From NCBI GenBank assembly GCA_040218145.1, contig JAVJQK010000050.1:124001-188000 (forward strand): a DNA stretch of 64,000 nt. The letters run 5' to 3'. Under the pieces are notes generated by a model, which made no database searches, was not told the DNA's origin, and worked only from the letters and a program-made list of their open reading frames with translations. A program made the position numbers and the translations under genes. The stretch comes from Sandaracinaceae bacterium (GTDB lineage: Bacteria > Myxococcota_A > Polyangia > Polyangiales > Sandaracinaceae). Positions within the stretch are counted from its first letter, which is position 1; every line of letters begins with the position of its first letter. Of the stretch, positions 1 through 64,000 are shown piece by piece.

Positions 1-1
1 G

Positions 2-991
2 TCGACCGCCAAGAAGGCGGCGCCCAAGAAGGCGGCGAAGCGCGTCGCCAAGAAGGCGCCAGCCAAGAAGGCCGTCTCGAAGAAGGCGGCCAAGAAGTCG
101 GCTTCGAAGAAGGCGCCCTCCAAGAAGGCGGCGCCCTCGAAGGCGGCGAAGAAGTCGGCTTCGAAGAAGGCGGCGCCCAAGAAGGCGGCGAAGAAGTCAG
201 CCTCGAAGAAGGCGGCGCCCAAGAAGGCGGCGAAGAAGCCGACCTCGAAGAAGGCGGCGCCCAAGAAGGCCGCCTCCAAGCCCGCGCCGAAGAAGGCGGG
301 CGCGAAGAAGGCCGCTGCGAAGAAGGCCGGCTCCAAGCCCGCGCCGAAGAAGGCCGCCGCGAAGAAGACGGCCGCCAAGAAGACGGCCTCCGGGGCCGCG
401 CCCAAGAAGAAGAGCACCTCCAAGACCGCGCCCGCCAAGAAGAGCGCGTCCCAGAAGGCGCCCAAGAAGAAGGCCGCGTCAGCGCCGGCGTCCAAGTCGG
501 CGCCGACCAAGACGACGCCGGCCAAGAAGCGGTCCTCGCCTGCGGCCCCCAAGGTCGACACCCACGACATGGACGCGGCCACACGGCGGCTCGCGGAGAT
601 GAAGGTCAGCGCCCACCCGGACGCCGGCCTCACCAACCGCCAGATCACGCAGCTCCACGGCACCCTCGTCAAGGAGCGGGCCCGCAAGGTGCTGGAGCTC
701 GAGCGGCACATGCAGGAGGCGCTCGGCGAGACCGCGGTCATGCCCGACGAGACGGACATGGCGCAGCGCAGCACCGAGCAGGCGTACCTCATCCGCTTCG
801 CGGACAAGGAGCGCAAGCTGCTCAACGAGATCGACCGGGCGCTCGAGAAGCTCCGGGTCGGAGACTACGGCGTGTGCGAGGGGACCGAGGAGCCGATCGG
901 CTTCAAGCGCCTCGAGCTCCGCCCCTGGACTCGCTACAGCGTGTCCTACAAAGAACAGATCGAGCGCGAGCGCAGCCAGCATCGGCGTTGA
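2..991 (+). CDS. Lysine-rich (histone H1-like) tail fused to DksA/TraR-family domain, 5' truncated
   Basis: The frame is open from the window edge, so the N-terminus lies upstream. About 180 visible residues are Ala/Lys/Pro/Ser repeats of the KKAAPKK and KKSASKK kind, as in bacterial histone H1-like and AlgP tails that bind nucleic acid by charge. From position 569 a domain of about 140 residues follows, mostly helical, ending in a DksA/TraR-type finger: [18 protein letters not shown] and RPWTRY are recognisable. Only one cysteine of the usual zinc site remains, so the finger is probably zinc-independent. DksA-family proteins enter the RNA polymerase secondary channel; that the tail anchors this one to DNA or RNA is inference. 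It ends 55 bp before rpmG on the same strand. Confidence 0.8.
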
Positions 992-1009
992 TCGCTTGCG
1001 TTCGCGCGC

Positions 1010-1032
1010 GGGTCCGCTATGACTGCGGACCC
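1010..1032 (+). promoter_or_regulatory. Hairpin in the rpmG leader
   Basis: Perfect 8-bp stem GGGTCCGC / GCGGACCC around a 7-nt loop (TATGACT). It ends three bases before the AGGAGG ribosome binding site of rpmG. There is no T-tract, so it is not a standard terminator. It could be a terminator for the upstream gene or a translational control element for bL33. Confidence 0.45.
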
Positions 1033-1046
1033 CTCAGGAGGTCATG

Positions 1047-1217
1047 ATGCGGGAGCTCATCCGTTTGGTGTCCACTGCCGGCACCGGCTACCACTACTAC
1101 ACGTCGAAGAACAAGCGCCTTCATCCGGAGAAGATGAAGATCAAGAAGTTCGATCCGGTCGCGCGCAAGCACGTGGAGTTCGTCGAAAAGAAGATGCCTT
1201 CCCACAAGAAGAACTGA
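1047..1217 (+). CDS. rpmG: Large ribosomal subunit protein bL33
   Basis: A 56-residue basic protein with the bL33 signature: [20 protein letters not shown] at the N-terminus and [15 protein letters not shown] at the end. bL33 binds 23S rRNA near the E site of the 50S subunit. There are no cysteines, so this is the zinc-free (C-) form. Two adjacent ATG codons (1044, 1047) are possible; AGGAGG at 1036-1041 is only 2 nt from the first and 5 nt from the second, so 1047 is preferred. A stem-loop sits immediately upstream and a longer one downstream. It is a single gene, not in a ribosomal operon. Confidence 0.95.
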
Positions 1218-1253
1218 GTTCCTACCAGTAAGACTGGGGGGAAGCGTATCTTT

Positions 1254-1303
1254 GGACGCATTTCGGACCCGGTGGGGAAATCCCTGCCGGGTTTCGTGCG
1301 TCC
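1254..1303 (+). terminator. Long interrupted hairpin downstream of rpmG
   Basis: Nested complementary arms GGACGCA/TGCGTCC, ACCCGG/CCGGGT and GGG/CCC close on an AAAT loop. The structure starts 37 bp after the rpmG stop and lies 60 bp before the LysM-protein start. There is no T-run after it, so a terminator role is tentative; a structured leader for the next gene is the alternative. Confidence 0.4.
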
Positions 1304-1362
1304 GTCGCCCGCTCACGCCGCCATTTGATCAGAGACCCCACATTATCGATACTGGCCCGCCG

Positions 1363-2490
1363 ATGAAGTCGTTGCGCTGCACCCTGCTCACCCTCGCCCT
1401 CGCTCTCGCCGCCCTCGCCGCGAGCGCGCCCGGTCGAGCCGAGGCCCAGCGCACCCACACCGTGCGCTCGGGCCAGTCGCTCTCGCGCATCGCGCGCCGC
1501 TACCGCGTCGACGTCTGGGACCTGGCGCTGGCCAACCGCATGCGGCGCACCGACGCGCTCCGCGCGGGCCAGACGCTCACCATCCCGCCGCGCGGCGTGA
1601 CCTACGTTCGACCCGGGCAGACCCTCAGCCACATCGCGCGCGACCACCACTGCTCGGTCGACGAGCTGGTCCGGCTCAACCGCCTCCGCCGCCAGAGCCT
1701 GCGGGCCGGGCAGCGCCTCATCCTCCCGGGCTTCCTCCCGGAGGAGCAGGAGGAGCGCGACTGGGGGGAGCCGGACGAGCCGGGCGTGGCGACCATTCGC
1801 CGCCGTGACGAGGTGGTCAGCGTGCGCCTCCGGGACGCGGAGGGGCGGGTCACCGAGGAGGCGCTCCAGCAGCTCGCGCGGCTCATGCGCCGCCACGACG
1901 ACGACGCGGCCGAGCTTCCGCATCCGCGCCTGGCCCTGCTGCTGGCGGCCATCAGCGACGAGTTCGGCGGGCGGGAGATCCGGCTCGTGAGCGGCCGGCG
2001 CGAGGCGGGCGGCTACACGCGCGAGTCCAGCCGGCACACCGAGGGCCGCGCCACCGACATCCAGGTCCGCGGGGTCCCGCGACGCACCCTGTGGAACTAC
2101 TGCCGGACCCTCCAGCACACGGGGTGCGGCTTCTATCCGCGGAGCACCTTCGTGCACGTCGACGTGCGCGGGCAGAACGCCCAGTGGGTCGACTGGAGCC
2201 GCCCTGGCGCGCGCCCGCGCTACGGCAACCTCACGGGGCCCTTCCCGCGGTTCTGCCGCAACCGCCGTCGGCGCACCCATCGTCGCTGCGCGCGCGAGAA
2301 CCGGCGCGTCACGGCCGCCGACGCCGTCGCCGTCGACGTCCGGCTCACCGAGGCCGCGCTCGCGCTCCTGCCCGAGGTCCCCGACGCCCAGGAAGATCCC
2401 GGCGAGCACGTCGACGAAGAGGCCGAGTACGAGACGGCCACCGACGAGCCCGAAGACGCCGAGACCGAGCTGACCGCGACCGCCGAGTAG
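1363..2490 (+). CDS. Secreted LysM-repeat M15-type murein peptidase
   Basis: A 375-residue protein. Residues 1-29 form a signal peptide ending in GRAEAQ. Two LysM peptidoglycan-binding repeats follow (about 31-75 and 80-122, each with the SGQSLSRIA / PGQTLSHIA pattern). Then comes a DUF882/Peptidase M15_2 (YcbK-like) domain at about 155-310: RHTEGRATDIQV and TFVHVDVR provide the His, Asp and His zinc ligands. The last 45 residues are acidic and low in complexity. The family cleaves D-Ala/L,D peptide bonds in the cell wall; this one probably acts in the periplasm. ATG 1363 is chosen because it begins a clean signal peptide; a TACTGG element ends 7 nt upstream, a near match to the -10 pattern of this window. 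An open frame upstream (from 1252) carries no signal peptide. Confidence 0.88.
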   Translation: MKSLRCTLLTLALALAALAASAPGRAEAQRTHTVRSGQSLSRIARRYRVDVWDLALANRMRRTDALRAGQTLTIPPRGVTYVRPGQTLSHIARDHHCSVDELVRLNRLRRQSLRAGQRLILPGFLPEEQEERDWGEPDEPGVATIRRRDEVVSVRLRDAEGRVTEEALQQLARLMRRHDDDAAELPHPRLALLLAAISDEFGGREIRLVSGRREAGGYTRESSRHTEGRATDIQVRGVPRRTLWNYCRTLQHTGCGFYPRSTFVHVDVRGQNAQWVDWSRPGARPRYGNLTGPFPRFCRNRRRRTHRRCARENRRVTAADAVAVDVRLTEAALALLPEVPDAQEDPGEHVDEEAEYETATDEPEDAETELTATAE

Positions 2491-2550
2491 CCACAGCGCC
2501 GGACCGTCCGGATCTTCGAACAAGCCGCGCGCCCGAGGGTTGAACCTCGC

Positions 2551-3363
2551 ATGGGCACGTACACGCAGATCTATCAGTCGACCCGTGCGGTGGCGGCCCA
2601 GCGGCGCGGCCTCCGGATCGACTCGGCGCACGGCGCGGTCGATCGCGAGCAGGGCTCGTTTCCGTTCTCGTGCCCGACGTGCGGCGAGGGCGCGGTGGTC
2701 CAGACGACCTGCTTTCGCTGCGATGTCGACATGCGGCCGGCGGGCAAGAGCGTGCAGATCCCTCGGCCCGCGGCGCAGGACGAGACCCGTCGCTCGGCGG
2801 GCATGGCGGCGCTCGGGCTGGGGGTCGCGTTCGGTGTGCCGGCGGTGCTCTTCGCGGCCACGACCTCGATCGACGCCCAGCTGGGCTCGCTCATGCACGC
2901 GACCGAGCGGGGAGCGGGAATGTGGGCCCTCGCGCTGGTGGCGCCGGCCGCGCTCGCGGTCGCGCTGCTGCTCCTCGCGAGCTGGCTCCCTCGGGTCCGG
3001 CGTCGCGCGCGCTGGCTGGCCGGGCTGCGTTCGGCGCGCCGGGTGCTCGGATCGACGCCCAGCGTGGCGCCGAGCGCCGCCCCGGATCACGCGGAGGCGG
3101 CGGTTCGCGTCCGGGGCCGAGTCCGCGTGGTGGACGGCGCGCTGCACGTGTACGACGGGGACGCCTACGTGCGGGTGCCGCTCTCGACGCGCGTCCGGGT
3201 CATCTCGGCCGACGATCAGCCCTGCTTCGTGCTCTCCGACGGCGAGGAGGTCGAGGTGTTGGGCCGGGGCGGACGTGGGCTCGGCGCGGGCGAGGGCTAC
3301 CGCGACGTCCGGGGACCGTTCACCTTCGACGGGGCGTCTCCGGTTCAGATCTACGTGCGCTGA
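2551..3363 (+). CDS. Zinc-ribbon membrane protein of unknown function
   Basis: A 270-residue protein. The N-terminus carries two CxxC knuckles (CPTC at 41-44, CFRC at 54-57), which should form a zinc ribbon. Two hydrophobic helices follow (about 84-104 and 123-145), joined by a short loop, then an Arg-rich cytoplasmic stretch and a C-terminal domain of about 85 residues predicted to be mostly beta. No family is recognised. The C-terminal part, with VRVRGRVRVVDGALHVYDG, resembles small OB- or PH-like domains found after membrane anchors, but that is a guess. It converges on the small gene at 3373-3645, 9 bp away. Confidence 0.72.
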   Translation: MGTYTQIYQSTRAVAAQRRGLRIDSAHGAVDREQGSFPFSCPTCGEGAVVQTTCFRCDVDMRPAGKSVQIPRPAAQDETRRSAGMAALGLGVAFGVPAVLFAATTSIDAQLGSLMHATERGAGMWALALVAPAALAVALLLLASWLPRVRRRARWLAGLRSARRVLGSTPSVAPSAAPDHAEAAVRVRGRVRVVDGALHVYDGDAYVRVPLSTRVRVISADDQPCFVLSDGEEVEVLGRGGRGLGAGEGYRDVRGPFTFDGASPVQIYVR

Positions 3364-3372
3364 GCGCGTCGA

Positions 3373-3645
3373 TCAGATCAGCGCGAGCGCGGCGCCGAAG
3401 AGGGCGCCCGCGAGGGTTGCGGTCCCGATCACCACCGCCGCGAGCGGCAGCAGGGAAGGGTCTGGCGCACGCTTCGGCGTCGCGCGCCGGGCGCGCAGGG
3501 TCGCCAGCTCTCGGGGGCTGAAGACGGGACGGTCGAGGGCGGTCGCGTCGAGCTCGCCGCCGAACGCGGCGATCTCCCGGGTGGAGGGCCGGGTCCGGTA
3601 GCGGTCGCGCGGGGCGTAGCGGGGGGCGTGCTTCTTCGACGGCAT
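3373..3645 (-). CDS. Small single-pass membrane protein, hypothetical
   Basis: A 90-residue protein. The first 60 residues are basic and rich in Arg, Pro and Ala (KKHAPRYAPRDRYRTRP). One hydrophobic helix of about 22 residues ends the protein, typical of a tail-anchored or C-in single-pass protein. No family is recognised. The gene lies in a tight gap between the zinc-ribbon membrane protein and the coiled-coil gene and shares the strand of the latter, 46 bp downstream of it, so the two may be co-transcribed. The start is the only in-frame ATG that keeps the whole basic head. Confidence 0.55.
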   Translation of the reverse strand: MPSKKHAPRYAPRDRYRTRPSTREIAAFGGELDATALDRPVFSPRELATLRARRATPKRAPDPSLLPLAAVVIGTATLAGALFGAALALI

Positions 3646-3691
3646 GCGGCGCTCATCGCTCGCCGCGCGCGCTGGTTGCGTCCCTACCTCG

Positions 3692-3982
3692 TCAGCCAGG
3701 CGGGACGCGCGCCTCGAGGCGCTCCACGCGGGCGCGCAGCTCCTCGACGTCCATCTCCAGGCGCTGATCGCGCTGCGTGAGGGTCGAGAGATGCCGCACG
3801 ACGAAGCGCTGCTGGCCCGCGAGGTCGAGCAGCGTGGTCTCGACGGCCGACAGGCGCGCGTTGCTCTGATCGAGGCGCGCGTTGGTCTGGTCGAGGCGCC
3901 CGCCGAGGTCGGTGCGCGTCGTGATCAGCTCGTCACGGATCTGCCTCAGGACCTCGAGGGTCAGGTTCTCGGGCTCGGTCAT
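3692..3982 (-). CDS. Small coiled-coil protein, hypothetical
   Basis: A 96-residue, strongly charged protein. Heptad-like repeats run through nearly its whole length (GGRLDQTNARLDQSNARL, then ELRARVERLEARV), predicting a continuous coiled coil. There is no signal peptide and no membrane segment. Similar short proteins are common in myxobacteria and are usually annotated hypothetical. A GGAG ribosome site stands about 7 nt before the ATG, with TACCCT further upstream as a possible -10. It lies downstream of the anti-sigma gene on the same strand with a 101-bp gap, so it may have its own promoter. Confidence 0.6.
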   Translation of the reverse strand: MTEPENLTLEVLRQIRDELITTRTDLGGRLDQTNARLDQSNARLSAVETTLLDLAGQQRFVVRHLSTLTQRDQRLEMDVEELRARVERLEARVPPG

Positions 3983-4083
3983 CGGTCGTCTCCAGGGTAG
4001 CGCCCGCCCGGGGATCGAGCGAGCGGTGGTGGAGACGAGCGCGCGGCGCCTGAACTGACGGAAAAGGGCTTGCGTGCGCCGAG

Positions 4084-5109
4084 TCAGTCTGCGCAGGCGG
4101 ACTGGACGCGCGCGCGCAGCGGGCTCTGCGGGTTCTCGCGGAGGAAGCGCGTCGAGGCGGACCGCGCCTCGGCCTCGCGGCCGGCGCGACAGAGGGCGAC
4201 CACGCGGGCGGCGTCGCGCTCGGCGGCCATGACCCCGTCGGGGTGGGCGCGCGCGTGCTGCGCGAGGAGCGCGAGAGCCGCGTCGGGCTCGCCGCGGTTG
4301 ATCGCGCCCTGCGCGCGTCGGAGCAGCGCGACCTCTTCGGCCAGGTTGGCAGACAGATTGGGAGAGACGCTGGGAATCGGCGGCGCCGGATCGGAGCCCG
4401 CGGACCCCACCGTCGCGGGACGGGGGGAGAGCCGCGCACGCGAGGTCGGCTCCGGCGACGCCTGGAGGGGGCGCTCGACGTCCGCCTCCATGGGTGTGTC
4501 GGAGGACGCCTCGACGGGCGCCAGCGCGTCATCAGCCGGCTCGCTCTGGGCGACCTCGATGGGCGCCTCCTCGCCGGGCGTCTCCTCGAGGGGCGCGGTC
4601 GGGCTCCCGGCGCGGGCGCTCGAAGGGCTCGAGCTGGCCGCGGGCGACGCGGAGCGCGTCTCGGCCGAGGTCTGCTGCGCCGGCTCCGGCGCCCGGAACG
4701 CCTCGGTCCCCCCGATGACGACGGTTCCCCCTACCGCGCCAGCGACCAGGAGCGCGGCAGCGAGCTTGACGCTGGTCGAGAGCCCCGCGACCCCTGTCGC
4801 CGTGGCGGCCGAAGCGGCCGTGCCTGCCGAAGCGGCCGTGCCTGCCGACGCGGCCGTGCCTGCCGACGCGGCCGTGCCTGCCGACGCGGCCGTGCCTGCC
4901 GAAGCGGCCGTGCCTGCCGAAGCGGCCGTGCTTGTCGAAGCGGCGGCGGTCGAGGCCGCGGCCGCGGCTCCCCCCGCGGCGAGCGTCGCCATCAGCGCAC
5001 GCTTCACCCGCGCGCGGTCCCCCGCGGTGGGCTCGTCCGCGCCGCGCGCCCCGTCGAGGAGCGCTCTCGCGTCCGCCGACAGCTCGTCGATTCCGTCGAA
5101 GTCGCTCAC
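4084..5109 (-). CDS. Membrane-anchored anti-sigma-like protein with hexapeptide repeats
   Basis: A 341-residue protein whose start overlaps the stop of the ECF sigma gene by 4 bases (ATGA), the usual place for an anti-sigma factor. The N-terminal 40 residues are short and acidic and lack the His/Cys zinc motif of zf-HC2 anti-sigma proteins. Next comes an Ala/Ser/Thr-rich segment with tandem SAGTAA repeats, one membrane helix (about 110-132, LSTSVKLAAALLVAGAVGG), a long Pro/Ser/Glu-rich linker, and a helical TPR-like C-terminus of about 100 residues that should be periplasmic. Function is inferred from position and layout, not from a recognised binding domain. Confidence 0.72.
   Translation of the reverse strand: MSDFDGIDELSADARALLDGARGADEPTAGDRARVKRALMATLAAGGAAAAASTAAASTSTAASAGTAASAGTAASAGTAASAGTAASAGTAASAGTAASAATATGVAGLSTSVKLAAALLVAGAVGGTVVIGGTEAFRAPEPAQQTSAETRSASPAASSSPSSARAGSPTAPLEETPGEEAPIEVAQSEPADDALAPVEASSDTPMEADVERPLQASPEPTSRARLSPRPATVGSAGSDPAPPIPSVSPNLSANLAEEVALLRRAQGAINRGEPDAALALLAQHARAHPDGVMAAERDAARVVALCRAGREAEARSASTRFLRENPQSPLRARVQSACAD
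4805..4930 (-). repeat. 18-bp coding tandem repeat, about seven units
   Basis: Seven head-to-tail 18-bp units that differ at only a few positions, mostly one alternating base (GAA or GAC on the plus strand). On the minus strand they encode SAGTAA hexapeptides in the anti-sigma-like protein, just before its membrane helix. Because the unit length is a multiple of three, copy-number changes would keep the frame. Confidence 0.9.
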
Positions 5110-5702
5110 GCGCTCGCCTCCCGCGCCTGGTGCCGCTTCAGGGCTGCCTCGAACTTCTGTCGCGCCGCCCGGAGACGCGAGTACACGGTGTTGAGGTTCA
5201 CGCCGAGGGAGTCGGCGATCTCCGGCGCGGTCATCTGCTCGAGCTCCGCGAGCACGAACACCGCGCGCTTGTCGTCGTCGAGCTCCGAGAGGAGGGCGTG
5301 CAGGAGCCGAACGCGCTCGCGCTGCTCGGCCGCGGCGGCGGGGCAGTCGGAGCCGTCGCCCTCGAGGACCTCGGGGAGCGGGGCGAGCCCGCCCTTGCGA
5401 CGCTGCGTGCGCCGGTAGTCGGAGACCACCCGGAGCAGGATGCCGAACAGCCAGGTTTTGACCGTCGAGCGCCCCTCGAAATCGGCGAGCCGTCGATGTG
5501 CCACCACGAACACTTCCTGCACCACGTCATCCACCGACGGTTCGGGCACACCCATCCGACGCGCGCTCCTCCAGACGAAGTCGAAGCACTGCTCGTAGAC
5601 GTCCTCCAGCCGGAGGTCGCTTCGAGGCGAAGACGCGTTCGCCTTCACGTCGAGCGTAGTGGCCGCAGCCGCCGCTCCCATCGCCTCTGTGTGGCCGGCC
5701 AT
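5106..5702 (-). CDS. ECF-family RNA polymerase sigma factor
   Basis: A 198-residue sigma-70-family protein of ECF size. Region 2 spans about residues 33-100 (DVVQEVFVVAHRRLADFEG, then STVKTWLFGILLRVVSDYRR), and region 4 about 125-182 with the helix-turn-helix APEIADSLGVNLNTVYSRL. The first 30 residues are a poorly conserved extension. It directs RNA polymerase to a small regulon, normally after release by the anti-sigma factor encoded next (4-base overlap). It is transcribed 27 bp downstream of an outer-membrane-like protein gene, so the membrane protein may belong to the sensing pathway (inference). Confidence 0.93.
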   Translation of the reverse strand: MAGHTEAMGAAAAATTLDVKANASSPRSDLRLEDVYEQCFDFVWRSARRMGVPEPSVDDVVQEVFVVAHRRLADFEGRSTVKTWLFGILLRVVSDYRRTQRRKGGLAPLPEVLEGDGSDCPAAAAEQRERVRLLHALLSELDDDKRAVFVLAELEQMTAPEIADSLGVNLNTVYSRLRAARQKFEAALKRHQAREASA

Positions 5703-5729
5703 CCTGGGTTCCGTGAAAGAAAAAGTCCG

Positions 5730-6797
5730 TCAGAAGCGAACGTGGGCCGAGAGCCCGAAGCGCCCCGCGGCGGCGGGCTGTGTGAACACGTCGAGGGGCA
5801 CGGCGTCGCGGATCACGAAGAACGTCAGCGGGTTGAGAGGCACGACGAGATCCGCCTCCAGCCCCAGATCGAACCACCGAACGGGCGCCCACGCCACCGC
5901 GAGGCCCAGCGAGCCGCCGAGCCACGCGCCCGCGCCGAAGGTCGGGTCGCTGACGCCGAAGCCCCGACCGAAGAGAGCGCCGCCCGAGGCGCCGACGCAC
6001 GCGCCGATCCATCGCGCCTCCGCGATGGGGCGCACACAGCCACGCGCCTCCAGGGTGAGCGCCATCAGCTCCACGCCCACGCCCGGGTTCTCCGCGGACA
6101 GACCGGCGCTGGGGCCGAGGAACGTCGCGCGCAGGCGACCGTCGATCAGCGGGACGCCGAAGCCGGCTTCGAGGGCCACGCCCGGGGCGGGCCCGGGCAG
6201 CGTGCCCACGTCGAGCAGCCCCACGGCGCCGACGAAGCCGCCCAAGGTCGCGTCTTCGACCCGGGCCGGCGGTCCCGAGGGTGCGGGCTCCGGGATCCGG
6301 ATCTCGACGACCCGCTCGGGCTCGAAGCTGCGATCGGGCGAGCCGACCTGGGTCGCGAGCCGAGGGCGCACGGGCACGCTCAGCGCCGCCGCGAGCCGGG
6401 GCGGGGGCGCTGGGGACGGCGGCCGCGTGAGGGGGGAGGGCTCGGGCTCCACCCGCGTCACCGCGACGGGATCGATCATCAGCGCGAGGATCAGCGCGGT
6501 GGCGGCGGCGAGCTCCTCGCACCACTCGCCCTCGATCGTGCGCTCGCCCGGCACGCCATCGGTCTCGGTCGTCAGGACGAGCCGAAAGCCCATCTCCGTT
6601 CGTGTGGTCTCGGCCTCCGCGACGGTGGGGGAGTCGGGCCAGTCTCCTCCGAGCAGGCGCGCGACCTCGGCGCGCACGGCCGCCTCGCGGGGGCACTCGG
6701 GAGGCGCGCTCCAGCGCAGCGCGCTCGGCTGCGCGGAGGCGGCGGACGACGAGAGCAGGGCGAAGAGAAGCGCGGCGGCGGTGGAGACTCGCCTCAC
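5730..6797 (-). CDS. Exported outer-membrane-like protein in the sigma-factor operon
   Basis: A 355-residue protein with a signal peptide (residues 1-22, ending SSAASAQ). The region to about 120 carries a conserved Cys pair (PPECPREA, EGEWCEEL), a Pro-rich linker follows, and the C-terminal 180 residues alternate polar and nonpolar residues and end in FGLSAHVRF. An aromatic C-terminus like this is typical of outer-membrane beta-barrels. No family is recognised. The stop is 27 bp before the ECF sigma gene; the start overlaps the upstream endonuclease-like gene by 4 bases. The arrangement suggests a cell-surface component linked to the sigma/anti-sigma pair. Confidence 0.72.
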   Translation of the reverse strand: MRRVSTAAALLFALLSSSAASAQPSALRWSAPPECPREAAVRAEVARLLGGDWPDSPTVAEAETTRTEMGFRLVLTTETDGVPGERTIEGEWCEELAAATALILALMIDPVAVTRVEPEPSPLTRPPSPAPPPRLAAALSVPVRPRLATQVGSPDRSFEPERVVEIRIPEPAPSGPPARVEDATLGGFVGAVGLLDVGTLPGPAPGVALEAGFGVPLIDGRLRATFLGPSAGLSAENPGVGVELMALTLEARGCVRPIAEARWIGACVGASGGALFGRGFGVSDPTFGAGAWLGGSLGLAVAWAPVRWFDLGLEADLVVPLNPLTFFVIRDAVPLDVFTQPAAAGRFGLSAHVRF

Positions 6798-7786
6798 CGA
6801 GAGGTCATAGCACTTCCACCGGCGGGGTCGTCACGAGAGGGGGCGCGCGGGATGGTGACGTCGACGACCACCGGCCGGTGATCGGAGCCCGCCCCGATCC
6901 CCTCTCGGACCGCCACGGGGACGACGTCGGCGCTGGCGAGCACGTGATCGAGGCGCAGCGGCGGAACGGGGAAGAGTCCGTTGGGCCAGGTGGTGGCGAG
7001 CCCGCGGCCGAGCGCGTCATGGGCGTCACGCAGGCCCGCGCGCTCGAGGGCGCGGAACGCGGCGGCGTGCGTGGTCGCGTTGAGATCGCCCATCACGAGG
7101 AGCGGCCCCTCGACGCCGGCGGCGCGATCGCCGAGCTGGCGGAGCTGCGCGCGCCACACCGCGGCGTACCCCGGGTCCATGGGAGGGAGGGTGTGAACGC
7201 CGAAGATGCGGACGGGGGCGCCGTCGGCGTCGACCGTGGCGTCGATCATCGGGACGCCCTCGAGGTCGACGAGCTCGGCCGAGAGCAGCGGGCGGCGGGA
7301 GAGGATCGCGATGCCGAACGCGTCGCCGCGCGCGAGCACGTCTCGATGGGGATAGAGGCCTCGGGCGGTCCGGCCCTCGACCCACGCGAGCCAGCCGGGC
7401 GAGACCTCCTGGAGGACCAGGACGTCGGCGTCGAGGTCCATCAGCTCGCGCCAGAGCACGTCGGGGCGGTCGTTGGAGCGGAGGAGGTTGGCCGTCACCA
7501 CGCGGAGCGGGGCTCCCGCCGAGGGGGGCGCGTCTGGACGCGTCTCGGTGATCAGCCCGGGCGCGATCCAGATCACGTGGCAGGCGACGACGAACGTCGC
7601 GACGGCGGCCTCTCGCGGACGGCGGGCGTGGATCGCCCAGCCCAGCAGGATCCACGCGGGCAGATAGAGCCACGGGGTCGCGGCGCTGGCCCAGATCAGC
7701 GGCGCCCAGCCGTCGAGCCCGAGCGCCTGCGCGACCGCCAGGCCGGCGAAGGGGGCGACAGAGAGGGGGAGGAGCCAGCGCGTCAT
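6794..7786 (-). CDS. Membrane-anchored endonuclease/exonuclease/phosphatase-family protein
   Basis: A 330-residue protein. The N-terminal 85 residues contain about three hydrophobic helices. The remainder is an EEP-superfamily domain with its motifs in order: VVTANLL, LQEVSP, FGVHTLP, GDLNAT, RLDHVL and GSDHRPVVVDV. These supply the Asn, Glu, Asp, Asn and His residues of the metal-dependent phosphodiesterase site. Substrates in the family range from nucleic acids to phospholipids and phosphoinositides; the membrane anchor favours a lipid or extracytoplasmic substrate, but this is not decided. It is first in an operon with the outer-membrane-like, ECF sigma and anti-sigma-like genes, and its stop overlaps the next start (ATGA). 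Confidence 0.85.
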   Translation of the reverse strand: MTRWLLPLSVAPFAGLAVAQALGLDGWAPLIWASAATPWLYLPAWILLGWAIHARRPREAAVATFVVACHVIWIAPGLITETRPDAPPSAGAPLRVVTANLLRSNDRPDVLWRELMDLDADVLVLQEVSPGWLAWVEGRTARGLYPHRDVLARGDAFGIAILSRRPLLSAELVDLEGVPMIDATVDADGAPVRIFGVHTLPPMDPGYAAVWRAQLRQLGDRAAGVEGPLLVMGDLNATTHAAAFRALERAGLRDAHDALGRGLATTWPNGLFPVPPLRLDHVLASADVVPVAVREGIGAGSDHRPVVVDVTIPRAPSRDDPAGGSAMTSR

Positions 7787-7870
7787 GGTCTCAGCGTGCG
7801 CCGCGCGACCGGACGACGCGCGGCGAGGGGGAGGAGAGCTCGCGGCGGGAATGTGGCGAAGCCGTGGCCC

Positions 7871-9271
7871 TCAGTCGCACCCGTAGAGGTCGAACTCGTC
7901 GACGACCTCGTTTGCCGTGTTCAGCGCCCGTCCGTGCGCGACGCAGCCGTGGATCTCGAGGGACAGGTAGCTGTAGTCCTCGTTGTACGCGGCGGCGCTG
8001 AACCACTGGCCCGGCTCGATGGTGCGGAGGCTCGCGCCCGATCCGCCCGCGATGATCTCGGTCAGCCCGCGCGGCTCGACGTCGGTGCAGCCGCCGTAGA
8101 GCGGCACGCTGCGCTCGTAGTGGTGGTCGTGGCCGGCGAGGATGAGGTCCACGCCCAGCTCTTCGAGCACGCTGCGGAACTGCTCGACGGTCCCGTGTCG
8201 GATGCCCCGCTCGCTCGAGCTGTAGAAGGGGTGGTGCATGACCACGATCTGCCAGTCGGCGTCCGAGCCGCCGATGTCCTCGACCATCCAGTCGAACATG
8301 TCGTCGGTGATGCGCCCGTTGACGTCCAGGAAGATGGGGATCAGGGACGCGTCGTTGGAGTCGAGCACGGTGAAATGCGCGTTGCCGTAGTCGAAGCTGT
8401 AGTAGCGCTCCTGGTCGGCCTCTCGGAGCGCGACCTCGGGCAGATGGTAGACGTCCAGATAAGGCTGACCGTTGTCGGTCTTGGCCTCGTGGTTGCCCAT
8501 CGTCGGGTAGACCGGCACCCGGTGCATCAGGCCCTGGTAGATGTCGAAGAACCTCTCCTCGAACTCGCTGAACGTGCCGCTGCCGTAGGCCATGTCGCCG
8601 AGATGGAGGAAGATGTCGTGCTCCCCTCCCTCCAGGCTCCGCTCCATGAACGCGTCGCGGACGGCGCGCTGGTCGTCCGAGCCGCTGCCGCTGTCGCCCA
8701 GGGCCAGGATGCGCACGGGGCGCCCCGTGCCGTCCCACGCCGTGTCGAGGCGGAGGTTGCGCGCGAGCACCACGCCGTCCTCGACGATCTCGTAGCAGTA
8801 GGCCGCGTTGGGGCTCAGGCCCGTGAGGGTGGCGTCGTAGCCGACGTAGTCGCGCGCCTGCTCGGTGCGATCGGTCGGGAACATCTCGGCCGTCGCCTCG
8901 ACCTCCTGCCACGGACCGTCGGGGGAGGGCGCCCAGCGCACCACGGCGCGTCCGCCTCCGGTCGACGTCCAGGCGACGCGCGCGCTCGAGGCGGTGACGC
9001 TCTCGAGGTACGGCCAGCGCCAGAGCGGCGAGTCCCCGATGAACTCCGGCGCGCCGCAGTCGAGCTCCGGACCGGGCTCGAGCGCGGGCGGGTCGGGCAG
9101 CTCAGGCGGTGTGCCGGTCGGCGGGCCCATGCAGACCTCGGGCGGGACGCCGCCGCCGTCGACGCCCGAGTCGGCGTTCACGGCGGGGCCGGCGTCGTCG
9201 TCGGCGGGCGCGCCGTCGTCACAGCCGAGGAGGGTGAGCGCGGCGGCGCACAGACAGAGGGCTCGAAGCAT
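7871..9271 (-). CDS. Metallophosphoesterase lipoprotein (purple acid phosphatase-like)
   Basis: A 466-residue lipoprotein: the signal ends LTLLGC with Cys at 17, followed by an Asp/Gly/Pro-rich linker. An Fn3-like N-terminal domain of the purple-acid-phosphatase type (about 70-180) precedes a calcineurin-like catalytic domain. Its metal motifs are LALGDSG, LHLGDMAY, MGNHE, VMHHPF and LAGHDHHYERS. It should hydrolyse phosphomonoesters or diesters at the cell envelope. The start at 9271 fits the lipobox and has TAGGAT ending 7 nt upstream; an in-frame ATG at 9280 is less likely. It diverges from the methyltransferase gene. Confidence 0.9.
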   Translation of the reverse strand: MLRALCLCAAALTLLGCDDGAPADDDAGPAVNADSGVDGGGVPPEVCMGPPTGTPPELPDPPALEPGPELDCGAPEFIGDSPLWRWPYLESVTASSARVAWTSTGGGRAVVRWAPSPDGPWQEVEATAEMFPTDRTEQARDYVGYDATLTGLSPNAAYCYEIVEDGVVLARNLRLDTAWDGTGRPVRILALGDSGSGSDDQRAVRDAFMERSLEGGEHDIFLHLGDMAYGSGTFSEFEERFFDIYQGLMHRVPVYPTMGNHEAKTDNGQPYLDVYHLPEVALREADQERYYSFDYGNAHFTVLDSNDASLIPIFLDVNGRITDDMFDWMVEDIGGSDADWQIVVMHHPFYSSSERGIRHGTVEQFRSVLEELGVDLILAGHDHHYERSVPLYGGCTDVEPRGLTEIIAGGSGASLRTIEPGQWFSAAAYNEDYSYLSLEIHGCVAHGRALNTANEVVDEFDLYGCD

Positions 9272-9278
9272 GCGGCCC

Positions 9279-9284
9279 ATCCTA
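9279..9284 (-). promoter_or_regulatory. TAnnnT -10 element of the phosphoesterase lipoprotein gene
   Basis: TAGGAT ends 7 nt before the ATG at 9271, which would put transcription start at or next to the start codon. No clear -35 is seen. It overlaps the alternative ATG at 9280, arguing against that start. Confidence 0.5.
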
Positions 9285-9328
9285 CACGGACGGTTCGGGT
9301 CGTCGACCGGAGCGGCCCGTTCGTGCGC

Positions 9329-9334
9329 TATGTT
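9329..9334 (+). promoter_or_regulatory. TAnnnT -10 element of the methyltransferase gene
   Basis: TATGTT ends 6 nt before ATG 9341, with no Shine-Dalgarno between. It fits a leaderless transcript. Confidence 0.5.
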
Positions 9335-9340
9335 TCGCAG

Positions 9341-10063
9341 ATGTTCCACCCCGATGGACCGACCCTCTGGGAGCTGGCCGAGCAGGCGCTGTCTTCGACC
9401 GACCGCGGCTACGACCTCATCGCGCGCAAGTTCGACTACACGCCGTTCCGCACGCCGGACCCGGTCGTTCAGCGCTGCGCCGAGCGCGCGGCCGACCGGG
9501 GTCCGGTGCGACGCGGGATCGACCTCTGCTGCGGCACCGGCGCGGGCGTCCGTTGGTTCCGGCCGCTCTGCGACGAGGCGATGTTCGGCATCGACCGCTC
9601 CGCCGGGATGCTCGCCGAGGCCGAGCGCCGCCTGGTCGACGCGCCGGGCGACGCGCGCGTCGGGCTCGTCCGAGGAGACGCGCTCGCGCTGCCCTTCGAG
9701 GACGGCGCGTTCGACCTCGCGACCTGCTTCGGCGCCTTCGGCCACATCCTCGAGTCCGACGAGCCGCGCTTCGTCCGCGAGATCCATCGAGTGCTCGCGC
9801 CCGGCGGCCGCTTCGTGTTCGCGACGAGCGAGGTCCCGCCGCCCTGGTCGCCGGCCCTCTGGATGGCGCGCGGCTTCAACGCCGCGATGCGCGTGCGCAA
9901 CGCAGTGATCAAACCCGAGTTCATCATGTACTACCTCACCTTCACCTGGCCCGAGGTCGGGTCCCTGCTCGAGGCCGCGGGCTTCGAGGTCACCGTCGAT
10001 CGAGGCGCCTTCGATCCACCCTTCGGCCGGCTCCTCTGGGTCAGCGCGGAGAAGCGCCGATGA
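9341..10063 (+). CDS. Class I SAM-dependent methyltransferase
   Basis: A 240-residue methyltransferase fold. Motif I is GIDLCCGTGAGVRW, followed by FGIDRSAGML (ribose-binding acidic residue), RGDALALPFEDGAFDLATC (motif II) and HRVLAPGGRFVFAT (motif III). The hydrophobic segment near residue 185 (FIMYYLTFTWPEV) resembles the cap of small-molecule or lipid methyltransferases. The substrate cannot be named. The stop overlaps the start of the PanE-like reductase gene (ATGA), so the two are translationally coupled. A short TAnnnT promoter stands directly before the start codon. Confidence 0.87.
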   Translation: MFHPDGPTLWELAEQALSSTDRGYDLIARKFDYTPFRTPDPVVQRCAERAADRGPVRRGIDLCCGTGAGVRWFRPLCDEAMFGIDRSAGMLAEAERRLVDAPGDARVGLVRGDALALPFEDGAFDLATCFGAFGHILESDEPRFVREIHRVLAPGGRFVFATSEVPPPWSPALWMARGFNAAMRVRNAVIKPEFIMYYLTFTWPEVGSLLEAAGFEVTVDRGAFDPPFGRLLWVSAEKRR

Positions 10064-10821
10064 GCGACGTGGTCATCATCGGGCTCGGTCAGATGGGCCT
10101 CGTGTTCTCGAACGGGTTCCTGCGCCTGGGCCACGCCGTGCACCCCGCGCTGCGGGGCACGGACCTCGACGCCCTCGCCGCCGCGGTGCCGGCGCCCGAG
10201 GTCGTCCTCGTCGCGGTGGGGGAGGGAGATCTGCCGCCGGTGCTCGCGCGCATGCCCGAGCCCTGGCGCGACCGGCTCCTGCTGCTCCAGAACGAGCTGC
10301 TCCCGGAGGACTGGCGCCGGCACGGCGTGGCGGATCCGACGGTGGCCGTGGTCTGGTTCGAGAAGAAGAAGGGCAAGCCGGTGCACGTGGTGATCCCCAC
10401 GGTGGTCTCCGGGCCGAACGCGGCGCTCGTCGCGAGCGCGCTCGAGGCGCTCGAGATCCCGGTGCGCGTCGGTCCGCCCGACCGGCTGCTCTTCGAGCTC
10501 GTGAAGAAGAACCTCTACATCCTCACCGCGAACCTCGCGGGGCTCGAGGCGGGCGGGACGGTCAGCGCGCTCTGGGCGGAGCACCGCGATCTGGCCCGCG
10601 ACGTGGCGGCGGAGGTGCTGGCGTTGCAGGCCTTCCGCGCCGGAGAGCCGCTGCCGCAGCGCGAGCTCATCGCGGGCATGGTCGAGGCCTTCGAGGGCGA
10701 TCCCGAGCACGGCTGCACGGGGCGCTCGGCGCCTGCGCGGCTGCGTCGCGCGCTCGGTCAGGCGAAGCAAGCGGAGCTGCATCTCCCGACCCTGGAGCGG
10801 CTCGGCGATCGACACCTCTGA
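10060..10821 (+). CDS. NAD(P)-binding protein, ketopantoate reductase-like
   Basis: A 253-residue protein with a Rossmann N-terminus (VVIIGLGQMGLVFSNGFL) as in PanE/ApbA reductases. It is shorter than true PanE (about 300 residues), and the family's later Lys/Asn/Ser/Glu catalytic positions are not clearly matched, though LVKKNLYILTANLAGLE could hold the Lys and Asn. Reduction of a 2-keto acid or related compound is possible, but pantothenate synthesis should not be assumed. It overlaps the methyltransferase gene by 4 bases and runs head-on into the GGDEF-EAL gene 20 bp away. Confidence 0.72.
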   Translation: MSDVVIIGLGQMGLVFSNGFLRLGHAVHPALRGTDLDALAAAVPAPEVVLVAVGEGDLPPVLARMPEPWRDRLLLLQNELLPEDWRRHGVADPTVAVVWFEKKKGKPVHVVIPTVVSGPNAALVASALEALEIPVRVGPPDRLLFELVKKNLYILTANLAGLEAGGTVSALWAEHRDLARDVAAEVLALQAFRAGEPLPQRELIAGMVEAFEGDPEHGCTGRSAPARLRRALGQAKQAELHLPTLERLGDRHL

Positions 10822-10841
10822 CCACGCGGGCTGCGAGATGC

Positions 10842-12647
10842 TCAGCGAGGGAAGAGCTCGGAGACGTTCGGAGCCGGCACGGGGCGTGAAAAGTAATAGC
10901 CCTGGACCTCGTCGCAGCCGAGCGCGGCCAGGGCGTCGAGCTGCGCCTCGGTCTCGACGCCTTCGGCCAGCACCTTCAGGCCGAGGCTGTGCCCGAGCCC
11001 GGTGATCGCCTCGGTGAGGGCGACCGCGCTCGAGCGGGCGCCGTCGCCCTCGGCGTCGAGGTCCTTCACGAAGGAGCGATCGATCTTGAGCACGTCGACG
11101 GGGAGCCGCTGCAGATACGAGAGCGAGGAGTAGCCCGTCCCGAAGTCGTCGACGGAGACGCGCACGCCGAGATGACGCAGCTCCGAGAGCTTCTCGGCCG
11201 CGGCGCCGACGTCGTCCATCAGCGAGGTCTCGGTCACCTCGAGCTCGAGCGCGCCCGGCGGCAGGGTGGAGCTCTTGAGCACCCGCGCGACGGTCCCGAC
11301 GAAGTCGGGGCGCGAGAACTGCTGCGCCGAGACGTTGACCGAGACCGACGGCAGGTCCACGCCCGCGCCGTGCCAGCGCCGCATCTGGCGGCAGGACTCG
11401 AGCATCACCCAGGTCCCGATCGGGACGATCAGCTCGGACTCCTCCGCGACGGGGAGGAACACGCCGGGGCTCACCAGCTGATCGCCGCGCTTCCAGCGGA
11501 TGAGCGCCTCGACGCCGCTCCACTTGCGGGTGCGGATGTCGACCTTCGGCTGATAGTGGAGGAGCAGCTCGCCCGCGCCGAGCGCCCGGCGGAGGTGACG
11601 CTCGAGGTCTCCGCGGCGCTCGACGGCCTCGCGGAGCTCGTCCGTGAACAGCTCGATCCGTCCCCGCTGCCACGCCGCCTTCGCGCGGTGGAGCGCGATG
11701 CCGGCGTAGCGGAGGAGCGCGGAGACGTCCTGCGCGTGGTCGGGGTAGCGGCTGACGCCGACGGTGGCGCTGACGGACAGCTCGTAGCCCTGCACGTGAA
11801 ACGGCTCGCGGAGCGCGCTGAGCACGCGGTCGGTGAGGGCGAGCGCGGATCGGCCGCCGCCCACGTCGCTGAAGATCACCACGAACTCGTCGCCCGAGCC
11901 GCGCCCCACGAGATCGCTCTCGCCGGTCGTCTCCAGCAGGCGCTCGGCGACCTGACGCAGCAGCTCGTCGCCGACCGACCGACCGAGCCAGTCGTCGATG
12001 CGGTGGAAACGGTCGAGCGCGAAGAGCGCGACCGCGAGCCCCCTGTCCTTGCGGCGCGCGCGATCGAGCGCGACCTGCATGGGCTGGATCAGCATCAGCC
12101 GATCGGGGAGCCCGGTCACCGCGTCGTGGTTGCCCGCCGACAGCGGCCAGGCGGCGAGCTCTTCCGTCATCTGCGGGAGCGCCGTCGCGGGCGTGGCCGG
12201 GCGCGCGTTCGCCGCGGTGGCCTTCGGAGGACGGAGCGCGTCCGCGATCATCGCGACCACGGTGGCGAGCGCCTCGGCGTCGAGCGACCCGAAGTCGTCG
12301 CGGGGGACACTGTCCGCGAGCACCATCGCGCCGACCTGCGTGCCCTCGCTCATCAACGGCACGCTGATCAGCGCCGCGACGCGGAAGTCGGGCGGGAAGA
12401 AGACGCTCTCCGGCGCGGCGGGGCCGCGGCCGATCACCGGGACGACGGTCGTCTCTTCGCGGGCGATGCGCCAGGACGGCACGTCGGACGGCATCCCGGC
12501 GAGCACCGCCGCCTCGCCGTGCGCGCAGATCATCTTGCCCGTCTGCGCCTCCACGCGGTAGAGGACCGCGAGCGGACAGCGCGCGAGCGCGGCGGCGACA
12601 CGCAGCCGCTTCGCGACTGCCTCGCTCATGGGATCGGGCGGGACCAC
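10842..12647 (-). CDS. GAF-GGDEF-EAL cyclic di-GMP enzyme
   Basis: A 601-residue protein. A GAF sensor occupies about residues 10-140, a GGDEF domain about 170-335 and an EAL domain about 345-600. The GGDEF loop reads GRGSGDEFVVIF, an SGDEF variant, so cyclase activity is uncertain. The EAL site looks intact: GVEALIRWK, EVTETSL, VDDFGTGYSSL, KIDRSFVKD, LAEGVETEAQ and QGYYFSRP. The most likely activity is therefore c-di-GMP hydrolysis gated by GAF and GGDEF. GTG 12647 is chosen because TATGCT ends 8 nt upstream; ATG 12629 is the alternative. Confidence 0.93.
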   Translation of the reverse strand: MVPPDPMSEAVAKRLRVAAALARCPLAVLYRVEAQTGKMICAHGEAAVLAGMPSDVPSWRIAREETTVVPVIGRGPAAPESVFFPPDFRVAALISVPLMSEGTQVGAMVLADSVPRDDFGSLDAEALATVVAMIADALRPPKATAANARPATPATALPQMTEELAAWPLSAGNHDAVTGLPDRLMLIQPMQVALDRARRKDRGLAVALFALDRFHRIDDWLGRSVGDELLRQVAERLLETTGESDLVGRGSGDEFVVIFSDVGGGRSALALTDRVLSALREPFHVQGYELSVSATVGVSRYPDHAQDVSALLRYAGIALHRAKAAWQRGRIELFTDELREAVERRGDLERHLRRALGAGELLLHYQPKVDIRTRKWSGVEALIRWKRGDQLVSPGVFLPVAEESELIVPIGTWVMLESCRQMRRWHGAGVDLPSVSVNVSAQQFSRPDFVGTVARVLKSSTLPPGALELEVTETSLMDDVGAAAEKLSELRHLGVRVSVDDFGTGYSSLSYLQRLPVDVLKIDRSFVKDLDAEGDGARSSAVALTEAITGLGHSLGLKVLAEGVETEAQLDALAALGCDEVQGYYFSRPVPAPNVSELFPR

Positions 12648-12655
12648 CGTCCCAG

Positions 12656-12685
12656 AGCATAGACCCCCTTGGGGCGATCTGTCAC
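12656..12685 (-). promoter_or_regulatory. Sigma-70-type promoter of the GAF-GGDEF-EAL gene
   Basis: GTGACA (-35) and TATGCT (-10) are separated by 18 bp; the -10 ends 8 nt before GTG 12647. Transcription would begin at or beside the start codon. Confidence 0.5.
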
Positions 12686-12746
12686 CGTCAGCTCAGAAGA
12701 ATCCGCTATAGGGGCAAGATTCCGTCCTGAGGGGGGTAGCTGAGGC

Positions 12747-13436
12747 CTACCAGCGGATCGAGAAGACCATGTGTTGGCCGGCTCCGTCACGGCGCCGCTC
12801 CATCAACTCGACGGTGGGCGCGGGGGCCTCGTGCGAGCGCAGGGTGCCGCACACGATCCCCGTGAAGACGTGCTCGTAGAAGTCGGTCGGCTCGACGAGA
12901 CACGTCCAGCGCACCTCGCGCTCGCCGCGCGCTTCGCAGACGTGCGAGTTCCAGGCGACGGAGATGTTGTAGGCGTCGGCGAGGCGCTCGAGGACCCGCC
13001 GCGGAGAGCTCCCCATCAGCAAGCTCATGGTCCGGCCGAGCGGGCTGGCGCGGAAGACGGGGTAGAACGTCTCGGCGACGCTGCGCATCGCGTCCGACAG
13101 CTCCGCGTGCGGGTGCAGCAGGGGCGAGGCGAGGAAGAAGAGCTTGTAGAAGTCGCGGTGCGGGTGGAGCGTGAACGGCAGCACGCTCGACGGGACCTCC
13201 GCGAGCGCCGTGATGCGCTGGGTCTCCGGCTGGCCCGCGACGCTCGCGACGGCGTTCACGAGGCCGACGAAGAACATGCCTCGCACCTCGCACTCGAGCG
13301 GGAAGTCGTAGAGGGTCTGGGCGACGGCGTCGCGCTCGCGCGGGCTCGCTCGCACCTTGGCCGCGAAGCTCGCCGCCTCACCCATGGTGATCGCCTGGCG
13401 GCCCCACGAGCCCGCGTGTCCCTCCGAGAGCCCCAT
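12747..13436 (-). CDS. DUF2378 (Mxa_TIGR02265-like) family protein
   Basis: A 229-residue protein with the layout of the DUF2378 family that is expanded in myxobacteria: VRGMFFVGLVNAVAS, LHPHRDFYKLFFLASPLLH and AETFYPVFRASPLGRTMSLLMG are the recognisable blocks, ending with HMVFSIRW. The family's function is unknown; related domains are found near heme-NO-binding and V4R ligand-binding folds. It lies 20 bp downstream of the FAD oxidoreductase gene on the same strand, so both are probably one transcript. ATG 13436 has GGAG next to it; ATG 13385 would drop 17 residues. Confidence 0.75.
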   Translation of the reverse strand: MGLSEGHAGSWGRQAITMGEAASFAAKVRASPRERDAVAQTLYDFPLECEVRGMFFVGLVNAVASVAGQPETQRITALAEVPSSVLPFTLHPHRDFYKLFFLASPLLHPHAELSDAMRSVAETFYPVFRASPLGRTMSLLMGSSPRRVLERLADAYNISVAWNSHVCEARGEREVRWTCLVEPTDFYEHVFTGIVCGTLRSHEAPAPTVELMERRRDGAGQHMVFSIRW

Positions 13437-13456
13437 CTCCGAGGAAAGAGAGTGCC

Positions 13457-15094
13457 TCAGGGGATGGCGTGGATCCAGTGGGGGCGCCCTCTCGCGTAGC
13501 GGCGCGCGTCGAGCTTCTTCAGCCCCGACAGCCAGCCCGGCTCCTGGAGAGGAAAGACGGCGGCGCGCTCGGCGCTGGCGCCGGTGCGGTCGAGGATGCC
13601 GTTGACCGCGCGGCGCGCCGCCTCGTTGGCCGCCTCCATCGTCGCGAGGTCGGTGTGGGTGCGCACGTAGTCCGACGCGAGGTAGAGGTTCTCGATCGAC
13701 GTGATGGCGTCGGGCCGGTTCGCCCAGGAGCCCTTCGTGTTGATGAGGAGCGGCTCGAGGTTCGAGACCGTCGAGGGGTTCGGGAACTCGATCGCCGGAT
13801 CGAGGAACCACGTGACGAGGTTCCGGTCCATCAGGTCCATCACTGCGTCGTCGTTCACGGCGCGCTTCAGCTGCTCCCACACCTCGGCGTGCACCTCGTC
13901 GGCGTCGGACAGCTCGCGCGCGGGCTTGCCGAAGATCACCCCCGGCTGGTTCCAGTCCGAGATGTCCACGCTGAGGATGCCCCGCACGTCACCCGCGCCG
14001 TAGCCGCTCAGGCGGGCCTCCCAGAACTGCGCCTGCGAGATGCTCGTGAGCGCCCACGGGCTGTCGATGTAGATGGCGTGGCCTCGCGCGAGCGGCACGT
14101 CGTCTCTCAGGTAGTACTGGATGCCGTTCATCCACTCGGTCTCGAGGAGCGCGAGCTTCGCGAGGCGCGGCTCGAGCGCGAGCATGTCCGGTGTCAGGAG
14201 GGGCACGAGCGCCTCGACCGGGACCGCGCACACGTAGTGGTCCGCTACGACCGAGTGGCTCGTCCCGCCCATCTCGACGTCGACCGACGCGATGCGTCCC
14301 CCGGCGAGGTGGAACGCCGTCAGCGTCGCTTCCGTGTGGTAGGTGACGCCCTCTCCCTCGAGGTAGTTCCGCCACGGGTGGATCCACACCTCGCTCGTGG
14401 GGCCGTCGAGCACGCGGTCGAGATCCACGCGCGGGTCGAGCAGGTCCTGCAGGAGCTGGAACAGGAGGACGCCGATGGTCCGCGCGCTGCCCTTCTCGGC
14501 GCGCATCGCCACGAGCGACCGGGTCAGCCCCGTGGCGAGGTAGCGCCGATAGGAGAGGGACATCTCCGACGCGCGCACGAAGTCCCACCAGCTGATCTCC
14601 TCGAGCTCCCCGAAGCGGCGCGCGTCGCTCGACGTCATCACGTAGAGCACGCGGCTGGCGAAGAAGGTCCACTCGCGGAGCGAGATCCCCAGATCCGAGC
14701 CGAAGAGGGTCTTCAGCGCGCCGACGAGCTCCACGGGAGAGGTCGGGACGCGTGTCAGGTAGATGGGATCGCTCTTGCCTTCGCGCGCGATCAGCACCTG
14801 GTGGGTCGGCACGAGGTTGTCGAACACCGTCGCGCCCGGCGAGCCCGGCGTCGGGATGCGACGCATGGTGTCGTTGATGTGCTTGTAGAAGCCGGGGAAG
14901 AAGCGGAAGCCGTGCTCCCCCGGCAGCGGGGGCGTGCTCGCGGTGCCCGTGCCCGGGACGTCGAGGCTGCGCGCCTTGCCGCCCGGGCGCGGTCGACGCT
15001 CGTACACCGTGACGTCGAAGCCGCGCTCGATCAGCTCGTGCGCCGCGCTCATCCCCGCGACGCCTCCCCCCAGGACCGCAACGTGGTCTGCCAT
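13457..15094 (-). CDS. FAD-dependent amine oxidase / phytoene desaturase-like oxidoreductase
   Basis: A 545-residue flavoprotein. The N-terminus has the dinucleotide fold VAVLGGGVAGMSAAHELI followed by VYERRPRPGGKARS, as in hydroxysqualene dehydroxylase, phytoene desaturase and other amine-oxidase-family enzymes. Near the C-terminus SIENLYLASDYVRT and MEAANEAARRAVNGIL form the second FAD-binding block. Isoprenoid or carotenoid-type substrates are plausible, but no terpenoid genes are adjacent. The same strand carries the DUF2378 gene 20 bp downstream. TACGAT ends 9 nt before the ATG, a possible -10. Confidence 0.85.
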   Translation of the reverse strand: MADHVAVLGGGVAGMSAAHELIERGFDVTVYERRPRPGGKARSLDVPGTGTASTPPLPGEHGFRFFPGFYKHINDTMRRIPTPGSPGATVFDNLVPTHQVLIAREGKSDPIYLTRVPTSPVELVGALKTLFGSDLGISLREWTFFASRVLYVMTSSDARRFGELEEISWWDFVRASEMSLSYRRYLATGLTRSLVAMRAEKGSARTIGVLLFQLLQDLLDPRVDLDRVLDGPTSEVWIHPWRNYLEGEGVTYHTEATLTAFHLAGGRIASVDVEMGGTSHSVVADHYVCAVPVEALVPLLTPDMLALEPRLAKLALLETEWMNGIQYYLRDDVPLARGHAIYIDSPWALTSISQAQFWEARLSGYGAGDVRGILSVDISDWNQPGVIFGKPARELSDADEVHAEVWEQLKRAVNDDAVMDLMDRNLVTWFLDPAIEFPNPSTVSNLEPLLINTKGSWANRPDAITSIENLYLASDYVRTHTDLATMEAANEAARRAVNGILDRTGASAERAAVFPLQEPGWLSGLKKLDARRYARGRPHWIHAIP

Positions 15095-15281
15095 GACGCG
15101 CGCATCGTACCAGAGCCGCTCGCGCGCCGGGTGCGCGTTGCTCGATTCGGACGTCTCTCCGGGGACGAGGCTCGTCTTCTCCGGCTCGTTGGGTCCAGCG
15201 GGATCTGCGTGTGCAGCTCGAGGGGATCCGACGGAGCGCAAACGATGCGCCGCGCGGCCACGCGAACGACGGCGCCGGGGC

Positions 15282-15297
15282 TGGCACGCGGACTGCT
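15282..15297 (+). promoter_or_regulatory. Sigma-54-type promoter (-24/-12) before the AgmX-like gene
   Basis: TGGCACG-N4-CTGCT, with GG and GC exactly 10 nt apart. The predicted start (about 15308) lies just before the GGAGGG ribosome site at 15310-15315 of the gene starting at 15319. The sequence matches the two sigma-54-like elements near 60.4-60.5 kb at all 12 fixed positions. Confidence 0.6.
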
Positions 15298-15318
15298 CTG
15301 ATCGGAGCTGGAGGGCAC

Positions 15319-16239
15319 ATGCAAGACGCACCGAAGCCACGCGCCTGGGAACGCTCGCTCGCGACGCTCGATCAGAAGAGCGGGTACTTCTACGAGGAGG
15401 AGCCCACGTGGATGTGGCAGGAGCTGCGGAACACGACCATCCCGCCGCCTCCGCCCGAGCGAGTCGATTTGAACGAGGTGGTCAAGTCGATCTCCGAGCG
15501 CCCGCCCGAGCCCATCCTGGACCCGCTGCCTCCGCGCCGCGCGAAGGTGGATCGCAGAGCGTTCGAGGTCTCGATGGGCATCAACGTGGCGCTCGGCCTC
15601 GGCGTCGTCGCGTGCCTCTCGCTCATCCTCCTGCGCCCCGAGCGGGTCGTGCACACGCCCGTGCTCGTGGACGCGCTCCGCCCCGGACCGACCGTCGACT
15701 GGTCGGCGCAGCAGGGGGCCGAGGCGCTGCCTCGCGGCGTCGACGCGCCCGCCGCCCTCGCCGCCCTCGCGCCGCTCGACAGCACGCTCGCGAGCTCCGG
15801 GCTCGAGCCCTCGATGGCGGAGGCGAGCGGCCCGCCCCAGCTGATCGTGATGCCGCCGGTGCACATCCGGGTGCCCGCCGCCCGCACGATCGCGCCCCCG
15901 CCCTCGGCGAGCGCCACGGCCAGCGTGTCGGCCGCCGCACGCGCGCCCGCGCCTCCACGGCCCGACCCCGCGCTGCCGGAGCACCCCAGCCGCGCCGACG
16001 TGGCGGCCGCGATGGAAGGAATCGCGCCCTCCATTCGAGACTGCGTGACCGGCCGCGGAGGCGAGCGCGTGAGCCTCTTCGTGCGGTTCTCCAACACCGG
16101 CCGCGTCCGCTCCGCCCTCGTCGAGGACTCCGCGGCCGCGCCGGCGCAGCGCTCGTGCATGGCGCGCGCCGTCCGCGCGGCGACGGTGCCCGCGTTCCGC
16201 AGTTCGTCGCTCAGCGTGCGCTACCCGTTCGTGCTCTGA
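15319..16239 (+). CDS. TonB/AgmX-like single-pass envelope protein
   Basis: A 306-residue protein. Residues 1-80 are cytoplasmic and contain a Pro-rich stretch; one membrane helix (about 82-102, VALGLGVVACLSLILL) is followed by a long Ala/Pro-rich periplasmic linker. The C-terminal domain of about 80 residues (MEGIAPSIRDCVTG, SLFVRFSNTGRVRSALVED, SCMARAVRAATVPAF) resembles the TonB-like C-terminal domain of AgmX/PglI gliding proteins, including the two cysteines. It may transmit force or signals across the periplasm (inference). GGAGGG lies 3 nt before the ATG, and a sigma-54-like promoter stands upstream. Confidence 0.78.
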   Translation: MQDAPKPRAWERSLATLDQKSGYFYEEEPTWMWQELRNTTIPPPPPERVDLNEVVKSISERPPEPILDPLPPRRAKVDRRAFEVSMGINVALGLGVVACLSLILLRPERVVHTPVLVDALRPGPTVDWSAQQGAEALPRGVDAPAALAALAPLDSTLASSGLEPSMAEASGPPQLIVMPPVHIRVPAARTIAPPPSASATASVSAAARAPAPPRPDPALPEHPSRADVAAAMEGIAPSIRDCVTGRGGERVSLFVRFSNTGRVRSALVEDSAAAPAQRSCMARAVRAATVPAFRSSSLSVRYPFVL

Positions 16240-16249
16240 CGCCCGCGTC

Positions 16250-17536
16250 TCAGTCGGGGGCGGCCACGCAGACGGGGGTGTCGAGCACGAAGTACAGCGC
16301 GATCCGCTCCATCGGCAGCAGCTCCTCGTGCGACACCAGGTCGAGCTCGGGGGTGCTCAGCAGCGCGCGGCCGCAGCCCTCGGGCGCGAGCGCCACGACC
16401 GCCGGGTGTCCGGCCTCCTCCTCGAGGAGCACGCGCGGGTAGCTCGGGTCCGCCGTCGGGTCGGTCGAGGGCGCGGCGCCCAGGGCGACCACGCGGCCGA
16501 TCGGCCGCTCGATCGAGAGGTCGGACGGCTCGTAGCGCCAGATGGGGCCGAAGCCGGGGTGCAGGCCCATCATGTCGGGGCCGTCGGAGGTGAGCCGGTG
16601 GCTGGGGCCGATCTGCTCGTCGAGCCACGCCGCGAGCGGCCGATGGGTCACGCGCCCCCGCGGCGTGGCCACGACGCCCTGGATCCAGTCCTCGCGGCGG
16701 TCCGTCGAGGCGGGGATGCGGGACACGTCCCAGGTCCCTCGCGCGGCGTCGTACACGTCGCTCTCGACGTCGTGCGCGGAGGTCATCACGACCGCGGAGG
16801 GATAGAGCGCGTCCACGACGCGGTGCGCGCGGCCGGTGGCGATGAGCACGCCGCCTGCCGCGACCCAGTCGCGCAGCGCGGCGAGCACGGCGGGGTCGCG
16901 GGCGAAGGCGTCCGACTCGGTGCTGGGCGCGACGAGCACGTCGAAGCGGGCCAGCCGCGCGGGCGCGTCGAGCTGCGCCTCGTCGAAGGCCTCCACGTGC
17001 TCCAGCCCGAGCCGCGCGTCGAGCCACGCGGTGCCGTCGTGTCCGGTCAGGGTGGCCACCCGCGGCGCCCAGAGACCTCGCGCCGGATCGCGCCTCGTGG
17101 GCAGCGTGGTCGCGTCGGGCTCCAGCACGATGAGCTGACCGGCGCTGACCTCGATCTCGGTGTCGACCCGGAACGGGCCCGCCTCCACCACGGCCCAGTA
17201 CCGCCCTGGCGCGACGTCGGAGATCTCGAACGCGCCCACCTCGTCCGTCAGCGCGGCGTACTCTCCGCTGGTGGGGAGGCAGCGTCGACAGTGCACGCCC
17301 TCGGGCGGCGGGGTGGGGCGGTGGGCGAGGAGCCGGACGAGCGCGCGGGAGACCGGGACCTCTCGCCCGCGTGGCGCCTCGCCGGGGGCGTAGCCCGGCG
17401 CCCAGACGACCCCGAGCACCGAGGCGTAGGGCTCGCCGGAGGCGGGGATCGGCTCACCGAGGGGCTCCCCGCCCCCCGCGCTGCACGCCGCGAGGAGGAT
17501 TGCCACACCCCCCATCACTCCCCTTGCCGTCCTCAT
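16250..17536 (-). CDS. Lipoprotein with carboxypeptidase-regulatory-like domain
   Basis: A 428-residue lipoprotein: the signal MRTARGVMGGVAILLAAC places Cys at 18. A beta domain of the carboxypeptidase-regulatory (CarboxypepD_reg) type spans about 30-140 (VGAFEISDVAPGRYWAVVEAG), with a CRRC pair. After it lies a domain of about 280 residues with DVLVAPSTESDAF and WVAAGGVLIATG, which recalls glutamine-amidotransferase-like (DUF4159/ThuA-like) folds lacking an obvious catalytic Cys. The role is unknown, probably envelope-located. It converges with the AgmX-like gene, 10 bp apart. An in-frame start farther upstream (17623) would hide the lipoprotein signal and is rejected. Confidence 0.72.
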   Translation of the reverse strand: MRTARGVMGGVAILLAACSAGGGEPLGEPIPASGEPYASVLGVVWAPGYAPGEAPRGREVPVSRALVRLLAHRPTPPPEGVHCRRCLPTSGEYAALTDEVGAFEISDVAPGRYWAVVEAGPFRVDTEIEVSAGQLIVLEPDATTLPTRRDPARGLWAPRVATLTGHDGTAWLDARLGLEHVEAFDEAQLDAPARLARFDVLVAPSTESDAFARDPAVLAALRDWVAAGGVLIATGRAHRVVDALYPSAVVMTSAHDVESDVYDAARGTWDVSRIPASTDRREDWIQGVVATPRGRVTHRPLAAWLDEQIGPSHRLTSDGPDMMGLHPGFGPIWRYEPSDLSIERPIGRVVALGAAPSTDPTADPSYPRVLLEEEAGHPAVVALAPEGCGRALLSTPELDLVSHEELLPMERIALYFVLDTPVCVAAPD

Positions 17537-17656
17537 GCCCACCCGGTGGTCGTCCGCGCCGCTCCCGTTTTCCAACCGTACACCGAAAGAGCGTGGGCGG
17601 ACTTCGGCGTGGTCTTCTCTCACCGCGAGTCGCGTCGCGGTGCCGGCGCCGTCTCC

Positions 17657-19435
17657 CTACTCGAGGACGCGCGCCAGCGCGACGAAGGGCGCCAGCGCGG
17701 CGCGCGTGGCGGCGCGCAGGTCGTCGTCCTGCCGGATCACCGAGGCGAGGTGCGGGCCGACCGTCTCGTAGACCGAGACGAGGCCGCGCCCGACCGCGTT
17801 GCTGCGGAGGTGGCGGTCGCGGAAGCGACGCAGCGCCCCGATCTCGCTCGCCATCGGAGTGCCCCACGCGGCGGTCGCGACGAAGCAAGGCGAGACGGTG
17901 GTGAACTCGATGGCCGGGGTCGTGTACTCGGCCACCGCGATGGGGCTGCCGAGGCCGCACCGGTCCAGGGCCCGGACGGCGACGTAGTAGGCGGTCTCGG
18001 GGGCGAGCCCGCCGAAGTCGACCGCGACCACGTCGCCCGGGGGGATGTCCGGGTCGATGGTGAGCGCCATGTGCTCGAGGCTGGCCGCCTCGGCCGGCAC
18101 GGCGCGCATGAAGCTCTCCAGATCGGTCACCGGCGTACGGGAGATGCGGACCTCGTAGCGGGTGACGCCGAGGTCGTCGTCGGGCGCGATGAACGAGAGG
18201 TGTGCGTAGCGGTGCGCGTCGCGGCGCTCCTCGTACTCCGTCACCGAGACGTCCAGGAGCTCGCCCGGCGGGGTGTTCTCCATGCACACCTCGGGGCCGA
18301 TGACCGTGACCTCCACCCGCGCGCCGGTCACGTCGTCCAGGCGCAGCCGGTCCGCGCCGCTGCCGGGGGCGCTCGACGGGTCGTTCGTGATGCTGCCGTC
18401 CATCTCGTGGACGGTGCCCTCCTGGCCGTCGACCGTGCCGTAGCCCCAGGGGTCGCGCGCGGTCTCGTTGGCCGCGCCGCCGCCCACCGTGAACGGGACG
18501 CGGAAGACGACCGAGGGCTGTCCTCGATAGGGGTAGCCGTAGTTGATCGCCCACGTGTCCCACTGGCCGTCCGGCCCGACCGGCGTGGGGAAGCGCTCCG
18601 GGCCCCAGGCCGCGTTGTAGTCGCCTTCGGTGTTCACCTCGATCCACGCGACGTACTCGCCGTCCGGCCACTCGTCGGGGAGGTTGAACGTGATGGTCTG
18701 AGGGCGCCCGGCGGGCGGCGTCGCCATGGTCACCGCGTCGATCTCCGGCATGATCCGCCGCGCGTCGGTCCCGTACCGGGCGACGTCCCTGTGGTCGAAG
18801 CAGGCGGCGTCGCTGCAGCGCTCGACGTCCCGGCGCGGGGGATAGAGCGAGCCGACCTCGAGCGGGCGCATGGTCGCGTTGCCGGGCTCGAGCTGGAAGG
18901 GCTCCGCGTAGCCGTTCGCGACGTCGTCTGGCGTCAGATAGCGACCCTTGTCGCTGTTGAAGATGCTGGGGCAGCTGACGGCGTCGAGCGCGTCCCGTGA
19001 GCTCGCCGACTGCTGGAAGGACAGGCAGAAGTACTCGTCCCGGGAGAAGTCGCTGGAGGAGCGTGAGGCCCAGCCCTCGCTCGTCCGATCCTGGAAGATC
19101 ACGCGCGGAAAGAGCTCCGCGTCCGGCGCGGCTGCGCGATGGTGGGCCCAGACGGGGAGGGCGCCCTCGCGGCGGCCGTAGGGCCACTGGAAGCCGCTGT
19201 TCATCTGCGAGGCGCCCGGCCGGTTGCCGATGCCGCGGAGGGCCACCGACTGGGTCAGCGCCAGCGTGCGCAGGTACGTGCCGTCGGCGCGCTCGACCCA
19301 GATCGCGATCTGCGCCCGCGAGGTGGGCTCGAAGCTGATCTCCACGACGCGCGGGATCTCGTCCCCCTGGGCCGTGGCCGTCGCCGCGAGGGCGAGCACG
19401 AGCGCGACCGCGCCGATTCCCCTGATCGCTCGCAT
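17657..19435 (-). CDS. Secreted Fn3-type protein with CFI-box C-terminus
   Basis: A 592-residue protein with a signal peptide (1-23, ending ATATAQ). The large central part is beta-rich, and an Fn3-like domain sits at about 410-520 (LAPETAYYVAVRALDRCG). The C-terminal 75 residues match the CFI-box-CTERM module: CFVATAAWGTPMASEIGALR then FRDRHLRSNAVGRGLV. This module is thought to be a sorting or anchoring signal in Myxococcota and related bacteria. Several cysteines in the middle may form disulfides. ATG 19435 starts the signal peptide and has TACCTT 7 nt upstream. No enzymatic role can be assigned. Confidence 0.82.
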   Translation of the reverse strand: MRAIRGIGAVALVLALAATATAQGDEIPRVVEISFEPTSRAQIAIWVERADGTYLRTLALTQSVALRGIGNRPGASQMNSGFQWPYGRREGALPVWAHHRAAAPDAELFPRVIFQDRTSEGWASRSSSDFSRDEYFCLSFQQSASSRDALDAVSCPSIFNSDKGRYLTPDDVANGYAEPFQLEPGNATMRPLEVGSLYPPRRDVERCSDAACFDHRDVARYGTDARRIMPEIDAVTMATPPAGRPQTITFNLPDEWPDGEYVAWIEVNTEGDYNAAWGPERFPTPVGPDGQWDTWAINYGYPYRGQPSVVFRVPFTVGGGAANETARDPWGYGTVDGQEGTVHEMDGSITNDPSSAPGSGADRLRLDDVTGARVEVTVIGPEVCMENTPPGELLDVSVTEYEERRDAHRYAHLSFIAPDDDLGVTRYEVRISRTPVTDLESFMRAVPAEAASLEHMALTIDPDIPPGDVVAVDFGGLAPETAYYVAVRALDRCGLGSPIAVAEYTTPAIEFTTVSPCFVATAAWGTPMASEIGALRRFRDRHLRSNAVGRGLVSVYETVGPHLASVIRQDDDLRAATRAALAPFVALARVLE

Positions 19436-19442
19436 CGCAGGC

Positions 19443-19471
19443 AAGGTAGGCCGCCGAAGCCCGCCAAACAA
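19443..19471 (-). promoter_or_regulatory. Sigma-70-type promoter of the CFI-box protein gene
   Basis: TTGTTT and TACCTT are 17 bp apart; the -10 ends 7 nt before ATG 19435. This fits a leaderless transcript. Confidence 0.55.
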
Positions 19472-19513
19472 GCGGCGGCACGCGGGCCGCGGGATGTGAG
19501 AAGCTCCGCGGCC

Positions 19514-19990
19514 ATGCGAACCCTACTCCTACTCGTGCTCGGCTCGGCCCTCCTCGCCTGCGGCGGGCCGGAGCGTACTTCCTTCCACGGCGAGGGCAGC
19601 GGACCCACCTACGTCGACCCGCCGGACGTCCACCTCGAGGGCGACCACATCCGGATCGATGATCACATCCACTTCGCGCACGACAGCGACGAGATCCTCG
19701 AGACCTCGAACCAGCTGCTCGACCACATCGCGGAGTTCCTCCAGCACCACGACGAGATCACCGCGCTGCACCTGGTGGGTCACACCGACGCGACGGGCAC
19801 GGCGGAGTACAACCGGGAGCTGTCCGAGCGGCGGGCGGCGGCGGTGCGGCGCGCGCTGGTGCAGCGGGGCGTCACCCAGCCCATCGACTCCCGCGGCGCG
19901 GGCCAGTCCGAGCGACTCTGCCAGGAAGACACGGACGACTGCCACCGCCGCAACCGCCGGGTCGAGTTCCGCGTCGATCTCGCGGGCTGA
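19514..19990 (+). CDS. OmpA-family peptidoglycan-binding lipoprotein
   Basis: A 158-residue lipoprotein: the signal MRTLLLLVLGSALLAC has Cys at 16. After a His/Asp-rich segment (DVHLEGDHIRIDDHIHF), an OmpA C-terminal domain fills residues 50-158: SDEILETSNQLLDHIAEFL, LVGHTDATGTAEYNRELSE, RAAAVRRALVQRGV and NRRVEFRV. The Asp and Arg that contact diaminopimelate are present. It should tether an outer or inner membrane to peptidoglycan. It diverges from the CFI-box gene and meets the beta-propeller gene tail to tail (2 bp apart). Confidence 0.92.
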   Translation: MRTLLLLVLGSALLACGGPERTSFHGEGSGPTYVDPPDVHLEGDHIRIDDHIHFAHDSDEILETSNQLLDHIAEFLQHHDEITALHLVGHTDATGTAEYNRELSERRAAAVRRALVQRGVTQPIDSRGAGQSERLCQEDTDDCHRRNRRVEFRVDLAG

Positions 19991-19992
19991 CG

Positions 19993-21003
19993 TTATTCGG
20001 GGATCTCGCCGGTGAGCATGAACAGCTCGCCGGTGTCCCAGCTCGTCGTGTAGACGCGCAGGCCGGGGCCGGGGTGCATCGCGAGGCCGACGAGGCGGTT
20101 GGCGCCGGGCACCTCGTGTCGGCGGTGCGTGTGCTGCGCGGTGTCGATCAGGGACACGTCGCTCGAGCCGAAGTTGGCGACGCCGATCCAGCGCCCGTCC
20201 GCGCTGACGTCGATGCTGCGCGGGTTGCGGCCCGTCGACGCGATCCCGAAGGGCCGGCCGTGATCCTCGGGCCGGTAGAAGCCGATGTGCCCGAGCGAGC
20301 AGGTCACGAAGAAGGTGTGCCGGTCGGGCGAGGGCAGGATGTCGCGGGGATAGCGGCAGACCTCGAGCCGGCCGCGCTCCTGGCCGCCCGCGAACACGTG
20401 AATGAGGTCGTCGGAGAACGCGGCGGTGAGCAGCGTGCCGTCGGCCAGCAGGCCCATGCCCCGGGGACGCTCGCCCGTGGTGAGGCGCCGCACCTCACGC
20501 CCCTCGTCGAGATCCACGACCGAGACGGAGTGGTCGAAGTAGTTGGCGACGTAGAGGGTGCGTCCATCCACGACGACCGTCTTCGGGTGGCTGCCCACCT
20601 CGATCTCGCGGCGCACCCGCAGGGTCGCGAAGTCGATCTCCTCGACCACGTGGCGGCGGAAGTTCGAGACGAAGAGCGTGCGCCCGTCCTCGCTGAAGGC
20701 GCTCTCGACCGCGTTGCCCGGGAAGCTGACCGTGCCCACGCGCTCGAGGCTGTCGGCGTCGTAGACCCACACGTTCTCGCTGTCGGGCCGGCCGAAATTG
20801 CACACGACGACATGCGCGCCGTCGGGGCTGACCTCGACGCTCTTCGGCAGGACACCGGTCTCCGCCACCGCCGCCACCCGGAGGCGCGGGCCGCCGCGCT
20901 CGGTCTGGAAGATCGGCGTGCGCGGTCGCTCTTGCGCGCCGGCCGTCCAGGCCAGGGCGAGCGCCAGCAGCGGTGGCAGCGAGAGCGGGGCGAGGCGACG
21001 CAC
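19993..21003 (-). CDS. Exported YVTN-type beta-propeller protein
   Basis: A 336-residue protein with a signal peptide (about 1-24, ending WTAGAQ). It is built of roughly seven repeats of about 40 residues, such as SVEVSPDGAHVVVCNFG, SAFSEDGRTLFVSNF, TVVVDGRTLYVANYFDHSVS and SIDVSADGRWIGVANFGSS, giving a lactonase/YVTN-like propeller. No catalytic residues can be named, so a binding or scaffold role is as likely as an enzymatic one. The start is a GTG at 21003, chosen because no ATG lies nearby and it begins a good signal peptide. It diverges from the GAF-GGDEF gene. Confidence 0.82.
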   Translation of the reverse strand: MRRLAPLSLPPLLALALAWTAGAQERPRTPIFQTERGGPRLRVAAVAETGVLPKSVEVSPDGAHVVVCNFGRPDSENVWVYDADSLERVGTVSFPGNAVESAFSEDGRTLFVSNFRRHVVEEIDFATLRVRREIEVGSHPKTVVVDGRTLYVANYFDHSVSVVDLDEGREVRRLTTGERPRGMGLLADGTLLTAAFSDDLIHVFAGGQERGRLEVCRYPRDILPSPDRHTFFVTCSLGHIGFYRPEDHGRPFGIASTGRNPRSIDVSADGRWIGVANFGSSDVSLIDTAQHTHRRHEVPGANRLVGLAMHPGPGLRVYTTSWDTGELFMLTGEIPE

Positions 21004-21107
21004 GGCGCGATGGTTTCTCGGATCCTGCCACGCGGCAAGTTTCCCCACCGGAGGCTCGATCGGCGTGACGCGCGTGTGACGGTGGGGCCAGCTGCCTCGT
21101 GCCCTGC

Positions 21108-21113
21108 TATGGT
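21108..21113 (+). promoter_or_regulatory. TAnnnT -10 element of the GAF-GGDEF gene
   Basis: TATGGT ends 7 nt before GTG 21121. It overlaps ATG 21109, which argues that GTG 21121 is the true start. Confidence 0.5.
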
Positions 21114-21120
21114 CGGCGGC

Positions 21121-22128
21121 GTGGCGTCGCGGGATCCGCTCGAAGTTCTGCTCGCGCTGACGCGCCTGCTCGCCGAGGAGACCTCGCTCGAGAAGGAGCT
21201 GCAGGCGACGACCGACGCCGCGCTCGAGGTCCTGCCCGCGGACCACGCGTCCCTGCGGCTCTTCGACGACGAGCGGCGGGAGCTCCTGAGCAGCGCGCGC
21301 TCCGGGACCGGGCAGGGCAAGGCGCCCGCCACGTTCAAGGCGGGTGAAGGCGTGCTCGGCATCGTGGCCGATACGGGCAAAGCCGCCCTCGTGCTGGACA
21401 CATCCACCGACGAGCGCTTCAAGCACGCCTCGGTGGGGTTCGACGTGGGCTCGCTCGTCGCGGTGCCGCTCGTGGCCAGCGGGCAGGTCGTGGGGGTGCT
21501 GAGCGCCTCGGCCGCGGAGCCGGGCTGCTTCTCGGAGCTGCACCGGGACCTCGCGCAGCTCCTGGCGAACTGCACCGTCCCCGCGATCGAGAGCGCGCGG
21601 CTGGCGCACCTGGCCATCACCGACGACCTCACGCGCGCCTACAACTACCGCTACCTCGGGAGCCGGCTCGGGGAGGAGACCAGCCGGGCGCGCCGCTACG
21701 GTGACTCCTTCGGCGTGCTGCTCATGGATCTCGACCACTTCAAGCGGGTCAACGACCGCTACGGCCACCCGGTGGGTGACGAGGTGCTGCGCGGCTTCGC
21801 CGACCGGGTGCGCGCCGAGGTGCGCGAGCCGGACGTGCTCATCCGCCGGGGCGGCGAGGAGTTCGTGCTCCTGATGCCGTCGACGACGCTGCCCGAGGCG
21901 ACCGCGGTGGCCGAGCGTATCCGCGCGAGCGTCGCCGACGAAGCGATCGAGACGGGCGCGGGCCCGGTGTCGGTGACGGTCTCGGTGGGCGTGGCGACCT
22001 GGCGCACGGACGAAGAGGGCGCGTCGGTGGAGTCACGCGCGGACGCGGCCCTCTACCGCGCCAAGGAGGGCGGCCGAGACCGCGTGGTCACGGACCCCAA
22101 TCTCGACGAATCGCACTCTGGGCCCTAG
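21121..22128 (+). CDS. GAF-GGDEF diguanylate cyclase
   Basis: A 335-residue protein. The N-terminal 150 residues form a GAF domain (EVLPADHASLRLFDD, GSLVAVPLVASGQVVGVLS). The C-terminal 170 residues form a GGDEF domain with an intact catalytic loop: ITDDLTRAYNYRYL, LMDLDHFKRVNDRYGHPVGD, IRRGGEEFVLLMP and ADAALYRAKEGGRD. It should make c-di-GMP from GTP in response to a cytoplasmic signal sensed by GAF. The RxxD inhibitory site five residues before GGEEF is degenerate (EPDVLI), so product inhibition may be weak. GTG 21121 is preferred on promoter spacing; ATG 21109 would add four residues. Confidence 0.93.
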   Translation: MASRDPLEVLLALTRLLAEETSLEKELQATTDAALEVLPADHASLRLFDDERRELLSSARSGTGQGKAPATFKAGEGVLGIVADTGKAALVLDTSTDERFKHASVGFDVGSLVAVPLVASGQVVGVLSASAAEPGCFSELHRDLAQLLANCTVPAIESARLAHLAITDDLTRAYNYRYLGSRLGEETSRARRYGDSFGVLLMDLDHFKRVNDRYGHPVGDEVLRGFADRVRAEVREPDVLIRRGGEEFVLLMPSTTLPEATAVAERIRASVADEAIETGAGPVSVTVSVGVATWRTDEEGASVESRADAALYRAKEGGRDRVVTDPNLDESHSGP

Positions 22129-22137
22129 GTCTCGGGC

Positions 22138-22848
22138 ATGGCGAAGCTCCAGATCGACGTGTGGTCCGACATCGCGTGCCCCTGGTGCTACGTGGGCAAG
22201 CGCCGCCTCGAGGCGGCCCTCGAGGGGTTCCCGCACCGCGACGAGGTGGCCATCACGTGGCACTCCTTCGAGCTGGATCCGTCGGCGTCCCAGGAGATCG
22301 ACGTGGAGGAGGTCAGCTACGCGCAGCGGCTGGCCGAGAAGTACCGCGTGCCCGAGGCCGGCGGTCAGCAGATGATCGACAACATGACCGCGACGGCCGC
22401 GAAGGACGGCATCGCGATGCGGTTCGACGTGATCCGGCCGGGCAACACGTTCGACGCGCATCGGCTGCTGCACCTCGCGGAGGAGCGCGGCAAGCAGGAC
22501 GCCCTGAAGGAGCGGCTGCTCGCGGCCTATCTCTGTGAGGGCGAGCGGATCGGGGATCACGAGACCCTGGTCCGGCTCGCGGGAGAGGTCGGCCTCGACG
22601 TGGACGAGGCGGAGGGTGTGCTCGCCTCCCAGAGCTACGCGGCCGACGTGCGCTCGGACGAGTCGCAGGCCGCGCAGCTCGGCATCCACGGCGTCCCCTT
22701 CTTCGTGTTCGACCGCAAGTACGCGGTGCAGGGCGCGCAGCCGGCGGAGATCGTGCGCAAGGTGCTCGACAAGGCCTGGGAGGAGGCGGAGCCCCAGCTG
22801 GTCACCCTCGCCGAGGGCGCGGTCTGCGGCCCCGAGGGCTGCGACTGA
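22138..22848 (+). CDS. FrnE-like DsbA-family oxidoreductase
   Basis: A 236-residue thioredoxin-fold protein of the FrnE/2-hydroxychromene isomerase-like DsbA branch. The active site is WSDIACPWCYVGKRRLE, with a CPWC redox motif near residue 14. A helical insertion follows, and HGVPFFVFDRKYAVQGAQ supplies the cis-Pro loop. A second Cys pair ends the protein (CGPEGCD). No signal peptide is seen, so it acts in the cytoplasm. FrnE proteins have disulfide oxidoreductase activity and protect against oxidative stress in Deinococcus. It starts 9 bp after the diguanylate cyclase gene and is probably co-transcribed with it. Confidence 0.93.
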   Translation: MAKLQIDVWSDIACPWCYVGKRRLEAALEGFPHRDEVAITWHSFELDPSASQEIDVEEVSYAQRLAEKYRVPEAGGQQMIDNMTATAAKDGIAMRFDVIRPGNTFDAHRLLHLAEERGKQDALKERLLAAYLCEGERIGDHETLVRLAGEVGLDVDEAEGVLASQSYAADVRSDESQAAQLGIHGVPFFVFDRKYAVQGAQPAEIVRKVLDKAWEEAEPQLVTLAEGAVCGPEGCD

Positions 22849-22869
22849 TCAGTCCGGGGCTCGCACGCC

Positions 22870-22875
22870 TATACT
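22870..22875 (+). promoter_or_regulatory. TAnnnT -10 element of the M1 peptidase gene
   Basis: TATACT ends 7 nt before ATG 22883. There is no Shine-Dalgarno, so a leaderless transcript is likely. Confidence 0.55.
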
Positions 22876-22882
22876 CCTGGCA

Positions 22883-24661
22883 ATGCTGCGCTCCTCCGCA
22901 TTCTTGCTCGCCTGGCTCGTGAGCTCTGGCGCGCTCGCCTATGACGCCGACCCCATGCTCGCGTCGCTGCGCCCGGCGGAGCGCGCGCGGGCCGTGTCGC
23001 AGGCAGGGCTCGGCGCCCCGAACGCGCTCCCTCTCTACGACATGACCATCGACGTCGCGGACGACTTGCGATCGTTCACGATGGAGGAGGAGGCCTGGGT
23101 CCACAACGACTCGAGCGCCCCGTGGGGCTCGGTCGTCTTCCGGGTGTTCGTCAATACGACACGCGCGGACGCGGTGCGGCTCGAGAGCCTGAGCTGTGAG
23201 GCGGTGCGCTGCGATCACGAGCAGCCCGACGCCTCCGCCATCGTCGTGAGCCCGGCCGCGCCCGTGCCGCCGGGGGGCTGGCTGCGCGTGCGCATGCGAC
23301 TGCGCGGCACGCTGCAGGTCGTCGAGGCCGAGCGGCTGACGCTGATGGGGCAGGGGCTGGAGTCGCTCGGGGCGCTGAGCGGCGGGCACGGAGGCGGCGA
23401 CTACGGCCTGCTCGCGCACGGAGACGGAGTGTCGTCCTTCGCCGCGTTCGCGCCCGTGCTCGCCCGTCGACGCGGGGGCCGCTGGGAGCAGTCCGACGCG
23501 AGCACGATGGGCGATCTCGGCACCGACGCGCTCGCTCACTATCGGGCGCGGATCCGCGTCCCCGACGGAACGCGGGTCGTCGCCACCGGCGTCGAGGACG
23601 CGCCCCGGGTGGTCGGCGCCCGGACCGAGGTGCAGGTGCGGCTCGCGATGGCCCGCGACTTCGCCTTCGTCGCCAGCCCGCGTCTCGAGCGCCGCGACGC
23701 GCAGGTCGGCGAGGTGACGGTCCGCTCCTGGTTCCTGCGCGGTCACGAGGCCTCGGGCGGCCAGGCGCTCGAGGCGGCGACGCACGCGCTCCGTGTCTTC
23801 GAGCGGCGCTTCGGCCCCTATCCCTTCACCGAGCTGGACGTGGTCGAGGCGCCGCTCGTCGGCGGCGCGGGCGGCGTCGAGTTCTCCTCGATGGTCACCA
23901 TCGCGACCATGTTCTATCGCCCGGCCGGCACGGGCGGCGCGCTCGGGGCGCTCATGGGGGGTGGCGATCAGCTCGAGGCGCGGCGACAGGCGATGCTCGA
24001 GTTCGTCACCGCCCACGAGGTCGCGCACCAGTGGTGGCACGGCGTCGTCGGGAGTGACTCGCGCCGCCACCCTTTCCAGGACGAGACCCTCGCGCAGTGG
24101 TCGGCGCTCCTCTACGTGCGCGAACGGCACGGGGCGGCGCGCGAGCAGGCCGAGCGCGAGCAGCAGGTCGCGGCCGGCTACCACATGATGCGCATGATGG
24201 GTCGGCCCGACGGCGCGGTGGACCGCCCGGTGAGCGCCTTCGCCGATCCGCTCAGCTACGGCGGGCTGGTCTATGGCAAGGGGCCGCTGGTCTACCCGGC
24301 CATGCGGCGGCAGGTCGGCAACCGGGCCTTCTTCCGGGCCATCCGTGAGTACGCCGACGCGCACCGCTTCCAGATCGCTCCACCGCGCGCCCTCTTCGAT
24401 CGCTTCGCGCGCGGACGACACGCCTCGGCGGCCCGCGCCCTGGAGCGACGCTGGCTCGACGAGTCCCACGGCGACGCGGATCTCGGAGAGCCGAGCCTGC
24501 CCGGGCTCGGCGGCGACGCGGGGGAGCTGTTGCGCGGCCTGCAAGGAGCGGACGAGGGGCAGCTCCGGCGCATGCTCGAGGGGCTGATGGGAGGGGGCGG
24601 AGGCGGCCAGGCCCCGGATCTCCGAGGGCTGATGGACATGCTCGGCGGGGGCTCGCCCTGA
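22883..24661 (+). CDS. Exported M1-type (gluzincin) metallopeptidase
   Basis: A 592-residue protein with a signal peptide (1-19, ending SSGALA). The zinc site is HEVAHQWWHGVV at about residue 378, with the third ligand in DETLAQWSALLY. The N-terminal 350 residues are the beta-rich aminopeptidase-N-like domain; the exopeptidase GxMEN loop is replaced by GGVEFSS, so classic aminopeptidase activity is uncertain. The tail is Gly-rich (LMGGGGGGQ, DMLGGGSP). It would act in the periplasm or outside the cell. It is followed 25 bp later by the polysaccharide deacetylase gene, which has its own short promoter. Confidence 0.9.
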   Translation: MLRSSAFLLAWLVSSGALAYDADPMLASLRPAERARAVSQAGLGAPNALPLYDMTIDVADDLRSFTMEEEAWVHNDSSAPWGSVVFRVFVNTTRADAVRLESLSCEAVRCDHEQPDASAIVVSPAAPVPPGGWLRVRMRLRGTLQVVEAERLTLMGQGLESLGALSGGHGGGDYGLLAHGDGVSSFAAFAPVLARRRGGRWEQSDASTMGDLGTDALAHYRARIRVPDGTRVVATGVEDAPRVVGARTEVQVRLAMARDFAFVASPRLERRDAQVGEVTVRSWFLRGHEASGGQALEAATHALRVFERRFGPYPFTELDVVEAPLVGGAGGVEFSSMVTIATMFYRPAGTGGALGALMGGGDQLEARRQAMLEFVTAHEVAHQWWHGVVGSDSRRHPFQDETLAQWSALLYVRERHGAAREQAEREQQVAAGYHMMRMMGRPDGAVDRPVSAFADPLSYGGLVYGKGPLVYPAMRRQVGNRAFFRAIREYADAHRFQIAPPRALFDRFARGRHASAARALERRWLDESHGDADLGEPSLPGLGGDAGELLRGLQGADEGQLRRMLEGLMGGGGGGQAPDLRGLMDMLGGGSP

Positions 24662-24674
24662 CGGCCGGGCCTGC

Positions 24675-24680
24675 TACTGT
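24675..24680 (+). promoter_or_regulatory. TAnnnT -10 element of the polysaccharide deacetylase gene
   Basis: TACTGT ends 6 nt before ATG 24687. It lies just after the upstream stop codon. Confidence 0.45.
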
Positions 24681-24686
24681 CGCCCG

Positions 24687-25856
24687 ATGACCGCTCGGCT
24701 CGCCCCGCTCGCCACTTGCCTCATCCTGCTCTCCGGTTGCTCGACGGACGCGCCCCACGCGGACGAGCCGACGATGGAAGAGCTGACCGCGCTCTTCGGC
24801 GAGGCGGCCGAGCAGGTGGACGACCCGGGCAAGGTCGACGACCCGAGCTGCAACGGCGTGATCGTGCCGGACCAGAGCGGCTTCGAGCGCCGCGTCGCGC
24901 TGACCTTCGACGACGGCCCCGACCCGGTGACCACGCCGCAGGTGATGGAGATCCTCCGGCGCCGCAACGTGCCGGCGACCTTCTTCATCAACGGCAACCG
25001 GGTCACCAACGCGGAGCGCACGGCCATCGTCGAGGAGATCGCGGCCGACCCGCTCTTCATCCTCGCGAACCACACCTGGTCCCACCCGCGAAACCCGTTC
25101 CTCGACCAGATGGACGAGCCGGAGATGGCGGCGCAGATCGACGACGTCACCTCGATCATGAGCGCGGCCGGCGAGTCCTCCCGCTACTTCCGCTTCCCCT
25201 TCGGCCGCGCGCGCTGCGGCACGGCGAACGCGGTGCGCGAGCGCGGCTACATCATCACGGGCTGGCACGTCGACAGCGCCGACTGGTGCTACGCGGGCGG
25301 CCGCGGCAAGTGCGAGTGGGACGGACTGCCCGAGGTGTTCCGCGACGGCGACATGCTCGGCTACGTCATGCAGCAGGTGCGTCGCCGCAACGGCGGCGTG
25401 GTGCTCTTCCACGACATCCATCGCTTCACGGCCGACGCGCTCGAGGGCGTGATCGACGCGCTCGTGGCCGAGGGCTACTCCTTCACGAGCGTCGACGACG
25501 TCGAGACCTTCCCTCGCCTCAACGGGCTGACCCCGCCGCCGCAGCGCTTCATCGGCGACGCCTGCGCGTCCGACATGGACTGCAACTTCGAGTCGGGCGC
25601 GTTCTGCCTCTCGGCGGGCTTCTGCACGACGAGCTGCACGGGATACTGCCCGGACCGCATGGGCTACGCGGGCACCTTCTGCGTCGAGGACACCGAAGGC
25701 GCGACCGAAGCGGAGGCCTTCTGCGTGCTCCGCGCTACCGAGGGGAACGAGTTCTGCGGAGGCGTGCCCGGCAGCGAGCGCGTCAGCCGCGACCGCTACC
25801 TCGGCGAGGCCGGGATCCGGCCCTCCACGGCCGACGTCTGCGCGCCGGCCAGGTAG
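24687..25856 (+). CDS. Polysaccharide deacetylase (NodB/CE4) lipoprotein
   Basis: A 389-residue lipoprotein: the signal ends LILLSGC with Cys at 18. The CE4 domain (about 65-280) has its motifs: ALTFDDGPDPVTT (catalytic Asp and metal Asp), NHTWSHPRNPF (metal His pair), FRFPFGRARCGTANAV and GGVVLFHDIH. The last 110 residues are Cys-rich (CASDMDCNFESGAFC, CTTSCTGYC), as in secreted myxobacterial proteins, and may form disulfide-bonded modules. The family removes N- or O-acetyl groups from chitin, peptidoglycan or exopolysaccharide; the exact polymer is unknown. It converges on the VWA lipoprotein gene. Confidence 0.92.
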   Translation: MTARLAPLATCLILLSGCSTDAPHADEPTMEELTALFGEAAEQVDDPGKVDDPSCNGVIVPDQSGFERRVALTFDDGPDPVTTPQVMEILRRRNVPATFFINGNRVTNAERTAIVEEIAADPLFILANHTWSHPRNPFLDQMDEPEMAAQIDDVTSIMSAAGESSRYFRFPFGRARCGTANAVRERGYIITGWHVDSADWCYAGGRGKCEWDGLPEVFRDGDMLGYVMQQVRRRNGGVVLFHDIHRFTADALEGVIDALVAEGYSFTSVDDVETFPRLNGLTPPPQRFIGDACASDMDCNFESGAFCLSAGFCTTSCTGYCPDRMGYAGTFCVEDTEGATEAEAFCVLRATEGNEFCGGVPGSERVSRDRYLGEAGIRPSTADVCAPAR

Positions 25857-25868
25857 TCGCGACGGGGC

Positions 25869-27152
25869 TCAGATCAGGATCGTCGGGCAGCCGAGCACGA
25901 TCTCGACCACGGCGGAGCCGTCGAGGAGACGATCGCAGATGTCGCCCTGGATCAGGATCGACTCGTGGGAGTCGTCCACGTAGTTCCAGGAGTCGACGGC
26001 GGGGTCGCTGCTGCGGCGGAGCACGGTGCGGTCCTCTCCGTCGAAGGTGACGCCGACATTGACGAGGCCGGGATCGAACATCGTGGGGTCGGCGCCGCGC
26101 GGGAGGTCGAAGACGCAGCTGTCGAGGAGGCGGCGCGCGATCTCGTCGAGCGCGGCCTCGAACTCGGCGCTGAAGTCGCTCGCGGTGACGTTGTAATGGC
26201 AGCAGTCGGGCTCGCCCTGGCACGTCGGGGGGATGCCGCACGCCGGAAAAAACGGGGGGCACGTCTCCTCGCAGGTCTGCGGGGTGACGCAGTCGGCCGT
26301 GGTGCGGCAGCCGCAGAAGCCCGGGAAGCTCGACCCGCCCGGCTGGAAGCACGGCGCGCCGCCGCAGTCGGCGTCGGAGCGGCAGGAGTCGCTGGTGCAC
26401 ATGGGCATGCACGTGGTGTTGCGGGGCGTGCCGCCGTTGAAGGCGATGGTCGACATGTTGTTGTCGGCGAAGTCCATGCCCACCGCGAAGGTCAGGCGGT
26501 TCTTCGTGTCGTGCTCGGTCTGCACCCGGGCCATCACCGCGTCGGACATGTCGTCGTCGCAGGTCTCCTGGCCATCGGAGACGAGCACGATGCCGCGCTG
26601 GCCAGGGCTCGTGAGCGTGTCGAGGTAGTCGAAGCCCGCGAGCAGGCCGCCGAAGGCCGGGGTGCCGGCGCCGCTCGGGCTCGAGCCGGAGAGCGCGGCC
26701 TGGATCTGGGCGCGTGAGGTGGTCAGCGGCGCGACGGGCACGTCCGGGGCGCTGCCGATGCCGCACTCGCCGCTCTCCGGGAAGAGGAGCAAGCCGGCGC
26801 TCAGCTCGTCCGAGACGCTCGCGAGGACCGAGTTGATCCCCGCGGTCGCGAGGTCCCACTTGGTCGGGCCGCTGTCGCCGCTCGCCGGGCTGTCCATGCT
26901 GCCCGAGCGATCGAACACGATCAGCAGGCTGCCCGGGACGCGCTCGGTCGGGATGGCGCTCGAGCCGCAGGCGTTGTCCGGGTCGAAGGGGTCGTACTCG
27001 CCCGCGTCGATCCGCGGGACGTTGCTGTCGCGCGTCGGGACCGTCGAGTCGAGGTCGGAGGTGGAGCCGTCACGGCCCGGCGGGATGACGCCGCCGGCGT
27101 CACAGCCGACGAGCGAGACGAGGATACAAGCCCAGAGTGAAGCGATGCGCAT
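25869..27152 (-). CDS. VWA-domain lipoprotein with Cys-rich insertion
   Basis: A 427-residue lipoprotein: the signal MRIASLWACILVSLVGC has Cys at 17, with Asp at +2. A von Willebrand A domain starts near residue 75, with the MIDAS residues in LIVFDRSGSM, GAGTPAFGG and VLVSDGQETC. A Cys-rich stretch of about 100 residues interrupts or follows it (CMPMCTSDSCRSDADC, CGCRTTADC, CEETCPPFFPAC), and the protein ends in a small beta domain. Metal-dependent adhesion or scaffold roles are usual for the fold. ATG 27152 is chosen over 27167 because it starts the lipoprotein signal. Confidence 0.85.
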   Translation of the reverse strand: MRIASLWACILVSLVGCDAGGVIPPGRDGSTSDLDSTVPTRDSNVPRIDAGEYDPFDPDNACGSSAIPTERVPGSLLIVFDRSGSMDSPASGDSGPTKWDLATAGINSVLASVSDELSAGLLLFPESGECGIGSAPDVPVAPLTTSRAQIQAALSGSSPSGAGTPAFGGLLAGFDYLDTLTSPGQRGIVLVSDGQETCDDDMSDAVMARVQTEHDTKNRLTFAVGMDFADNNMSTIAFNGGTPRNTTCMPMCTSDSCRSDADCGGAPCFQPGGSSFPGFCGCRTTADCVTPQTCEETCPPFFPACGIPPTCQGEPDCCHYNVTASDFSAEFEAALDEIARRLLDSCVFDLPRGADPTMFDPGLVNVGVTFDGEDRTVLRRSSDPAVDSWNYVDDSHESILIQGDICDRLLDGSAVVEIVLGCPTILI

Positions 27153-27195
27153 GCCCCAGCTTGCCAAAAAGCGGGACGGCGCCCAAGAAGCGCGC

Positions 27196-27792
27196 TCAGC
27201 GGCTCCAGGCGGCGGGGCGATCGGGCTCGATCGCGATGTGCTGCCAGGCGGCGCGCCAGAGGCACCGCGCGTCTCCGCGCGCGACGCACTCGGGGTGGGT
27301 GGCCTTGGGGGAGGGCGCGCCGATGCGGCCGGCCAGCACCTCGACCCAGCCGGTGAGGGTCATGCAGAAGAGCGGGTGGGGGACGCCGGCGTCCTGCACC
27401 TCGACCACGCAGCCGCCGGCGGTGGCCTCCCGGATGACCATGCGGCCCTCGTCGTTGAACTGCTGCCACGCCCCCGCCACGCGCTTCAGGGCGTAGTCGG
27501 GTCGGGCCAGGTAGAAGGCGGCCTGTCGGAGGAACCCGCCCATGTTCTTGCGCGCGCCCGCCGCGCCGAGCTCCCGCGCGATCAGGCCGTCCCCCGAACC
27601 GAAGCGCCGCTCCGCCTGCTCGAGGAAGTCGACGAGCTCTTCGACGGGGTGCCACTCGATCGCGGTGGCGGTCATGTAGCGCTCGCGCGTCTCCGGCTGA
27701 CATGTCTGCAAGACGTCCGCGAGCGCGTCGCGGCCGAAGGTCTCTTCGATCCAGGCCGCGCCGTTGAGCAGCCCCTGTGCTTTGATGTTCAT
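27196..27792 (-). CDS. V4R/heme-NO-binding-like small ligand-binding protein
   Basis: A 198-residue protein starting MNIKAQGLLNGAAWIEETFG. The C-terminal HPECVARGDARCLWRA matches the Glu-Cys ... Gly-Asp ... Cys signature of V4R domains, which bind hydrophobic small molecules or metals; the overall layout also recalls heme-NO-binding proteins and DUF2378. It is not a confident family match. The start lies 20 bp after the pilB stop on the same strand, so it is probably the last gene of that transcript and may sense a signal for the pilus ATPase (inference). A G-rich run stands in place of a ribosome site. Confidence 0.68.
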   Translation of the reverse strand: MNIKAQGLLNGAAWIEETFGRDALADVLQTCQPETRERYMTATAIEWHPVEELVDFLEQAERRFGSGDGLIARELGAAGARKNMGGFLRQAAFYLARPDYALKRVAGAWQQFNDEGRMVIREATAGGCVVEVQDAGVPHPLFCMTLTGWVEVLAGRIGAPSPKATHPECVARGDARCLWRAAWQHIAIEPDRPAAWSR

Positions 27793-27811
27793 CGTCCCCC
27801 CCCGGGTCACG

Positions 27812-29872
27812 TCAGCCTGCGTCCGCGAGCACCCTCCGCACCTCTTCGAGGGTCGTCTCGCCACGCAGGGCGCGGACGATCCCGGACTCCCATAGCGTGC
27901 GCATGCCGTCCTTCTTGGACTGGGCGATCAGCGCGCGCATCGGCGCCTCCTCGCGGATGAGATCCCGCATGTCGTGCGTGCATCGCAAGATCTCGTAGAC
28001 CGCGACGCGCCCTCGGTAGCCGGTCTCGTAGCAGGCCGCGCAGCCGGATCCGCTCTTGAGCGAGGCGCCCTCGAGCTGCTCCGGCGTCAGACGAAACTCC
28101 TCGATCTCCTCCTCGGTGACGGCGTGCGGCTTCGCGCAGCGCTCACACACGCGCCGCACGAGGCGCTGGGCGAGCACCATCTGCAGCGCGTTGGCCACGA
28201 GGTAGGGCGGGACGCCCATGTCGGCGAGGCGCACGAGGGACTCGACGGCCGAGTTGGTGTGGAGCGTCGAGAGCACCAGGTGGCCGGTGAGCGCCGCCTT
28301 GACCGCGATCTTGCTCACCTCCGGGTCACGCATCTCGCCCACGAACACGACGTCCGGGTCCTGGCGCAAGATCGAACGGAGACCCGAGGCGAACGTGACG
28401 CCGCCCTTGAGCGACGTCTGGACGTGGTTGATGCCGGCGAGGCTCGCCTCGACCGGATCCTCCAGCGTGACGATGTTGACCTCGGGGTCGTTGATGTGGC
28501 TCAAGCCGGCGTGGAGCGTGGTCGTCTTGCCGCTGCCCGTCGGGCCCGTCACGAGCACGATGCCCTGCGGGAGGTGGAGGAGCCGCTTGATCAGCTTGAG
28601 CTCGTCTTCCTCGAAGCCGATGCTGTCGAGCGAGGTCAGCTCCTTGTTCTTCTTCAGGAGCCGGATCACGCACTTCTCGCCGTACACCGTCGGCAGCGTG
28701 GAGACGCGGTAGTGGCAGGTCTCGCCGTTGTAGACGATGGCGATGTGGCCGTCCTGCGGGATCCGGCGCTTCGAGATGTCCATCTCGGCCATCACCTTGA
28801 AGCGCGTGATCATCGGGTTGTGCAGGCGCTGCGGCGGCGTCAACAGGGTCTGCAGGCGGCCGTCGATGCGGAGCCGCACCCGGAAGTAGGTCTCGTAGGG
28901 CTCGACGTGGATGTCGGAGGCGCCGCGCGTGATCGACTCGACCAGGAGGAAGTTGCAGAGGGTGATGATCGGCGGCTGCTCGCCCGCGAGCCGGAGATCG
29001 TGGACGATCTCCTCCGGCTCTTGATCTTCGGTCGGCTCGTCCTCGGCCCGCACCGACTTGATGGCCGTCTCGAAGAAGACGTCGCCCGAGAGGATCTCCT
29101 CCATGAGCGACTGGGTCTCGAGGTGCTCCTCGACGAAGGAGCGGAAGTCGCTCTCGGTGCAGGTGACGACGACGAGCTTGCGCGCGCCGCTGCAGAAGCG
29201 GATGTCGTCGAGCGCCGTGAGATTGTACGGGTCGATCATGGCGACATAGACGGTGTCGCCTTCCTTGCGGATCGGGACCGCCTCGTACTTCCGGACGAGC
29301 TCGCGCGGCAGCAGATGCAGCACCGCCTCGTCGGGGATCAGGCCTTGCAGCTCCACCACCTCGACGCCCATCTGGTGCTCGAGGGCGAAGCGGATCTGGT
29401 CTTCCGTGCAGAGCTTCAGCGAAACGAGGATCGAGCCGAGTCGGCCGCCGCCCATCTTCTGGACCGCCAGCGCGCGCCCGACGTCCTCGTCGCTGACCAC
29501 GCCGGCCTGCACGAGCAGCTCGCCGAGGCGCAGCTTGCGTCGCGGCGCGGGCTCCTCGGGGGCGGGCTCCGGGGTGGCCTCCGCCTTCGGCGCCGGCGCG
29601 TCGTTGGCGGGCTTGTTGGGGAGCGGCGGCGGCGCGGGCTTGTACGCCGCGGCCAGGGGGTCGGGCTTCGGGTGCGGGATGCGCACGCCGCTCTTGGGCG
29701 CGTCGTCGAGGTCGGGGACCGGCAGCGCGGGGCCCTTGGGGGGCGTGGGCGGCGGCTTGACCGCGGCCGGGCTCGCTTTGCCGGGCGGAGGCGGAGGGCC
29801 TCGACGGGCTGGCGCACCGCCGAAGGGGGAGAGGCGGTGTCCACCGCGCGCGCTGTCGTCCGACGAGGCCAT
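27812..29872 (-). CDS. pilB: PilB/GspE-type pilus assembly ATPase with MshEN domain
   Basis: A 686-residue secretion ATPase. Residues 1-110 are Pro-rich and probably disordered. Residues about 112-260 are a T2SSE_N/MshEN domain: RLGELLVQAGVV and GRLGSILVSLKL are its two paired motifs, which bind c-di-GMP in MshE. The motor domain has Walker A GPTGSGKTTT, an Asp box LEDPVE, Walker B DPDVVFVGEMRD, a His box LTGHLVLSTLHT and a CxxC pair (CERC, CAAC) for zinc. It powers type IV pilus extension or type II secretion. No pilus partners are beside it, so the pilB name is by motor type; GspE is the alternative. The V4R-like gene follows. Confidence 0.9.
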   Translation of the reverse strand: MASSDDSARGGHRLSPFGGAPARRGPPPPPGKASPAAVKPPPTPPKGPALPVPDLDDAPKSGVRIPHPKPDPLAAAYKPAPPPLPNKPANDAPAPKAEATPEPAPEEPAPRRKLRLGELLVQAGVVSDEDVGRALAVQKMGGGRLGSILVSLKLCTEDQIRFALEHQMGVEVVELQGLIPDEAVLHLLPRELVRKYEAVPIRKEGDTVYVAMIDPYNLTALDDIRFCSGARKLVVVTCTESDFRSFVEEHLETQSLMEEILSGDVFFETAIKSVRAEDEPTEDQEPEEIVHDLRLAGEQPPIITLCNFLLVESITRGASDIHVEPYETYFRVRLRIDGRLQTLLTPPQRLHNPMITRFKVMAEMDISKRRIPQDGHIAIVYNGETCHYRVSTLPTVYGEKCVIRLLKKNKELTSLDSIGFEEDELKLIKRLLHLPQGIVLVTGPTGSGKTTTLHAGLSHINDPEVNIVTLEDPVEASLAGINHVQTSLKGGVTFASGLRSILRQDPDVVFVGEMRDPEVSKIAVKAALTGHLVLSTLHTNSAVESLVRLADMGVPPYLVANALQMVLAQRLVRRVCERCAKPHAVTEEEIEEFRLTPEQLEGASLKSGSGCAACYETGYRGRVAVYEILRCTHDMRDLIREEAPMRALIAQSKKDGMRTLWESGIVRALRGETTLEEVRRVLADAG

Positions 29873-29914
29873 GATTCCCCGTGGATATCGGACGGAGCGC
29901 GCTGGACTTGAGCG

Positions 29915-31831
29915 TCAGTGCCCGCCGTCGCCGCCGGTCAGGGTCTCCACGCCGAGCAGGGTCAGCCCCGCCTTGACGATGCCCATCAGGCCGTCGCCCG
30001 CGATGAGGCCGGAGGCGACCGCGAAGCCGAGCTTCTCCGCCGCGCCGGGCTTGCGGTGCTTCCAGATCTGGAAGAGCACCGCGCCCACCAGCATGGCGAG
30101 CGAGTAGAAGGCGGGCACGATGAAGGCGATGCCGAACGCGAGGCCGCTCGGGAGCACGTTCTTCGCGGTGGGGATCATCCGCGGCAAGAGCCGCATCAGC
30201 ACGCCGAAGGCCGCGCCGAGGCCGATCGCCCAGGTCGCGTTCGGGGGCAGGGCGCCGAAGCCGTCGGCGAGGATCACCGCCATCGCCTTCCAGGAGTGCG
30301 CGGCCGGCGCGGGCATGGTCGGGTCGACGCCGATGTCGTAGGCGCTGTCGAAGAGCACGAAGATGGGGACCGCGACGAGGACGCCCGCGCCGACGCCGAC
30401 GAGCTGCGCGACGAGCTGTCGGCGGGGCGAGGCGCCCAGCATCCGGCCCGTCTTGAGGTCCTGCATCATGTCGCCCGCCTGCGACGCGCCCGCGCTGGTG
30501 ATCGCGGCGCCCATGATGTTGGTCGAGAGCACGCCGGGCGAGAGCGCCCCGAAGACGAGCTGGGTGACCTTGCCCATGGCCCCGATCGGGTTGATGTCCG
30601 TCTCGCCCGTCGACCGCGTGGCGATCATCGCGAGCACGGAGGACATCGCGACGCCGACCAGGGTCAGCCACCAGGCGATGTCGAAGACGAGCTGCGCGAT
30701 GGTGACCGTGCAGAGGGTCGCCAGCGCCAGGCCGCCTACCCAGATCGCGTTCGGGATCTGGTGCGGCATCGCGTCGGCCTCGGTCTCCTTCACCGGGCCG
30801 CTGTCCTTGGCGCCCGTGAAGGTGCGCACGATCGTCTTCCACGAGAGCGCGAGCGAGGTCAGTCCGTCCGAGACCATGATCGCGACGCCGGGCCAGAGGA
30901 TCCACTTGCTCATGCCGCCGGAGGCCTCGGTGGCCCAGCCCTGCGCCTCCGCGTAGGGGCCGACGAAGCCCCACGCGACGACGGCGCCGAGGGAGAGGCT
31001 GGCCGCGACGCGGATGCCGATGAGCACGCCCGCGCCGTACATCAGCGGGCTGACGTACACGGTGAAGGTGTGCCCCGCGAGCCACGCGAAGACGCTCACG
31101 CCCGCCGCCTCGCCGAGGGTGGGCCAGGAGATCTCCTCGATGGGCCACGCCTCGATCTGGGGCACGAAGTAGGCGGCGAGCGAGAACGCGGCCGCGCCGC
31201 CCGCGAACCAGAGCAGGACCCGCGCCTTCTGGATGGCCTCGTCGCCCTTGGCGAACATGCTCATCAGGGTGTGGGCGGTCGCGGTGCCGGTGGGGAACCG
31301 CAGCTTCTCTTGCACGACGAGCTGGCGGCGGAGGGGCACCGCGAAGAACACGCCGAGGAACGCGACGGAGAGCCCCCAGAGGGTCAGCTCCATGTAGCCG
31401 AAGGTGGGCACGTCGCGGCCCTCGTCCGCGAGCAGGTTCATCGCGGGGATCGCCGACAGCAGCCCCGCCGCGCTCGCCATCGTGCCCGCGCCCGAGCCGG
31501 TGGTCTGCGTGATGTTCGCCTCGAGGCGCGAGAAGGGGATGCGCGGCTTGAGGATGAGGAAGAAGGCGATGCCGAGGATGGCGGCGATGAGCGAGCCGCC
31601 GATCGACCAGCCCGTGCGGAGGCCGAACGAGATGTTCATCGCGGCGACCACCGCGCCCAGCACGCAGCCGGTGATCAGCGCGCGCGGGGTCAGCTGCCGC
31701 TCGTTCGGCTCCGGGGTGTAGATCACCTCGGCGTCCGGGTCCTCGGGTGCGGCTTCCGTCTCGCCCGTCTTGGCTCCGGGGAGGTAGTCGGCGGTGAGGT
31801 CTCGCTCGGGCTCGTTCGTCTCTTCGGCCAT
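29915..31831 (-). CDS. OPT-family oligopeptide transporter
   Basis: A 638-residue polytopic membrane protein with about 14-16 hydrophobic helices, the size and layout of the OPT/YSL superfamily. Conserved blocks include NISFGLRTGW, LEANITQTTGSGAGTMASA, RFPTGTATAHTL, GAAITSAGASQAGDMMQDLK and AIGLGAAFGVLMR. The family imports peptides or metal-chelate complexes with protons. The N-terminal 45 residues are acidic and cytoplasmic. A GGAG site lies about 9 nt before the ATG with TATAGG further up, so this gene uses a leader, unlike many in this window. The pilB gene follows 42 bp downstream on the same strand. Confidence 0.92.
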   Translation of the reverse strand: MAEETNEPERDLTADYLPGAKTGETEAAPEDPDAEVIYTPEPNERQLTPRALITGCVLGAVVAAMNISFGLRTGWSIGGSLIAAILGIAFFLILKPRIPFSRLEANITQTTGSGAGTMASAAGLLSAIPAMNLLADEGRDVPTFGYMELTLWGLSVAFLGVFFAVPLRRQLVVQEKLRFPTGTATAHTLMSMFAKGDEAIQKARVLLWFAGGAAAFSLAAYFVPQIEAWPIEEISWPTLGEAAGVSVFAWLAGHTFTVYVSPLMYGAGVLIGIRVAASLSLGAVVAWGFVGPYAEAQGWATEASGGMSKWILWPGVAIMVSDGLTSLALSWKTIVRTFTGAKDSGPVKETEADAMPHQIPNAIWVGGLALATLCTVTIAQLVFDIAWWLTLVGVAMSSVLAMIATRSTGETDINPIGAMGKVTQLVFGALSPGVLSTNIMGAAITSAGASQAGDMMQDLKTGRMLGASPRRQLVAQLVGVGAGVLVAVPIFVLFDSAYDIGVDPTMPAPAAHSWKAMAVILADGFGALPPNATWAIGLGAAFGVLMRLLPRMIPTAKNVLPSGLAFGIAFIVPAFYSLAMLVGAVLFQIWKHRKPGAAEKLGFAVASGLIAGDGLMGIVKAGLTLLGVETLTGGDGGH

Positions 31832-31891
31832 GTGGGTCTCCGTCCCGATCTGCGGAACGGAGCCCTATACCATGGGCGCGGCGGGGTTTCC

Positions 31892-33166
31892 TCAGCCCTT
31901 CCGCTGGTCGAGCAGGCGCAAGTAGCGGGTGGCCTCGAGGTCGCTGCGATCGAGGTGCACCGCGATCGCGAAGGCCTTGCGCGCGGCCGTCTCGTCTTCG
32001 TCGATCAGGAAGAGGCGCCCCTGCACGTAGTGCGCGAACGCCATCTTGCGATCCTGACGCAGGCCCTCGAGCACCGCGTCTCGCAGCTGCTGCTCGTGCA
32101 CGACCTTGCGCATCGGGTCGGTGTCGGTGAGGTAGGCGCACCAGCGGAGGTAGAGCACGTACTCCGCCGCCTCGGGCAGCAGCGCCACCGCCTCGGCGAG
32201 CTTGGCCTGCGCGCCCTCGACGTTGCCGTGTCGGAGCAGCTTGCGCCCCGCCTCGAAGGCCCGCTCCGCGTCGAGGCGCCCGCGCTGCGGGTCGGGCATC
32301 GCCTTGCCCCGGCGCTCCATCTCCAGCCGCAGGCGCTCCGCCGCCTCCTGCGCGCGGTGGTGGGGGCTGGACTGGCTCGGCGCCCTCGGCGGCCTCGCGG
32401 GGGGGATCTCCGAGGGGACCGGCTCGACCAGCGTCAGCCCGTCGCCGAAGAGCAGCGCCGCGATCAGGGCGCCGGTCTCCTCCGATTGCAGGATCCCGCT
32501 CTGGAGCACCGTGGCGAGCGGCCGACCGTCGGCGTGCTTGAGCAGGCGCAGCTCCTCGGGGCTGACCCCGAAGCGGCGCCCGAGCGCGTCGGGCGCGCCC
32601 GCGAGGCGGACCGTCATGCGGCGCTTGGCCACGAGCAGCCCCGCCCAGCGATAGGCCTGCGGATCCTCGCGCAGCGCCGAGCGCACCGCGGGCTCGAGTG
32701 GCACCGGGAAGGGCGCGGTCCGCCGCGGCGACTCGTCGTCCACCCACATCCACACCGCCTCGTCGAGCTGGAGGCAGTGCTGGAGCTTCATCCGCACCTG
32801 GAGCCCGAGGGCCGCGCCGAGCTCCGACGCCGTCAGCATGCCGAGCTGGATGGCGACCTCGCCGAAGCGCATGATCTCGTCGCGCTCGGAGGGCTTGGCC
32901 ATGTGCTCGAGCACGAGCGCGTACTCGTCTCGATCCATGGTGCCCTGCCGCACGAGCAGGCGGCCGAGCGTCTCGGCGAGGGTGCCTCGCTCGGCGAAGA
33001 TCACGCGCCCGTCGACGATGTGGAGCTTCGTCTGAACGGGCCCCTCGTCGACCGTGAGCACCCCGGTGCGGCTCTCGCGCTGCGCGCTGAAGAGGGTCCG
33101 CGCGAGGTGCGTCGTCAGGAGGCGGTCGGGGACGACGCGGCCAGTGGACATCGACTGCGGTCGCAC
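31892..33166 (-). CDS. DUF4388 (PATAN-like) protein with C-terminal TPR region
   Basis: A 424-residue cytoplasmic protein. The N-terminal region (about 10-150) is a DUF4388 domain (LARTLFSAQRESRTGVLTVD, KLHIVDGRVIFAERGTLAET), typical of myxobacterial regulators of gliding and polarity. The C-terminal 140 residues contain TPR-like helices (FEAGRKLLRHGNVEGAQAKL, AYVQGRLF-like pairs). It is likely a scaffold for protein-protein contacts. GTG 33166 is preferred because TATCCT ends 7 nt upstream; GTG 33169 and ATG 33151 are alternatives. It diverges from the quinone oxidoreductase gene. Confidence 0.78.
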   Translation of the reverse strand: MRPQSMSTGRVVPDRLLTTHLARTLFSAQRESRTGVLTVDEGPVQTKLHIVDGRVIFAERGTLAETLGRLLVRQGTMDRDEYALVLEHMAKPSERDEIMRFGEVAIQLGMLTASELGAALGLQVRMKLQHCLQLDEAVWMWVDDESPRRTAPFPVPLEPAVRSALREDPQAYRWAGLLVAKRRMTVRLAGAPDALGRRFGVSPEELRLLKHADGRPLATVLQSGILQSEETGALIAALLFGDGLTLVEPVPSEIPPARPPRAPSQSSPHHRAQEAAERLRLEMERRGKAMPDPQRGRLDAERAFEAGRKLLRHGNVEGAQAKLAEAVALLPEAAEYVLYLRWCAYLTDTDPMRKVVHEQQLRDAVLEGLRQDRKMAFAHYVQGRLFLIDEDETAARKAFAIAVHLDRSDLEATRYLRLLDQRKG

Positions 33167-33173
33167 CACGGGG

Positions 33174-33179
33174 AGGATA
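33174..33179 (-). promoter_or_regulatory. TAnnnT -10 element of the DUF4388-TPR gene
   Basis: TATCCT ends 7 nt before GTG 33166. A weak TTCAAC lies 16 bp further upstream as a possible -35. Confidence 0.45.
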
Positions 33180-33275
33180 CCTCATCGAGCAGGCCGTTGA
33201 AGCACCGAGCCCGAAGGCACTCGGGTCGTCCCGCCCGAGAGACGAGGAGCGAGGTTCTTCGACGGGCTGCTGGGC

Positions 33276-33281
33276 TACGCT
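33276..33281 (+). promoter_or_regulatory. TAnnnT -10 element of the quinone oxidoreductase gene
   Basis: TACGCT ends 7 nt before ATG 33289, with no ribosome binding site in between. Confidence 0.5.
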
Positions 33282-33288
33282 CCGTTCC

Positions 33289-34410
33289 ATGAGCTACGGC
33301 GAGGTGGGGGAGCGAGTCGTGATCGAGGCGTTCGGCGAGCGCCCGATGGACGCCATCGAGAGGCATCTGGCGGTGGTCCCGCAGCCGCCCCCGGACCCGG
33401 CGAGCCTCCGACCGGACGACGTGGTGATCGCGGTCAAGAGCAGCGCGGTGGGCTGGGTCGATCTCCTGATGACGAGCGGCCAGTACCAGCACATGCCGAA
33501 GCCGCCCTACACGCCCGGCATGGAGTACGCGGGGGAGGTCGCCTGGGTCGGCCCCGACGCGGAGGGCGTGGCGGTGGGAGACCGCGTGATCGCCGACGCC
33601 TTCCTGGTCGGGCCGCGCTCCCTCGGCGAGCACCAGCGCTGGGGCGGCTTCGCCTCCTGGGCCGTGGCGCCCGCCAACGCGGTGATCCCGCTGCCCGGCC
33701 GGCTCGACTTCGACCAGGGCGCGAGCCTGCTCGGCGCGTACGAGACGGCGTGGCACTGCCTGGTTCATCGGGGGCGCCTGCGGGCGGGCGAGGTCGTGCT
33801 CGTGCACGGAGCGTCGGGGACCACCGGGCTCGCGGCGGTGCACGTGGCGAAGAAGCTCGGCGCGACGGTGATCGCCACCGGGCGCTCGGAGGAGAAGCTC
33901 GCGGTGGTGTCGGCCCAGGGCGCCGACCACGTGCTCGGCACGGCGAGCCCGGGTGAAGACGGCGTGCGTCGATTCAGGGATGACGTCAAGGCGCTCACCG
34001 GAGGGGAGGGCGTGGACGTCGTCTACGACCCGGTCGGCGGAGCCATCTCGCTGGAGTCGCTGCGCTGCGTGCGCTTCGGCGCGCGGTTCCTGATCGTGGG
34101 CTGGGCGTCGACGCCGTTCGTGGCCAGAGGGAAGGGCCAGCGAGGGGCGCCGAACGCGAACGTGCTGCCGACGAACCTGATCATGATGAAGTCGCTCGAC
34201 GTGCTCGGCTGCCCCGCCGTGATCTCCGCCCACCGCGATCCGGCGATGCGCGCGCGGCGCCTCGCGGAGGTGCTCGCGTGGGCCGAGGAGGGCGCGATCA
34301 CCCCGCTGGTGGCGGAGCGGCGTCCGCTCGCGGAGGCGGCGCAGGCGATGCGGGACAAGTGGAAGAGCCGCACCGTCGGCGCGATCGTGCTCCGGCCGGG
34401 CGCGTCGTGA
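33289..34410 (+). CDS. Zinc-free MDR-family NADPH:quinone oxidoreductase
   Basis: A 373-residue medium-chain dehydrogenase/reductase. The GroES-like N-terminus includes TPGMEYAGEVAWVGPDAEG, and the nucleotide-binding half has VLVHGASGTTGLAAVHVAKK (the AxxGxxG NADPH motif of quinone oxidoreductases) and VVYDPVGG. Catalytic zinc Cys/His ligands are absent, as in QOR and crotonyl-reductase-like members. It should reduce quinones or conjugated carbonyls with NADPH in the cytoplasm. The stop overlaps the start of a small lipoprotein gene (GTGA), so they are coupled. Confidence 0.9.
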   Translation: MSYGEVGERVVIEAFGERPMDAIERHLAVVPQPPPDPASLRPDDVVIAVKSSAVGWVDLLMTSGQYQHMPKPPYTPGMEYAGEVAWVGPDAEGVAVGDRVIADAFLVGPRSLGEHQRWGGFASWAVAPANAVIPLPGRLDFDQGASLLGAYETAWHCLVHRGRLRAGEVVLVHGASGTTGLAAVHVAKKLGATVIATGRSEEKLAVVSAQGADHVLGTASPGEDGVRRFRDDVKALTGGEGVDVVYDPVGGAISLESLRCVRFGARFLIVGWASTPFVARGKGQRGAPNANVLPTNLIMMKSLDVLGCPAVISAHRDPAMRARRLAEVLAWAEEGAITPLVAERRPLAEAAQAMRDKWKSRTVGAIVLRPGAS

Positions 34411-34862
34411 CGCGCGCCGTTCTCCTGCCGCTCCTGGCCGCGCTGTCGCTCGGGGGCTGCTACCAGAGTCACGGGCTCGACCCCGACGTGCGGCCGCCCG
34501 ACTCCGGCGTGGCGATGCCCGACGCGGGCGTGGACGCGGGCATGGATTCGGGGCTGCCGCCGTGGGAGCCGCCGCCCGGCGTCTGCGTGCCGCCGCTCGA
34601 GCAGCGGCGACCGAGGTCCTCGCGGGACACCCAGGAGCGCCGCGACCTCGACGCGGTCAGCGCCGCGCTGTTCCGGATGTGCTCCCCGGGAGAGGGCTGC
34701 GGTCGCGTCACCTTCGAGGTGGGCGCGGACGGGCGGGTCAGCCGGATCGAAGACGCGGAGGGCGACGTCGACCGCGAGTGCGCCGAGGAGGCGCTGCTGT
34801 CGCTGTGCGTGCCCGCCCTGGCCGGGGAGCCCTCCACCGAGGTGAACGTCTGCGGCGTCTGA
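34407..34862 (+). CDS. Small lipoprotein with TonB-like conserved Cys domain, hypothetical
   Basis: A 151-residue lipoprotein: the signal MTRAVLLPLLAALSLGGC has Cys at 18, then an Asp/Gly/Met-rich linker (PDAGVDAGMDSG). The C-terminal 90 residues hold four cysteines (MCSPGEGCGRVTFEVG, DRECAEEALLSLC), a spacing like the AgmX/TonB-like C-terminal domain at 15319-16239 but shorter. The start is GTG 34407, overlapping the oxidoreductase stop by 4 bases (GTGA). The function is unknown. It converges on the membrane protein gene at 34884, 21 bp away. Confidence 0.72.
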   Translation: MTRAVLLPLLAALSLGGCYQSHGLDPDVRPPDSGVAMPDAGVDAGMDSGLPPWEPPPGVCVPPLEQRRPRSSRDTQERRDLDAVSAALFRMCSPGEGCGRVTFEVGADGRVSRIEDAEGDVDRECAEEALLSLCVPALAGEPSTEVNVCGV

Positions 34863-34883
34863 CGTGCGTGACGGAGGACGAGA

Positions 34884-36158
34884 TCAGAACTGGCCGCGGA
34901 GCCCGAGCCGGCCCGGGCCCACCTCGAGCGCGTAGCTCCGCGAGCGGCTCCCTCCCGTGAAGGCCACGACCAGCGTCGCGACCGCGTCCACGAAGAGCGC
35001 CGCCGCGCTGATCGCGCTCACCGCGCCGAGCGTCCGGTGGCTCTCCGCGTCCGCGCAGAGCTGCGCGATGACCTCGTCGGGGGGCGCCGCGCAGGGCTCC
35101 GCGTTCGCCATCGCGTGGGCGACGAAGCGCTCGTCCCCGGTCAGCGCGCCCGCGCTCCCGTACTCGCCGAACGCCACCATGGCCTCGGTCGCGGCGAGCA
35201 AGAACGACGCGGTCGCGAGGCCGAACGCCGCGCCGCGTCGATCCCACGACCAGAAGAGGTTGCTCATCGTCGCGATGGCCGCGCCGCCGAACGCCGCGCT
35301 GACCGAGGCGCCCACGGGCCCCGAGACGACCCCGCTCGAGAGCGTCGCGGCGGACAGGACCGCGAGCGATCCGAGGGAGAGCCAGAGCGAGGGCCGCTCG
35401 CGCCCCAGCGTGAACGCCGCTCCCACGCCGAGGTGCGCGGCCCCACCGAGCGCCATGCCGAGGGACAGCCCGACGTGGACGTGCGCCCAGCGTCGCTCGA
35501 TCGGGCCCGCGTGTGCGGCGTAGACCGCGAAGCCGGACGCGGAGGCCGCGCCGCCCACGAAGAGCGCGAGGTTGGCGTCTCGCCACAGCCCCAGCTCGGC
35601 CTCGAAGCGGCGCGGGCCGCCTCCCCGACGCTCCTCGTCGGCGCGGCCTTCGGCGAGCACCAGCGTGACGCTCTGCGTCGATCCGCCTTCCACCGTGAGA
35701 GAGCGCACGCGTACGTAGCTGCCCGGCCGCTGCGCGCGGAGCTCGCGCGTCCCCGCCGCGAGGAGCAGCAGCCTTCCAGCCCGATCCCACTCCGCGGGCG
35801 CCCCGTCCACCGTCACCGACGCGTCGAGGGGCGCGTCGACGCGGACGAGGCCCACGCGGGCGCGGCAGCGGACGAAGCCCGCTCGGAGCCGCGCGCGCCG
35901 CACGCCCCGTGCCCGCTCGGCGCCGCGGAGGTAGAGCCGGAGCGCCGCGACGTGCTCTCCGCGCGCCTCGTGGACGCGGGCCAGCCGCTCGAGGCCGCGC
36001 TCGGGGTCGTCCCCGCGGGCCAGGCGCGCCCAGCGGAGCGCCGCGTCGAGATCGCCCTCGGCGAGGGCCGCGTCGCTCCGCGCGTCGAAGCCGTCCTGGG
36101 CCCGCGCGGGGCCAGCCCAGAGGAGCAGGGAGAGGGTGGAGATCATGAGCCAGCGCAT
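34884..36158 (-). CDS. Exported PEGA-like/multi-pass membrane protein, hypothetical
   Basis: A 424-residue protein. A signal peptide (MRWLMISTLSLLLWAGPARA) is followed by a TPR-like helical stretch (EGDLDAALRWARLARGDDPE) and a PEGA-type beta domain at about 100-180 (ASVTVDGAPAEWDRAGRLLLLAAG). The second half has six or seven hydrophobic helices and ends in GPGRLGLRGQF. This plan (TPR, PEGA, membrane helices) recurs in many Polyangiales proteins of unknown function. ATG 36158 is selected because it begins the signal peptide; an upstream in-frame ATG at 36194 would precede it with 12 polar residues. Confidence 0.72.
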   Translation of the reverse strand: MRWLMISTLSLLLWAGPARAQDGFDARSDAALAEGDLDAALRWARLARGDDPERGLERLARVHEARGEHVAALRLYLRGAERARGVRRARLRAGFVRCRARVGLVRVDAPLDASVTVDGAPAEWDRAGRLLLLAAGTRELRAQRPGSYVRVRSLTVEGGSTQSVTLVLAEGRADEERRGGGPRRFEAELGLWRDANLALFVGGAASASGFAVYAAHAGPIERRWAHVHVGLSLGMALGGAAHLGVGAAFTLGRERPSLWLSLGSLAVLSAATLSSGVVSGPVGASVSAAFGGAAIATMSNLFWSWDRRGAAFGLATASFLLAATEAMVAFGEYGSAGALTGDERFVAHAMANAEPCAAPPDEVIAQLCADAESHRTLGAVSAISAAALFVDAVATLVVAFTGGSRSRSYALEVGPGRLGLRGQF

Positions 36159-36388
36159 GGCCTCAAGCTGCGCGGCGGCGCGGCCGTGGGACACTTACAA
36201 ACCCTCACAAGATGGACCCGCTCGAAGGCTCGCTCGACGCGCTGCGTCATGCGTTCGCGCGCATCGTGGTTGCGATCGGTGTGCTACGGGTCCTAGAAGA
36301 CGGGCGCGGAGCGAGGCCGTGTCCACGTCATGCACGAGCCCCGTACACCTCGACGAGCAGGCAACCGAGTTTTTTCCCCGAGACCGAC

Positions 36389-37429
36389 ATGAGCGACATG
36401 AGCGCGGACATCTCCCCCTCTTCGCCGCCCAAGATGGTGACCGAGGGCCTCCCGAGGGAGCAGCTGCTCCACATCCACGAGCTGATGCTCGAAGGCCGGG
36501 TGCTCGAGGAGCGCCTGATCCGCATGCAGCGTCAGGGCGACGGCTACTTCTGGATCGGCGGCCCCGGTGAGGAGGCCTTCAACACCTGCCTCGGCTTGCA
36601 GGTGAAGAAGGGCCACGGGCTCGAGCACGATTACCTGCACCTCCACTATCGCTCGAGCGGCACGCTGCTCGCGATGGGGGCGCCGTCGATCGACGCGCTC
36701 CGCCAGATGCACAACGTCAAGACCGACCCGTACTCGCAGGGGCGCAACTTCGTCGGTCACTTCAGCAAGCGCGAGTGGAACGTCGTGCCGATCACCTCGC
36801 CGATCGAGGTGCAGTACTCGGTCGCGATCGGGACGGCGATGGCCCAGCGGCGCCACGGCGGCGACGGCATCACCATCGTGCAGGGCGGCGACGCGGGCAC
36901 GGCCGAGGGCGACTTCGCGACCTGCCTCGTCTGGTCTGCGCGGCCCGGCGAAGAGCTGCCCATCCTGATCATCGTCGCGAACAACGAGTGGGGCATCTCC
37001 ACCCCGGCGAGCACGCAGCACGGCGAGAAGCACATCTCCGACCGCGGCAAGGCGTTCGGCATGCGCACCGCGGTGTGCAACGGCAACGACCCCGAGGAGG
37101 CCTGGTACGCGATCCAGGACGCGATGGAGTACGTGCGCCGCGAGCGGAAGCCCTTCGTGCTCGAGGCGCAGCTCTCGCGCCTCTACGGTCACAGCTCGTC
37201 GTCGGGCTCGAACTACGTCGACGGCGAGACGGACTGCCTCGTCGAGATCGAGAAGAAGCTCGTGCAGAACGGGTGGCGCACCGAAGAGGAGCTCCGCCAG
37301 ATGCGCGAGCGGATCGAGGCCGACATGCAGGCCTGGTACAAGCAGGTCAAGGGCGAGCCGAAGCCGAGCCCCGAGGACGCCTTCGACTACGTGTTCGCCG
37401 ACAAGAACATCGTCGGCGGGGAGGTCTGA
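36389..37429 (+). CDS. 2-oxoacid dehydrogenase E1 component, alpha subunit
   Basis: A 346-residue thiamine-diphosphate enzyme subunit of the branched-chain/pyruvate E1-alpha family. The cofactor motif is QGGDAGTAEGDFATCLVW ... NNEWGIS, and GPGEEAFNTCLG and HYRSSGTLLAMG are family blocks. With the beta subunit it decarboxylates a 2-oxo acid and transfers the acyl group to lipoyl-E2. It lies one base before the beta gene, clearly an operon. No E2 or E3 gene is adjacent. BkdA1-like is most likely, given the N-terminal layout, but pyruvate as substrate cannot be excluded. Four TGAGCGACATG-like bases near the start offer more than one ATG; 36389 is the first. Confidence 0.92.
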   Translation: MSDMSADISPSSPPKMVTEGLPREQLLHIHELMLEGRVLEERLIRMQRQGDGYFWIGGPGEEAFNTCLGLQVKKGHGLEHDYLHLHYRSSGTLLAMGAPSIDALRQMHNVKTDPYSQGRNFVGHFSKREWNVVPITSPIEVQYSVAIGTAMAQRRHGGDGITIVQGGDAGTAEGDFATCLVWSARPGEELPILIIVANNEWGISTPASTQHGEKHISDRGKAFGMRTAVCNGNDPEEAWYAIQDAMEYVRRERKPFVLEAQLSRLYGHSSSSGSNYVDGETDCLVEIEKKLVQNGWRTEEELRQMRERIEADMQAWYKQVKGEPKPSPEDAFDYVFADKNIVGGEV

Positions 37430-37430
37430 G

Positions 37431-38630
37431 ATGGCGACCATCGTTCAGGCCGTGCGCATGGCGCTCCACGTCGGCGAAGAGCAGCTCGGCGTCACCGACA
37501 TCTTCGGCGAGGACGTGGGCCCGCCCCTCGGCGGCGTCTTCACCGCGACCCAGGGCTTGAAGACCGCGTGGAACACGCCGCTCGACGAGCGCGGGATCGT
37601 CGGCGCCGCGATGGGGCTCGCGCTGGCGGGCCAGCGCCCCGTCGCCGAGATCCAGTTCTGCGACTACGCGTTCAACACGATCGACCTGCTGAAGCTCGCC
37701 GGGAACACCTACTGGTCCTGCGCGGGCGACTGGAACGTGCCGATGACGCTGATGACGCCCGTGGGCGCCGGCATCCACGGCAGCATCTACCACTCGCACT
37801 CGTTCGACGCGCAGGCGACGCGCATCCCCGGCTGGAAGATCGTGATGCCCAGCAACCCGCGCGACGCGTACGGGCTGCTGCTCAGCGCGATCGCGGATCC
37901 GAACCCGGTGATGGTGCTCCTCCCCAAGGCGCTGATGCGCGCCAAGGCCGAGGGCCCCGAGGAGATGATCCCGGGGGAGCCCGAGAGCGCACGGGAGCTC
38001 CGCGACCGCATCGACGCTCCGGTCGGCGATCGCTCGGAGTGGGTGCCGAGCTGGCCGGACACGGCGCTCGAGCTGATCCCGCTCGGCAAGAGCAAGACGC
38101 TCCGCGAGGGCAACGACCTCACCGTCGTCACCTACGGGCGGCTGGCCCGGGTGGCGATGAAGGCGGTCGACGCGCTGCGCGAGGAGCAGGGCATCGGCGC
38201 CGAGCTGATCGACATGCGCTCGCTGCACCCGTACGACTGGGACGCCATCGAGGCGAGCGTGCGGAAGACGGGGCGCGTGGTCTTCATGAACGAAGACACG
38301 GAGATCACGAACTTCGGCGAGCACCTCGTGCGCCGCACGTGCGACGAGCTGTTCGGGGAGCTGCGCGTGGCGCCGCGGCTTCACGCGGGCGCGCACCTGC
38401 CCGGCGTCGGGCTCTCCGAGCCGCTCGAGATCGCCTCCATCCCGACCCTGGAGTCGGTCACCCAGGCCATCCGCGAGCTCGCGGAGGCGCCCGAGGTGGG
38501 CCGCAGTCAGCGCGATCAGCCGCGGGTCACGCGCCGCAAGCCGACCGTGGACTTCACGCTCGACCCGCGCGAGATGACGGGCAACATCGTCACGCGCGAG
38601 ATCTTCGGCCGCTCGCTCCGCTACCGCTGA
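37431..38630 (+). CDS. 2-oxoacid dehydrogenase E1 component, beta subunit
   Basis: A 399-residue transketolase-type beta subunit. Blocks include VTDIFGEDVGPPLGGVF, TPLDERGIVGAAMGLAL, AEIQFCDYAFNTIDLL, ELIDMRSLHPYDWDAI and VFMNEDTEITNFGEHL. It pairs with the alpha subunit to form the thiamine-diphosphate active site at the interface. It is about 60 residues longer than typical E1-beta (325-340): the additions are between residues 180 and 205 and at the C-terminus. The gene begins one base after the alpha stop, and its 3' end overlaps the convergent DUF gene at 38621 by 10 bp. Confidence 0.93.
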   Translation: MATIVQAVRMALHVGEEQLGVTDIFGEDVGPPLGGVFTATQGLKTAWNTPLDERGIVGAAMGLALAGQRPVAEIQFCDYAFNTIDLLKLAGNTYWSCAGDWNVPMTLMTPVGAGIHGSIYHSHSFDAQATRIPGWKIVMPSNPRDAYGLLLSAIADPNPVMVLLPKALMRAKAEGPEEMIPGEPESARELRDRIDAPVGDRSEWVPSWPDTALELIPLGKSKTLREGNDLTVVTYGRLARVAMKAVDALREEQGIGAELIDMRSLHPYDWDAIEASVRKTGRVVFMNEDTEITNFGEHLVRRTCDELFGELRVAPRLHAGAHLPGVGLSEPLEIASIPTLESVTQAIRELAEAPEVGRSQRDQPRVTRRKPTVDFTLDPREMTGNIVTREIFGRSLRYR

Positions 38631-39166
38631 ACCGGCGCGACCGCCGACGGGGCGGCGGGCCGTGACGCGACGGTCTTGCCGCTGCGGACCTGCAGCGCGC
38701 CCGTGGAGCGGAAGGCGTAGCGGGCCGCCTCCGCCTCCTCGGCCGTGCGCGCGATGACGCCGAGCGCGGTGCCGCCGCGGTCCTCGTCCGCCTCGAAGAA
38801 GTCGGCGCGGAGCGTGGGCTTGCGCCAGCCGAACACGGCCCCGACGACAGCGCCGAGGGGGAACGCCAGCGCGGCGCCCCAGAGGGCCGACGCCCAGTGG
38901 CCGGCGGTGAAGGGGTGGTCGTTCACCCACGTGATCTCGGCCGTGGTCGAGACCCCGAGGATCAGCGCGCCGAACGCCGCGGCCAGCGCTCCGCCGAGCC
39001 AGGCGTAGCGGCCCGCGGCGTGGTGCGCGAACGCCGCGAGGTGCGGACCCCGCGTGTCATCGGGGGCGAGCAACGAGGTGCGCTCGTCCGGGATGCCTTG
39101 CTCGCGCATCATCGCCTTGGCTTTCCGCGCCGCCTCGGTGGTCTTGTACAGTCCGATCAGCCTCAT
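38621..39166 (-). CDS. General-stress-17M-like membrane protein
   Basis: A 181-residue protein. The N-terminal LIGLYKTTEAARKAKAMMRE and the later GVIARTAEEAEAARYAF are the two halves of a ferredoxin-like (general stress protein 17M/DUF1269-like) domain. Between them lie two hydrophobic helices with small residues (YAWLGGALAAAFGALILGV, GAALAFPLGAVVGAVFGW). The function is unknown; relatives respond to stress. Its 3' end overlaps E1-beta by 10 bp in a convergent arrangement. TAGCGT ends 6 nt before the ATG. Confidence 0.78.
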   Translation of the reverse strand: MRLIGLYKTTEAARKAKAMMREQGIPDERTSLLAPDDTRGPHLAAFAHHAAGRYAWLGGALAAAFGALILGVSTTAEITWVNDHPFTAGHWASALWGAALAFPLGAVVGAVFGWRKPTLRADFFEADEDRGGTALGVIARTAEEAEAARYAFRSTGALQVRSGKTVASRPAAPSAVAPVQR

Positions 39167-39172
39167 GCGGGC

Positions 39173-39178
39173 ACGCTA
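39173..39178 (-). promoter_or_regulatory. TAnnnT -10 element of the stress-17M-like gene
   Basis: TAGCGT ends 6 nt before ATG 39166, with no Shine-Dalgarno in between. Confidence 0.45.
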
Positions 39179-39220
39179 GGGTCAGCTCGCTCGCCGCGCC
39201 GCTCGTGTCAGACTCGGGGT

Positions 39221-39799
39221 ATGACGAGACTGCTTCTCTTGGGGATCGGGGCGCTGGCGCTCGTCGGCTGCTCGGACAGCCACGGCGCGGGTGGGGACGG
39301 GGGCGGCGAGGACGCCGGCGGGACGAGCGGGCTCGACCTGTGCGAGACGCCCGACGACTGCGTGGTGGTCCCGGCGAGCTGCTGCGGCACCTGCGGCGAG
39401 CCCACGCGCGACGACGCGGTGGCGCTGAACCGCGCTTCCGCGTCGACCTACCGCGACATGGCGTGCGGGGACGACTTCGCTTGCCCCGCGTGCGCGGGCA
39501 TGCCCGACCCGACGCTGCTCGCCACGTGCGAGGCCAACCGCTGCGTCGTGGTGGACCTGCAAGCGCACGTGTCGACCGAGTGCGGGAGCGACGCGGATTG
39601 TCGCGTGCGGACGGCCGACTGCTGCGAGTGCGGCGGCGCGACGGATCCCGCGTCCATGGTCGCGATCGCCATCGACGACGCGGCCGCCTTCGAGGCGCTC
39701 GTGTGCGGCGGCGACTTCGGCTGCCCGGAGTGCGCCCCCGCCTACCCGGCGAGCTACTCCGCGGTGTGCGAGGCGGGGCGCTGCCGCTTCGTGCCCTGA
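39221..39799 (+). CDS. Lipoprotein with a duplicated 10-cysteine module
   Basis: A 192-residue lipoprotein: the signal MTRLLLLGIGALALVGC has Cys at 17. The rest is two tandem modules of about 75 residues, each with ten cysteines in nearly the same spacing: C-x5-C-x6-CC-x(1-2)-C, then C-x5-C-x2-C, then C-x4-C. Module one has CETPDDC, CGDDFACPAC and CEANRC; module two has CGSDADC, CGGDFGCPEC and CEAGRC. Such a pattern suggests disulfide-locked domains at the cell surface. I do not recognise a named family. CAGACT ends 6 nt before the ATG, close to the window's -10 pattern. Confidence 0.82.
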   Translation: MTRLLLLGIGALALVGCSDSHGAGGDGGGEDAGGTSGLDLCETPDDCVVVPASCCGTCGEPTRDDAVALNRASASTYRDMACGDDFACPACAGMPDPTLLATCEANRCVVVDLQAHVSTECGSDADCRVRTADCCECGGATDPASMVAIAIDDAAAFEALVCGGDFGCPECAPAYPASYSAVCEAGRCRFVP

Positions 39800-39811
39800 C
39801 CGATCCGCCGA

Positions 39812-40264
39812 TCAGCGGCCGTATCCGAAGCCGGCGCCGACCATTCCGAGCAGGCCGACGAGGGTGCCGAGCCCGCCGAGCAAGACGCCGACGATCGAGA
39901 GCCCGATCACGGCGTAGAACCCGTTGCCCAGGCGCTCCTTCGCGGCTCCGTCCGTCACCACCCGGTAGATCGTGGCCCCGCCCAGGAACATGGGGATCGG
40001 GCAGAGCACGAAGAAGAACACGCCGAGGCTGCTCATGCAGCAGGTGCTGACGCCGAGCAGGACCGAGGCCGCCGCCGCGCCGTAGAGGTTGCGGTTGGTG
40101 GTCGGGTCCTTGTCGGCGATCAGCGCGTCCGCCTGCCCGGCCTGCCCGATGGCGTGACAGCGCGCGCACACCAGGTTGCCGCTCGCGTCGTAGCCGCCGC
40201 GCTGCGGGTCCATGACCTCGGCGCACTGCGGACAGCGCGGCGCCCCATCCCGAAACGGATCCAT
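39812..40264 (-). CDS. Zinc-ribbon membrane protein, hypothetical
   Basis: A 150-residue protein. The N-terminus has a CPQC ... CARC zinc ribbon (residues 11-36), then a short linker and two or three hydrophobic helices (AAAASVLLGVSTCCMSSLGV, FYAVIGLSIVGVLLGGLG). The last segment is Gly-rich. This is a common plan for small envelope proteins annotated DUF-like, but no family is assigned. TACGCA ends 6 nt before ATG 40264, one base off the TAnnnT pattern. It lies 12 bp from the convergent Cys-module lipoprotein and 24 bp downstream of the PilZ gene on the same strand. Confidence 0.72.
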   Translation of the reverse strand: MDPFRDGAPRCPQCAEVMDPQRGGYDASGNLVCARCHAIGQAGQADALIADKDPTTNRNLYGAAAASVLLGVSTCCMSSLGVFFFVLCPIPMFLGGATIYRVVTDGAAKERLGNGFYAVIGLSIVGVLLGGLGTLVGLLGMVGAGFGYGR

Positions 40265-40288
40265 GCAAGCTGCGTAGCAGATCCGCGC

Positions 40289-41335
40289 TCAGGCGACCAC
40301 GCGCGTCGCCTCGTCTTCCTCGCGCGCGAGATCGAGGAGCAGCGCGGTCGTGGACGCGCCGAGGCGATCGGGGCGGTCCACCGGCTCGAGGGTCAGGGCG
40401 AAGCTGCCCTGGCCGCGGCGGCAGAGCTCCGCCAGCACCGCCCGGGGCGCCGCCCCGGAGCCGTCCATCGCGTCGACGACCCGACCGTCCTGGAGGAAGA
40501 CCTCGATCCCGTCCCCCTCCGCGCCGCCCACCCGGAGCACGCCGGTCATCTGCTCGAGGCCCGCGAGCGACAGGAGGCTCGGCACGCCGAGCATCGCGAG
40601 GTCGCCGCTCAGGTGCTCCTTGCGGGTCGGCGTGATCTCCGAGGTCGGCGCCACGGCCGCCTCGACCACCTTGGTGAGCGCGTCGTGCACCCCGTGCACC
40701 GAGCGGTCCACGCCCTCCGGCAGCGTCTGCGACGACAGCTCGATCCGGGTCCGGAAGGTCCCGCTCTTGCTTCGCCGCGATCGCACCGCGCAGCCCTCGA
40801 CCTTCACGCTGCCGCCCTCCGGCGTCGGCAGCTCGACGCGGATCGTCTCGCCCTTGCGGAGCTGCCAGTCGGTCTCGATGGAGAGCCCGCCGAGGCTGAC
40901 CGCGTCGACCCGCGCGTCCTCGCTCGAGCCGTCCTCCTTGGAGAGCCTCGCGGTGAGCGCGTGCCCCGTCTCGACCTCGCCGCTGCCGAGCTCGCCGCGG
41001 GTGACGTGGAGGAGCATCGCGGCGATCTCCTCTCGCTTGCCGGCCTCGTAGAAGAGGAACTCGAAGGCGACGCCGCTGACGACGGTGCCCTCGAGCAGAT
41101 CGTCGCTCTTGAGCACGCGCACCACGCGACCCGGGACCTCGACCCGCATCTCCTTGTCGCGCGTGCGGATCTTGAGCGCGTGTACCGCCCCCGGATCCAC
41201 CGCGAGGTTCGCGTCGACGAAGAGCCCGGTGAGGCTCAGATCGCCGTGGCGAAGCGTCGCGCGATTCTCCACCCCGCCCACCTGCACTTCGAGGGAAGCG
41301 CGGACGCGCGGGGTGCGCCGCCGTTCGATGCCCAT
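40289..41335 (-). CDS. PilZ-domain protein with C-terminal DUF4388
   Basis: A 348-residue protein. The N-terminal PilZ domain has the c-di-GMP motif in two parts: ERRRTPRVRA (RxxxR) and DLSLTGLFVD (D/NxSxxG). A second PilZ-like unit follows at about 125-220 (ARVDAVSLGGLSIETD). The C-terminal 110 residues are DUF4388-like (MLGVPSLLSLAGLEQMTGVL, IEVFLQDGRVVDAMDG). It probably reads c-di-GMP levels and passes the signal through DUF4388 contacts, which in myxobacteria relate to motility. The start has TAGTGG 7 nt upstream. Confidence 0.82.
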   Translation of the reverse strand: MGIERRRTPRVRASLEVQVGGVENRATLRHGDLSLTGLFVDANLAVDPGAVHALKIRTRDKEMRVEVPGRVVRVLKSDDLLEGTVVSGVAFEFLFYEAGKREEIAAMLLHVTRGELGSGEVETGHALTARLSKEDGSSEDARVDAVSLGGLSIETDWQLRKGETIRVELPTPEGGSVKVEGCAVRSRRSKSGTFRTRIELSSQTLPEGVDRSVHGVHDALTKVVEAAVAPTSEITPTRKEHLSGDLAMLGVPSLLSLAGLEQMTGVLRVGGAEGDGIEVFLQDGRVVDAMDGSGAAPRAVLAELCRRGQGSFALTLEPVDRPDRLGASTTALLLDLAREEDEATRVVA

Positions 41336-41381
41336 CGAGGATCCACTACGACTCTTTCGGACGATCCTTTAGAACTCGGGC

Positions 41382-42155
41382 GTGCTTCGATTCGAACGCC
41401 ACGGGGCTGGCCGACGCCTGGTGCTCTTGCCCGGCGCGGCGTGTGGGCCGGGGGTGTGGGAGCCGCTGGTCGAGGCGCTCGCGCCACGCTTCGCGGTCGA
41501 GGTCGGGGTGGTCGCGGGCTTCGGGGCCGAGCCGCCCGACGCCGCCACGAGCTGGGGTGGGCTCCGGTCCGCGGTGATCGCGCACCTCGCGGAGGGGCCG
41601 CCCGCGATCCTGGTCGGGCACAGCCTCGGTGGGACCCTCGCGCTCGACGCCGCCCTCGCGCACCCGGTCGACGGCGTCGTCCTCATCGAGTCGGGCCCGG
41701 CGCTCGGCCCGCTCGTCTACCGGACGGACGACCGCGACGCGCAGCGCGCCCGGGCGGCGGAGATGGTCGCGCTCGCGGACGCGGGGGACGCCTTCGTCGA
41801 GCTGCTCGTCGCGTCCATGCGCCCGATGTTCACCGATCCCGAGTCGTTCGCCGCCGTGGCCCGGGAGGCGGGCCTGTCGGAGCCGCGCGTGGTGGCGGAG
41901 CTGCTCGCGGCCCTGGTCGAGGTGGACCTCCGAGACGCGCTGAGCCGGCTGTCCGCGCCGGTGCTCCACCTGGTGGGCGCCGACGGGGGACGCGAGCGCG
42001 TGGCCGCGTTCCGGGCGCAGACGCCGGACGCCGAGCTCCTCCTGGTCCCCGGCTCTCGGCACTTCCCGATGGTCGAGCGCCCCGAGCTCACGGCCGCGCA
42101 GATCGACGACTGGATCGGTCGAAGCCTGTCCAAGCCCCCCGATCGGGGGCTATGA
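41382..42155 (+). CDS. Alpha/beta-hydrolase
   Basis: A 257-residue hydrolase. The oxyanion region is LVLLPGAACGPGVW, the nucleophile elbow is ILVGHSLGGTLAL (Ser), and the acid and His are probably in VLHLVGADGG and GSRHFPMVERP. There is no signal peptide, so it is cytoplasmic. The substrate is unknown; the cap domain is helical (residues 120-190). The start is GTG 41382, with TAGAAC ending 6 nt upstream. A GC-rich palindrome lies in its last codons. The next gene, on the same strand, starts about 22 bp after the stop. Confidence 0.87.
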   Translation: MLRFERHGAGRRLVLLPGAACGPGVWEPLVEALAPRFAVEVGVVAGFGAEPPDAATSWGGLRSAVIAHLAEGPPAILVGHSLGGTLALDAALAHPVDGVVLIESGPALGPLVYRTDDRDAQRARAAEMVALADAGDAFVELLVASMRPMFTDPESFAAVAREAGLSEPRVVAELLAALVEVDLRDALSRLSAPVLHLVGADGGRERVAAFRAQTPDAELLLVPGSRHFPMVERPELTAAQIDDWIGRSLSKPPDRGL

Positions 42156-42176
42156 TCGGGGAGGTGGACGGAGTGG

Positions 42177-42665
42177 GTGCCTCGAATGGAGAGCCCCGAC
42201 GTGGGTGACGGATACGAGAACGGAGCGGGACAGAGGCTGGCCTCACGGCAACCGACGCTGCCGCTCGGCACGGTCGACGCGACGACGCGCGAGCCGGCGA
42301 CCCCGGCGCCGAGCGCCCCGCAGAGCCCGCGGCAGCCGAGCACCCAGGATCTTCCCGTGGCGAAGGCGCCCGTGGTCGCACAGAAGGATCTGCCGGCGCT
42401 CCAGACCGACCAGTTCCTCTCCCTGACGGACACCGAGGCGGTCGACGCCGACGACGATCCGAAGGCGCCCCCCAGCCTCGACAAGAAGCGCCTGCGCAGG
42501 GTGCCCAGCGCCGCCATGCCCCCCGTGCGCGTCGCGCGCTCCGACCGCGAGCCATCGGCGATCCATCCCACGGTGAGGGACGGGAGCCGGCTCTGGGTCG
42601 GGCTGATCGTGGGCGTGATCGCCCTCGCGCTCGGCGCCGCCTTCCTGCTCTGGACGCCCCTCTGA
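42177..42665 (+). CDS. Tail-anchored single-pass protein, hypothetical
   Basis: A 162-residue protein. Residues 1-130 are polar, rich in Pro, Ala, Ser and Asp (TREPATPAPSAPQSPRQPS), and presumably disordered; one membrane helix (about 139-157, WVGLIVGVIALALGAAFLL) ends it, leaving the tail WTPL outside. No family is recognised. The start is uncertain: GTG 42177 or ATG 42186. TATGAT at 42151-42156 could be its -10, with GGAG before the GTG. It follows the hydrolase gene on the same strand. Confidence 0.6.
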   Translation: MPRMESPDVGDGYENGAGQRLASRQPTLPLGTVDATTREPATPAPSAPQSPRQPSTQDLPVAKAPVVAQKDLPALQTDQFLSLTDTEAVDADDDPKAPPSLDKKRLRRVPSAAMPPVRVARSDREPSAIHPTVRDGSRLWVGLIVGVIALALGAAFLLWTPL

Positions 42666-42740
42666 GCTGGTCTCCTTCTTGCTGATTCCCTGGGATGGGC
42701 CCGTCGGTGGCCCAGCTCGACACACCAGGGGAGAAGACAG

Positions 42741-43589
42741 ATGCGCTACCTCATCGCGCTCGCGCTCGTGGGCTGCACCGCCGCGGCGCCGCCGCCCGAC
42801 ATCCGCCCGGTCACGCCCGTCCAGGGGGAGCTGCCGCCGATCGAGCAGGAGGCCTTCGTGGCCGCGTTCCCGCTGAGCGCGCTGCCCGGCCTCGCGACCG
42901 GCGTCACCGTCGAGCCCGACACGGGGCGGCGCCTCGTGCTGATGAACCAGGGCGCGCTCTACGATCTCGACAGCGGCGAGGCGGTCTGGGAGGGCGGCGC
43001 GCCCGACCCCCGGTTCGGCTTCACCGACGTCACCGCGCTGGGCGAGGGCTGGGTCGCGTTGACCTCGCGCAGCGACGGCTTCGTGATGCACCTCGACGCG
43101 GGGACCCCGAGCCCGCACTTCTGCTACGAGCCCGGCTGGTGGGATCCGGAGGAGATGGAAGACCCCGTCCAGATCTCGGCCGCGGTGACCCACGACGCCG
43201 CGAGCGGTCGGCTCTACGCGCAGCCGCGCACGGTCGAGCAGGGCGGCTTCGGCGCGACGACCGAGAGCTTCATCGCCGCCTACGACGAGGCGGGCGGCGA
43301 GGACCTGACCTGGTGGGCGCTCGACCCGAGCTACGTCGCGGGCGGCATGGCCGTGCTGGAAGCCGGGTCCGAAGAATCGCACGCGACCTTGCTGCTCGGC
43401 AGCGGCGACGCCCTCCAGCGCTTCGACGCGGAGACGGGCGAGCTCGGCGCGCGTGTGTCGCTCCGCGCGCACTTCGTGGAGAGCGTCGGCGGCCTCGCGA
43501 TCGACCGCGAGCGGGGCACCGTGCTCGTGCTCGACGACGCGCGCGGCCTCGTGATCGAGCTCCGACTCTCGACGCTGCAGCTCCGCTGA
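42741..43589 (+). CDS. Lipoprotein with WD/propeller-like repeats
   Basis: A 282-residue lipoprotein: the signal MRYLIALALVGC has Cys at 12. The rest is beta-rich, with repeated segments such as GVTVEPDTGRRLVLMNQGAL, DVTALGEGWVALTSRSDG, GGLAIDRERGTVLVLDDARG and GSGDALQRFDAETGELGARV. This gives four or more blades of a SdiA-/PQQ-like beta-propeller. The role is unknown. A purine-rich GGGGAGAAGACAG ribosome region lies before the ATG, so it has a leader. It is followed 41 bp later by the flavoreductase gene with its own promoter. Confidence 0.78.
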   Translation: MRYLIALALVGCTAAAPPPDIRPVTPVQGELPPIEQEAFVAAFPLSALPGLATGVTVEPDTGRRLVLMNQGALYDLDSGEAVWEGGAPDPRFGFTDVTALGEGWVALTSRSDGFVMHLDAGTPSPHFCYEPGWWDPEEMEDPVQISAAVTHDAASGRLYAQPRTVEQGGFGATTESFIAAYDEAGGEDLTWWALDPSYVAGGMAVLEAGSEESHATLLLGSGDALQRFDAETGELGARVSLRAHFVESVGGLAIDRERGTVLVLDDARGLVIELRLSTLQLR

Positions 43590-43595
43590 GCGGGC

Positions 43596-43624
43596 TTGAT
43601 GAGCCGACGCCCGGTCCCTACCGT
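43596..43624 (+). promoter_or_regulatory. Sigma-70-type promoter of the FNR-like reductase gene
   Basis: TTGATG and TACCGT are 17 bp apart; the -10 ends 6 nt before GTG 43631. It is the best -35/-10 pair seen in this window and supports the GTG start. Confidence 0.6.
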
Positions 43625-43630
43625 CCGGGC

Positions 43631-44437
43631 GTGGCCTCTCCGCTCGTGCTCCTGACCAAGCGCCTCGCGCGCGCCGACCGCATGCGTCGGCGCGCGGTGG
43701 ACGTGCGCGACGCGGAGCTCGCGCGGCTCATGCGCCCGATCCGGAAGAAGCCGTCCAAGGGGAAGGCTGGCGTGGCGCGGATCCGGGAGCGGCGGCTCCT
43801 GACCGAGTCGCTCCTGCGGCTGAAGCTCGACCGCCCCGCGGGCTTCGACTTCGTCCCCGGCCAGCACCTGAAGCTCGAGGTGGGCGGGATGAGCCGCAAG
43901 TACACCCTCTGCTCGGCGCCGCACGAGCCCTGGCTCGAGCTCTTCATCGAGCGGCAGCCCGGCGGAGCCTTCACCCCGAAGCTGCTCGCCTTGCCCGTCG
44001 GAGCCGAGGTCGGGATCCAGTCGGCGCGCGGCTCCTTCGCGCTCTCGTCGCGCCACCGCGTGCACGTGATGGTGGCCACCGTGACCGGCGTCGCGCCGTT
44101 CGTGAGCATGATCCGGGACGCGCGTCAGCGCGGCGACGACGCGGCCTTCCACGTGCTGCACGGCGCGAGCTATCGAGACGAGCTGGGCTACGCCGAGGAG
44201 CTCGGCCGGACCGCGACCTACGTGCCCACGGTGAGCCGACCGACCGAGCCGCGCAACGCCGGGTGGACGGGAGCGACGGGCCGCGTGCACGAGCGGCTGG
44301 CCGCCTACCTCGCGGAGCACGACCTCGGCCCGGACCGCGCGATGATCTACGCCTGCGGGAACCCCGGCATGGTGAAGGCGGTGCGCGCGGAGGCGTCGCG
44401 GCTCGGCTACGCGGTGCGCGACGAGGACTACGGTTGA
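43631..44437 (+). CDS. FNR-type FAD/NAD(P)-binding oxidoreductase
   Basis: A 268-residue protein without the 2Fe-2S domain. After a basic N-terminal extension of about 45 residues, the FAD domain carries FVPGQHLKLEVGGMSRKYTL (RxYT/S), and the NAD(P) domain carries VATVTGVAPFVSMIRDA and IYACGNPGMVKAV (CGxP). It is a flavodoxin- or ferredoxin-dependent reductase-like enzyme; the electron acceptor is unknown. The start GTG 43631 is supported by a TTGATG-N17-TACCGT promoter 6 nt upstream. ATG 43682 would remove 17 basic residues. Confidence 0.87.
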   Translation: MASPLVLLTKRLARADRMRRRAVDVRDAELARLMRPIRKKPSKGKAGVARIRERRLLTESLLRLKLDRPAGFDFVPGQHLKLEVGGMSRKYTLCSAPHEPWLELFIERQPGGAFTPKLLALPVGAEVGIQSARGSFALSSRHRVHVMVATVTGVAPFVSMIRDARQRGDDAAFHVLHGASYRDELGYAEELGRTATYVPTVSRPTEPRNAGWTGATGRVHERLAAYLAEHDLGPDRAMIYACGNPGMVKAVRAEASRLGYAVRDEDYG

Positions 44438-44499
44438 GAGGGCGATCCGCTTAGCCGCTCCGGTTCGTCGCCGCCGCCCGCAGCTGCTATGGCCACCGC

Positions 44500-47226
44500 A
44501 TGAAGCGTCTGTCGGCTCTCGTGGCCCTCGCCCTCTTCGCCTGCGGTACCCCCGAAGAGACGTCCTCCGAAACCTCTGCGCCCACCCCCGCGCCCGTCAG
44601 CGCTGGAGACGAGCAAGCGTCCAGCGTGCCGGAGGGGCGGCTCCCCACGGACGTCGAGCCGAGGCGCTACGCGCTGACCCTCGCCATCGATCCGCGCCGC
44701 GCGCGCTTCACCGGCGTGGCCGAGATCGACGTGCGCCTGCCGCGCCGCATGGACCGCATCTTCCTGCACGGAGAGGGGCTCGACGTGCGCGAGGTCGTCG
44801 TGACGCCGAGCGGGCGGGACCCCATCGCCGCGGAGTGGGAGGTGGTGAGCGAGGAGCGCCAGCTCGCCGCGATCGTGCCGAGCCGCGCGGTCGGGCCCGG
44901 CAACGTGCGCGTCCGCGTGACCTACGGCGCCGACTTCGATCAGACGCTCGAGGGCCTCTACCGCGTCGAGCAAGGGGACACCGCGTACGCCTTCACGCAG
45001 ATGGAGCCGCTCGGCGCGCGCAAGGCGTTCCCGTCCTTCGACGAGCCGTCGTTCAAGACCCCGTACGACGTCACGCTGGTCGTGCCGGCGGAGATGACCG
45101 CGATCGCGAACGCGCGCGAGCTCAACAGCGAGGAGACCACGGGCGGCATGCGCCGCGTCCGCTTCGCGACGACCGAGCCGCTGCCGACCTACCTGGTGGC
45201 GTTCGCGGTCGGCCCCTTCGACGTGGTCGAGGGCGAGGCGGTGGCGGCCAACGACGTGCGGAGCCGCCCGGTGCCGCTCCGCGGGATCGCGCCGCGCGGG
45301 CAGGGCGAGCAGCTCGCGCACGCGCTCGAGCACACCGGCGCCATCCTGACCGCGCTCGAGACCTACTTCGGCATCGCCTACCCGTACGACAAGCTGGACG
45401 TCCTCGCGGTGCCCGACTTCGCGGCCGGCGCGATGGAGAACCCGGGCGCGATCACCTTCCGCGACTCGCTGCTGTTGCTCGGCGACGACGCGCCGATCAG
45501 CCAGCAGCGCGGGTTCGCGTACGTCATGGCGCACGAGCTGGCGCACCAGTGGTTCGGCAACCTGGTGACCACCGCGTGGTGGGACGATCTCTGGCTCAAC
45601 GAGGCCTTCGCGACCTGGATGGAGACGCAGATCATCCAGGAGACCTTCCCGGAGTTCGAGCCGCAGATCGCGGAGATGGGCGTGGCGCTCGGCGCGATGG
45701 AGGCGGACAGCCTGCGCAGCGCGCGTCAGATCCGTCAGCCCATCGAGAGCGACCACGACATTCACAACGCGTTCGATCGCATCACCTACAGCAAGGGCAA
45801 CGCGATGCTCGCGATGTTCGAGCAGTGGCTGACCCCCGAGAGCTTCCGGCGAGGCGTGCAGGCATATTTGCGTGAGCACGCCGGCGGCAACGCGACCGCG
45901 GGCGACCTCATCGACGCGCTGAGCGCGGCGGCGGAGCGAGACGTGCGCGGGCCGTTCGAGAGCTTCCTGAACCAGCCGGGCGTGCCGCTCGTGGAGGTGA
46001 CGCCGCGCTGTGAGGACGGGGCCGGCTCGCTCGCGCTGAGGCAGAGCCGCTATCTCCCGCTCGGCAGCCAGGCCAGCGCGTCGCGCACCTGGCAGATCCC
46101 CTTCTGCGCGCGCTACCGCGCGGGCGGCGAGGTGCGGCAGGTCTGCGAGGTCGTGACCGAAGCGGAGGCGACCGTCGCGCTCGAGGGCGGCTGCGCGGAC
46201 TGGGTGATGCCCAACGCGGGCGGGCTCGGCTACTACCGTTGGACCCTCCCCGCCGAGGCGCTCGAGGCGCTCCGGACCGATGGCCTCGGAGCGCTGAACG
46301 TGCGGGAGGCGATGAGCTTCGCCGACAGCATCGAGGCCGGGTTCGCGGCGGGGCGCATCGCCTTCCCGGACGCGATGAACGCGCTGACGCCGCTCGTCCG
46401 GCGTGAGGAGCGCGCGCTGGCCACCGCGCCGATGGAGCTGACGGAGCTGGCGATCGACCGGCTGCTCGAGAGCGAGGCGGACAAGGAGCGCGCGCGGGTG
46501 TGGGCGCAGCGCCTCTACCGCCCACAGCGGCGGCGGCTGGGCTGGGACGCGCGCCGCGGAGAGGATCCGGAGACGGCGCTCTTGCGGGCCGAGGTGCTGG
46601 GCTTCCTCGCGCGCGTCGCGAACGACCCGATCGTGCGGCGCGACGCGGCCCGGCGCGGGCGCGCCTACCTCGGCCTCGGAGCGGGGGGTGAGATCCAGCC
46701 GGACGCCGTCGCGCCCGACCTCGCGGTCATGGCCGTCAGCGTCGCGATCCAGGAGGGCGGCGAGCCGGTCTTCGCGCACGCGCAGTCTCTCCTGAGCCAG
46801 GCGACCGATCCCATCGTGCGCGGGAACCTGCTGCGAGGACTGAGCGCCGCGCGCACCGACGCGCTCGGCAACCGCGCGCTCGCCCTCACGCTCGACGAGG
46901 ACGCCACCCGCGTCAACGAGATCTTCCGGCCGCTGATGGGGCAGCTCCAGGAGGCGGAGAACCGTGAGCGCACCTGGGCCTGGCTCCAGGAGCACTACGA
47001 CGCGCTCCTGGCGCGCATGGGTCCCGGCTACGCGGGCTACCTGCCGTACGCGGGCACGGCCTTCTGCGACGCGGGCAAGGCCCAGGCGCTGCGCGCATTC
47101 TTCGAGCCGCGCGTGGCCGCCACCCAGGGCGGGCCGCGCAACCTGGAGTCGGCGGTGGAGAGCGTGGAGCTGTGCGCGGCGCGGGTCGAGCACGCCCGCG
47201 GCGACGCGGCCGCCTTCTTCAGGTAG
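44500..47226 (+). CDS. M1-family aminopeptidase N-like lipoprotein
   Basis: A 908-residue lipoprotein: the signal [15 protein letters not shown] has Cys at 15. The M1 exopeptidase signature is complete: [11 protein letters not shown] near residue 310, [17 protein letters not shown] near 346, and [11 protein letters not shown] near 367. The N-terminal domain (about 45-240) is the beta sandwich, and the C-terminal half (about 480-908) is an ERAP1-like helical domain. It removes N-terminal residues from peptides, on the outer surface or in the periplasm. TATGGC ends 6 nt before the ATG. The second M1 enzyme in this window (22883) is much shorter and lacks the GAMEN loop. Confidence 0.95.
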
Positions 47227-47237
47227 CCTCGGGAGCC

Positions 47238-47573
47238 GTGAGCGCGGCGCCCCCTCCCAGGAAGCGGAAGAAGCCCATCGGGCTGATCCTGCTCACCCTC
47301 GGCTTCGTGATGACCATCCTCTGCGGGGGAGGCTGGGCGACCTACGTGTTCGTCGTCCTCCCCGGCATGGAGCCCGAGCCGGCCCCGGAGCCCGAGCCGG
47401 AGCCGGTGCCCGAACCGGAGCCCGACCCCGAGCCGGAGCCCGAGCCCGAACCGGAGCCCGAGCCCGAGCCCGAGCCGGAGCCCGAACCCGAGCCCGAACC
47501 CGAGCCGGAGCCAGAGCCCGAGCCCGAGCCCGAGCGTCCGCGCACCGGCCGAGGCCGCGCCTGGTGGCAGTAG
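47238..47573 (+). CDS. Single-pass membrane protein with Pro-Glu rod
   Basis: A 111-residue protein. A basic cytoplasmic head (PPPRKRKKP) is followed by one membrane helix ([20 protein letters not shown]) and a Pro-Glu repeat of about 55 residues (EPEPEPEP with a few Ala, Val and Asp), then a short Arg-rich end ([12 protein letters not shown]). Extended Pro-Glu stretches form stiff rods in TonB and similar proteins, so it may reach across the periplasm (inference). The start is GTG 47238, with GGGAG just before it and TAGCCT 8 nt upstream. The start is not certain, since a longer open frame continues upstream. Confidence 0.62.
47370..47534 (+). repeat. Simple hexanucleotide coding repeat (Glu-Pro)
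   Basis: Tandem GAGCCC/GAGCCG/GAACCG units, close to perfect, encode the Pro-Glu rod. Unit length is a multiple of three, so slippage changes protein length without shifting the frame. Confidence 0.9.
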
Positions 47574-47612
47574 GGGGCTGCGCCGTCGGCCGTGATCGGG
47601 TATCCACGGGGC

Positions 47613-48164
47613 GTGAGCGAAGAGAGCAAGGGAGGGCCCCGCTGGGCCAAGGGTGATCGGGTCGCGGTCGTCGCCGGCCGCAAGAACCTCGGCGTGCGCG
47701 GCGAGGTCTTCTGGGTCGGCGAGAACAAGTACGGCCCCGGCTGGCGCTACGGTCTGAAGGACAGCGCGGGCGAGACGGTCTGGTCGTCCGAGGAGAACCT
47801 CGGCCCGCCCGAGGAGGCGCCGCCCGAGCCCGAGCGCGAGGCGCGGCCCGTCCTGGAGAAGGGCACCATCGTCGAGATCACCTCCGGCAAGGAGGGCGTC
47901 GGCGAGCAGGGCGAGATCTTCTGGGTGGGCGAGTCGCGCTTCGGCGCCGGCATGCGCTACGGCGTCAAGACGCAGAACGAAGACACGTTCTGGGCGGACG
48001 AGGCGCAGGTCGAGGTGATCAGCGCGCCCGAGAAGAAGGCCGCGGCGCCGGTCGACCCGAGCGGCCCACCGCCCGCCGACGCGCCGATGCCCGAAGCGGA
48101 CGACTTCGCCGACTTCGCGGACGAAGCCGACGCCTTCCCGGACGACGGCGACATCCCCTTCTGA
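47613..48164 (+). CDS. Protein with two tandem KOW/SH3-like repeats
   Basis: A 183-residue cytoplasmic protein. Two units of about 50 residues are clear copies: GDRVAVVAGRKNLGVRGEVF then VGENKYGPGWRYGLKD, and GTIVEITSGKEGVGEQGEIF then VGESRFGAGMRYGVKT. Each is followed by a polar end with a Trp (TVWSSEENL, TFWADEAQV). The pattern fits a small SH3/KOW barrel that binds RNA or protein. The C-terminal 45 residues are acidic (DDFADFADEADAFPDDGD). GTG 47613 is preferred to GTG 47592 because TATCCA ends 6 nt before it. Confidence 0.75.
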   Translation: MSEESKGGPRWAKGDRVAVVAGRKNLGVRGEVFWVGENKYGPGWRYGLKDSAGETVWSSEENLGPPEEAPPEPEREARPVLEKGTIVEITSGKEGVGEQGEIFWVGESRFGAGMRYGVKTQNEDTFWADEAQVEVISAPEKKAAAPVDPSGPPPADAPMPEADDFADFADEADAFPDDGDIPF

Positions 48165-48176
48165 GCCAGCGCTGGC

Positions 48177-48377
48177 TCAGGCCTTCTTCTCGACGACCAG
48201 GTTGCCCGTCTTCGGGTCGACCCGGAGCAGGAAGGCGCGCCCGTCCTCGCCCTTGAAGGGCGCGCGCAGGTCGGTGTTCGTCTTCGCTTCGCCCACCAGG
48301 AACTTCAGGTAGGTCTTGTCCTTGGCGTGCATCGCCTTCAGGACCGCGATCCCCTCTTCGTCGCCTTCGAGCTTCAC
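48177..48377 (-). CDS. Small conserved cytoplasmic protein, hypothetical
   Basis: A 66-residue charged protein (KLEGDEEGIAVLKAMHAKDK near the start, LLRVDPKTGNLVVEKKA at the end). The spacing of charges suggests one helix then a beta hairpin. No family is recognised. The start is GTG 48377, supported by a TTGAGC-N18-TAGGCT promoter whose -10 ends 6 nt upstream. It converges on the KOW-like gene, 12 bp apart. Its promoter lies beyond the 3' end of the large lipoprotein gene on the same strand. Confidence 0.72.
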   Translation of the reverse strand: MKLEGDEEGIAVLKAMHAKDKTYLKFLVGEAKTNTDLRAPFKGEDGRAFLLRVDPKTGNLVVEKKA

Positions 48378-48383
48378 GCGCTC

Positions 48384-48413
48384 AGCCTACACGAGCCGCC
48401 GCGCGCGGCTCAA
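48384..48413 (-). promoter_or_regulatory. Sigma-70-type promoter of the small protein gene at 48177
   Basis: TTGAGC and TAGGCT are 18 bp apart; the -10 ends 6 nt before GTG 48377. Confidence 0.55.
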
Positions 48414-48431
48414 TCGGGAACGCGTCGGTCA

Positions 48432-50432
48432 TCAGTCGGGGTCGCAGGGACCGTCGCAGGTGTGGATGACCTCGCCCGTCTCGAAGAAGTGCAGCGACTG
48501 CGCGAGCGCGGCCGCGTTGCGGCGGACGGAGCCGTGCGGATCGCTCCCCTCCCGCTGCGGCGTGTTCGTGGCGGTCTCGGGCGGCAGGCCGTAGTCCCAC
48601 TCGACGATCGCGCTGCCCGCGTGCGGACCGGCGACCTGCTCGATGCCCCAGATGGACCGCGTCTCCGGCTCGATGGTCACCGCGCCGATGTTGCGGGCCA
48701 TGATGTGCGCGCCGAGCGGCGTGACCTGATGGTCGCCGAGCGCCACCTGCAGGATCACGCGGTGGCTCGGCGTGCCCGGCAGCGGATCGTTCTCGATGTG
48801 CCCGACGTAGGAGCCCGGCTCGGAGCGGTCCCAGAGCATCTGGAGCGTCGCGATCGCGAGCTGGATCTGCACCCCGTCCTCGAACGACTGACGGAGGAGC
48901 GAGAGGTAGGGGTCGAAGTCCACGCTGCGGTTGAGCAGCAGGTGGTACGGCGCGCCGGGCACGCCGAGGATGCCGCGCTCGACGTCGGTGGTGATCGCCA
49001 TGTAGGTGCCGCCGAAGATGCCGCCCTGCGAGTCGCCCGTGTAGAAGCCGGCGCTGGTGTCGAGGATGGAGCGCATCGTCCCCGTGCCGTCGTCCATCAT
49101 CATCTCGGGGTGCGTCGCCATGCGGCCGAGCATCATGCGCATCGCGAGCAGGGCGTTGACGATGCCTTGATGCAGGCGCTCGGGCACGGTCGCGAAGTCC
49201 TCGAGCGTGCCGTTGGCGAGCGCGACGGTCAGGGGGCCCACGTCCTCGCCGGCCATGCCGAGCCAGCTGACGCCGAAGGGCATGAAGCCGTGCTCGTTGC
49301 CGAACTCCGCGAGCCAGCCCGCGTTGGCCTGCGTGAAGTCGCCGAGCAGTCCGTGCCCGTACTGGATGGGGCGCATGGGGTTGTCGGGGCTGGCGTTGCG
49401 CGGGATGTTGATGACGATCCCGTACTCGGCGAAGCCGTTCTGCTCCGGCATACCGTCGGCGCCGAGGTTCAGGCGCGAGCCCTGCCGCTCGGAGTCCATG
49501 TAGAGCGGGACGCGGAAGGTGCCATAGAGGCGACGGCGGATGTTCGCGTTCTCCTCGACGGTGAAGGTCTCCGACGCTTCCTCGTCGAGCGTGAACTCGG
49601 GGCCGTCCGCGCCCACCACCTCGAGCGCCTGGTCGCGGACCGAGAGCATCCACCGGGTGTCGTCCTCGAGCGACGCGGTGGTGAAGTCCCACGCGAGCTG
49701 GAGATCCCCGCGCCCGACGCCGTGCCCCTCGAGGGTGGTGAAGAGCGCCTCGAAGTGCGCGCGCCGCGCCTCGACCGTCTCGGCGTCCGACGCCTCGTCG
49801 TCGCGCAGCGCGCGGAAGGTGTCGGACGGCTCGAGGACCGCGCCGCCGCCGTCGACCACGCCGCGCAGGGCGACGATGTACCGCGTGTCGTGCTTCAGCT
49901 GGACGACCGGGCGGATGAAGAAGGTGCGCGCGGTGGACGGGTCGGCGACCGCCTCGTCGATCTCCGCCCAGTGCGGCACGCGCTCGCCCGTCTCGGCGTC
50001 GATCAGCACGGTCGGCGAGCCCATCTCCACCGAGTCGGCGATCGTCGAGATCGACGGCAGCCCCGTCGCGCTCGCGCCCGGGAGGTAGGCGAGGATGGAG
50101 GCGTTGACGGACCAGCCGTCGCGCGTGTTCATGGGCGTCGGGTCGACGTGTCGCTGGCGGCGCACCTTGGCGCGCGGGAGCGTCGTCTCGCCGAGGCTCA
50201 GCCGGCTCCCGCTCGCGGTGCTCGGGTCGTCCACCAGCCAGTAGTCCGACGGGAAGGGCAGCGCGCAGAACTCGGGCACGATGGGATCGCAGTCCGCGCG
50301 GAGCGGATCATCCATCATCACGGGCGGGCCCGAGTCCGGGAGGACCTCTCCCCCATCCGGATCGGCGGGGGCTCCGTCGTCACATCCCAGGAGCGAGAGC
50401 ACACAGGCAAAGAGGGCGAGGCGGCGCATCAT
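48432..50432 (-). CDS. Large lipoprotein, alpha/beta-hydrolase-like
   Basis: A 666-residue lipoprotein: the signal MMRRLALFACVLSLLGC has Cys at 17, followed by CDDGAPAD, the same leader as the phosphoesterase lipoprotein at 7871. The mature part has an N-terminal beta-rich half (about 60-330), then hydrolase-like blocks: QYGHGLLGDFTQANAG, TGDSQGGIFGGTYMAI (a possible nucleophile elbow) and ALGDHQVTPLGAHI (a possible Asp/His). A large extracellular esterase or lipase is plausible, but the catalytic triad is inferred from pattern only. Start ATG 50432 has CATCGT 7 nt upstream. Confidence 0.8.
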   Translation of the reverse strand: MMRRLALFACVLSLLGCDDGAPADPDGGEVLPDSGPPVMMDDPLRADCDPIVPEFCALPFPSDYWLVDDPSTASGSRLSLGETTLPRAKVRRQRHVDPTPMNTRDGWSVNASILAYLPGASATGLPSISTIADSVEMGSPTVLIDAETGERVPHWAEIDEAVADPSTARTFFIRPVVQLKHDTRYIVALRGVVDGGGAVLEPSDTFRALRDDEASDAETVEARRAHFEALFTTLEGHGVGRGDLQLAWDFTTASLEDDTRWMLSVRDQALEVVGADGPEFTLDEEASETFTVEENANIRRRLYGTFRVPLYMDSERQGSRLNLGADGMPEQNGFAEYGIVINIPRNASPDNPMRPIQYGHGLLGDFTQANAGWLAEFGNEHGFMPFGVSWLGMAGEDVGPLTVALANGTLEDFATVPERLHQGIVNALLAMRMMLGRMATHPEMMMDDGTGTMRSILDTSAGFYTGDSQGGIFGGTYMAITTDVERGILGVPGAPYHLLLNRSVDFDPYLSLLRQSFEDGVQIQLAIATLQMLWDRSEPGSYVGHIENDPLPGTPSHRVILQVALGDHQVTPLGAHIMARNIGAVTIEPETRSIWGIEQVAGPHAGSAIVEWDYGLPPETATNTPQREGSDPHGSVRRNAAALAQSLHFFETGEVIHTCDGPCDPD

Positions 50433-50490
50433 GGGCGAAACGATGCCGGGCCCGGCCCCGGAGGTCCAGTGCGACGCGACTTTCAGTCCC

Positions 50491-51477
50491 CTATCCAGGG
50501 CCGGGGTAGTCGTGGCTGACGTGGCGCACGTCGATCTTCGTCGCCTCGAGGCTGCCCCAGCCGCTCAGCGGGCGCAGCCACTCCATGACGGGGGCGGGCG
50601 GATCCTCTCCCCGCTCGAACACCGCGACCGCCGCGTCCTCGTAGCGCTCGACGATCTGCTCCGCGAAGAAGGCGCCCGACGCGGCGCGCGCGCGGTGCGG
50701 CCGGCCGGTGTAGCCGGGGAAGGGCCGGAGCTTGGGCCAGCCCATCGCGTCCGCGGCGAACGACATCTCGCGCGCCGCGTTCGGGTGCCCGATCGCGTCG
50801 GTGAGGTTGGAGAGGAACGAGAGGAGCCCGTCGCGGCCGAAGGGAGGGCAGGGCGGCAGCTCGACGTGGCGCGACGAGACCGCGTCGCCGGCGAAGTGCA
50901 TCGCGAGCGAGGTCTCGAAGAAGCCCGCGTGAAAGTCCATCGAGAGCCCCGCGATCATCGCCGCGCGCTCCTCGGGATCCTCGATGTGCGCGAACGCGGG
51001 CGCGTATCGCTCCGCGTCCAGGTCCATCATCTCGCGCAGCACGATGTGGAACGGCGCGATGGCCTGCTTGCCCTCGGCGCGCACGAGCTGCACCCCGTCC
51101 TCGAGCGCCAGGTTGTGCAGCCCCGAGCCGTGGAAGCTGTGGAGCACGATCCGCTGCGCGCCCAGCTCGAGCAGCGCCCGGCAGCTCTCGCGCACGATGC
51201 GCCGCACGTCGCGGTATCGCTGGCGGCGCGAGCCGCGCCCGCTCGTGGGCTCGACCCCGCAGTCCACGGAGCGGGCGACGAGCACGGGCCAGTCGGGGAA
51301 GCGCCGAGCCATGCGGGCCGAGAACATGCCCAGCACGCCGTCGCCGATGAGGCGGTCGCAGGCGAGCGGCAGGTGGGGCCCGTGGTACTCGACCGGGTTG
51401 AACCCGAGGTAGACCGGCGCGCCGCTCTCGAGGAGCCGACGCGCGTCGTGGTGCGGGATCTCGTGCAGGAAGATCAC
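50491..51477 (-). CDS. Creatininase-family amidohydrolase-like protein
   Basis: A 328-residue protein. NPVEYHGPHLPLACDRLIGD matches the creatininase/MftE signature (E-HGPHLPL-D metal ligands), and DFHAGFFETSLAMHF matches the second block (HAGxxETS). The usual GHGGN is replaced by SFHGSG, so activity may differ. It is longer than typical (about 250), with a C-terminal extension from residue 250. Start GTG 51477 overlaps the stop of the DUF3105 gene (GTGA), so the two are coupled. The substrate is unknown. Confidence 0.8.
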   Translation of the reverse strand: MIFLHEIPHHDARRLLESGAPVYLGFNPVEYHGPHLPLACDRLIGDGVLGMFSARMARRFPDWPVLVARSVDCGVEPTSGRGSRRQRYRDVRRIVRESCRALLELGAQRIVLHSFHGSGLHNLALEDGVQLVRAEGKQAIAPFHIVLREMMDLDAERYAPAFAHIEDPEERAAMIAGLSMDFHAGFFETSLAMHFAGDAVSSRHVELPPCPPFGRDGLLSFLSNLTDAIGHPNAAREMSFAADAMGWPKLRPFPGYTGRPHRARAASGAFFAEQIVERYEDAAVAVFERGEDPPAPVMEWLRPLSGWGSLEATKIDVRHVSHDYPGPG

Positions 51478-52064
51478 GGGCACCAGCCCTCGGCCGACAG
51501 ATCCACGCCGGGCGCGCACAGATCCTCCGGCGCGTTCCCGTAGTGCGCGTCGACGAAGGCGCGCAGCGAGGCTTCGTCCAGACAGGTTGCGACGTAGACG
51601 TGCTCCCAGGCGAGCGCCACCACGGGGTGGTCGAGCTCGGCCGGGGCCGTGATGATCCGGCTCGGCGCGTCCCCGCGGCACAGCGGGTCGACGCGCTCGC
51701 TCGCGATGGCCGCGAACGCCGCCTCGACCTCGGGGCAGTCGCCCTCGCAGTCGTGCGCGAGCACCACGCCGCCGTGCTCCATCGAGTGCACGAGGAAGCC
51801 CCAGGGCACGGGCGCGTCGTAGGCGCCGAACGCCGCCCACTGCCCGTAGTGATCGCCGCCGGCCGGGGGCGTCTCCGGGAAGTCGAGCGCGCTGCACGCC
51901 GCGACGTGGTTCGCCGACTCCGCCGGCACCCGATAGGTGGTGACCGTGCAGGCGTCGAAGGGCGCGATCGGCGGCGCGTCCGGTGTCTCGACGCGCTCGT
52001 CGAGGCGGCCGCCGTCGGTGGGCGACGCGCACGCCGCGAGGAAGAGCAGGGGGATCCATCGCAT
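51474..52064 (-). CDS. DUF3105 lipoprotein
   Basis: A 196-residue lipoprotein: the signal MRWIPLLFLAAC has Cys at 12. The body matches DUF3105: TPPAGGDHYGQWAAFGAYD, VPWGFLVHSMEHGGVVLAHD and LAWEHVYVATC. The conserved Cys pairs may be disulfide bonded. The family's function is unknown. Two starts are possible, ATG 52064 or ATG 52079; the former gives the lipobox directly. Its stop overlaps the creatininase-like gene by 4 bases. It diverges from trmO, 39 bp away. Confidence 0.83.
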   Translation of the reverse strand: MRWIPLLFLAACASPTDGGRLDERVETPDAPPIAPFDACTVTTYRVPAESANHVAACSALDFPETPPAGGDHYGQWAAFGAYDAPVPWGFLVHSMEHGGVVLAHDCEGDCPEVEAAFAAIASERVDPLCRGDAPSRIITAPAELDHPVVALAWEHVYVATCLDEASLRAFVDAHYGNAPEDLCAPGVDLSAEGWCP

Positions 52065-52103
52065 GACGGCGGCGAGCATACTCGCGCGTGGCAAGATCCG
52101 GCC

Positions 52104-52619
52104 ATGCCGCGCACGCCACCGCCCCGGAGCTACACGCGAGACGCCGCCTTCCCCACCGCGCTGTCCGTGACGCCGATCGGCGTGATCCACTCCCCGCACG
52201 AGGAGCGCCACGGCACCCCCCGCCAGGCCGCGCTCCCCGCGGACCCCTCGATCCGGCCCGAGGAGGCGGCGCGGCTCGAGCTGTTCGAGGACGTGCTGCC
52301 CCCCGAGGCGGTGCGGGATCTCGAGGGCTTCGACTACGTCTGGATCCTCGCCTGGCTGCACCTCAACGACGGCTGGAACCCCACGGTGATCCCGCCGCGC
52401 GGCCCGCGTGAGAGGCGCAGCCTGCTCGCCACGCGCGCGCCGCACCGCCCGAACCCCATCGGCCTGAGCGCGGCGCGGGTCACCGCCATCGAGGGGCGCG
52501 TCGTGCACCTCGAGCGCGTCGACCTGCTCGACGGCACGCCGGTGATCGACGTCAAGCCGTACATCCCCGCCGTCGACGCCTTCCCCGACGCGCGCGCGGG
52601 CTGGCTCGACGCGCTCTGA
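52104..52619 (+). CDS. trmO: tRNA (N6-threonylcarbamoyladenosine-37 N6)-methyltransferase
   Basis: A 171-residue TrmO/TsaA (YaeB) protein. Family blocks are VTPIGVIHSPHEERHGTPRQ, LEGFDYVWILAWLHLNDGW, LLATRAPHRPNPIGLSAARV and DVKPYIPAVD. It methylates t6A37 to m6t6A in some tRNAs, using SAM and a distinctive beta-barrel fold. It is somewhat shorter than the E. coli protein (235), lacking the C-terminal domain, as is common. It diverges from the DUF3105 gene and meets the DUF6483-like gene tail to tail (4 bp apart). Confidence 0.92.
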   Translation: MPRTPPPRSYTRDAAFPTALSVTPIGVIHSPHEERHGTPRQAALPADPSIRPEEAARLELFEDVLPPEAVRDLEGFDYVWILAWLHLNDGWNPTVIPPRGPRERRSLLATRAPHRPNPIGLSAARVTAIEGRVVHLERVDLLDGTPVIDVKPYIPAVDAFPDARAGWLDAL

Positions 52620-52623
52620 GCCC

Positions 52624-52938
52624 TCAGCGCAGCGCGCGTGCCTTCGCCCTGCGCCGCTCGGCCCGGCCCACGTCGCCCTTCTGCTCGGCGACCAGCGCGT
52701 GCGCGTCCAGCAGCTCGGCGAGCGCGGACTGCTGCCGCGGGTCGGCGAGCAGGCCGACGAGGCTGGGCGCGGCAAGGGTGTCGATCAGCGCGCCGTCGAG
52801 GCCGGTCAGAGCTCGGTAGGCCTCCTCGATGAGCCGCTCGAGGTCACCCTCGCCCGCGCCGCTGCTCGACTTCGTGATGGCCGCGGCCAGCTCCGTGATC
52901 TTCTGGAGCTGCCGCATCATGGAGTCGTCGACGAGCAC
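52624..52938 (-). CDS. DUF6483-like helical protein
   Basis: A 104-residue, mostly helical protein. The beginning LVDDSMMRQLQKITELAAAI and the later ELLDAHALVAEQKGDVGRAE follow the pattern of DUF6483 (MRQIEQ-x-A start, repeated leucine helices). I rate this as likely, not certain. GTG 52938 keeps the family's LVDDSMMRQ start; ATG 52920 is the alternative. It diverges from the sigma-54 activator gene (46 bp apart), so they share a promoter region. Confidence 0.62.
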   Translation of the reverse strand: MLVDDSMMRQLQKITELAAAITKSSSGAGEGDLERLIEEAYRALTGLDGALIDTLAAPSLVGLLADPRQQSALAELLDAHALVAEQKGDVGRAERRRAKARALR

Positions 52939-52971
52939 GAGAAGGGTGTACGGCGCGCGAGGCGACTTTGC

Positions 52972-52977
52972 TACGGT
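52972..52977 (+). promoter_or_regulatory. TAnnnT -10 element of the sigma-54 activator gene
   Basis: TACGGT ends 7 nt before ATG 52985 with no ribosome binding site between. Confidence 0.5.
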
Positions 52978-52984
52978 GCCGCCG

Positions 52985-54439
<1,455 letters not shown>

Positions 54440-54442
<3 letters not shown>

Positions 54443-54543
54443 AGCGCATCTCAAAACCCCTCCCGTCGCCCGGCCGGCGGGACGGGCCCCATCCGCGGCC
54501 GGTCGCTCCTCGAAAATACTCCGGCATTTCCTCGTCGCGCCCA
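54440..54543. repeat. Imperfect palindromic intergenic repeat, copy A (upstream of cpaB)
   Basis: Starts with TAGAGCGCATCTCAAAACCCC (54440-54460), shared with copy B at 55451 except one base. A block of 22 bases at 54522-54543 (CGGCATTTCCTCGTCGCGCC and the next two) matches 55473-55494 with two differences. Its middle (GACGGGCCCC-type, 54481-54490) matches copy B in the reverse orientation. The TAG at its edge is the stop codon of the upstream activator gene. Confidence 0.7.
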
Positions 54544-54590
54544 CCGAGGATTGACGGGCCGCCCCTGCCCTGAAACCCTTCGAGCGCGGC

Positions 54591-55394
54591 ATGAACCGGA
54601 CCCTCCTCATCGCCTCGGGCGCGCTGATCTTCGCCGGGATGGCCGTCTTCTACGTCTACGCGCAGACGTACATCCAGGACGAGACCGGCGGGACGCGCGT
54701 GCGCGTGGTCTCGGCCGCGGTGGACATCCCGTTCGGCGAGCCGATCCAGCCGGGCTGGCTCACCGTCAAAGAGATCCCGCAGAGCTACGTGGAGGACCGG
54801 CACCTCGGCCAGTCGGAGCTGCGGCAGCTGATCGGGCAGCGGCTCGCGCAGTCGGTGCGCTACGGCGAGGCCATCCTGCGGACGGATCTCTCGACCTTCA
54901 GCGATCAGCAGCGCACGCTCAGCGGTGAGATCCCGCAGGGCAAGCGCGCGATCACGCTGGACGTCGTCCGTGAGTCGTCGCACGGCGGGCTGCTCCGGCC
55001 GGGGGATCGCGTCGACGCGATCGTGACCGTGGGCGACCGCCGCGTGCCCAACTCGGGCCGCTCGGTCGTGGTCGCGCAGAACCTGCTGGTGCTCTCCGTG
55101 GGTCGCCTGGTCACGTGGACGTACGACGACGAGGACGAGTCGCAGACGCGGCGCCAGAGCGGCCGCTCGCCCGTCAGCCTCGAGGTGGATCTCGAGGACG
55201 CGCAGCGCCTCACGCTCGCCGGGCGCGAGGGCGCGCTGTGCCTCGTGCTCCGGCACGGAAACGACGTCAGCATGCTCGACCGGCCGCCCGAGGTGCGCGA
55301 GGAGAACCTCTTCGACCGCGCGCGACGCGCGGACTGGGCGCGCCGCTTCGCCCTCGTGGAGCGACCCGAGCCGCCGACCGAAGCGACGCAGTGA
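54591..55394 (+). CDS. cpaB: Flp pilus assembly protein CpaB
   Basis: A 267-residue protein. One membrane helix (residues about 4-24, TLLIASGALIFAGMAVFYVY) is followed by an SAF domain (about 37-105: VDIPFGEPIQPGWLTVKEIP, YGEAILRTDLS) and the CpaB/RcpC C-terminal region (EIPQGKRAITLDVVRESSHG, LLRPGDRVDAIVTVG, VVAQNLLVLSVG). CpaB/RcpC belongs to the Flp/Tad pilus assembly system, in the periplasm. Other tad genes are not beside it here, an isolated copy. Both flanks carry the palindromic repeat. Confidence 0.88.
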   Translation: MNRTLLIASGALIFAGMAVFYVYAQTYIQDETGGTRVRVVSAAVDIPFGEPIQPGWLTVKEIPQSYVEDRHLGQSELRQLIGQRLAQSVRYGEAILRTDLSTFSDQQRTLSGEIPQGKRAITLDVVRESSHGGLLRPGDRVDAIVTVGDRRVPNSGRSVVVAQNLLVLSVGRLVTWTYDDEDESQTRRQSGRSPVSLEVDLEDAQRLTLAGREGALCLVLRHGNDVSMLDRPPEVREENLFDRARRADWARRFALVERPEPPTEATQ

Positions 55395-55431
55395 GGGCCT
55401 CCCGTTCGCTGCCCGGCGGCGAAAGCGACCC

Positions 55432-55437
55432 TATACT
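55432..55437 (+). promoter_or_regulatory. TAnnnT -10 element of the methyltransferase leader
   Basis: TATACT ends 8 nt before ATG 55446 of a 32-codon open frame. This is probably the promoter of the leader and the methyltransferase gene at 55546. Confidence 0.5.
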
Positions 55438-55445
55438 CTCGGTCG

Positions 55446-55544
55446 ATGGCTAGAGCGCATCTCGAAACCCCTCGGCATCTCCTCGTCGCGTCCAACCACG
55501 GCTGGGGCCCGTCGCGCTCGGCCATGCTCGGTCCGGGGTATTGA
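55446..55544 (+). CDS. Possible leader peptide (uORF) of the methyltransferase gene
   Basis: A 32-residue open frame, starting MARAHLETPRHLL and ending GPSRSAMLGPGY, whose TGA ends one base before the methyltransferase ATG. It has a TATACT element 8 nt before its ATG, the spacing used by other genes in this window. Nearly all of it lies in the palindromic repeat (copy B), so it may be spurious. Coupling of its stop to the next start is geometrically possible. Confidence 0.4.
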   Translation: MARAHLETPRHLLVASNHGWGPSRSAMLGPGY

Positions 55545-55556
55545 GATGCGCTCGAG
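55451..55556. repeat. Imperfect palindromic intergenic repeat, copy B (downstream of cpaB)
   Basis: Bounded by an inverted repeat: GAGCGCATCTC at 55453-55463 and GAGATGCGCTC at 55543-55553, extended outwards to about 20 bp with a few mismatches. The methyltransferase ATG (55546) lies inside the right arm. Read in reverse it aligns with the first 60 bp of copy A, including the GACGGGCCCC core. Confidence 0.7.
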
Positions 55557-56586
55557 CGTCGCGACCGGAGTCACCCAGATCGCTTACGGGGCGCAGCAGC
55601 TCGGCATGCTCGTCCCCGCCACCCTCGCGCAGCGCCTCCTCCGCGCGGTGGGGCGGCGCGAGACCCCGGTGCCCACCAAGCGCGAGCTGGAGATCCTGCA
55701 TGGGCGGCTGCGGGCGCTCTTCGAGACGGACCTCGCCAACGTCGAGGCGGGCATGTATCCGCGCAAGCTCCTCTTCAGCGTGCCCGCCTGGGACTACGCC
55801 AAGCAGCTCCCCCAGCTCTTCGCGGACATGCCGCGCGCGTGGCGCCGCAGGGCCAAGGAGGCGTGGCGGGACGTGCCCGACGAGGCCGACCCGCGCAGCT
55901 ACCCGCCGTACTTCCGGCGCACGTTCCACTGGCAGACCGACGGGTACCTGAGCCGGCGCTCGGCCAAGCTCTACGACGTCGGCGTGGAGTTCCTCTTCGC
56001 GGGCACCGCGGGCGTGATGCGGCGGCAGATCATCCCGCCGATCACCCGGTTCTTGAACCGCTCGGGCGGCGCGAAGGGCAAGCGGCTGCTGGACGTCGCG
56101 TGCGGCACCGGGCGCGTGCTCTCGCAGGTCCACGAGGCCCACCCGGACCTGAAGCTCTACGGGACCGATCTCTCGCCCTTCTACGTGCGCGAGGCGCGCG
56201 AGGTGCTCGCCCACGTCCCCGACGTCTCGCTCGCGGCGGAGAACGCGGAGGCGCTGCCCTACGCCGATGATCTCTTCGACGTGGTCACCAGCGTCTACCT
56301 CTTCCACGAGCTGCCCAAGAACGCGCGCCGTCGGGTCTTCGCCGAGATGCTGCGCGTCTTGAAGCCGGGTGGGCTGCTGGTCATCGAGGACTCGGCGCAG
56401 CTGGCCGAGTCGGCGGAGCTGGCGTTCTTCCTCGAGCGCTTCCCCGAGGACTTCCACGAGCCCTTCTATCGCGACTACCTGAAGGACGACCTCGCCGCCG
56501 CCCTCGAGGAGAGCGGCTTCGAGGTCGAGGCCGTCGATTCGGTCTTCGTCGCGAAGGTCGTCACGGCGCGCGCGCCGGCGGCCTGA
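55546..56586 (+). CDS. Class I SAM-dependent methyltransferase with N-terminal extension
   Basis: A 346-residue protein. A helical N-terminal region of about 170 residues precedes a methyltransferase domain: RLLDVACGTGRVLSQVHE (motif I), LYGTDLSPFYVREA, NAEALPYADDLFDVVTSVY and RVLKPGGLLVIEDSA. The N-terminal segment contains YPRKLLFSVPAWDYAKQL, seen in some lipid- or quinone-related methyltransferases. The substrate is unknown. Its ATG lies in the right arm of the palindromic repeat, with no clear Shine-Dalgarno, one base after the stop of the small upstream frame. Confidence 0.85.
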   Translation: MRSSVATGVTQIAYGAQQLGMLVPATLAQRLLRAVGRRETPVPTKRELEILHGRLRALFETDLANVEAGMYPRKLLFSVPAWDYAKQLPQLFADMPRAWRRRAKEAWRDVPDEADPRSYPPYFRRTFHWQTDGYLSRRSAKLYDVGVEFLFAGTAGVMRRQIIPPITRFLNRSGGAKGKRLLDVACGTGRVLSQVHEAHPDLKLYGTDLSPFYVREAREVLAHVPDVSLAAENAEALPYADDLFDVVTSVYLFHELPKNARRRVFAEMLRVLKPGGLLVIEDSAQLAESAELAFFLERFPEDFHEPFYRDYLKDDLAAALEESGFEVEAVDSVFVAKVVTARAPAA

Positions 56587-56602
56587 GAGAACCGCGCGCG
56601 TC

Positions 56603-57061
56603 TCAGAACGCGGGGGCGCCGAACGCGGCGGGCGCGGCGGCCGGAGCCGGGAGGGCCTTGCCCTGCTCCCAGGTCGCGACGACGTCCTTGGCGCCGGCCT
56701 TCGCGCGGGAGATGGGGCCGAGGAAGCCCGGCAGGACCAGGGCGAGCGCGGAGCGGCCGTCCTGGAACGCGAGCTTGAGCTTCTTCTTCAGCAGGAGCCC
56801 GGAGACCTTGGCCGTCGCGACGCCGCTGTAGGGCACCGCGTCCACGCGCTCGAGGCGGTCGTAGAACAGTCCGCGGCGATGCTCGGCGAGGATGATGCGG
56901 CGGTCGGTCGCGAGGACGAGGTAGGTCTTCCAGAACCAGATGAAGCCGAGCGTCCAGAACGGCCGGTGCACGCCGGCCGAGCGCGCGACGATCTGCTCGC
57001 CGGGCTCGAGGTGCGCGCGAGCGATGTTGTCGATGTAGGCGTCGGTGAACTTGATTCCCAT
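56603..57061 (-). CDS. PH-like membrane-associated protein, hypothetical
   Basis: A 152-residue protein starting MGIKFTDAYIDNIARAHLEP. The stretch GEQIVARSAGVHRPFWTLGF, FWKTYLVLATDRRIILAEHR and LFYDRLERVDAVPYSG fits a bacterial PH (bPH/GRAM-like) domain, with a Trp/Phe-rich patch that may touch a membrane. The C-terminus is Ala/Pro-rich. A GGAGAG ribosome site lies about 8 nt before ATG 57061. It converges on the methyltransferase gene, 16 bp apart. The role is unknown. Confidence 0.72.
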   Translation of the reverse strand: MGIKFTDAYIDNIARAHLEPGEQIVARSAGVHRPFWTLGFIWFWKTYLVLATDRRIILAEHRRGLFYDRLERVDAVPYSGVATAKVSGLLLKKKLKLAFQDGRSALALVLPGFLGPISRAKAGAKDVVATWEQGKALPAPAAAPAAFGAPAF

Positions 57062-57223
57062 GATGGTCTCTCCGTGTGGTGGAAGGCAGCCATCGGGTCG
57101 GCTGCGTCGTTGCTGGACCACACATACGCAGGCCGCGTACCAAGCTTCCCCCACTCGCGGATCGCGGCCGGTGTCTCACCGCGCGCCCGTCCTGTCTCGC
57201 CGCCGACCTCGGCGTGTCCCGAC

Positions 57224-57259
57224 GGAAAAGCCCCCGCGACCCGGCGGGTCACGGGGGCT
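57224..57259 (-). terminator. Rho-independent terminator of the lamin-tail lipoprotein gene
   Basis: A GC-rich stem (57229-57243 with 57245-57259; 15 bp, one mismatch) is followed on the minus strand by a TTTT run at 57228-57225. It starts 18 bp after the gene's stop codon at 57278. It is the clearest terminator in the window. Confidence 0.8.
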
Positions 57260-57277
57260 CGGAGGCGGCCCGCTCGC

Positions 57278-59326
57278 TCAGAGCGAGTTGGCGGCGCCCG
57301 GGGTGACGACCGTCGTCGCCGTCCAGTCCATGTCCGGCGCGCCCGTGTCGCAGCCGTCGAGGATCCGGATGAGGCTCTGCACGTCGGGCGAGTCGGTGTC
57401 GGCGCCGATGCTCAGGTTGTGCGGCGCCGGGATGGACGTGTAGGGCGTGCCTCCCGAGTCGCTCAGCATCGTCCCGCCGGTGAAGCTACCCTCATAGGTG
57501 ATGAAGTCGATCAGCGTGTCGGTGGTCGTGTCGAGGATGCCCACGCCATCGGGCGATCCGTTCTGGATGCCGCCCGTGATCGTGTAGCTCGGGTCGGTCG
57601 GCGTGATGCCCACGGTGTCGCTGGTGGTCACCACGAGGTAGCCGCCCGCCGCGAGGCTGCCGAGGAGCGGCACCCGCCGGTACTCGCGGCTGTTCGAGCC
57701 GTTGTAGAAGACCACGGCCAGCGTCGACAGATCGATCGCGGCCGTCGTCGGGTTGTAGAGCTCGACGAACTCCTTGTCGTCGGCGCCCATGTCGTCGTAG
57801 TCGATCTCGTTGATCACGATGTGCGGCGCGAAGGCGGCGCAGGTGAGCGGGCAGACCTCGTTGATCTGTCCGGGCGTGCCGTACCGGGCGGGGGTGAAGC
57901 TCCCGTAGGGGCTCGCCGTCGAGGTCACGCACCAGTTGGCGAGGTCGTCGTTGGCCATCGCGGGGTCGAACGCCTCGAGGTCCAGGCGGTCGAGCTGCAT
58001 GGTCGCGTCGACCATCGCGTCCGTGAAGCCGGCGCTCGAGTAGTCGACCGTGTCCACGGTGTCGGTGCAGGTCGCGCCCGAGCAGCCGCACGCGAGGGTC
58101 ACGACGTCCATCGCGTCGAGGGCCAGGCTCCCGATCGGCGCGTCCGGCGCGACCCCGCTGGTGGCGAGCGGGCCCGCGATCACGACGTGGTCCATCGGCC
58201 CGACGAACACGGCGCCGATGGACACCGCGCTCGCGTCACCGACCCCGCTCGCGTCCGCGATCCGGCAGCCGTCGAGCGAGAACGCGTGGTCCGCGTCGGG
58301 GTTGTAGATCTCGATGAGCTCCTTGCCGGCGTCGCCGCCGGTGAACGAGAACCCGAGCTCGGTGATCACGAGGTCTCCGGTCGTCGGGGCCTGGCAGCTC
58401 GAGAGCGTGAAGTCGGCGATGTCCCACGCGGAGGGCTGCGCGGTGGCCGCGAAGCGCCAGAGCGGGGTCGGGCCGATCTCGACCGTGCAGCCCACGCCGA
58501 GCGACGTCACCTCGCGCACCGCGTCGGGCAGCCGGAAGACGAGCTCCGAGGCCGGCGTCGGCACGCCCGCGGTGGTCAGCTCACCCCCGCTGTGGTTCGA
58601 GCCGGCGAAGCTGAAGTCGCCCACCACGTCCGCGGTCAGCGTGATCAGCTCGTAGGCGTAGTCGTCGAGGTCGGTCACGAGGTCGATCGACGAGACGTCC
58701 TGCGCGAGGAAGCGCACGTCGTGCCCGCTGCTGTCGACGTTCCACATGTCGATCATGTCGACGTACTCGATGGCGCCCGCGGCCTCGGCGCGGCTCACGG
58801 CGCGGAAGTCCACGACCTGACCCACCTCGGGGGTCGGGGTCAGAGCCGCGAGCGAGGTCTGCACGAAGAGCGCGGGGCCGGCCATCTCGGCCTGCACGAA
58901 GAAGCCCTCGTCGTCCGCCTCGCTGCCGAACGACGGTTTGACGTAGGTCACGACGGCGTCGTCGATCGGGAGCATGATCGTGCCGACCGCGGCTTCGCGC
59001 ACGGCCAGGATCTGCGCCGAGGTCGCCGCGCCCCCGCCGGGCGGTCCGGCGTCGGTCATGCCCGCGTCGTCGGGGCCCGCGTCCCCTACGGCGCCGTCCA
59101 TGTCGCCCGCGTCGCCGGGGCCGCCGTCCATGTCGACGCCGCCGTCGTCGGGGCCGCCGTCCGGATCGATGCCGCCGTCGTCGCCGGTGTCCGCATCCAT
59201 GGGCGGCTCCGCGTCGGCGCTCACCTGCGCGTCCGTGCCCGCGTCCTCCGGGTCGTCGCCGCCGTCGCACGCGATCAGCAGGCCGGACAGCGCCGCCCCG
59301 ATAGCCCAAGCTCTCCAGCTCTTCAT
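57278..59326 (-). CDS. Lamin-tail-domain lipoprotein
   Basis: A 682-residue lipoprotein: the signal MKSWRAWAIGAALSGLLIAC has Cys at 20 with Asp at +2. A low-complexity Asp/Gly/Ala/Met linker (to about 95) resembles the other lipoproteins. Two lamin-tail (LTD) domains are visible: GDLVITELGFSFTGGDAGKE (about 330) and HIVINEIDYDDMGADDKEFV (about 520), each with the ELIEIYNP/VELYNP continuation. The N-terminal part (100-330) is beta-rich. LTD proteins often attach to surfaces or nucleases. GAGGAA lies before ATG 59326. A strong hairpin terminator follows. Confidence 0.85.
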   Translation of the reverse strand: MKSWRAWAIGAALSGLLIACDGGDDPEDAGTDAQVSADAEPPMDADTGDDGGIDPDGGPDDGGVDMDGGPGDAGDMDGAVGDAGPDDAGMTDAGPPGGGAATSAQILAVREAAVGTIMLPIDDAVVTYVKPSFGSEADDEGFFVQAEMAGPALFVQTSLAALTPTPEVGQVVDFRAVSRAEAAGAIEYVDMIDMWNVDSSGHDVRFLAQDVSSIDLVTDLDDYAYELITLTADVVGDFSFAGSNHSGGELTTAGVPTPASELVFRLPDAVREVTSLGVGCTVEIGPTPLWRFAATAQPSAWDIADFTLSSCQAPTTGDLVITELGFSFTGGDAGKELIEIYNPDADHAFSLDGCRIADASGVGDASAVSIGAVFVGPMDHVVIAGPLATSGVAPDAPIGSLALDAMDVVTLACGCSGATCTDTVDTVDYSSAGFTDAMVDATMQLDRLDLEAFDPAMANDDLANWCVTSTASPYGSFTPARYGTPGQINEVCPLTCAAFAPHIVINEIDYDDMGADDKEFVELYNPTTAAIDLSTLAVVFYNGSNSREYRRVPLLGSLAAGGYLVVTTSDTVGITPTDPSYTITGGIQNGSPDGVGILDTTTDTLIDFITYEGSFTGGTMLSDSGGTPYTSIPAPHNLSIGADTDSPDVQSLIRILDGCDTGAPDMDWTATTVVTPGAANSL

Positions 59327-59481
59327 GTCGTTCTTCCTCCGTCGCTCGGATCGAGTCGTGGCGGAGATAGGCACGCAGGGCGCGATGCGAAGGTGCTTTC
59401 CGGCGTGGACGGGCCATGCGCCACGCTCGGTGGACGCACGCACGATTGCGAGGCGCGAGTCGGTCTGATACGGCCTTGCGG

Positions 59482-59916
59482 ATGTTCACCCGCCTCGCGA
59501 CGATCGCGGCCGTGCTCCTGGTCGCCAGCGCCGGGCACGCCCAGAGCGTTCGGTCGATGCTCCCGCCTTCCCAGCAGGTCGAGCTCGACGGAGCCGAGCG
59601 CCAGGCCGCCCTGGCGGACGGCCTCTACATCGGCGGAGGCGTAGTGGGCGTGGCGGGGCTGGTCACCCTGCTCGGCGCGTCCATCGCGCTGGGCGTCTGC
59701 GCGGGGCGGTGCTCGCCGGGTGAATTCACGGGGGCCGAGATCGCCCTCGGAGTCGCCGCGGGGCTGGCCGGGGTCGGCTTGATCACGTTGCTGGTCGCGA
59801 CCTTCGTGGACCAGGACGCGGAGCGCTGGCGGCGCAGGGCGCTGAGCATGGACATCGGGATGGGCCTGACACCCGGCCGCGATGGCGCGACGGTGTGGTG
59901 GGTGGGGAGCTTCTGA
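59482..59916 (+). CDS. Exported two-helix membrane protein, hypothetical
   Basis: A 144-residue protein. A signal peptide (MFTRLATIAAVLLVASAGHAQ) is followed by a polar stretch and two hydrophobic helices with small residues (GGGVVGVAGLVTLLGASIAL, LGVAAGLAGVGLITLLVATF). The polar C-terminus ends in TVWWVGSF. Similar small proteins are common in Sandaracinaceae. ATG 59482 has TACGGC ending 7 nt upstream. An earlier ATG at 59416 would precede a signal peptide with 22 polar residues and is rejected. Confidence 0.7.
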   Translation: MFTRLATIAAVLLVASAGHAQSVRSMLPPSQQVELDGAERQAALADGLYIGGGVVGVAGLVTLLGASIALGVCAGRCSPGEFTGAEIALGVAAGLAGVGLITLLVATFVDQDAERWRRRALSMDIGMGLTPGRDGATVWWVGSF

Positions 59917-60042
59917 AGCTCCCCGGCCTCGCGCCGCGAGCAGATCCGCTCCCTTTTCGAGAACTGCGACCGCTGCATCGCGGGCAAGGGCACGGGCAAG
60001 GGGCAGGCGGGCTGACGAACGCGAGCGTTCTTCAGCCGCCTG

Positions 60043-60366
60043 CTACGCGTGCGCGGGTTGACCCAGCGGGGCGCTGGACGGCGCGCTCTGGCGCCGGATG
60101 GCGTAGACGAGCAGGGCGAGCGAGCCGGTGAACGGCACCGCGATCACGTACGGCAGGGGGTTGAGGCCGCGCTTCTTCGCGTCGCGCCAGACCCACAGGC
60201 AGCCGAAGAACGCGCAGATGCAGAGGTCGAGGGTGATCTGGCCCGCCCACCAGCTGCTCGTCACGGCTTCGACGAGGCCGAGCGCGCCCTCTTGGTAAAT
60301 CGTGTAGCCGGTGAAGGCGGCGAAATCGAGGAAGAGGAGGCCGATGCCGATCTGCTTGAAGTTCAT
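60043..60366 (-). CDS. DUF2834-type three-helix membrane protein
   Basis: A 107-residue protein with three hydrophobic helices (QIGIGLLFLDFAAFTGYTIY, QITLDLCICAFFGCLWVW and YVIAVPFTGSLALLVYAI). The pattern WRDAKKRGLNPLPYV followed by GSLALLVYAIRR matches DUF2834. The function is unknown. Its ATG has AGGAG about 5 nt upstream. A sigma-54-like promoter (60400-60415) points at it, with operators upstream, so it is a likely target of the adjacent two-component system. Confidence 0.8.
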   Translation of the reverse strand: MNFKQIGIGLLFLDFAAFTGYTIYQEGALGLVEAVTSSWWAGQITLDLCICAFFGCLWVWRDAKKRGLNPLPYVIAVPFTGSLALLVYAIRRQSAPSSAPLGQPAHA

Positions 60367-60399
60367 GACGTTCTCCTTGTTCGAGTCGACCTCCCCCAC

Positions 60400-60415
60400 A
60401 GCAGCCGCCGTGCCA
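60400..60415 (-). promoter_or_regulatory. Sigma-54-type promoter of the DUF2834 gene
   Basis: On the minus strand TGGCACG-N4-CTGCT with GG and GC exactly 10 nt apart. The predicted start (about 60389) leaves a leader of some 20 nt with AGGAG before ATG 60366. It differs from the divergent copy at 60528 by one base in the spacer. Confidence 0.6.
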
Positions 60416-60445
60416 GCGCGGCCGCGCGCCGCGCGAGCCGGGCGC

Positions 60446-60463
60446 CGTTGCACGCGCGCCACG
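60446..60463. promoter_or_regulatory. Candidate operator O1 (imperfect palindrome)
   Basis: CGTTGC-N6-GCCACG, one mismatch between arms. Same half-site as O2. Its centre is about 40 bp upstream of the minus-strand sigma-54 -24 element. Confidence 0.4.
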
Positions 60464-60478
60464 TTCACCGCCGGGGCC

Positions 60479-60500
60479 AGCGTTGCGGCGCTGCAACGCT
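60479..60500. promoter_or_regulatory. Candidate operator O2 (perfect palindrome)
   Basis: AGCGTTGC-N6-GCAACGCT, perfect 8-bp arms. Its centre is about 39 bp upstream of the plus-strand -24 element and 35 bp from O1. A likely binding site for the sigma-54 response regulator encoded downstream. Confidence 0.55.
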
Positions 60501-60527
60501 CGGTCGTCGTGGGGCCGCTCGGTCGCG

Positions 60528-60543
60528 TGGCACGCCGGCTGCT
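60528..60543 (+). promoter_or_regulatory. Sigma-54-type promoter of the kinase/response-regulator operon
   Basis: TGGCACG-N4-CTGCT with GG and GC exactly 10 nt apart. The predicted start (about 60554) is only five bases before ATG 60559. A TATGAT element lies between, so either or both may be used. Confidence 0.5.
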
Positions 60544-60546
60544 GGC

Positions 60547-60552
60547 TATGAT
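60547..60552 (+). promoter_or_regulatory. TAnnnT -10 element of the histidine kinase gene
   Basis: TATGAT ends 6 nt before ATG 60559. It lies just after the sigma-54-like -12 element, so the gene may have a basal and an induced promoter. Confidence 0.45.
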
Positions 60553-60558
60553 CGCGGG

Positions 60559-61500
60559 ATGCGCTCTGAATGGATCGGCGTCGCGGTCGCGGGAGGGTTG
60601 GCGGCCTTCGACCTCGCGCTCTTCGCGTGGGTCGGCCTCGACGTCGCCGGGCTCGCGACCACGCTCGCCGGGGTGATGACGCTCGGGAGCTTCGTCGTGG
60701 GCTACGCGGCGCTCGGCTACGTCGGCGGCCGGCTGTGGACGGCGCGGCAGCGCGCGCGCGCCGACAAGGCCCGCATCCAGGCGCAGCTCGAGGCGCTCGA
60801 GGAGGGGAGGGCGCGCCTGGCACAGGCGGAGAAGCTGGCCGCCCTCGGGCGGCTCGCCGCGGGCATCGCGCACGAGGTCCGGAACCCGCTGGGCGTGATC
60901 CGCGCCTCGGCGAGCATGGTGCAGGAGGCCTTCGACCGCGGCACGGACGACCACCGCGCGTGCGACCTGATCCGCGACGAGATCGATCGCCTCGACGGGC
61001 TGATCGCGGCCCTGCTCACCTTCGCCAAGCCGACGCGCATGAGCCTGGGTGAGACCGCGGTGGAGCCGGTCGTCGCGCGCGCCGCCACGCTCGCGGCCGA
61101 GGCCCGGGCGGCGCTGTCGGTGAAGACCGACGTGCGCGCGGGCGCGGTCCGCGCCGACGCGGACCTGCTGACCCAGGTCTTGCTCGGCCTGGTGGTCAAC
61201 GCGGCCGAGGCGGGCGCGGCGACGGTGGAGATCCGGGCCACCGAGGAGGGGGACGCGCTCCGCCTCGAGGTCGCCGACGATGGGCCCGGCGTCGCGGAGG
61301 AGGATGTGCCGAGGCTGTTCGAGCCGTTCTTCACGACCAAGGACACCGGCACGGGCCTCGGCCTCTCGATGGCGCTCCGGATCGTGGAGGCGCACGGAGG
61401 CACCCTCGACGTCGACGCGAAGGGAGGACTGGGCGGCGGCGCGCGCTTCGTGCTCTCGCTCCCCGCGGGCGGCCCCGCGCAGCGCGTGGAGGCCGCGTGA
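60559..61500 (+). CDS. Membrane sensor histidine kinase (NtrB/ZraS-like)
   Basis: A 313-residue kinase. Two membrane helices lie within residues 5-55, with almost no periplasmic loop, followed by a coiled-coil linker (RIQAQLEALEEGRARLAQ). The HisKA box is AAGIAHEVRNPLGVIRAS with the phosphorylated His at 105. The ATPase domain has VVNAAEAG (N box), EVADDGPGV (G1), LFEPFFTTKDTGTGLGLSMA (F/G2) and an end block. It phosphorylates the response regulator encoded next; the stop overlaps its GTG start (GTGA). The sensed signal is unknown and is likely membrane-borne or cytoplasmic. Confidence 0.94.
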   Translation: MRSEWIGVAVAGGLAAFDLALFAWVGLDVAGLATTLAGVMTLGSFVVGYAALGYVGGRLWTARQRARADKARIQAQLEALEEGRARLAQAEKLAALGRLAAGIAHEVRNPLGVIRASASMVQEAFDRGTDDHRACDLIRDEIDRLDGLIAALLTFAKPTRMSLGETAVEPVVARAATLAAEARAALSVKTDVRAGAVRADADLLTQVLLGLVVNAAEAGAATVEIRATEEGDALRLEVADDGPGVAEEDVPRLFEPFFTTKDTGTGLGLSMALRIVEAHGGTLDVDAKGGLGGGARFVLSLPAGGPAQRVEAA

Positions 61501-62822
61501 GCGCGTCGATCGCGGTCGTCGACGACGAGGCGCGAATGGTCGAGATCGTGTCGATGCTGCTCCGGCGCGACGGGCACGAGGTGCGCGGCTTCACCGAGCC
61601 CGAGGCGTTCCTCACGAGCCTCGAGCGGGAGCCCGTGGACCTCCTGCTGACGGACCTGCGGATGCCGCGCATGGACGGCGTCGAGGTGTTGCGCCGCGCG
61701 CGCGCCGAGCTGCCGGGTCTGCCGGTCATTCTCTTCACCGCGCACGCGACGGTGCAGACGGCGATCGAGGCGATGAAGGAGGGCGCCTACGACTACCTCC
61801 AGAAGCCGTTCGACAACGACGAGATGAAGGCGCTCGTCCGGCGCGCGCTCGAGCACAGCCGGCTCGCGCGCGAGAACCGGCTGCTGCGCCGCGGCGGGGC
61901 CGACGTGGTCGCGGAGTCGGACGCGATGAAGCGCGTGATGGCGCTCCTGCGACGCGTCGCGCCGAGCCGGAGCACGGTGCTGATCACGGGCGAGAGCGGC
62001 ACGGGCAAGGAGGTCGCGGCCAAGGCGCTGCACGCGTCGTCGGACCGGGCCGACGGTCCGCTCGTGGCGCTGAACGTCAAGGCGCTCGGGGAGAGCGTGC
62101 TGGAGAGCGAGCTGTTCGGACACGAGAAGGGCGCCTTCACGGGCGCCGACCGCAGCAAGCCGGGGGTCTTCGAGCGGGCGGACGGAGGCACCCTCTTCCT
62201 GGACGAGATCGGGGAGATCAGCGCGTCGTTCCAGGCGAAGCTGCTGCGGGTGCTGCAGGAGCGCGAGATCCTGCCGGTGGGCGGCACGGAGGCGCGCCCC
62301 GTGGACGTGCGCCTCGTCGCGGCGACCAACCGCGACCTCGAAGCGGAGGTGCGCGAGGGCCGCTTCCGCGAGGATCTGTTCTTTCGGATGAACGTGATCC
62401 CCGTGCACCTGCCGCCGCTCCGTGAGCGCCCCGCCGACGTGCTGCCGCTGGCGCGGCGGTTCCTCGCGAAGCAGTCCCACGCGCTCGAGCGGCAGTTCGA
62501 TGGATGGACCGAGGAGGCCGAGCGCTGGATGCTCGCCCACGACTGGCCGGGCAACGTGCGGGAGCTGGAGAACGCCATCGAGCGGGGCGCGCTGCTCGCG
62601 GACGGACGCACCCTCGCGCTCTCGGACCTGACGCTGAAGCCGAGCGAAGCGGAGGGCGAGACGTGGCCGACCGACCTCGGCGCGTTCGTCGAGCGGGCCA
62701 CCGCCGAGCACGTGCGCAGGGTGCTCGGCGAGGTCGAGGGCAAGCGCGTCGAGGCGGCCCGGCGGCTCGGGATCGACCGCACCACGCTCTACCGGCTGAT
62801 GCGCAAGCACGACATCGAGTGA
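61497..62822 (+). CDS. Sigma-54-dependent response regulator (NtrC-like)
   Basis: A 441-residue response regulator. The receiver domain (1-120) has DD at 9-10, the phospho-acceptor Asp 53 in LLTDLRMPRMDG, and YDYLQKPFD near 105. The AAA+ domain has GESGTGKEVAAKAL, ELFGHEKGAFTGADRS, TLFLDEIGEIS and DWPGNVRELENAI. The Fis-type helix-turn-helix at the end is VEAARRLGIDRTTLYRLMRK. It starts with GTG 61497, overlapping the kinase stop (GTGA). It probably binds the palindromes at 60446-60500 and activates the divergent sigma-54 promoters there (inference). Confidence 0.95.
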   Translation: MSASIAVVDDEARMVEIVSMLLRRDGHEVRGFTEPEAFLTSLEREPVDLLLTDLRMPRMDGVEVLRRARAELPGLPVILFTAHATVQTAIEAMKEGAYDYLQKPFDNDEMKALVRRALEHSRLARENRLLRRGGADVVAESDAMKRVMALLRRVAPSRSTVLITGESGTGKEVAAKALHASSDRADGPLVALNVKALGESVLESELFGHEKGAFTGADRSKPGVFERADGGTLFLDEIGEISASFQAKLLRVLQEREILPVGGTEARPVDVRLVAATNRDLEAEVREGRFREDLFFRMNVIPVHLPPLRERPADVLPLARRFLAKQSHALERQFDGWTEEAERWMLAHDWPGNVRELENAIERGALLADGRTLALSDLTLKPSEAEGETWPTDLGAFVERATAEHVRRVLGEVEGKRVEAARRLGIDRTTLYRLMRKHDIE

Positions 62823-62865
62823 GCGGCCCATGACGCGGCGCGCGAACGACCCCATACTGCGCCGC

Positions 62866-63099
62866 ATGTCGAACCGCCCCCATCCGGACGGCGCCGAGCC
62901 GAAGGGCCTCCCCGGCGGCATCGCGCTGCCGGCGGTGCTCTTCCTGCTGTCGATGGCCGCGTTCGTGGTCTTCTTCTCGAACCCGGAGCTCGTCGACCTC
63001 GGCCCGAACCTCAGCCCCGGAGGGCTGGGCGTGCTCGGCGGCGCGGTGACCTTCCTCTGGCTGCTCGTCGCGATCGCGAAGAGGCCGCCCCCGGGCTGA
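62866..63099 (+). CDS. Small two-helix membrane protein, hypothetical
   Basis: A 77-residue protein. After about 20 polar residues (SNRPHPDGAEPKGLPGG), two hydrophobic helices follow (IALPAVLFLLSMAAFVVFF, LGVLGGAVTFLWLLVAIA) with a short loop, ending KRPPPG. No family is recognised. ATG 62866 has CATACT ending 7 nt upstream; ATG 62830 would add 12 residues. It follows the response regulator by 43 bp on the same strand and converges on terC, 13 bp away. Confidence 0.6.
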   Translation: MSNRPHPDGAEPKGLPGGIALPAVLFLLSMAAFVVFFSNPELVDLGPNLSPGGLGVLGGAVTFLWLLVAIAKRPPPG

Positions 63100-63112
63100 G
63101 CTACGGGCTGAG

Positions 63113-63895
63113 CTACTGACGGTCGTCGCGCGAGACGTCACCGGAGAGGGCGGCGACGACCTTCTTCACGCTCTTGCGCTTCTTGTTCTTGCGGAAGCGC
63201 ATGTTGACGAGCTCGACGAAGACCGCGAAGCCCATGGCCGCGTAGATGTAGCCCTTGGGGAGGTGCTGATCGAAGCCCTCGGCGACCAGCAGGACGCCGA
63301 TCAGGAGCATGAAGCTCAGCGCGAGGATCTTCATCGAGGGGTGCTCGTTGACGAACTCGCCGATGTGGCGCGCGAAGATGAGCATCATCAGCACCGCGAG
63401 CACGATGGCGGTGACCATGATCTCGACCTCCTCCACCATGCCGACCGCGGTGATGACCGAGTCGAGGGAGAAGATGATGTCCATGATCGCGATCTGGATG
63501 ACGATGGACGTCAGCGTCGAGCGGCCCTTGCTGCCGTCCTCGTCGTCCTCGTCGTCTCGCATCTCGACCTTCTCGAAGATCTCGTGCGCGCTCTTCCCGA
63601 TGAGGAACAGGCCGCCGACGAGCACGATGATGTCGCGCCCGCTGATGTCGTTGTCGAGCACCGTGAACAGCGTGTTCGTCAGGTGCATCACCCAGCTCAG
63701 GGCGAGCAGGAGCAGCACCCGCGTGAGCATCGCGCCGCCGAGCCCCAGCTTGTAGGCGAGGGGGCGCTCGGCGCGAGGCAGCCGATCGGTGAGGATCGCG
63801 ATGAAGACGAGGTTGTCGATGCCCAGGACGAGCTCGAGCAACGTCAGCGTGATCAGCGCGACCCAGGCTTCCGGATTGGTGAGCAGCTCGATCAT
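63113..63895 (-). CDS. TerC-family integral membrane protein
   Basis: A 260-residue TerC/Alx-type protein with seven or eight hydrophobic helices. Family blocks are LLELVLGIDNLVFIAIL, VGGLFLIGKSAHEIFEKVE and IMDIIFSLDSVITAVGM, holding the conserved Asp pairs that are thought to bind Mn2+ or other metals. A charged loop (EMRDDEDDEDGSKG) interrupts the helices. Relatives export manganese or contribute to tellurite resistance and metalation of secreted proteins. ATG 63895 is the start that keeps the family's short N-terminus; ATG 63958 would add 21 Arg-rich residues and is less likely. Confidence 0.9.
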   Translation of the reverse strand: MIELLTNPEAWVALITLTLLELVLGIDNLVFIAILTDRLPRAERPLAYKLGLGGAMLTRVLLLLALSWVMHLTNTLFTVLDNDISGRDIIVLVGGLFLIGKSAHEIFEKVEMRDDEDDEDGSKGRSTLTSIVIQIAIMDIIFSLDSVITAVGMVEEVEIMVTAIVLAVLMMLIFARHIGEFVNEHPSMKILALSFMLLIGVLLVAEGFDQHLPKGYIYAAMGFAVFVELVNMRFRKNKKRKSVKKVVAALSGDVSRDDRQ

Positions 63896-63952
63896 GACCG
63901 GGTGCCGACCGTCCCCCGAGAACGTCCGCCGCGCAAGGGGACGGGCCTGCGC

Positions 63953-63958
63953 TACCAT
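63953..63958 (+). promoter_or_regulatory. TAnnnT -10 element of the gene at the right edge
   Basis: TACCAT ends 8 nt before ATG 63967. Confidence 0.4.
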
Positions 63959-63966
63959 CGCGCGCC

Positions 63967-64000
63967 ATGCGCGACGCCCTCGATCTAGGCGCCGACCCCG
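63967..64000 (+). CDS. Start of a truncated gene
   Basis: An open frame begins MRDALDLGADP and runs off the window. Only eleven residues are visible and no product can be named. It is supported by a TACCAT element 8 nt upstream, the window's usual spacing, and by its divergent position from terC. Confidence 0.4.
   Translation, partial: MRDALDLGADP

Follow-up and report, generated by a model that had tools for sequence, protein, structure and literature searches.

The 64,000-nt stretch analysed here (the window; contig C50, positions 124001-188000) belongs to a Sandaracinaceae genome (G000) of 11.06 Mb in 148 contigs. It contains an open reading frame of a sigma-54 activator, followed by cpaB and by a class I methyltransferase gene, and two short repeat copies, A and B, lie on either side of cpaB (Table 1). 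The initial annotation had placed such repeats at 54440-54543 and 55451-55556, and the blocks are indeed present there.

Table 1. Repeat elements and gene features of the window discussed in the text.
Feature	Position	Strand	Remarks
Third element (F2)	33188..33271	-	Internal deletion, both ends retained
TAG stop of the sigma-54 activator ORF	54440..54442	+	Formed by the element edge; ORF 52829-54442; Sigma54_activat, PF00158
Copy A (F1)	54440..54543	+	Left arm, apical hairpin and beginning of the right arm; right half absent
cpaB/rcpC	54591..55394	+	Between A and B, outside the element; PF16976, E 5.6e-23
Copy B (F1)	55450..55557	+	Both ends kept; 61 bp lost from within the left arm, CTC microhomologies at the junction
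First possible ATG of the methyltransferase	55546..55548	+	In the right arm of copy B; kept in the same-species genome G006

Copies A and B share two blocks of more than 20 bp, as had been recognised: 54440-54462 matches 55451-55473 (D1, 23 nt, 96%) and 54522-54543 matches 55473-55494 (D2, 22 nt, 91%). Both blocks are direct repeats on the plus strand, and the consensus of their subfamily (F1, see below) aligns in plus orientation to both copies, which contradicts the earlier view that A and B are oppositely oriented; they share one orientation, at a distance of 1011 bp. A reverse-strand match between them (30 nt, 80%) does exist because the element is self-complementary, and is to be expected for any pair of palindrome copies. 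Copy A corresponds to positions 2-105 of the 167 positions of the F1 consensus with 99% identity, and terminates about 20 bases past the hairpin tip. Copy B corresponds to positions 66-167 of the full-length consensus plus the left 24 nt; it starts with CTAG at 55450-55453 and finishes with GAGATGCGCT followed by CGAG, and at its deletion junction ACCCCTC is joined to CGGCAT, CTC being the microhomology. Its inverted ends, previously estimated at about 20 bp, extend over 23 nt and are 87% complementary. By these alignments, A and B go back to a single longer element, from which they differ by separate deletions.

When copies A and B were used to search their own genome, other full and partial copies were recovered with E values down to 1e-44 and 3e-28, respectively, a similarity far beyond chance. 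Besides A and B, 13 copies of F1 were found, most of them at the full length of about 165 bp; F1 runs from CTAGAGCGCATCTC to GAGATGCGCTCTAG and is self-complementary almost throughout. Weaker matches (75-80% identity) to the middle of copy A uncovered two more abundant subfamilies, F2 (TAGCAGTCCGTTGAAG...CTTCAACGGCCTGCTA), with 47 matches to its ends genome-wide, and F3a/b (CTAGCAG...CTGCTAG), with at least 40 copies of F3. The apical hairpin core is common to F1, F2 and F3, and the outer arms differ yet remain base-paired. GAGCGCATCTC, put forward earlier as the boundary of the element, is peculiar to F1, and the more general boundary is CTAG. A genome-wide search, as the initial annotation had advised, gave 104 matches in the own genome to a core pattern with three mismatches allowed, and none to the reversed-pattern control; the element is therefore far from restricted to the two loci beside cpaB or devoid of conserved structure. 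With more than 100 copies and strong covariation of its pairs, it is a short palindromic dispersed element of the REP or MITE type, as had been proposed.

Within the family, the core was counted 104 times in the own genome, 63 times in G006, a metagenome-assembled genome (MAG) of the same species, and 6 times in G005, which belongs to another genus, and was not found in seven other family members. Among 84,980 species represented by one genome each, the exact core occurred only in the Sandaracinaceae MAG MED-G138 and in one Polyangia MAG. The flanks of the MED-G138 copies are mostly 97-99% identical to those in G000, and we take this MAG to be G006. No match to F2 was obtained on plasmids, and none to the exact core in viral contigs. 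At least 24 contigs start inside an element, which indicates that the assembly breaks at the hairpins. The F1, F2 and F3a/b elements form a lineage-restricted, palindromic, MITE-like superfamily that is previously undescribed as far as our literature search reached, a search for CTAG-flanked bacterial palindromes having found none. A hybrid element with F1-type arms and an F3-type core was also observed in the Polyangia MAG 3_bin.16 (L075, 6884-7047), which suggests either that the subfamilies exchange modules or that the hybrid represents an ancestral form.

Each of F1, F2 and F3 folds as one long hairpin (z-scores -8.6, -8.3 and -5.6), the inverted ends spanning nearly the whole element of about 165 bp, which carries no gene. 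In the alignment of 13 F1 copies, 97.2% of the cells pair, and changes on both sides are seen in 18 of the 56 pairs; shuffling gave 3.4 such pairs, and sliding the register gave 1-3. Two divergent copies, L029 and L027, contribute 16 of the 24 compensatory cells, and the cells are therefore not independent events. These data clearly show that the two arms of F1 change together. Such covariation could arise from a need for the fold, or from arm-to-arm correction by template switching.

The tetranucleotide CTAG is rare in the window (5 observed, about 66 expected), and one of its occurrences is the left end of copy B. In all the subfamilies, elements are flanked by CTAG more often than by any other tetranucleotide, on the left as well as on the right. 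Empty sites, which the initial annotation had suggested looking for in relatives, were found between G000 and G006. Two of the comparisons are clean: GGAC-CTAG-CTTG in G000 corresponds to GGAC-CTAG-(F2)-CTAG-CTTG in G006 (L100 vs L105), and GCGGT-CTAG-TCTC in G000 corresponds to CTAG-(F3b)-CTAG in G006 (L138 vs L086 and L082, the latter two joined over a contig break). In three reverse cases, with elements of F3, F3 and F2, respectively, the site is filled in G000 and empty in G006, where it reads CTAG with an adjoining indel (L216/L233), CTAA (L198/L235) or CTAG with 7 extra bases (L177/L234). Three further comparisons are messy: L084/L107; L078/L106, with CCAG...CTCG flanks and an empty site CTCG; and L048/L236, where the copy is bounded by a perfect 4-bp direct repeat, CCAA/CCAA, but the empty site has diverged. 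One more candidate, L139/L079, was dropped, as the right flank is missing in G006, and in G000 CTAG is followed by a different repeat. As to target-site duplications, CTAG stands on both sides of the element and singly in the empty site, whereas most flanks other than CTAG do not form direct repeats, and small scars are present at several empty sites. These results establish CTAG as the insertion target; since CTAG is palindromic, a duplication cannot be told from cut sites, and the data fall short of proving that 4 bp of the target are duplicated.

The insertions that are young and specific to one strain are those of F2 and F3. By contrast, the F1 copies that were tested in G006 (L005, L013, L016, L027 and copy B) all have both flanks there at element distance; they are common to both strains, and F1 is hence older. 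Copy B, including its internal deletion, occupies the same position in G006 in a base-by-base alignment, and the flanks of the F2 copy in the window are also equally far apart in that genome. Two F2 copies (L149 and L151) end at GCTGAAGC, the hairpin tip, and the F1 copy L021 ends near the tip, which suggests cleavage of the hairpin tip followed by loss of one arm.

Taken together, the data are best explained by a non-autonomous, long-palindromic (foldback, MITE-like) transposable element that inserts at CTAG, an explanation that we consider probable as a whole, including the view that A and B are old, worn and inactive F1 copies and that cpaB lies between two independent insertions. The full element of about 165 bp, a single long hairpin without a gene, would be moved by an enzyme supplied in trans. 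Insertion at CTAG would leave a young copy between two CTAGs, as seen for young F2 and F3 elements; by analogy, A and B, which are bounded by GTAG (A) and by CTAG...CGAG (B), may have entered in the same way. Internal and end deletions, such as those at the CTC microhomologies in B and at the hairpin tip in two F2 copies, would follow. The element edges happen to give one neighbour its stop codon and the other a possible start. One feature counts against a MITE: different arms around a common core are unusual, as the ends of MITEs are normally the conserved part.

Long-palindromic MITE-like repeats of 100-170 bp, without a gene and with a single hairpin, are known in bacteria as ERIC, YPAL1, RUP and NEMIS/Correia. 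The F elements resemble them in these respects as well as in being mostly intergenic and present in tens to hundreds of copies; compared by description rather than by sequence, they differ in their CTAG flanks, in having several arm types per core and in being confined to one lineage. MITEs of the IS5 type use a YTAR/CTAG target. The F elements have the CTAG target in common with them, whereas no IS5-like parent or common inverted ends were found. The palindromic elements of Rickettsia likewise have no dedicated known transposase and can touch coding sequence (PMC3733652), but they are tagged by CGTC, which the ends of the F elements lack, and the F elements have been seen at gene edges. REPs are hairpins of 21-65 nt with a 5' GT[AG]G foot (PMC6006769). 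Like REP/RAYT and TIRtron/TIRYT systems (PMC3733652, PMC6006769), the F elements are palindromes defined by structure, with a fixed foot tetranucleotide and with RAYT genes in the genome; unlike REPs, they are several times longer, carry CTAG at each end rather than GTAG at a single end, and flank no RAYT.

Other repeats were encountered in the course of the analysis. Family G (L141 324-517, L145 254-438, L110 1743-1879) is a BIME-like mosaic of 37-86-nt hairpins, each bounded by CTAG, and often adjoins F3b elements, with CTAG in common. Family H (L147 199-366, L146 145-318) is a palindrome of about 165 bp, TGCAGAGATCC...GGATCTCGCA, with CTAG-like bounds and many copies in both strains. Another repeat, starting with CTAGGACTACTTGGTCACAT (L139 340-477, L071 1-123, L131 1743-1865), occurs at many sites in both strains beside F2 and F3. 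A low-complexity tandem of GCGGTCGCGGACTCGGAT (L180 1930-2310) lies directly beside an IS200-like transposase gene, between two CAACCTAGCGTCCCCATG.

The initial annotation had regarded cpaB as a cassette carried between A and B, and their spacing and common orientation would suit such a cassette or a local duplication around the gene. However, copy A is closest to an unlinked copy at C51:67029 (98.1%) and matches B at only 82% over the shared columns, and the best full-length match of B (90%) is unlinked as well. Being nearer to unlinked copies than to each other, A and B exclude a local duplication; copy A has moreover lost its right end, B lies beside cpaB at the same place in the other strain, and a cpaB-flanked unit at another site was not noticed in searches that addressed other points, so that we give a duplication or a cassette practically no credence. 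A conserved structured RNA, for instance an intergenic regulator or a terminator, would account for the strong covariation of the pairs and for the excess of G-T (14) over A-C (6) where only one side has changed. Yet the strand bias of these changes is not significant (p 0.115), no Rfam match was obtained in the window at gathering thresholds, template-switching correction between the arms could maintain the pairing equally, and the element has more than 100 copies and shows presence/absence differences between strains of one species; we therefore regard it as very improbable.

Two further readings are versions of the transposable element favoured above that name its mobiliser. According to one, a DDE insertion sequence that duplicates a 4-bp CTAG (YTAR-like) target gave rise to the elements as classical MITEs, and this parent has been lost or lies in an assembly gap. 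The two clean empty sites with a single CTAG, the copy with the CCAA direct repeat and the strain specificity of the insertions argue for it, but the ends are not conserved between subfamilies, CTAG does not separate duplication from cut sites, and no parent was found. In 857 kb examined for an autonomous parent, the sole CTAG-bounded inverted pair more than 500 bp apart consisted of two F3 copies; the inspected 21-nt matches to F2 ends were all elements except one in unrelated sequence. Hence, the matching transposase sought since the initial annotation was not found with F ends in either set. An IS1182-type transposase was rejected, as PF13751 (DDE_Tnp_1_6), the one DDE family searched, is absent, and so was a composite transposon on the 9.3-kb contig C93, where the large ORFs between two inverted F2 copies included no obvious transposase by eye. 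We rate the DDE version as a serious possibility, somewhat short of an even chance. According to the other version, the elements are REP-like and are moved by a Y1 (HUH) transposase (RAYT/TIRYT or IS200-like TnpA) that reads the hairpin together with a tetranucleotide at its foot; target and cleavage site of the element would then be the left and the right CTAG, respectively, no duplication would be needed, and the arms could vary if paired. This agrees with the varying but paired arms and with CTAG at both feet of the unrelated palindrome families G and H, and the own genome encodes three RAYT-like proteins and has one good IS200-like Y1 transposase gene. One RAYT gene is bounded by CTAGs and has inverted ends of the GGGGACGGTGTT type, resembling TIRtrons (GGGGWSAS; PMC3733652), but CTAG ends are lacking at a second RAYT locus. 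No match to F1-F3 was found near the RAYT genes of this species, the only F element near RAYT loci being a weak 65% match in another genus; G005 has its 6 core copies without a RAYT match, and three genomes with RAYT matches have no cores. REPs of 21-65 nt with GT[AG]G feet (PMC6006769) also differ from elements of 165 nt with CTAG. RAYT was thus rejected as the mobiliser for want of any association with F elements, and we consider the Y1 version as a whole unlikely. A wider form of it, in which nothing but the apical core and the CTAG feet is constant, the arms are free as long as they pair, and one CTAG-specific enzyme reading a folded single strand serves F1-F3, G and H as its clients, is similarly unlikely. 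Such a structure-reading HUH enzyme is attractive, but loss of a DDE parent would be the simpler explanation.

A separate observation concerns an orthologous CTAG-bounded site in the two strains (L183 on G000 C3, 1404-2672; L184 on G006 C4, 1450-2564), where the RAYT-like proteins are only 64% identical and the inner inverted ends read TTTACTTG and GGTTGTTAAGTTCCGG, respectively, inside a common GGGGACGGTGTT. It looks like a swap of RAYT cassettes or a hypervariable locus.

For the genes around cpaB, the proposal that insertion had touched their ends is supported. The activator frame does end in a TAG at the edge of copy A, and the earliest ATG at which the methyltransferase could begin, at 55546, lies in the right arm of copy B, inside GAGATGCGCTC; as read from the sequence, it is a possible start, and the next in-frame ATG, codon 21, is an alternative candidate. 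An open frame runs through 36 of 65 elements, compared with 89.5% of random positions in the window, which fits elements that lie mainly between genes. The neighbourhood of cpaB is thus an ordinary one that carries two independent insertions. For the Sandaracinaceae, the analysis adds a recently active superfamily of palindromic repeats with strain-level insertion polymorphism and subfamilies of graded age; the elements explain assembly breaks in this species, and their record of covariation makes it testable whether mobilisation is based on structure or on sequence.
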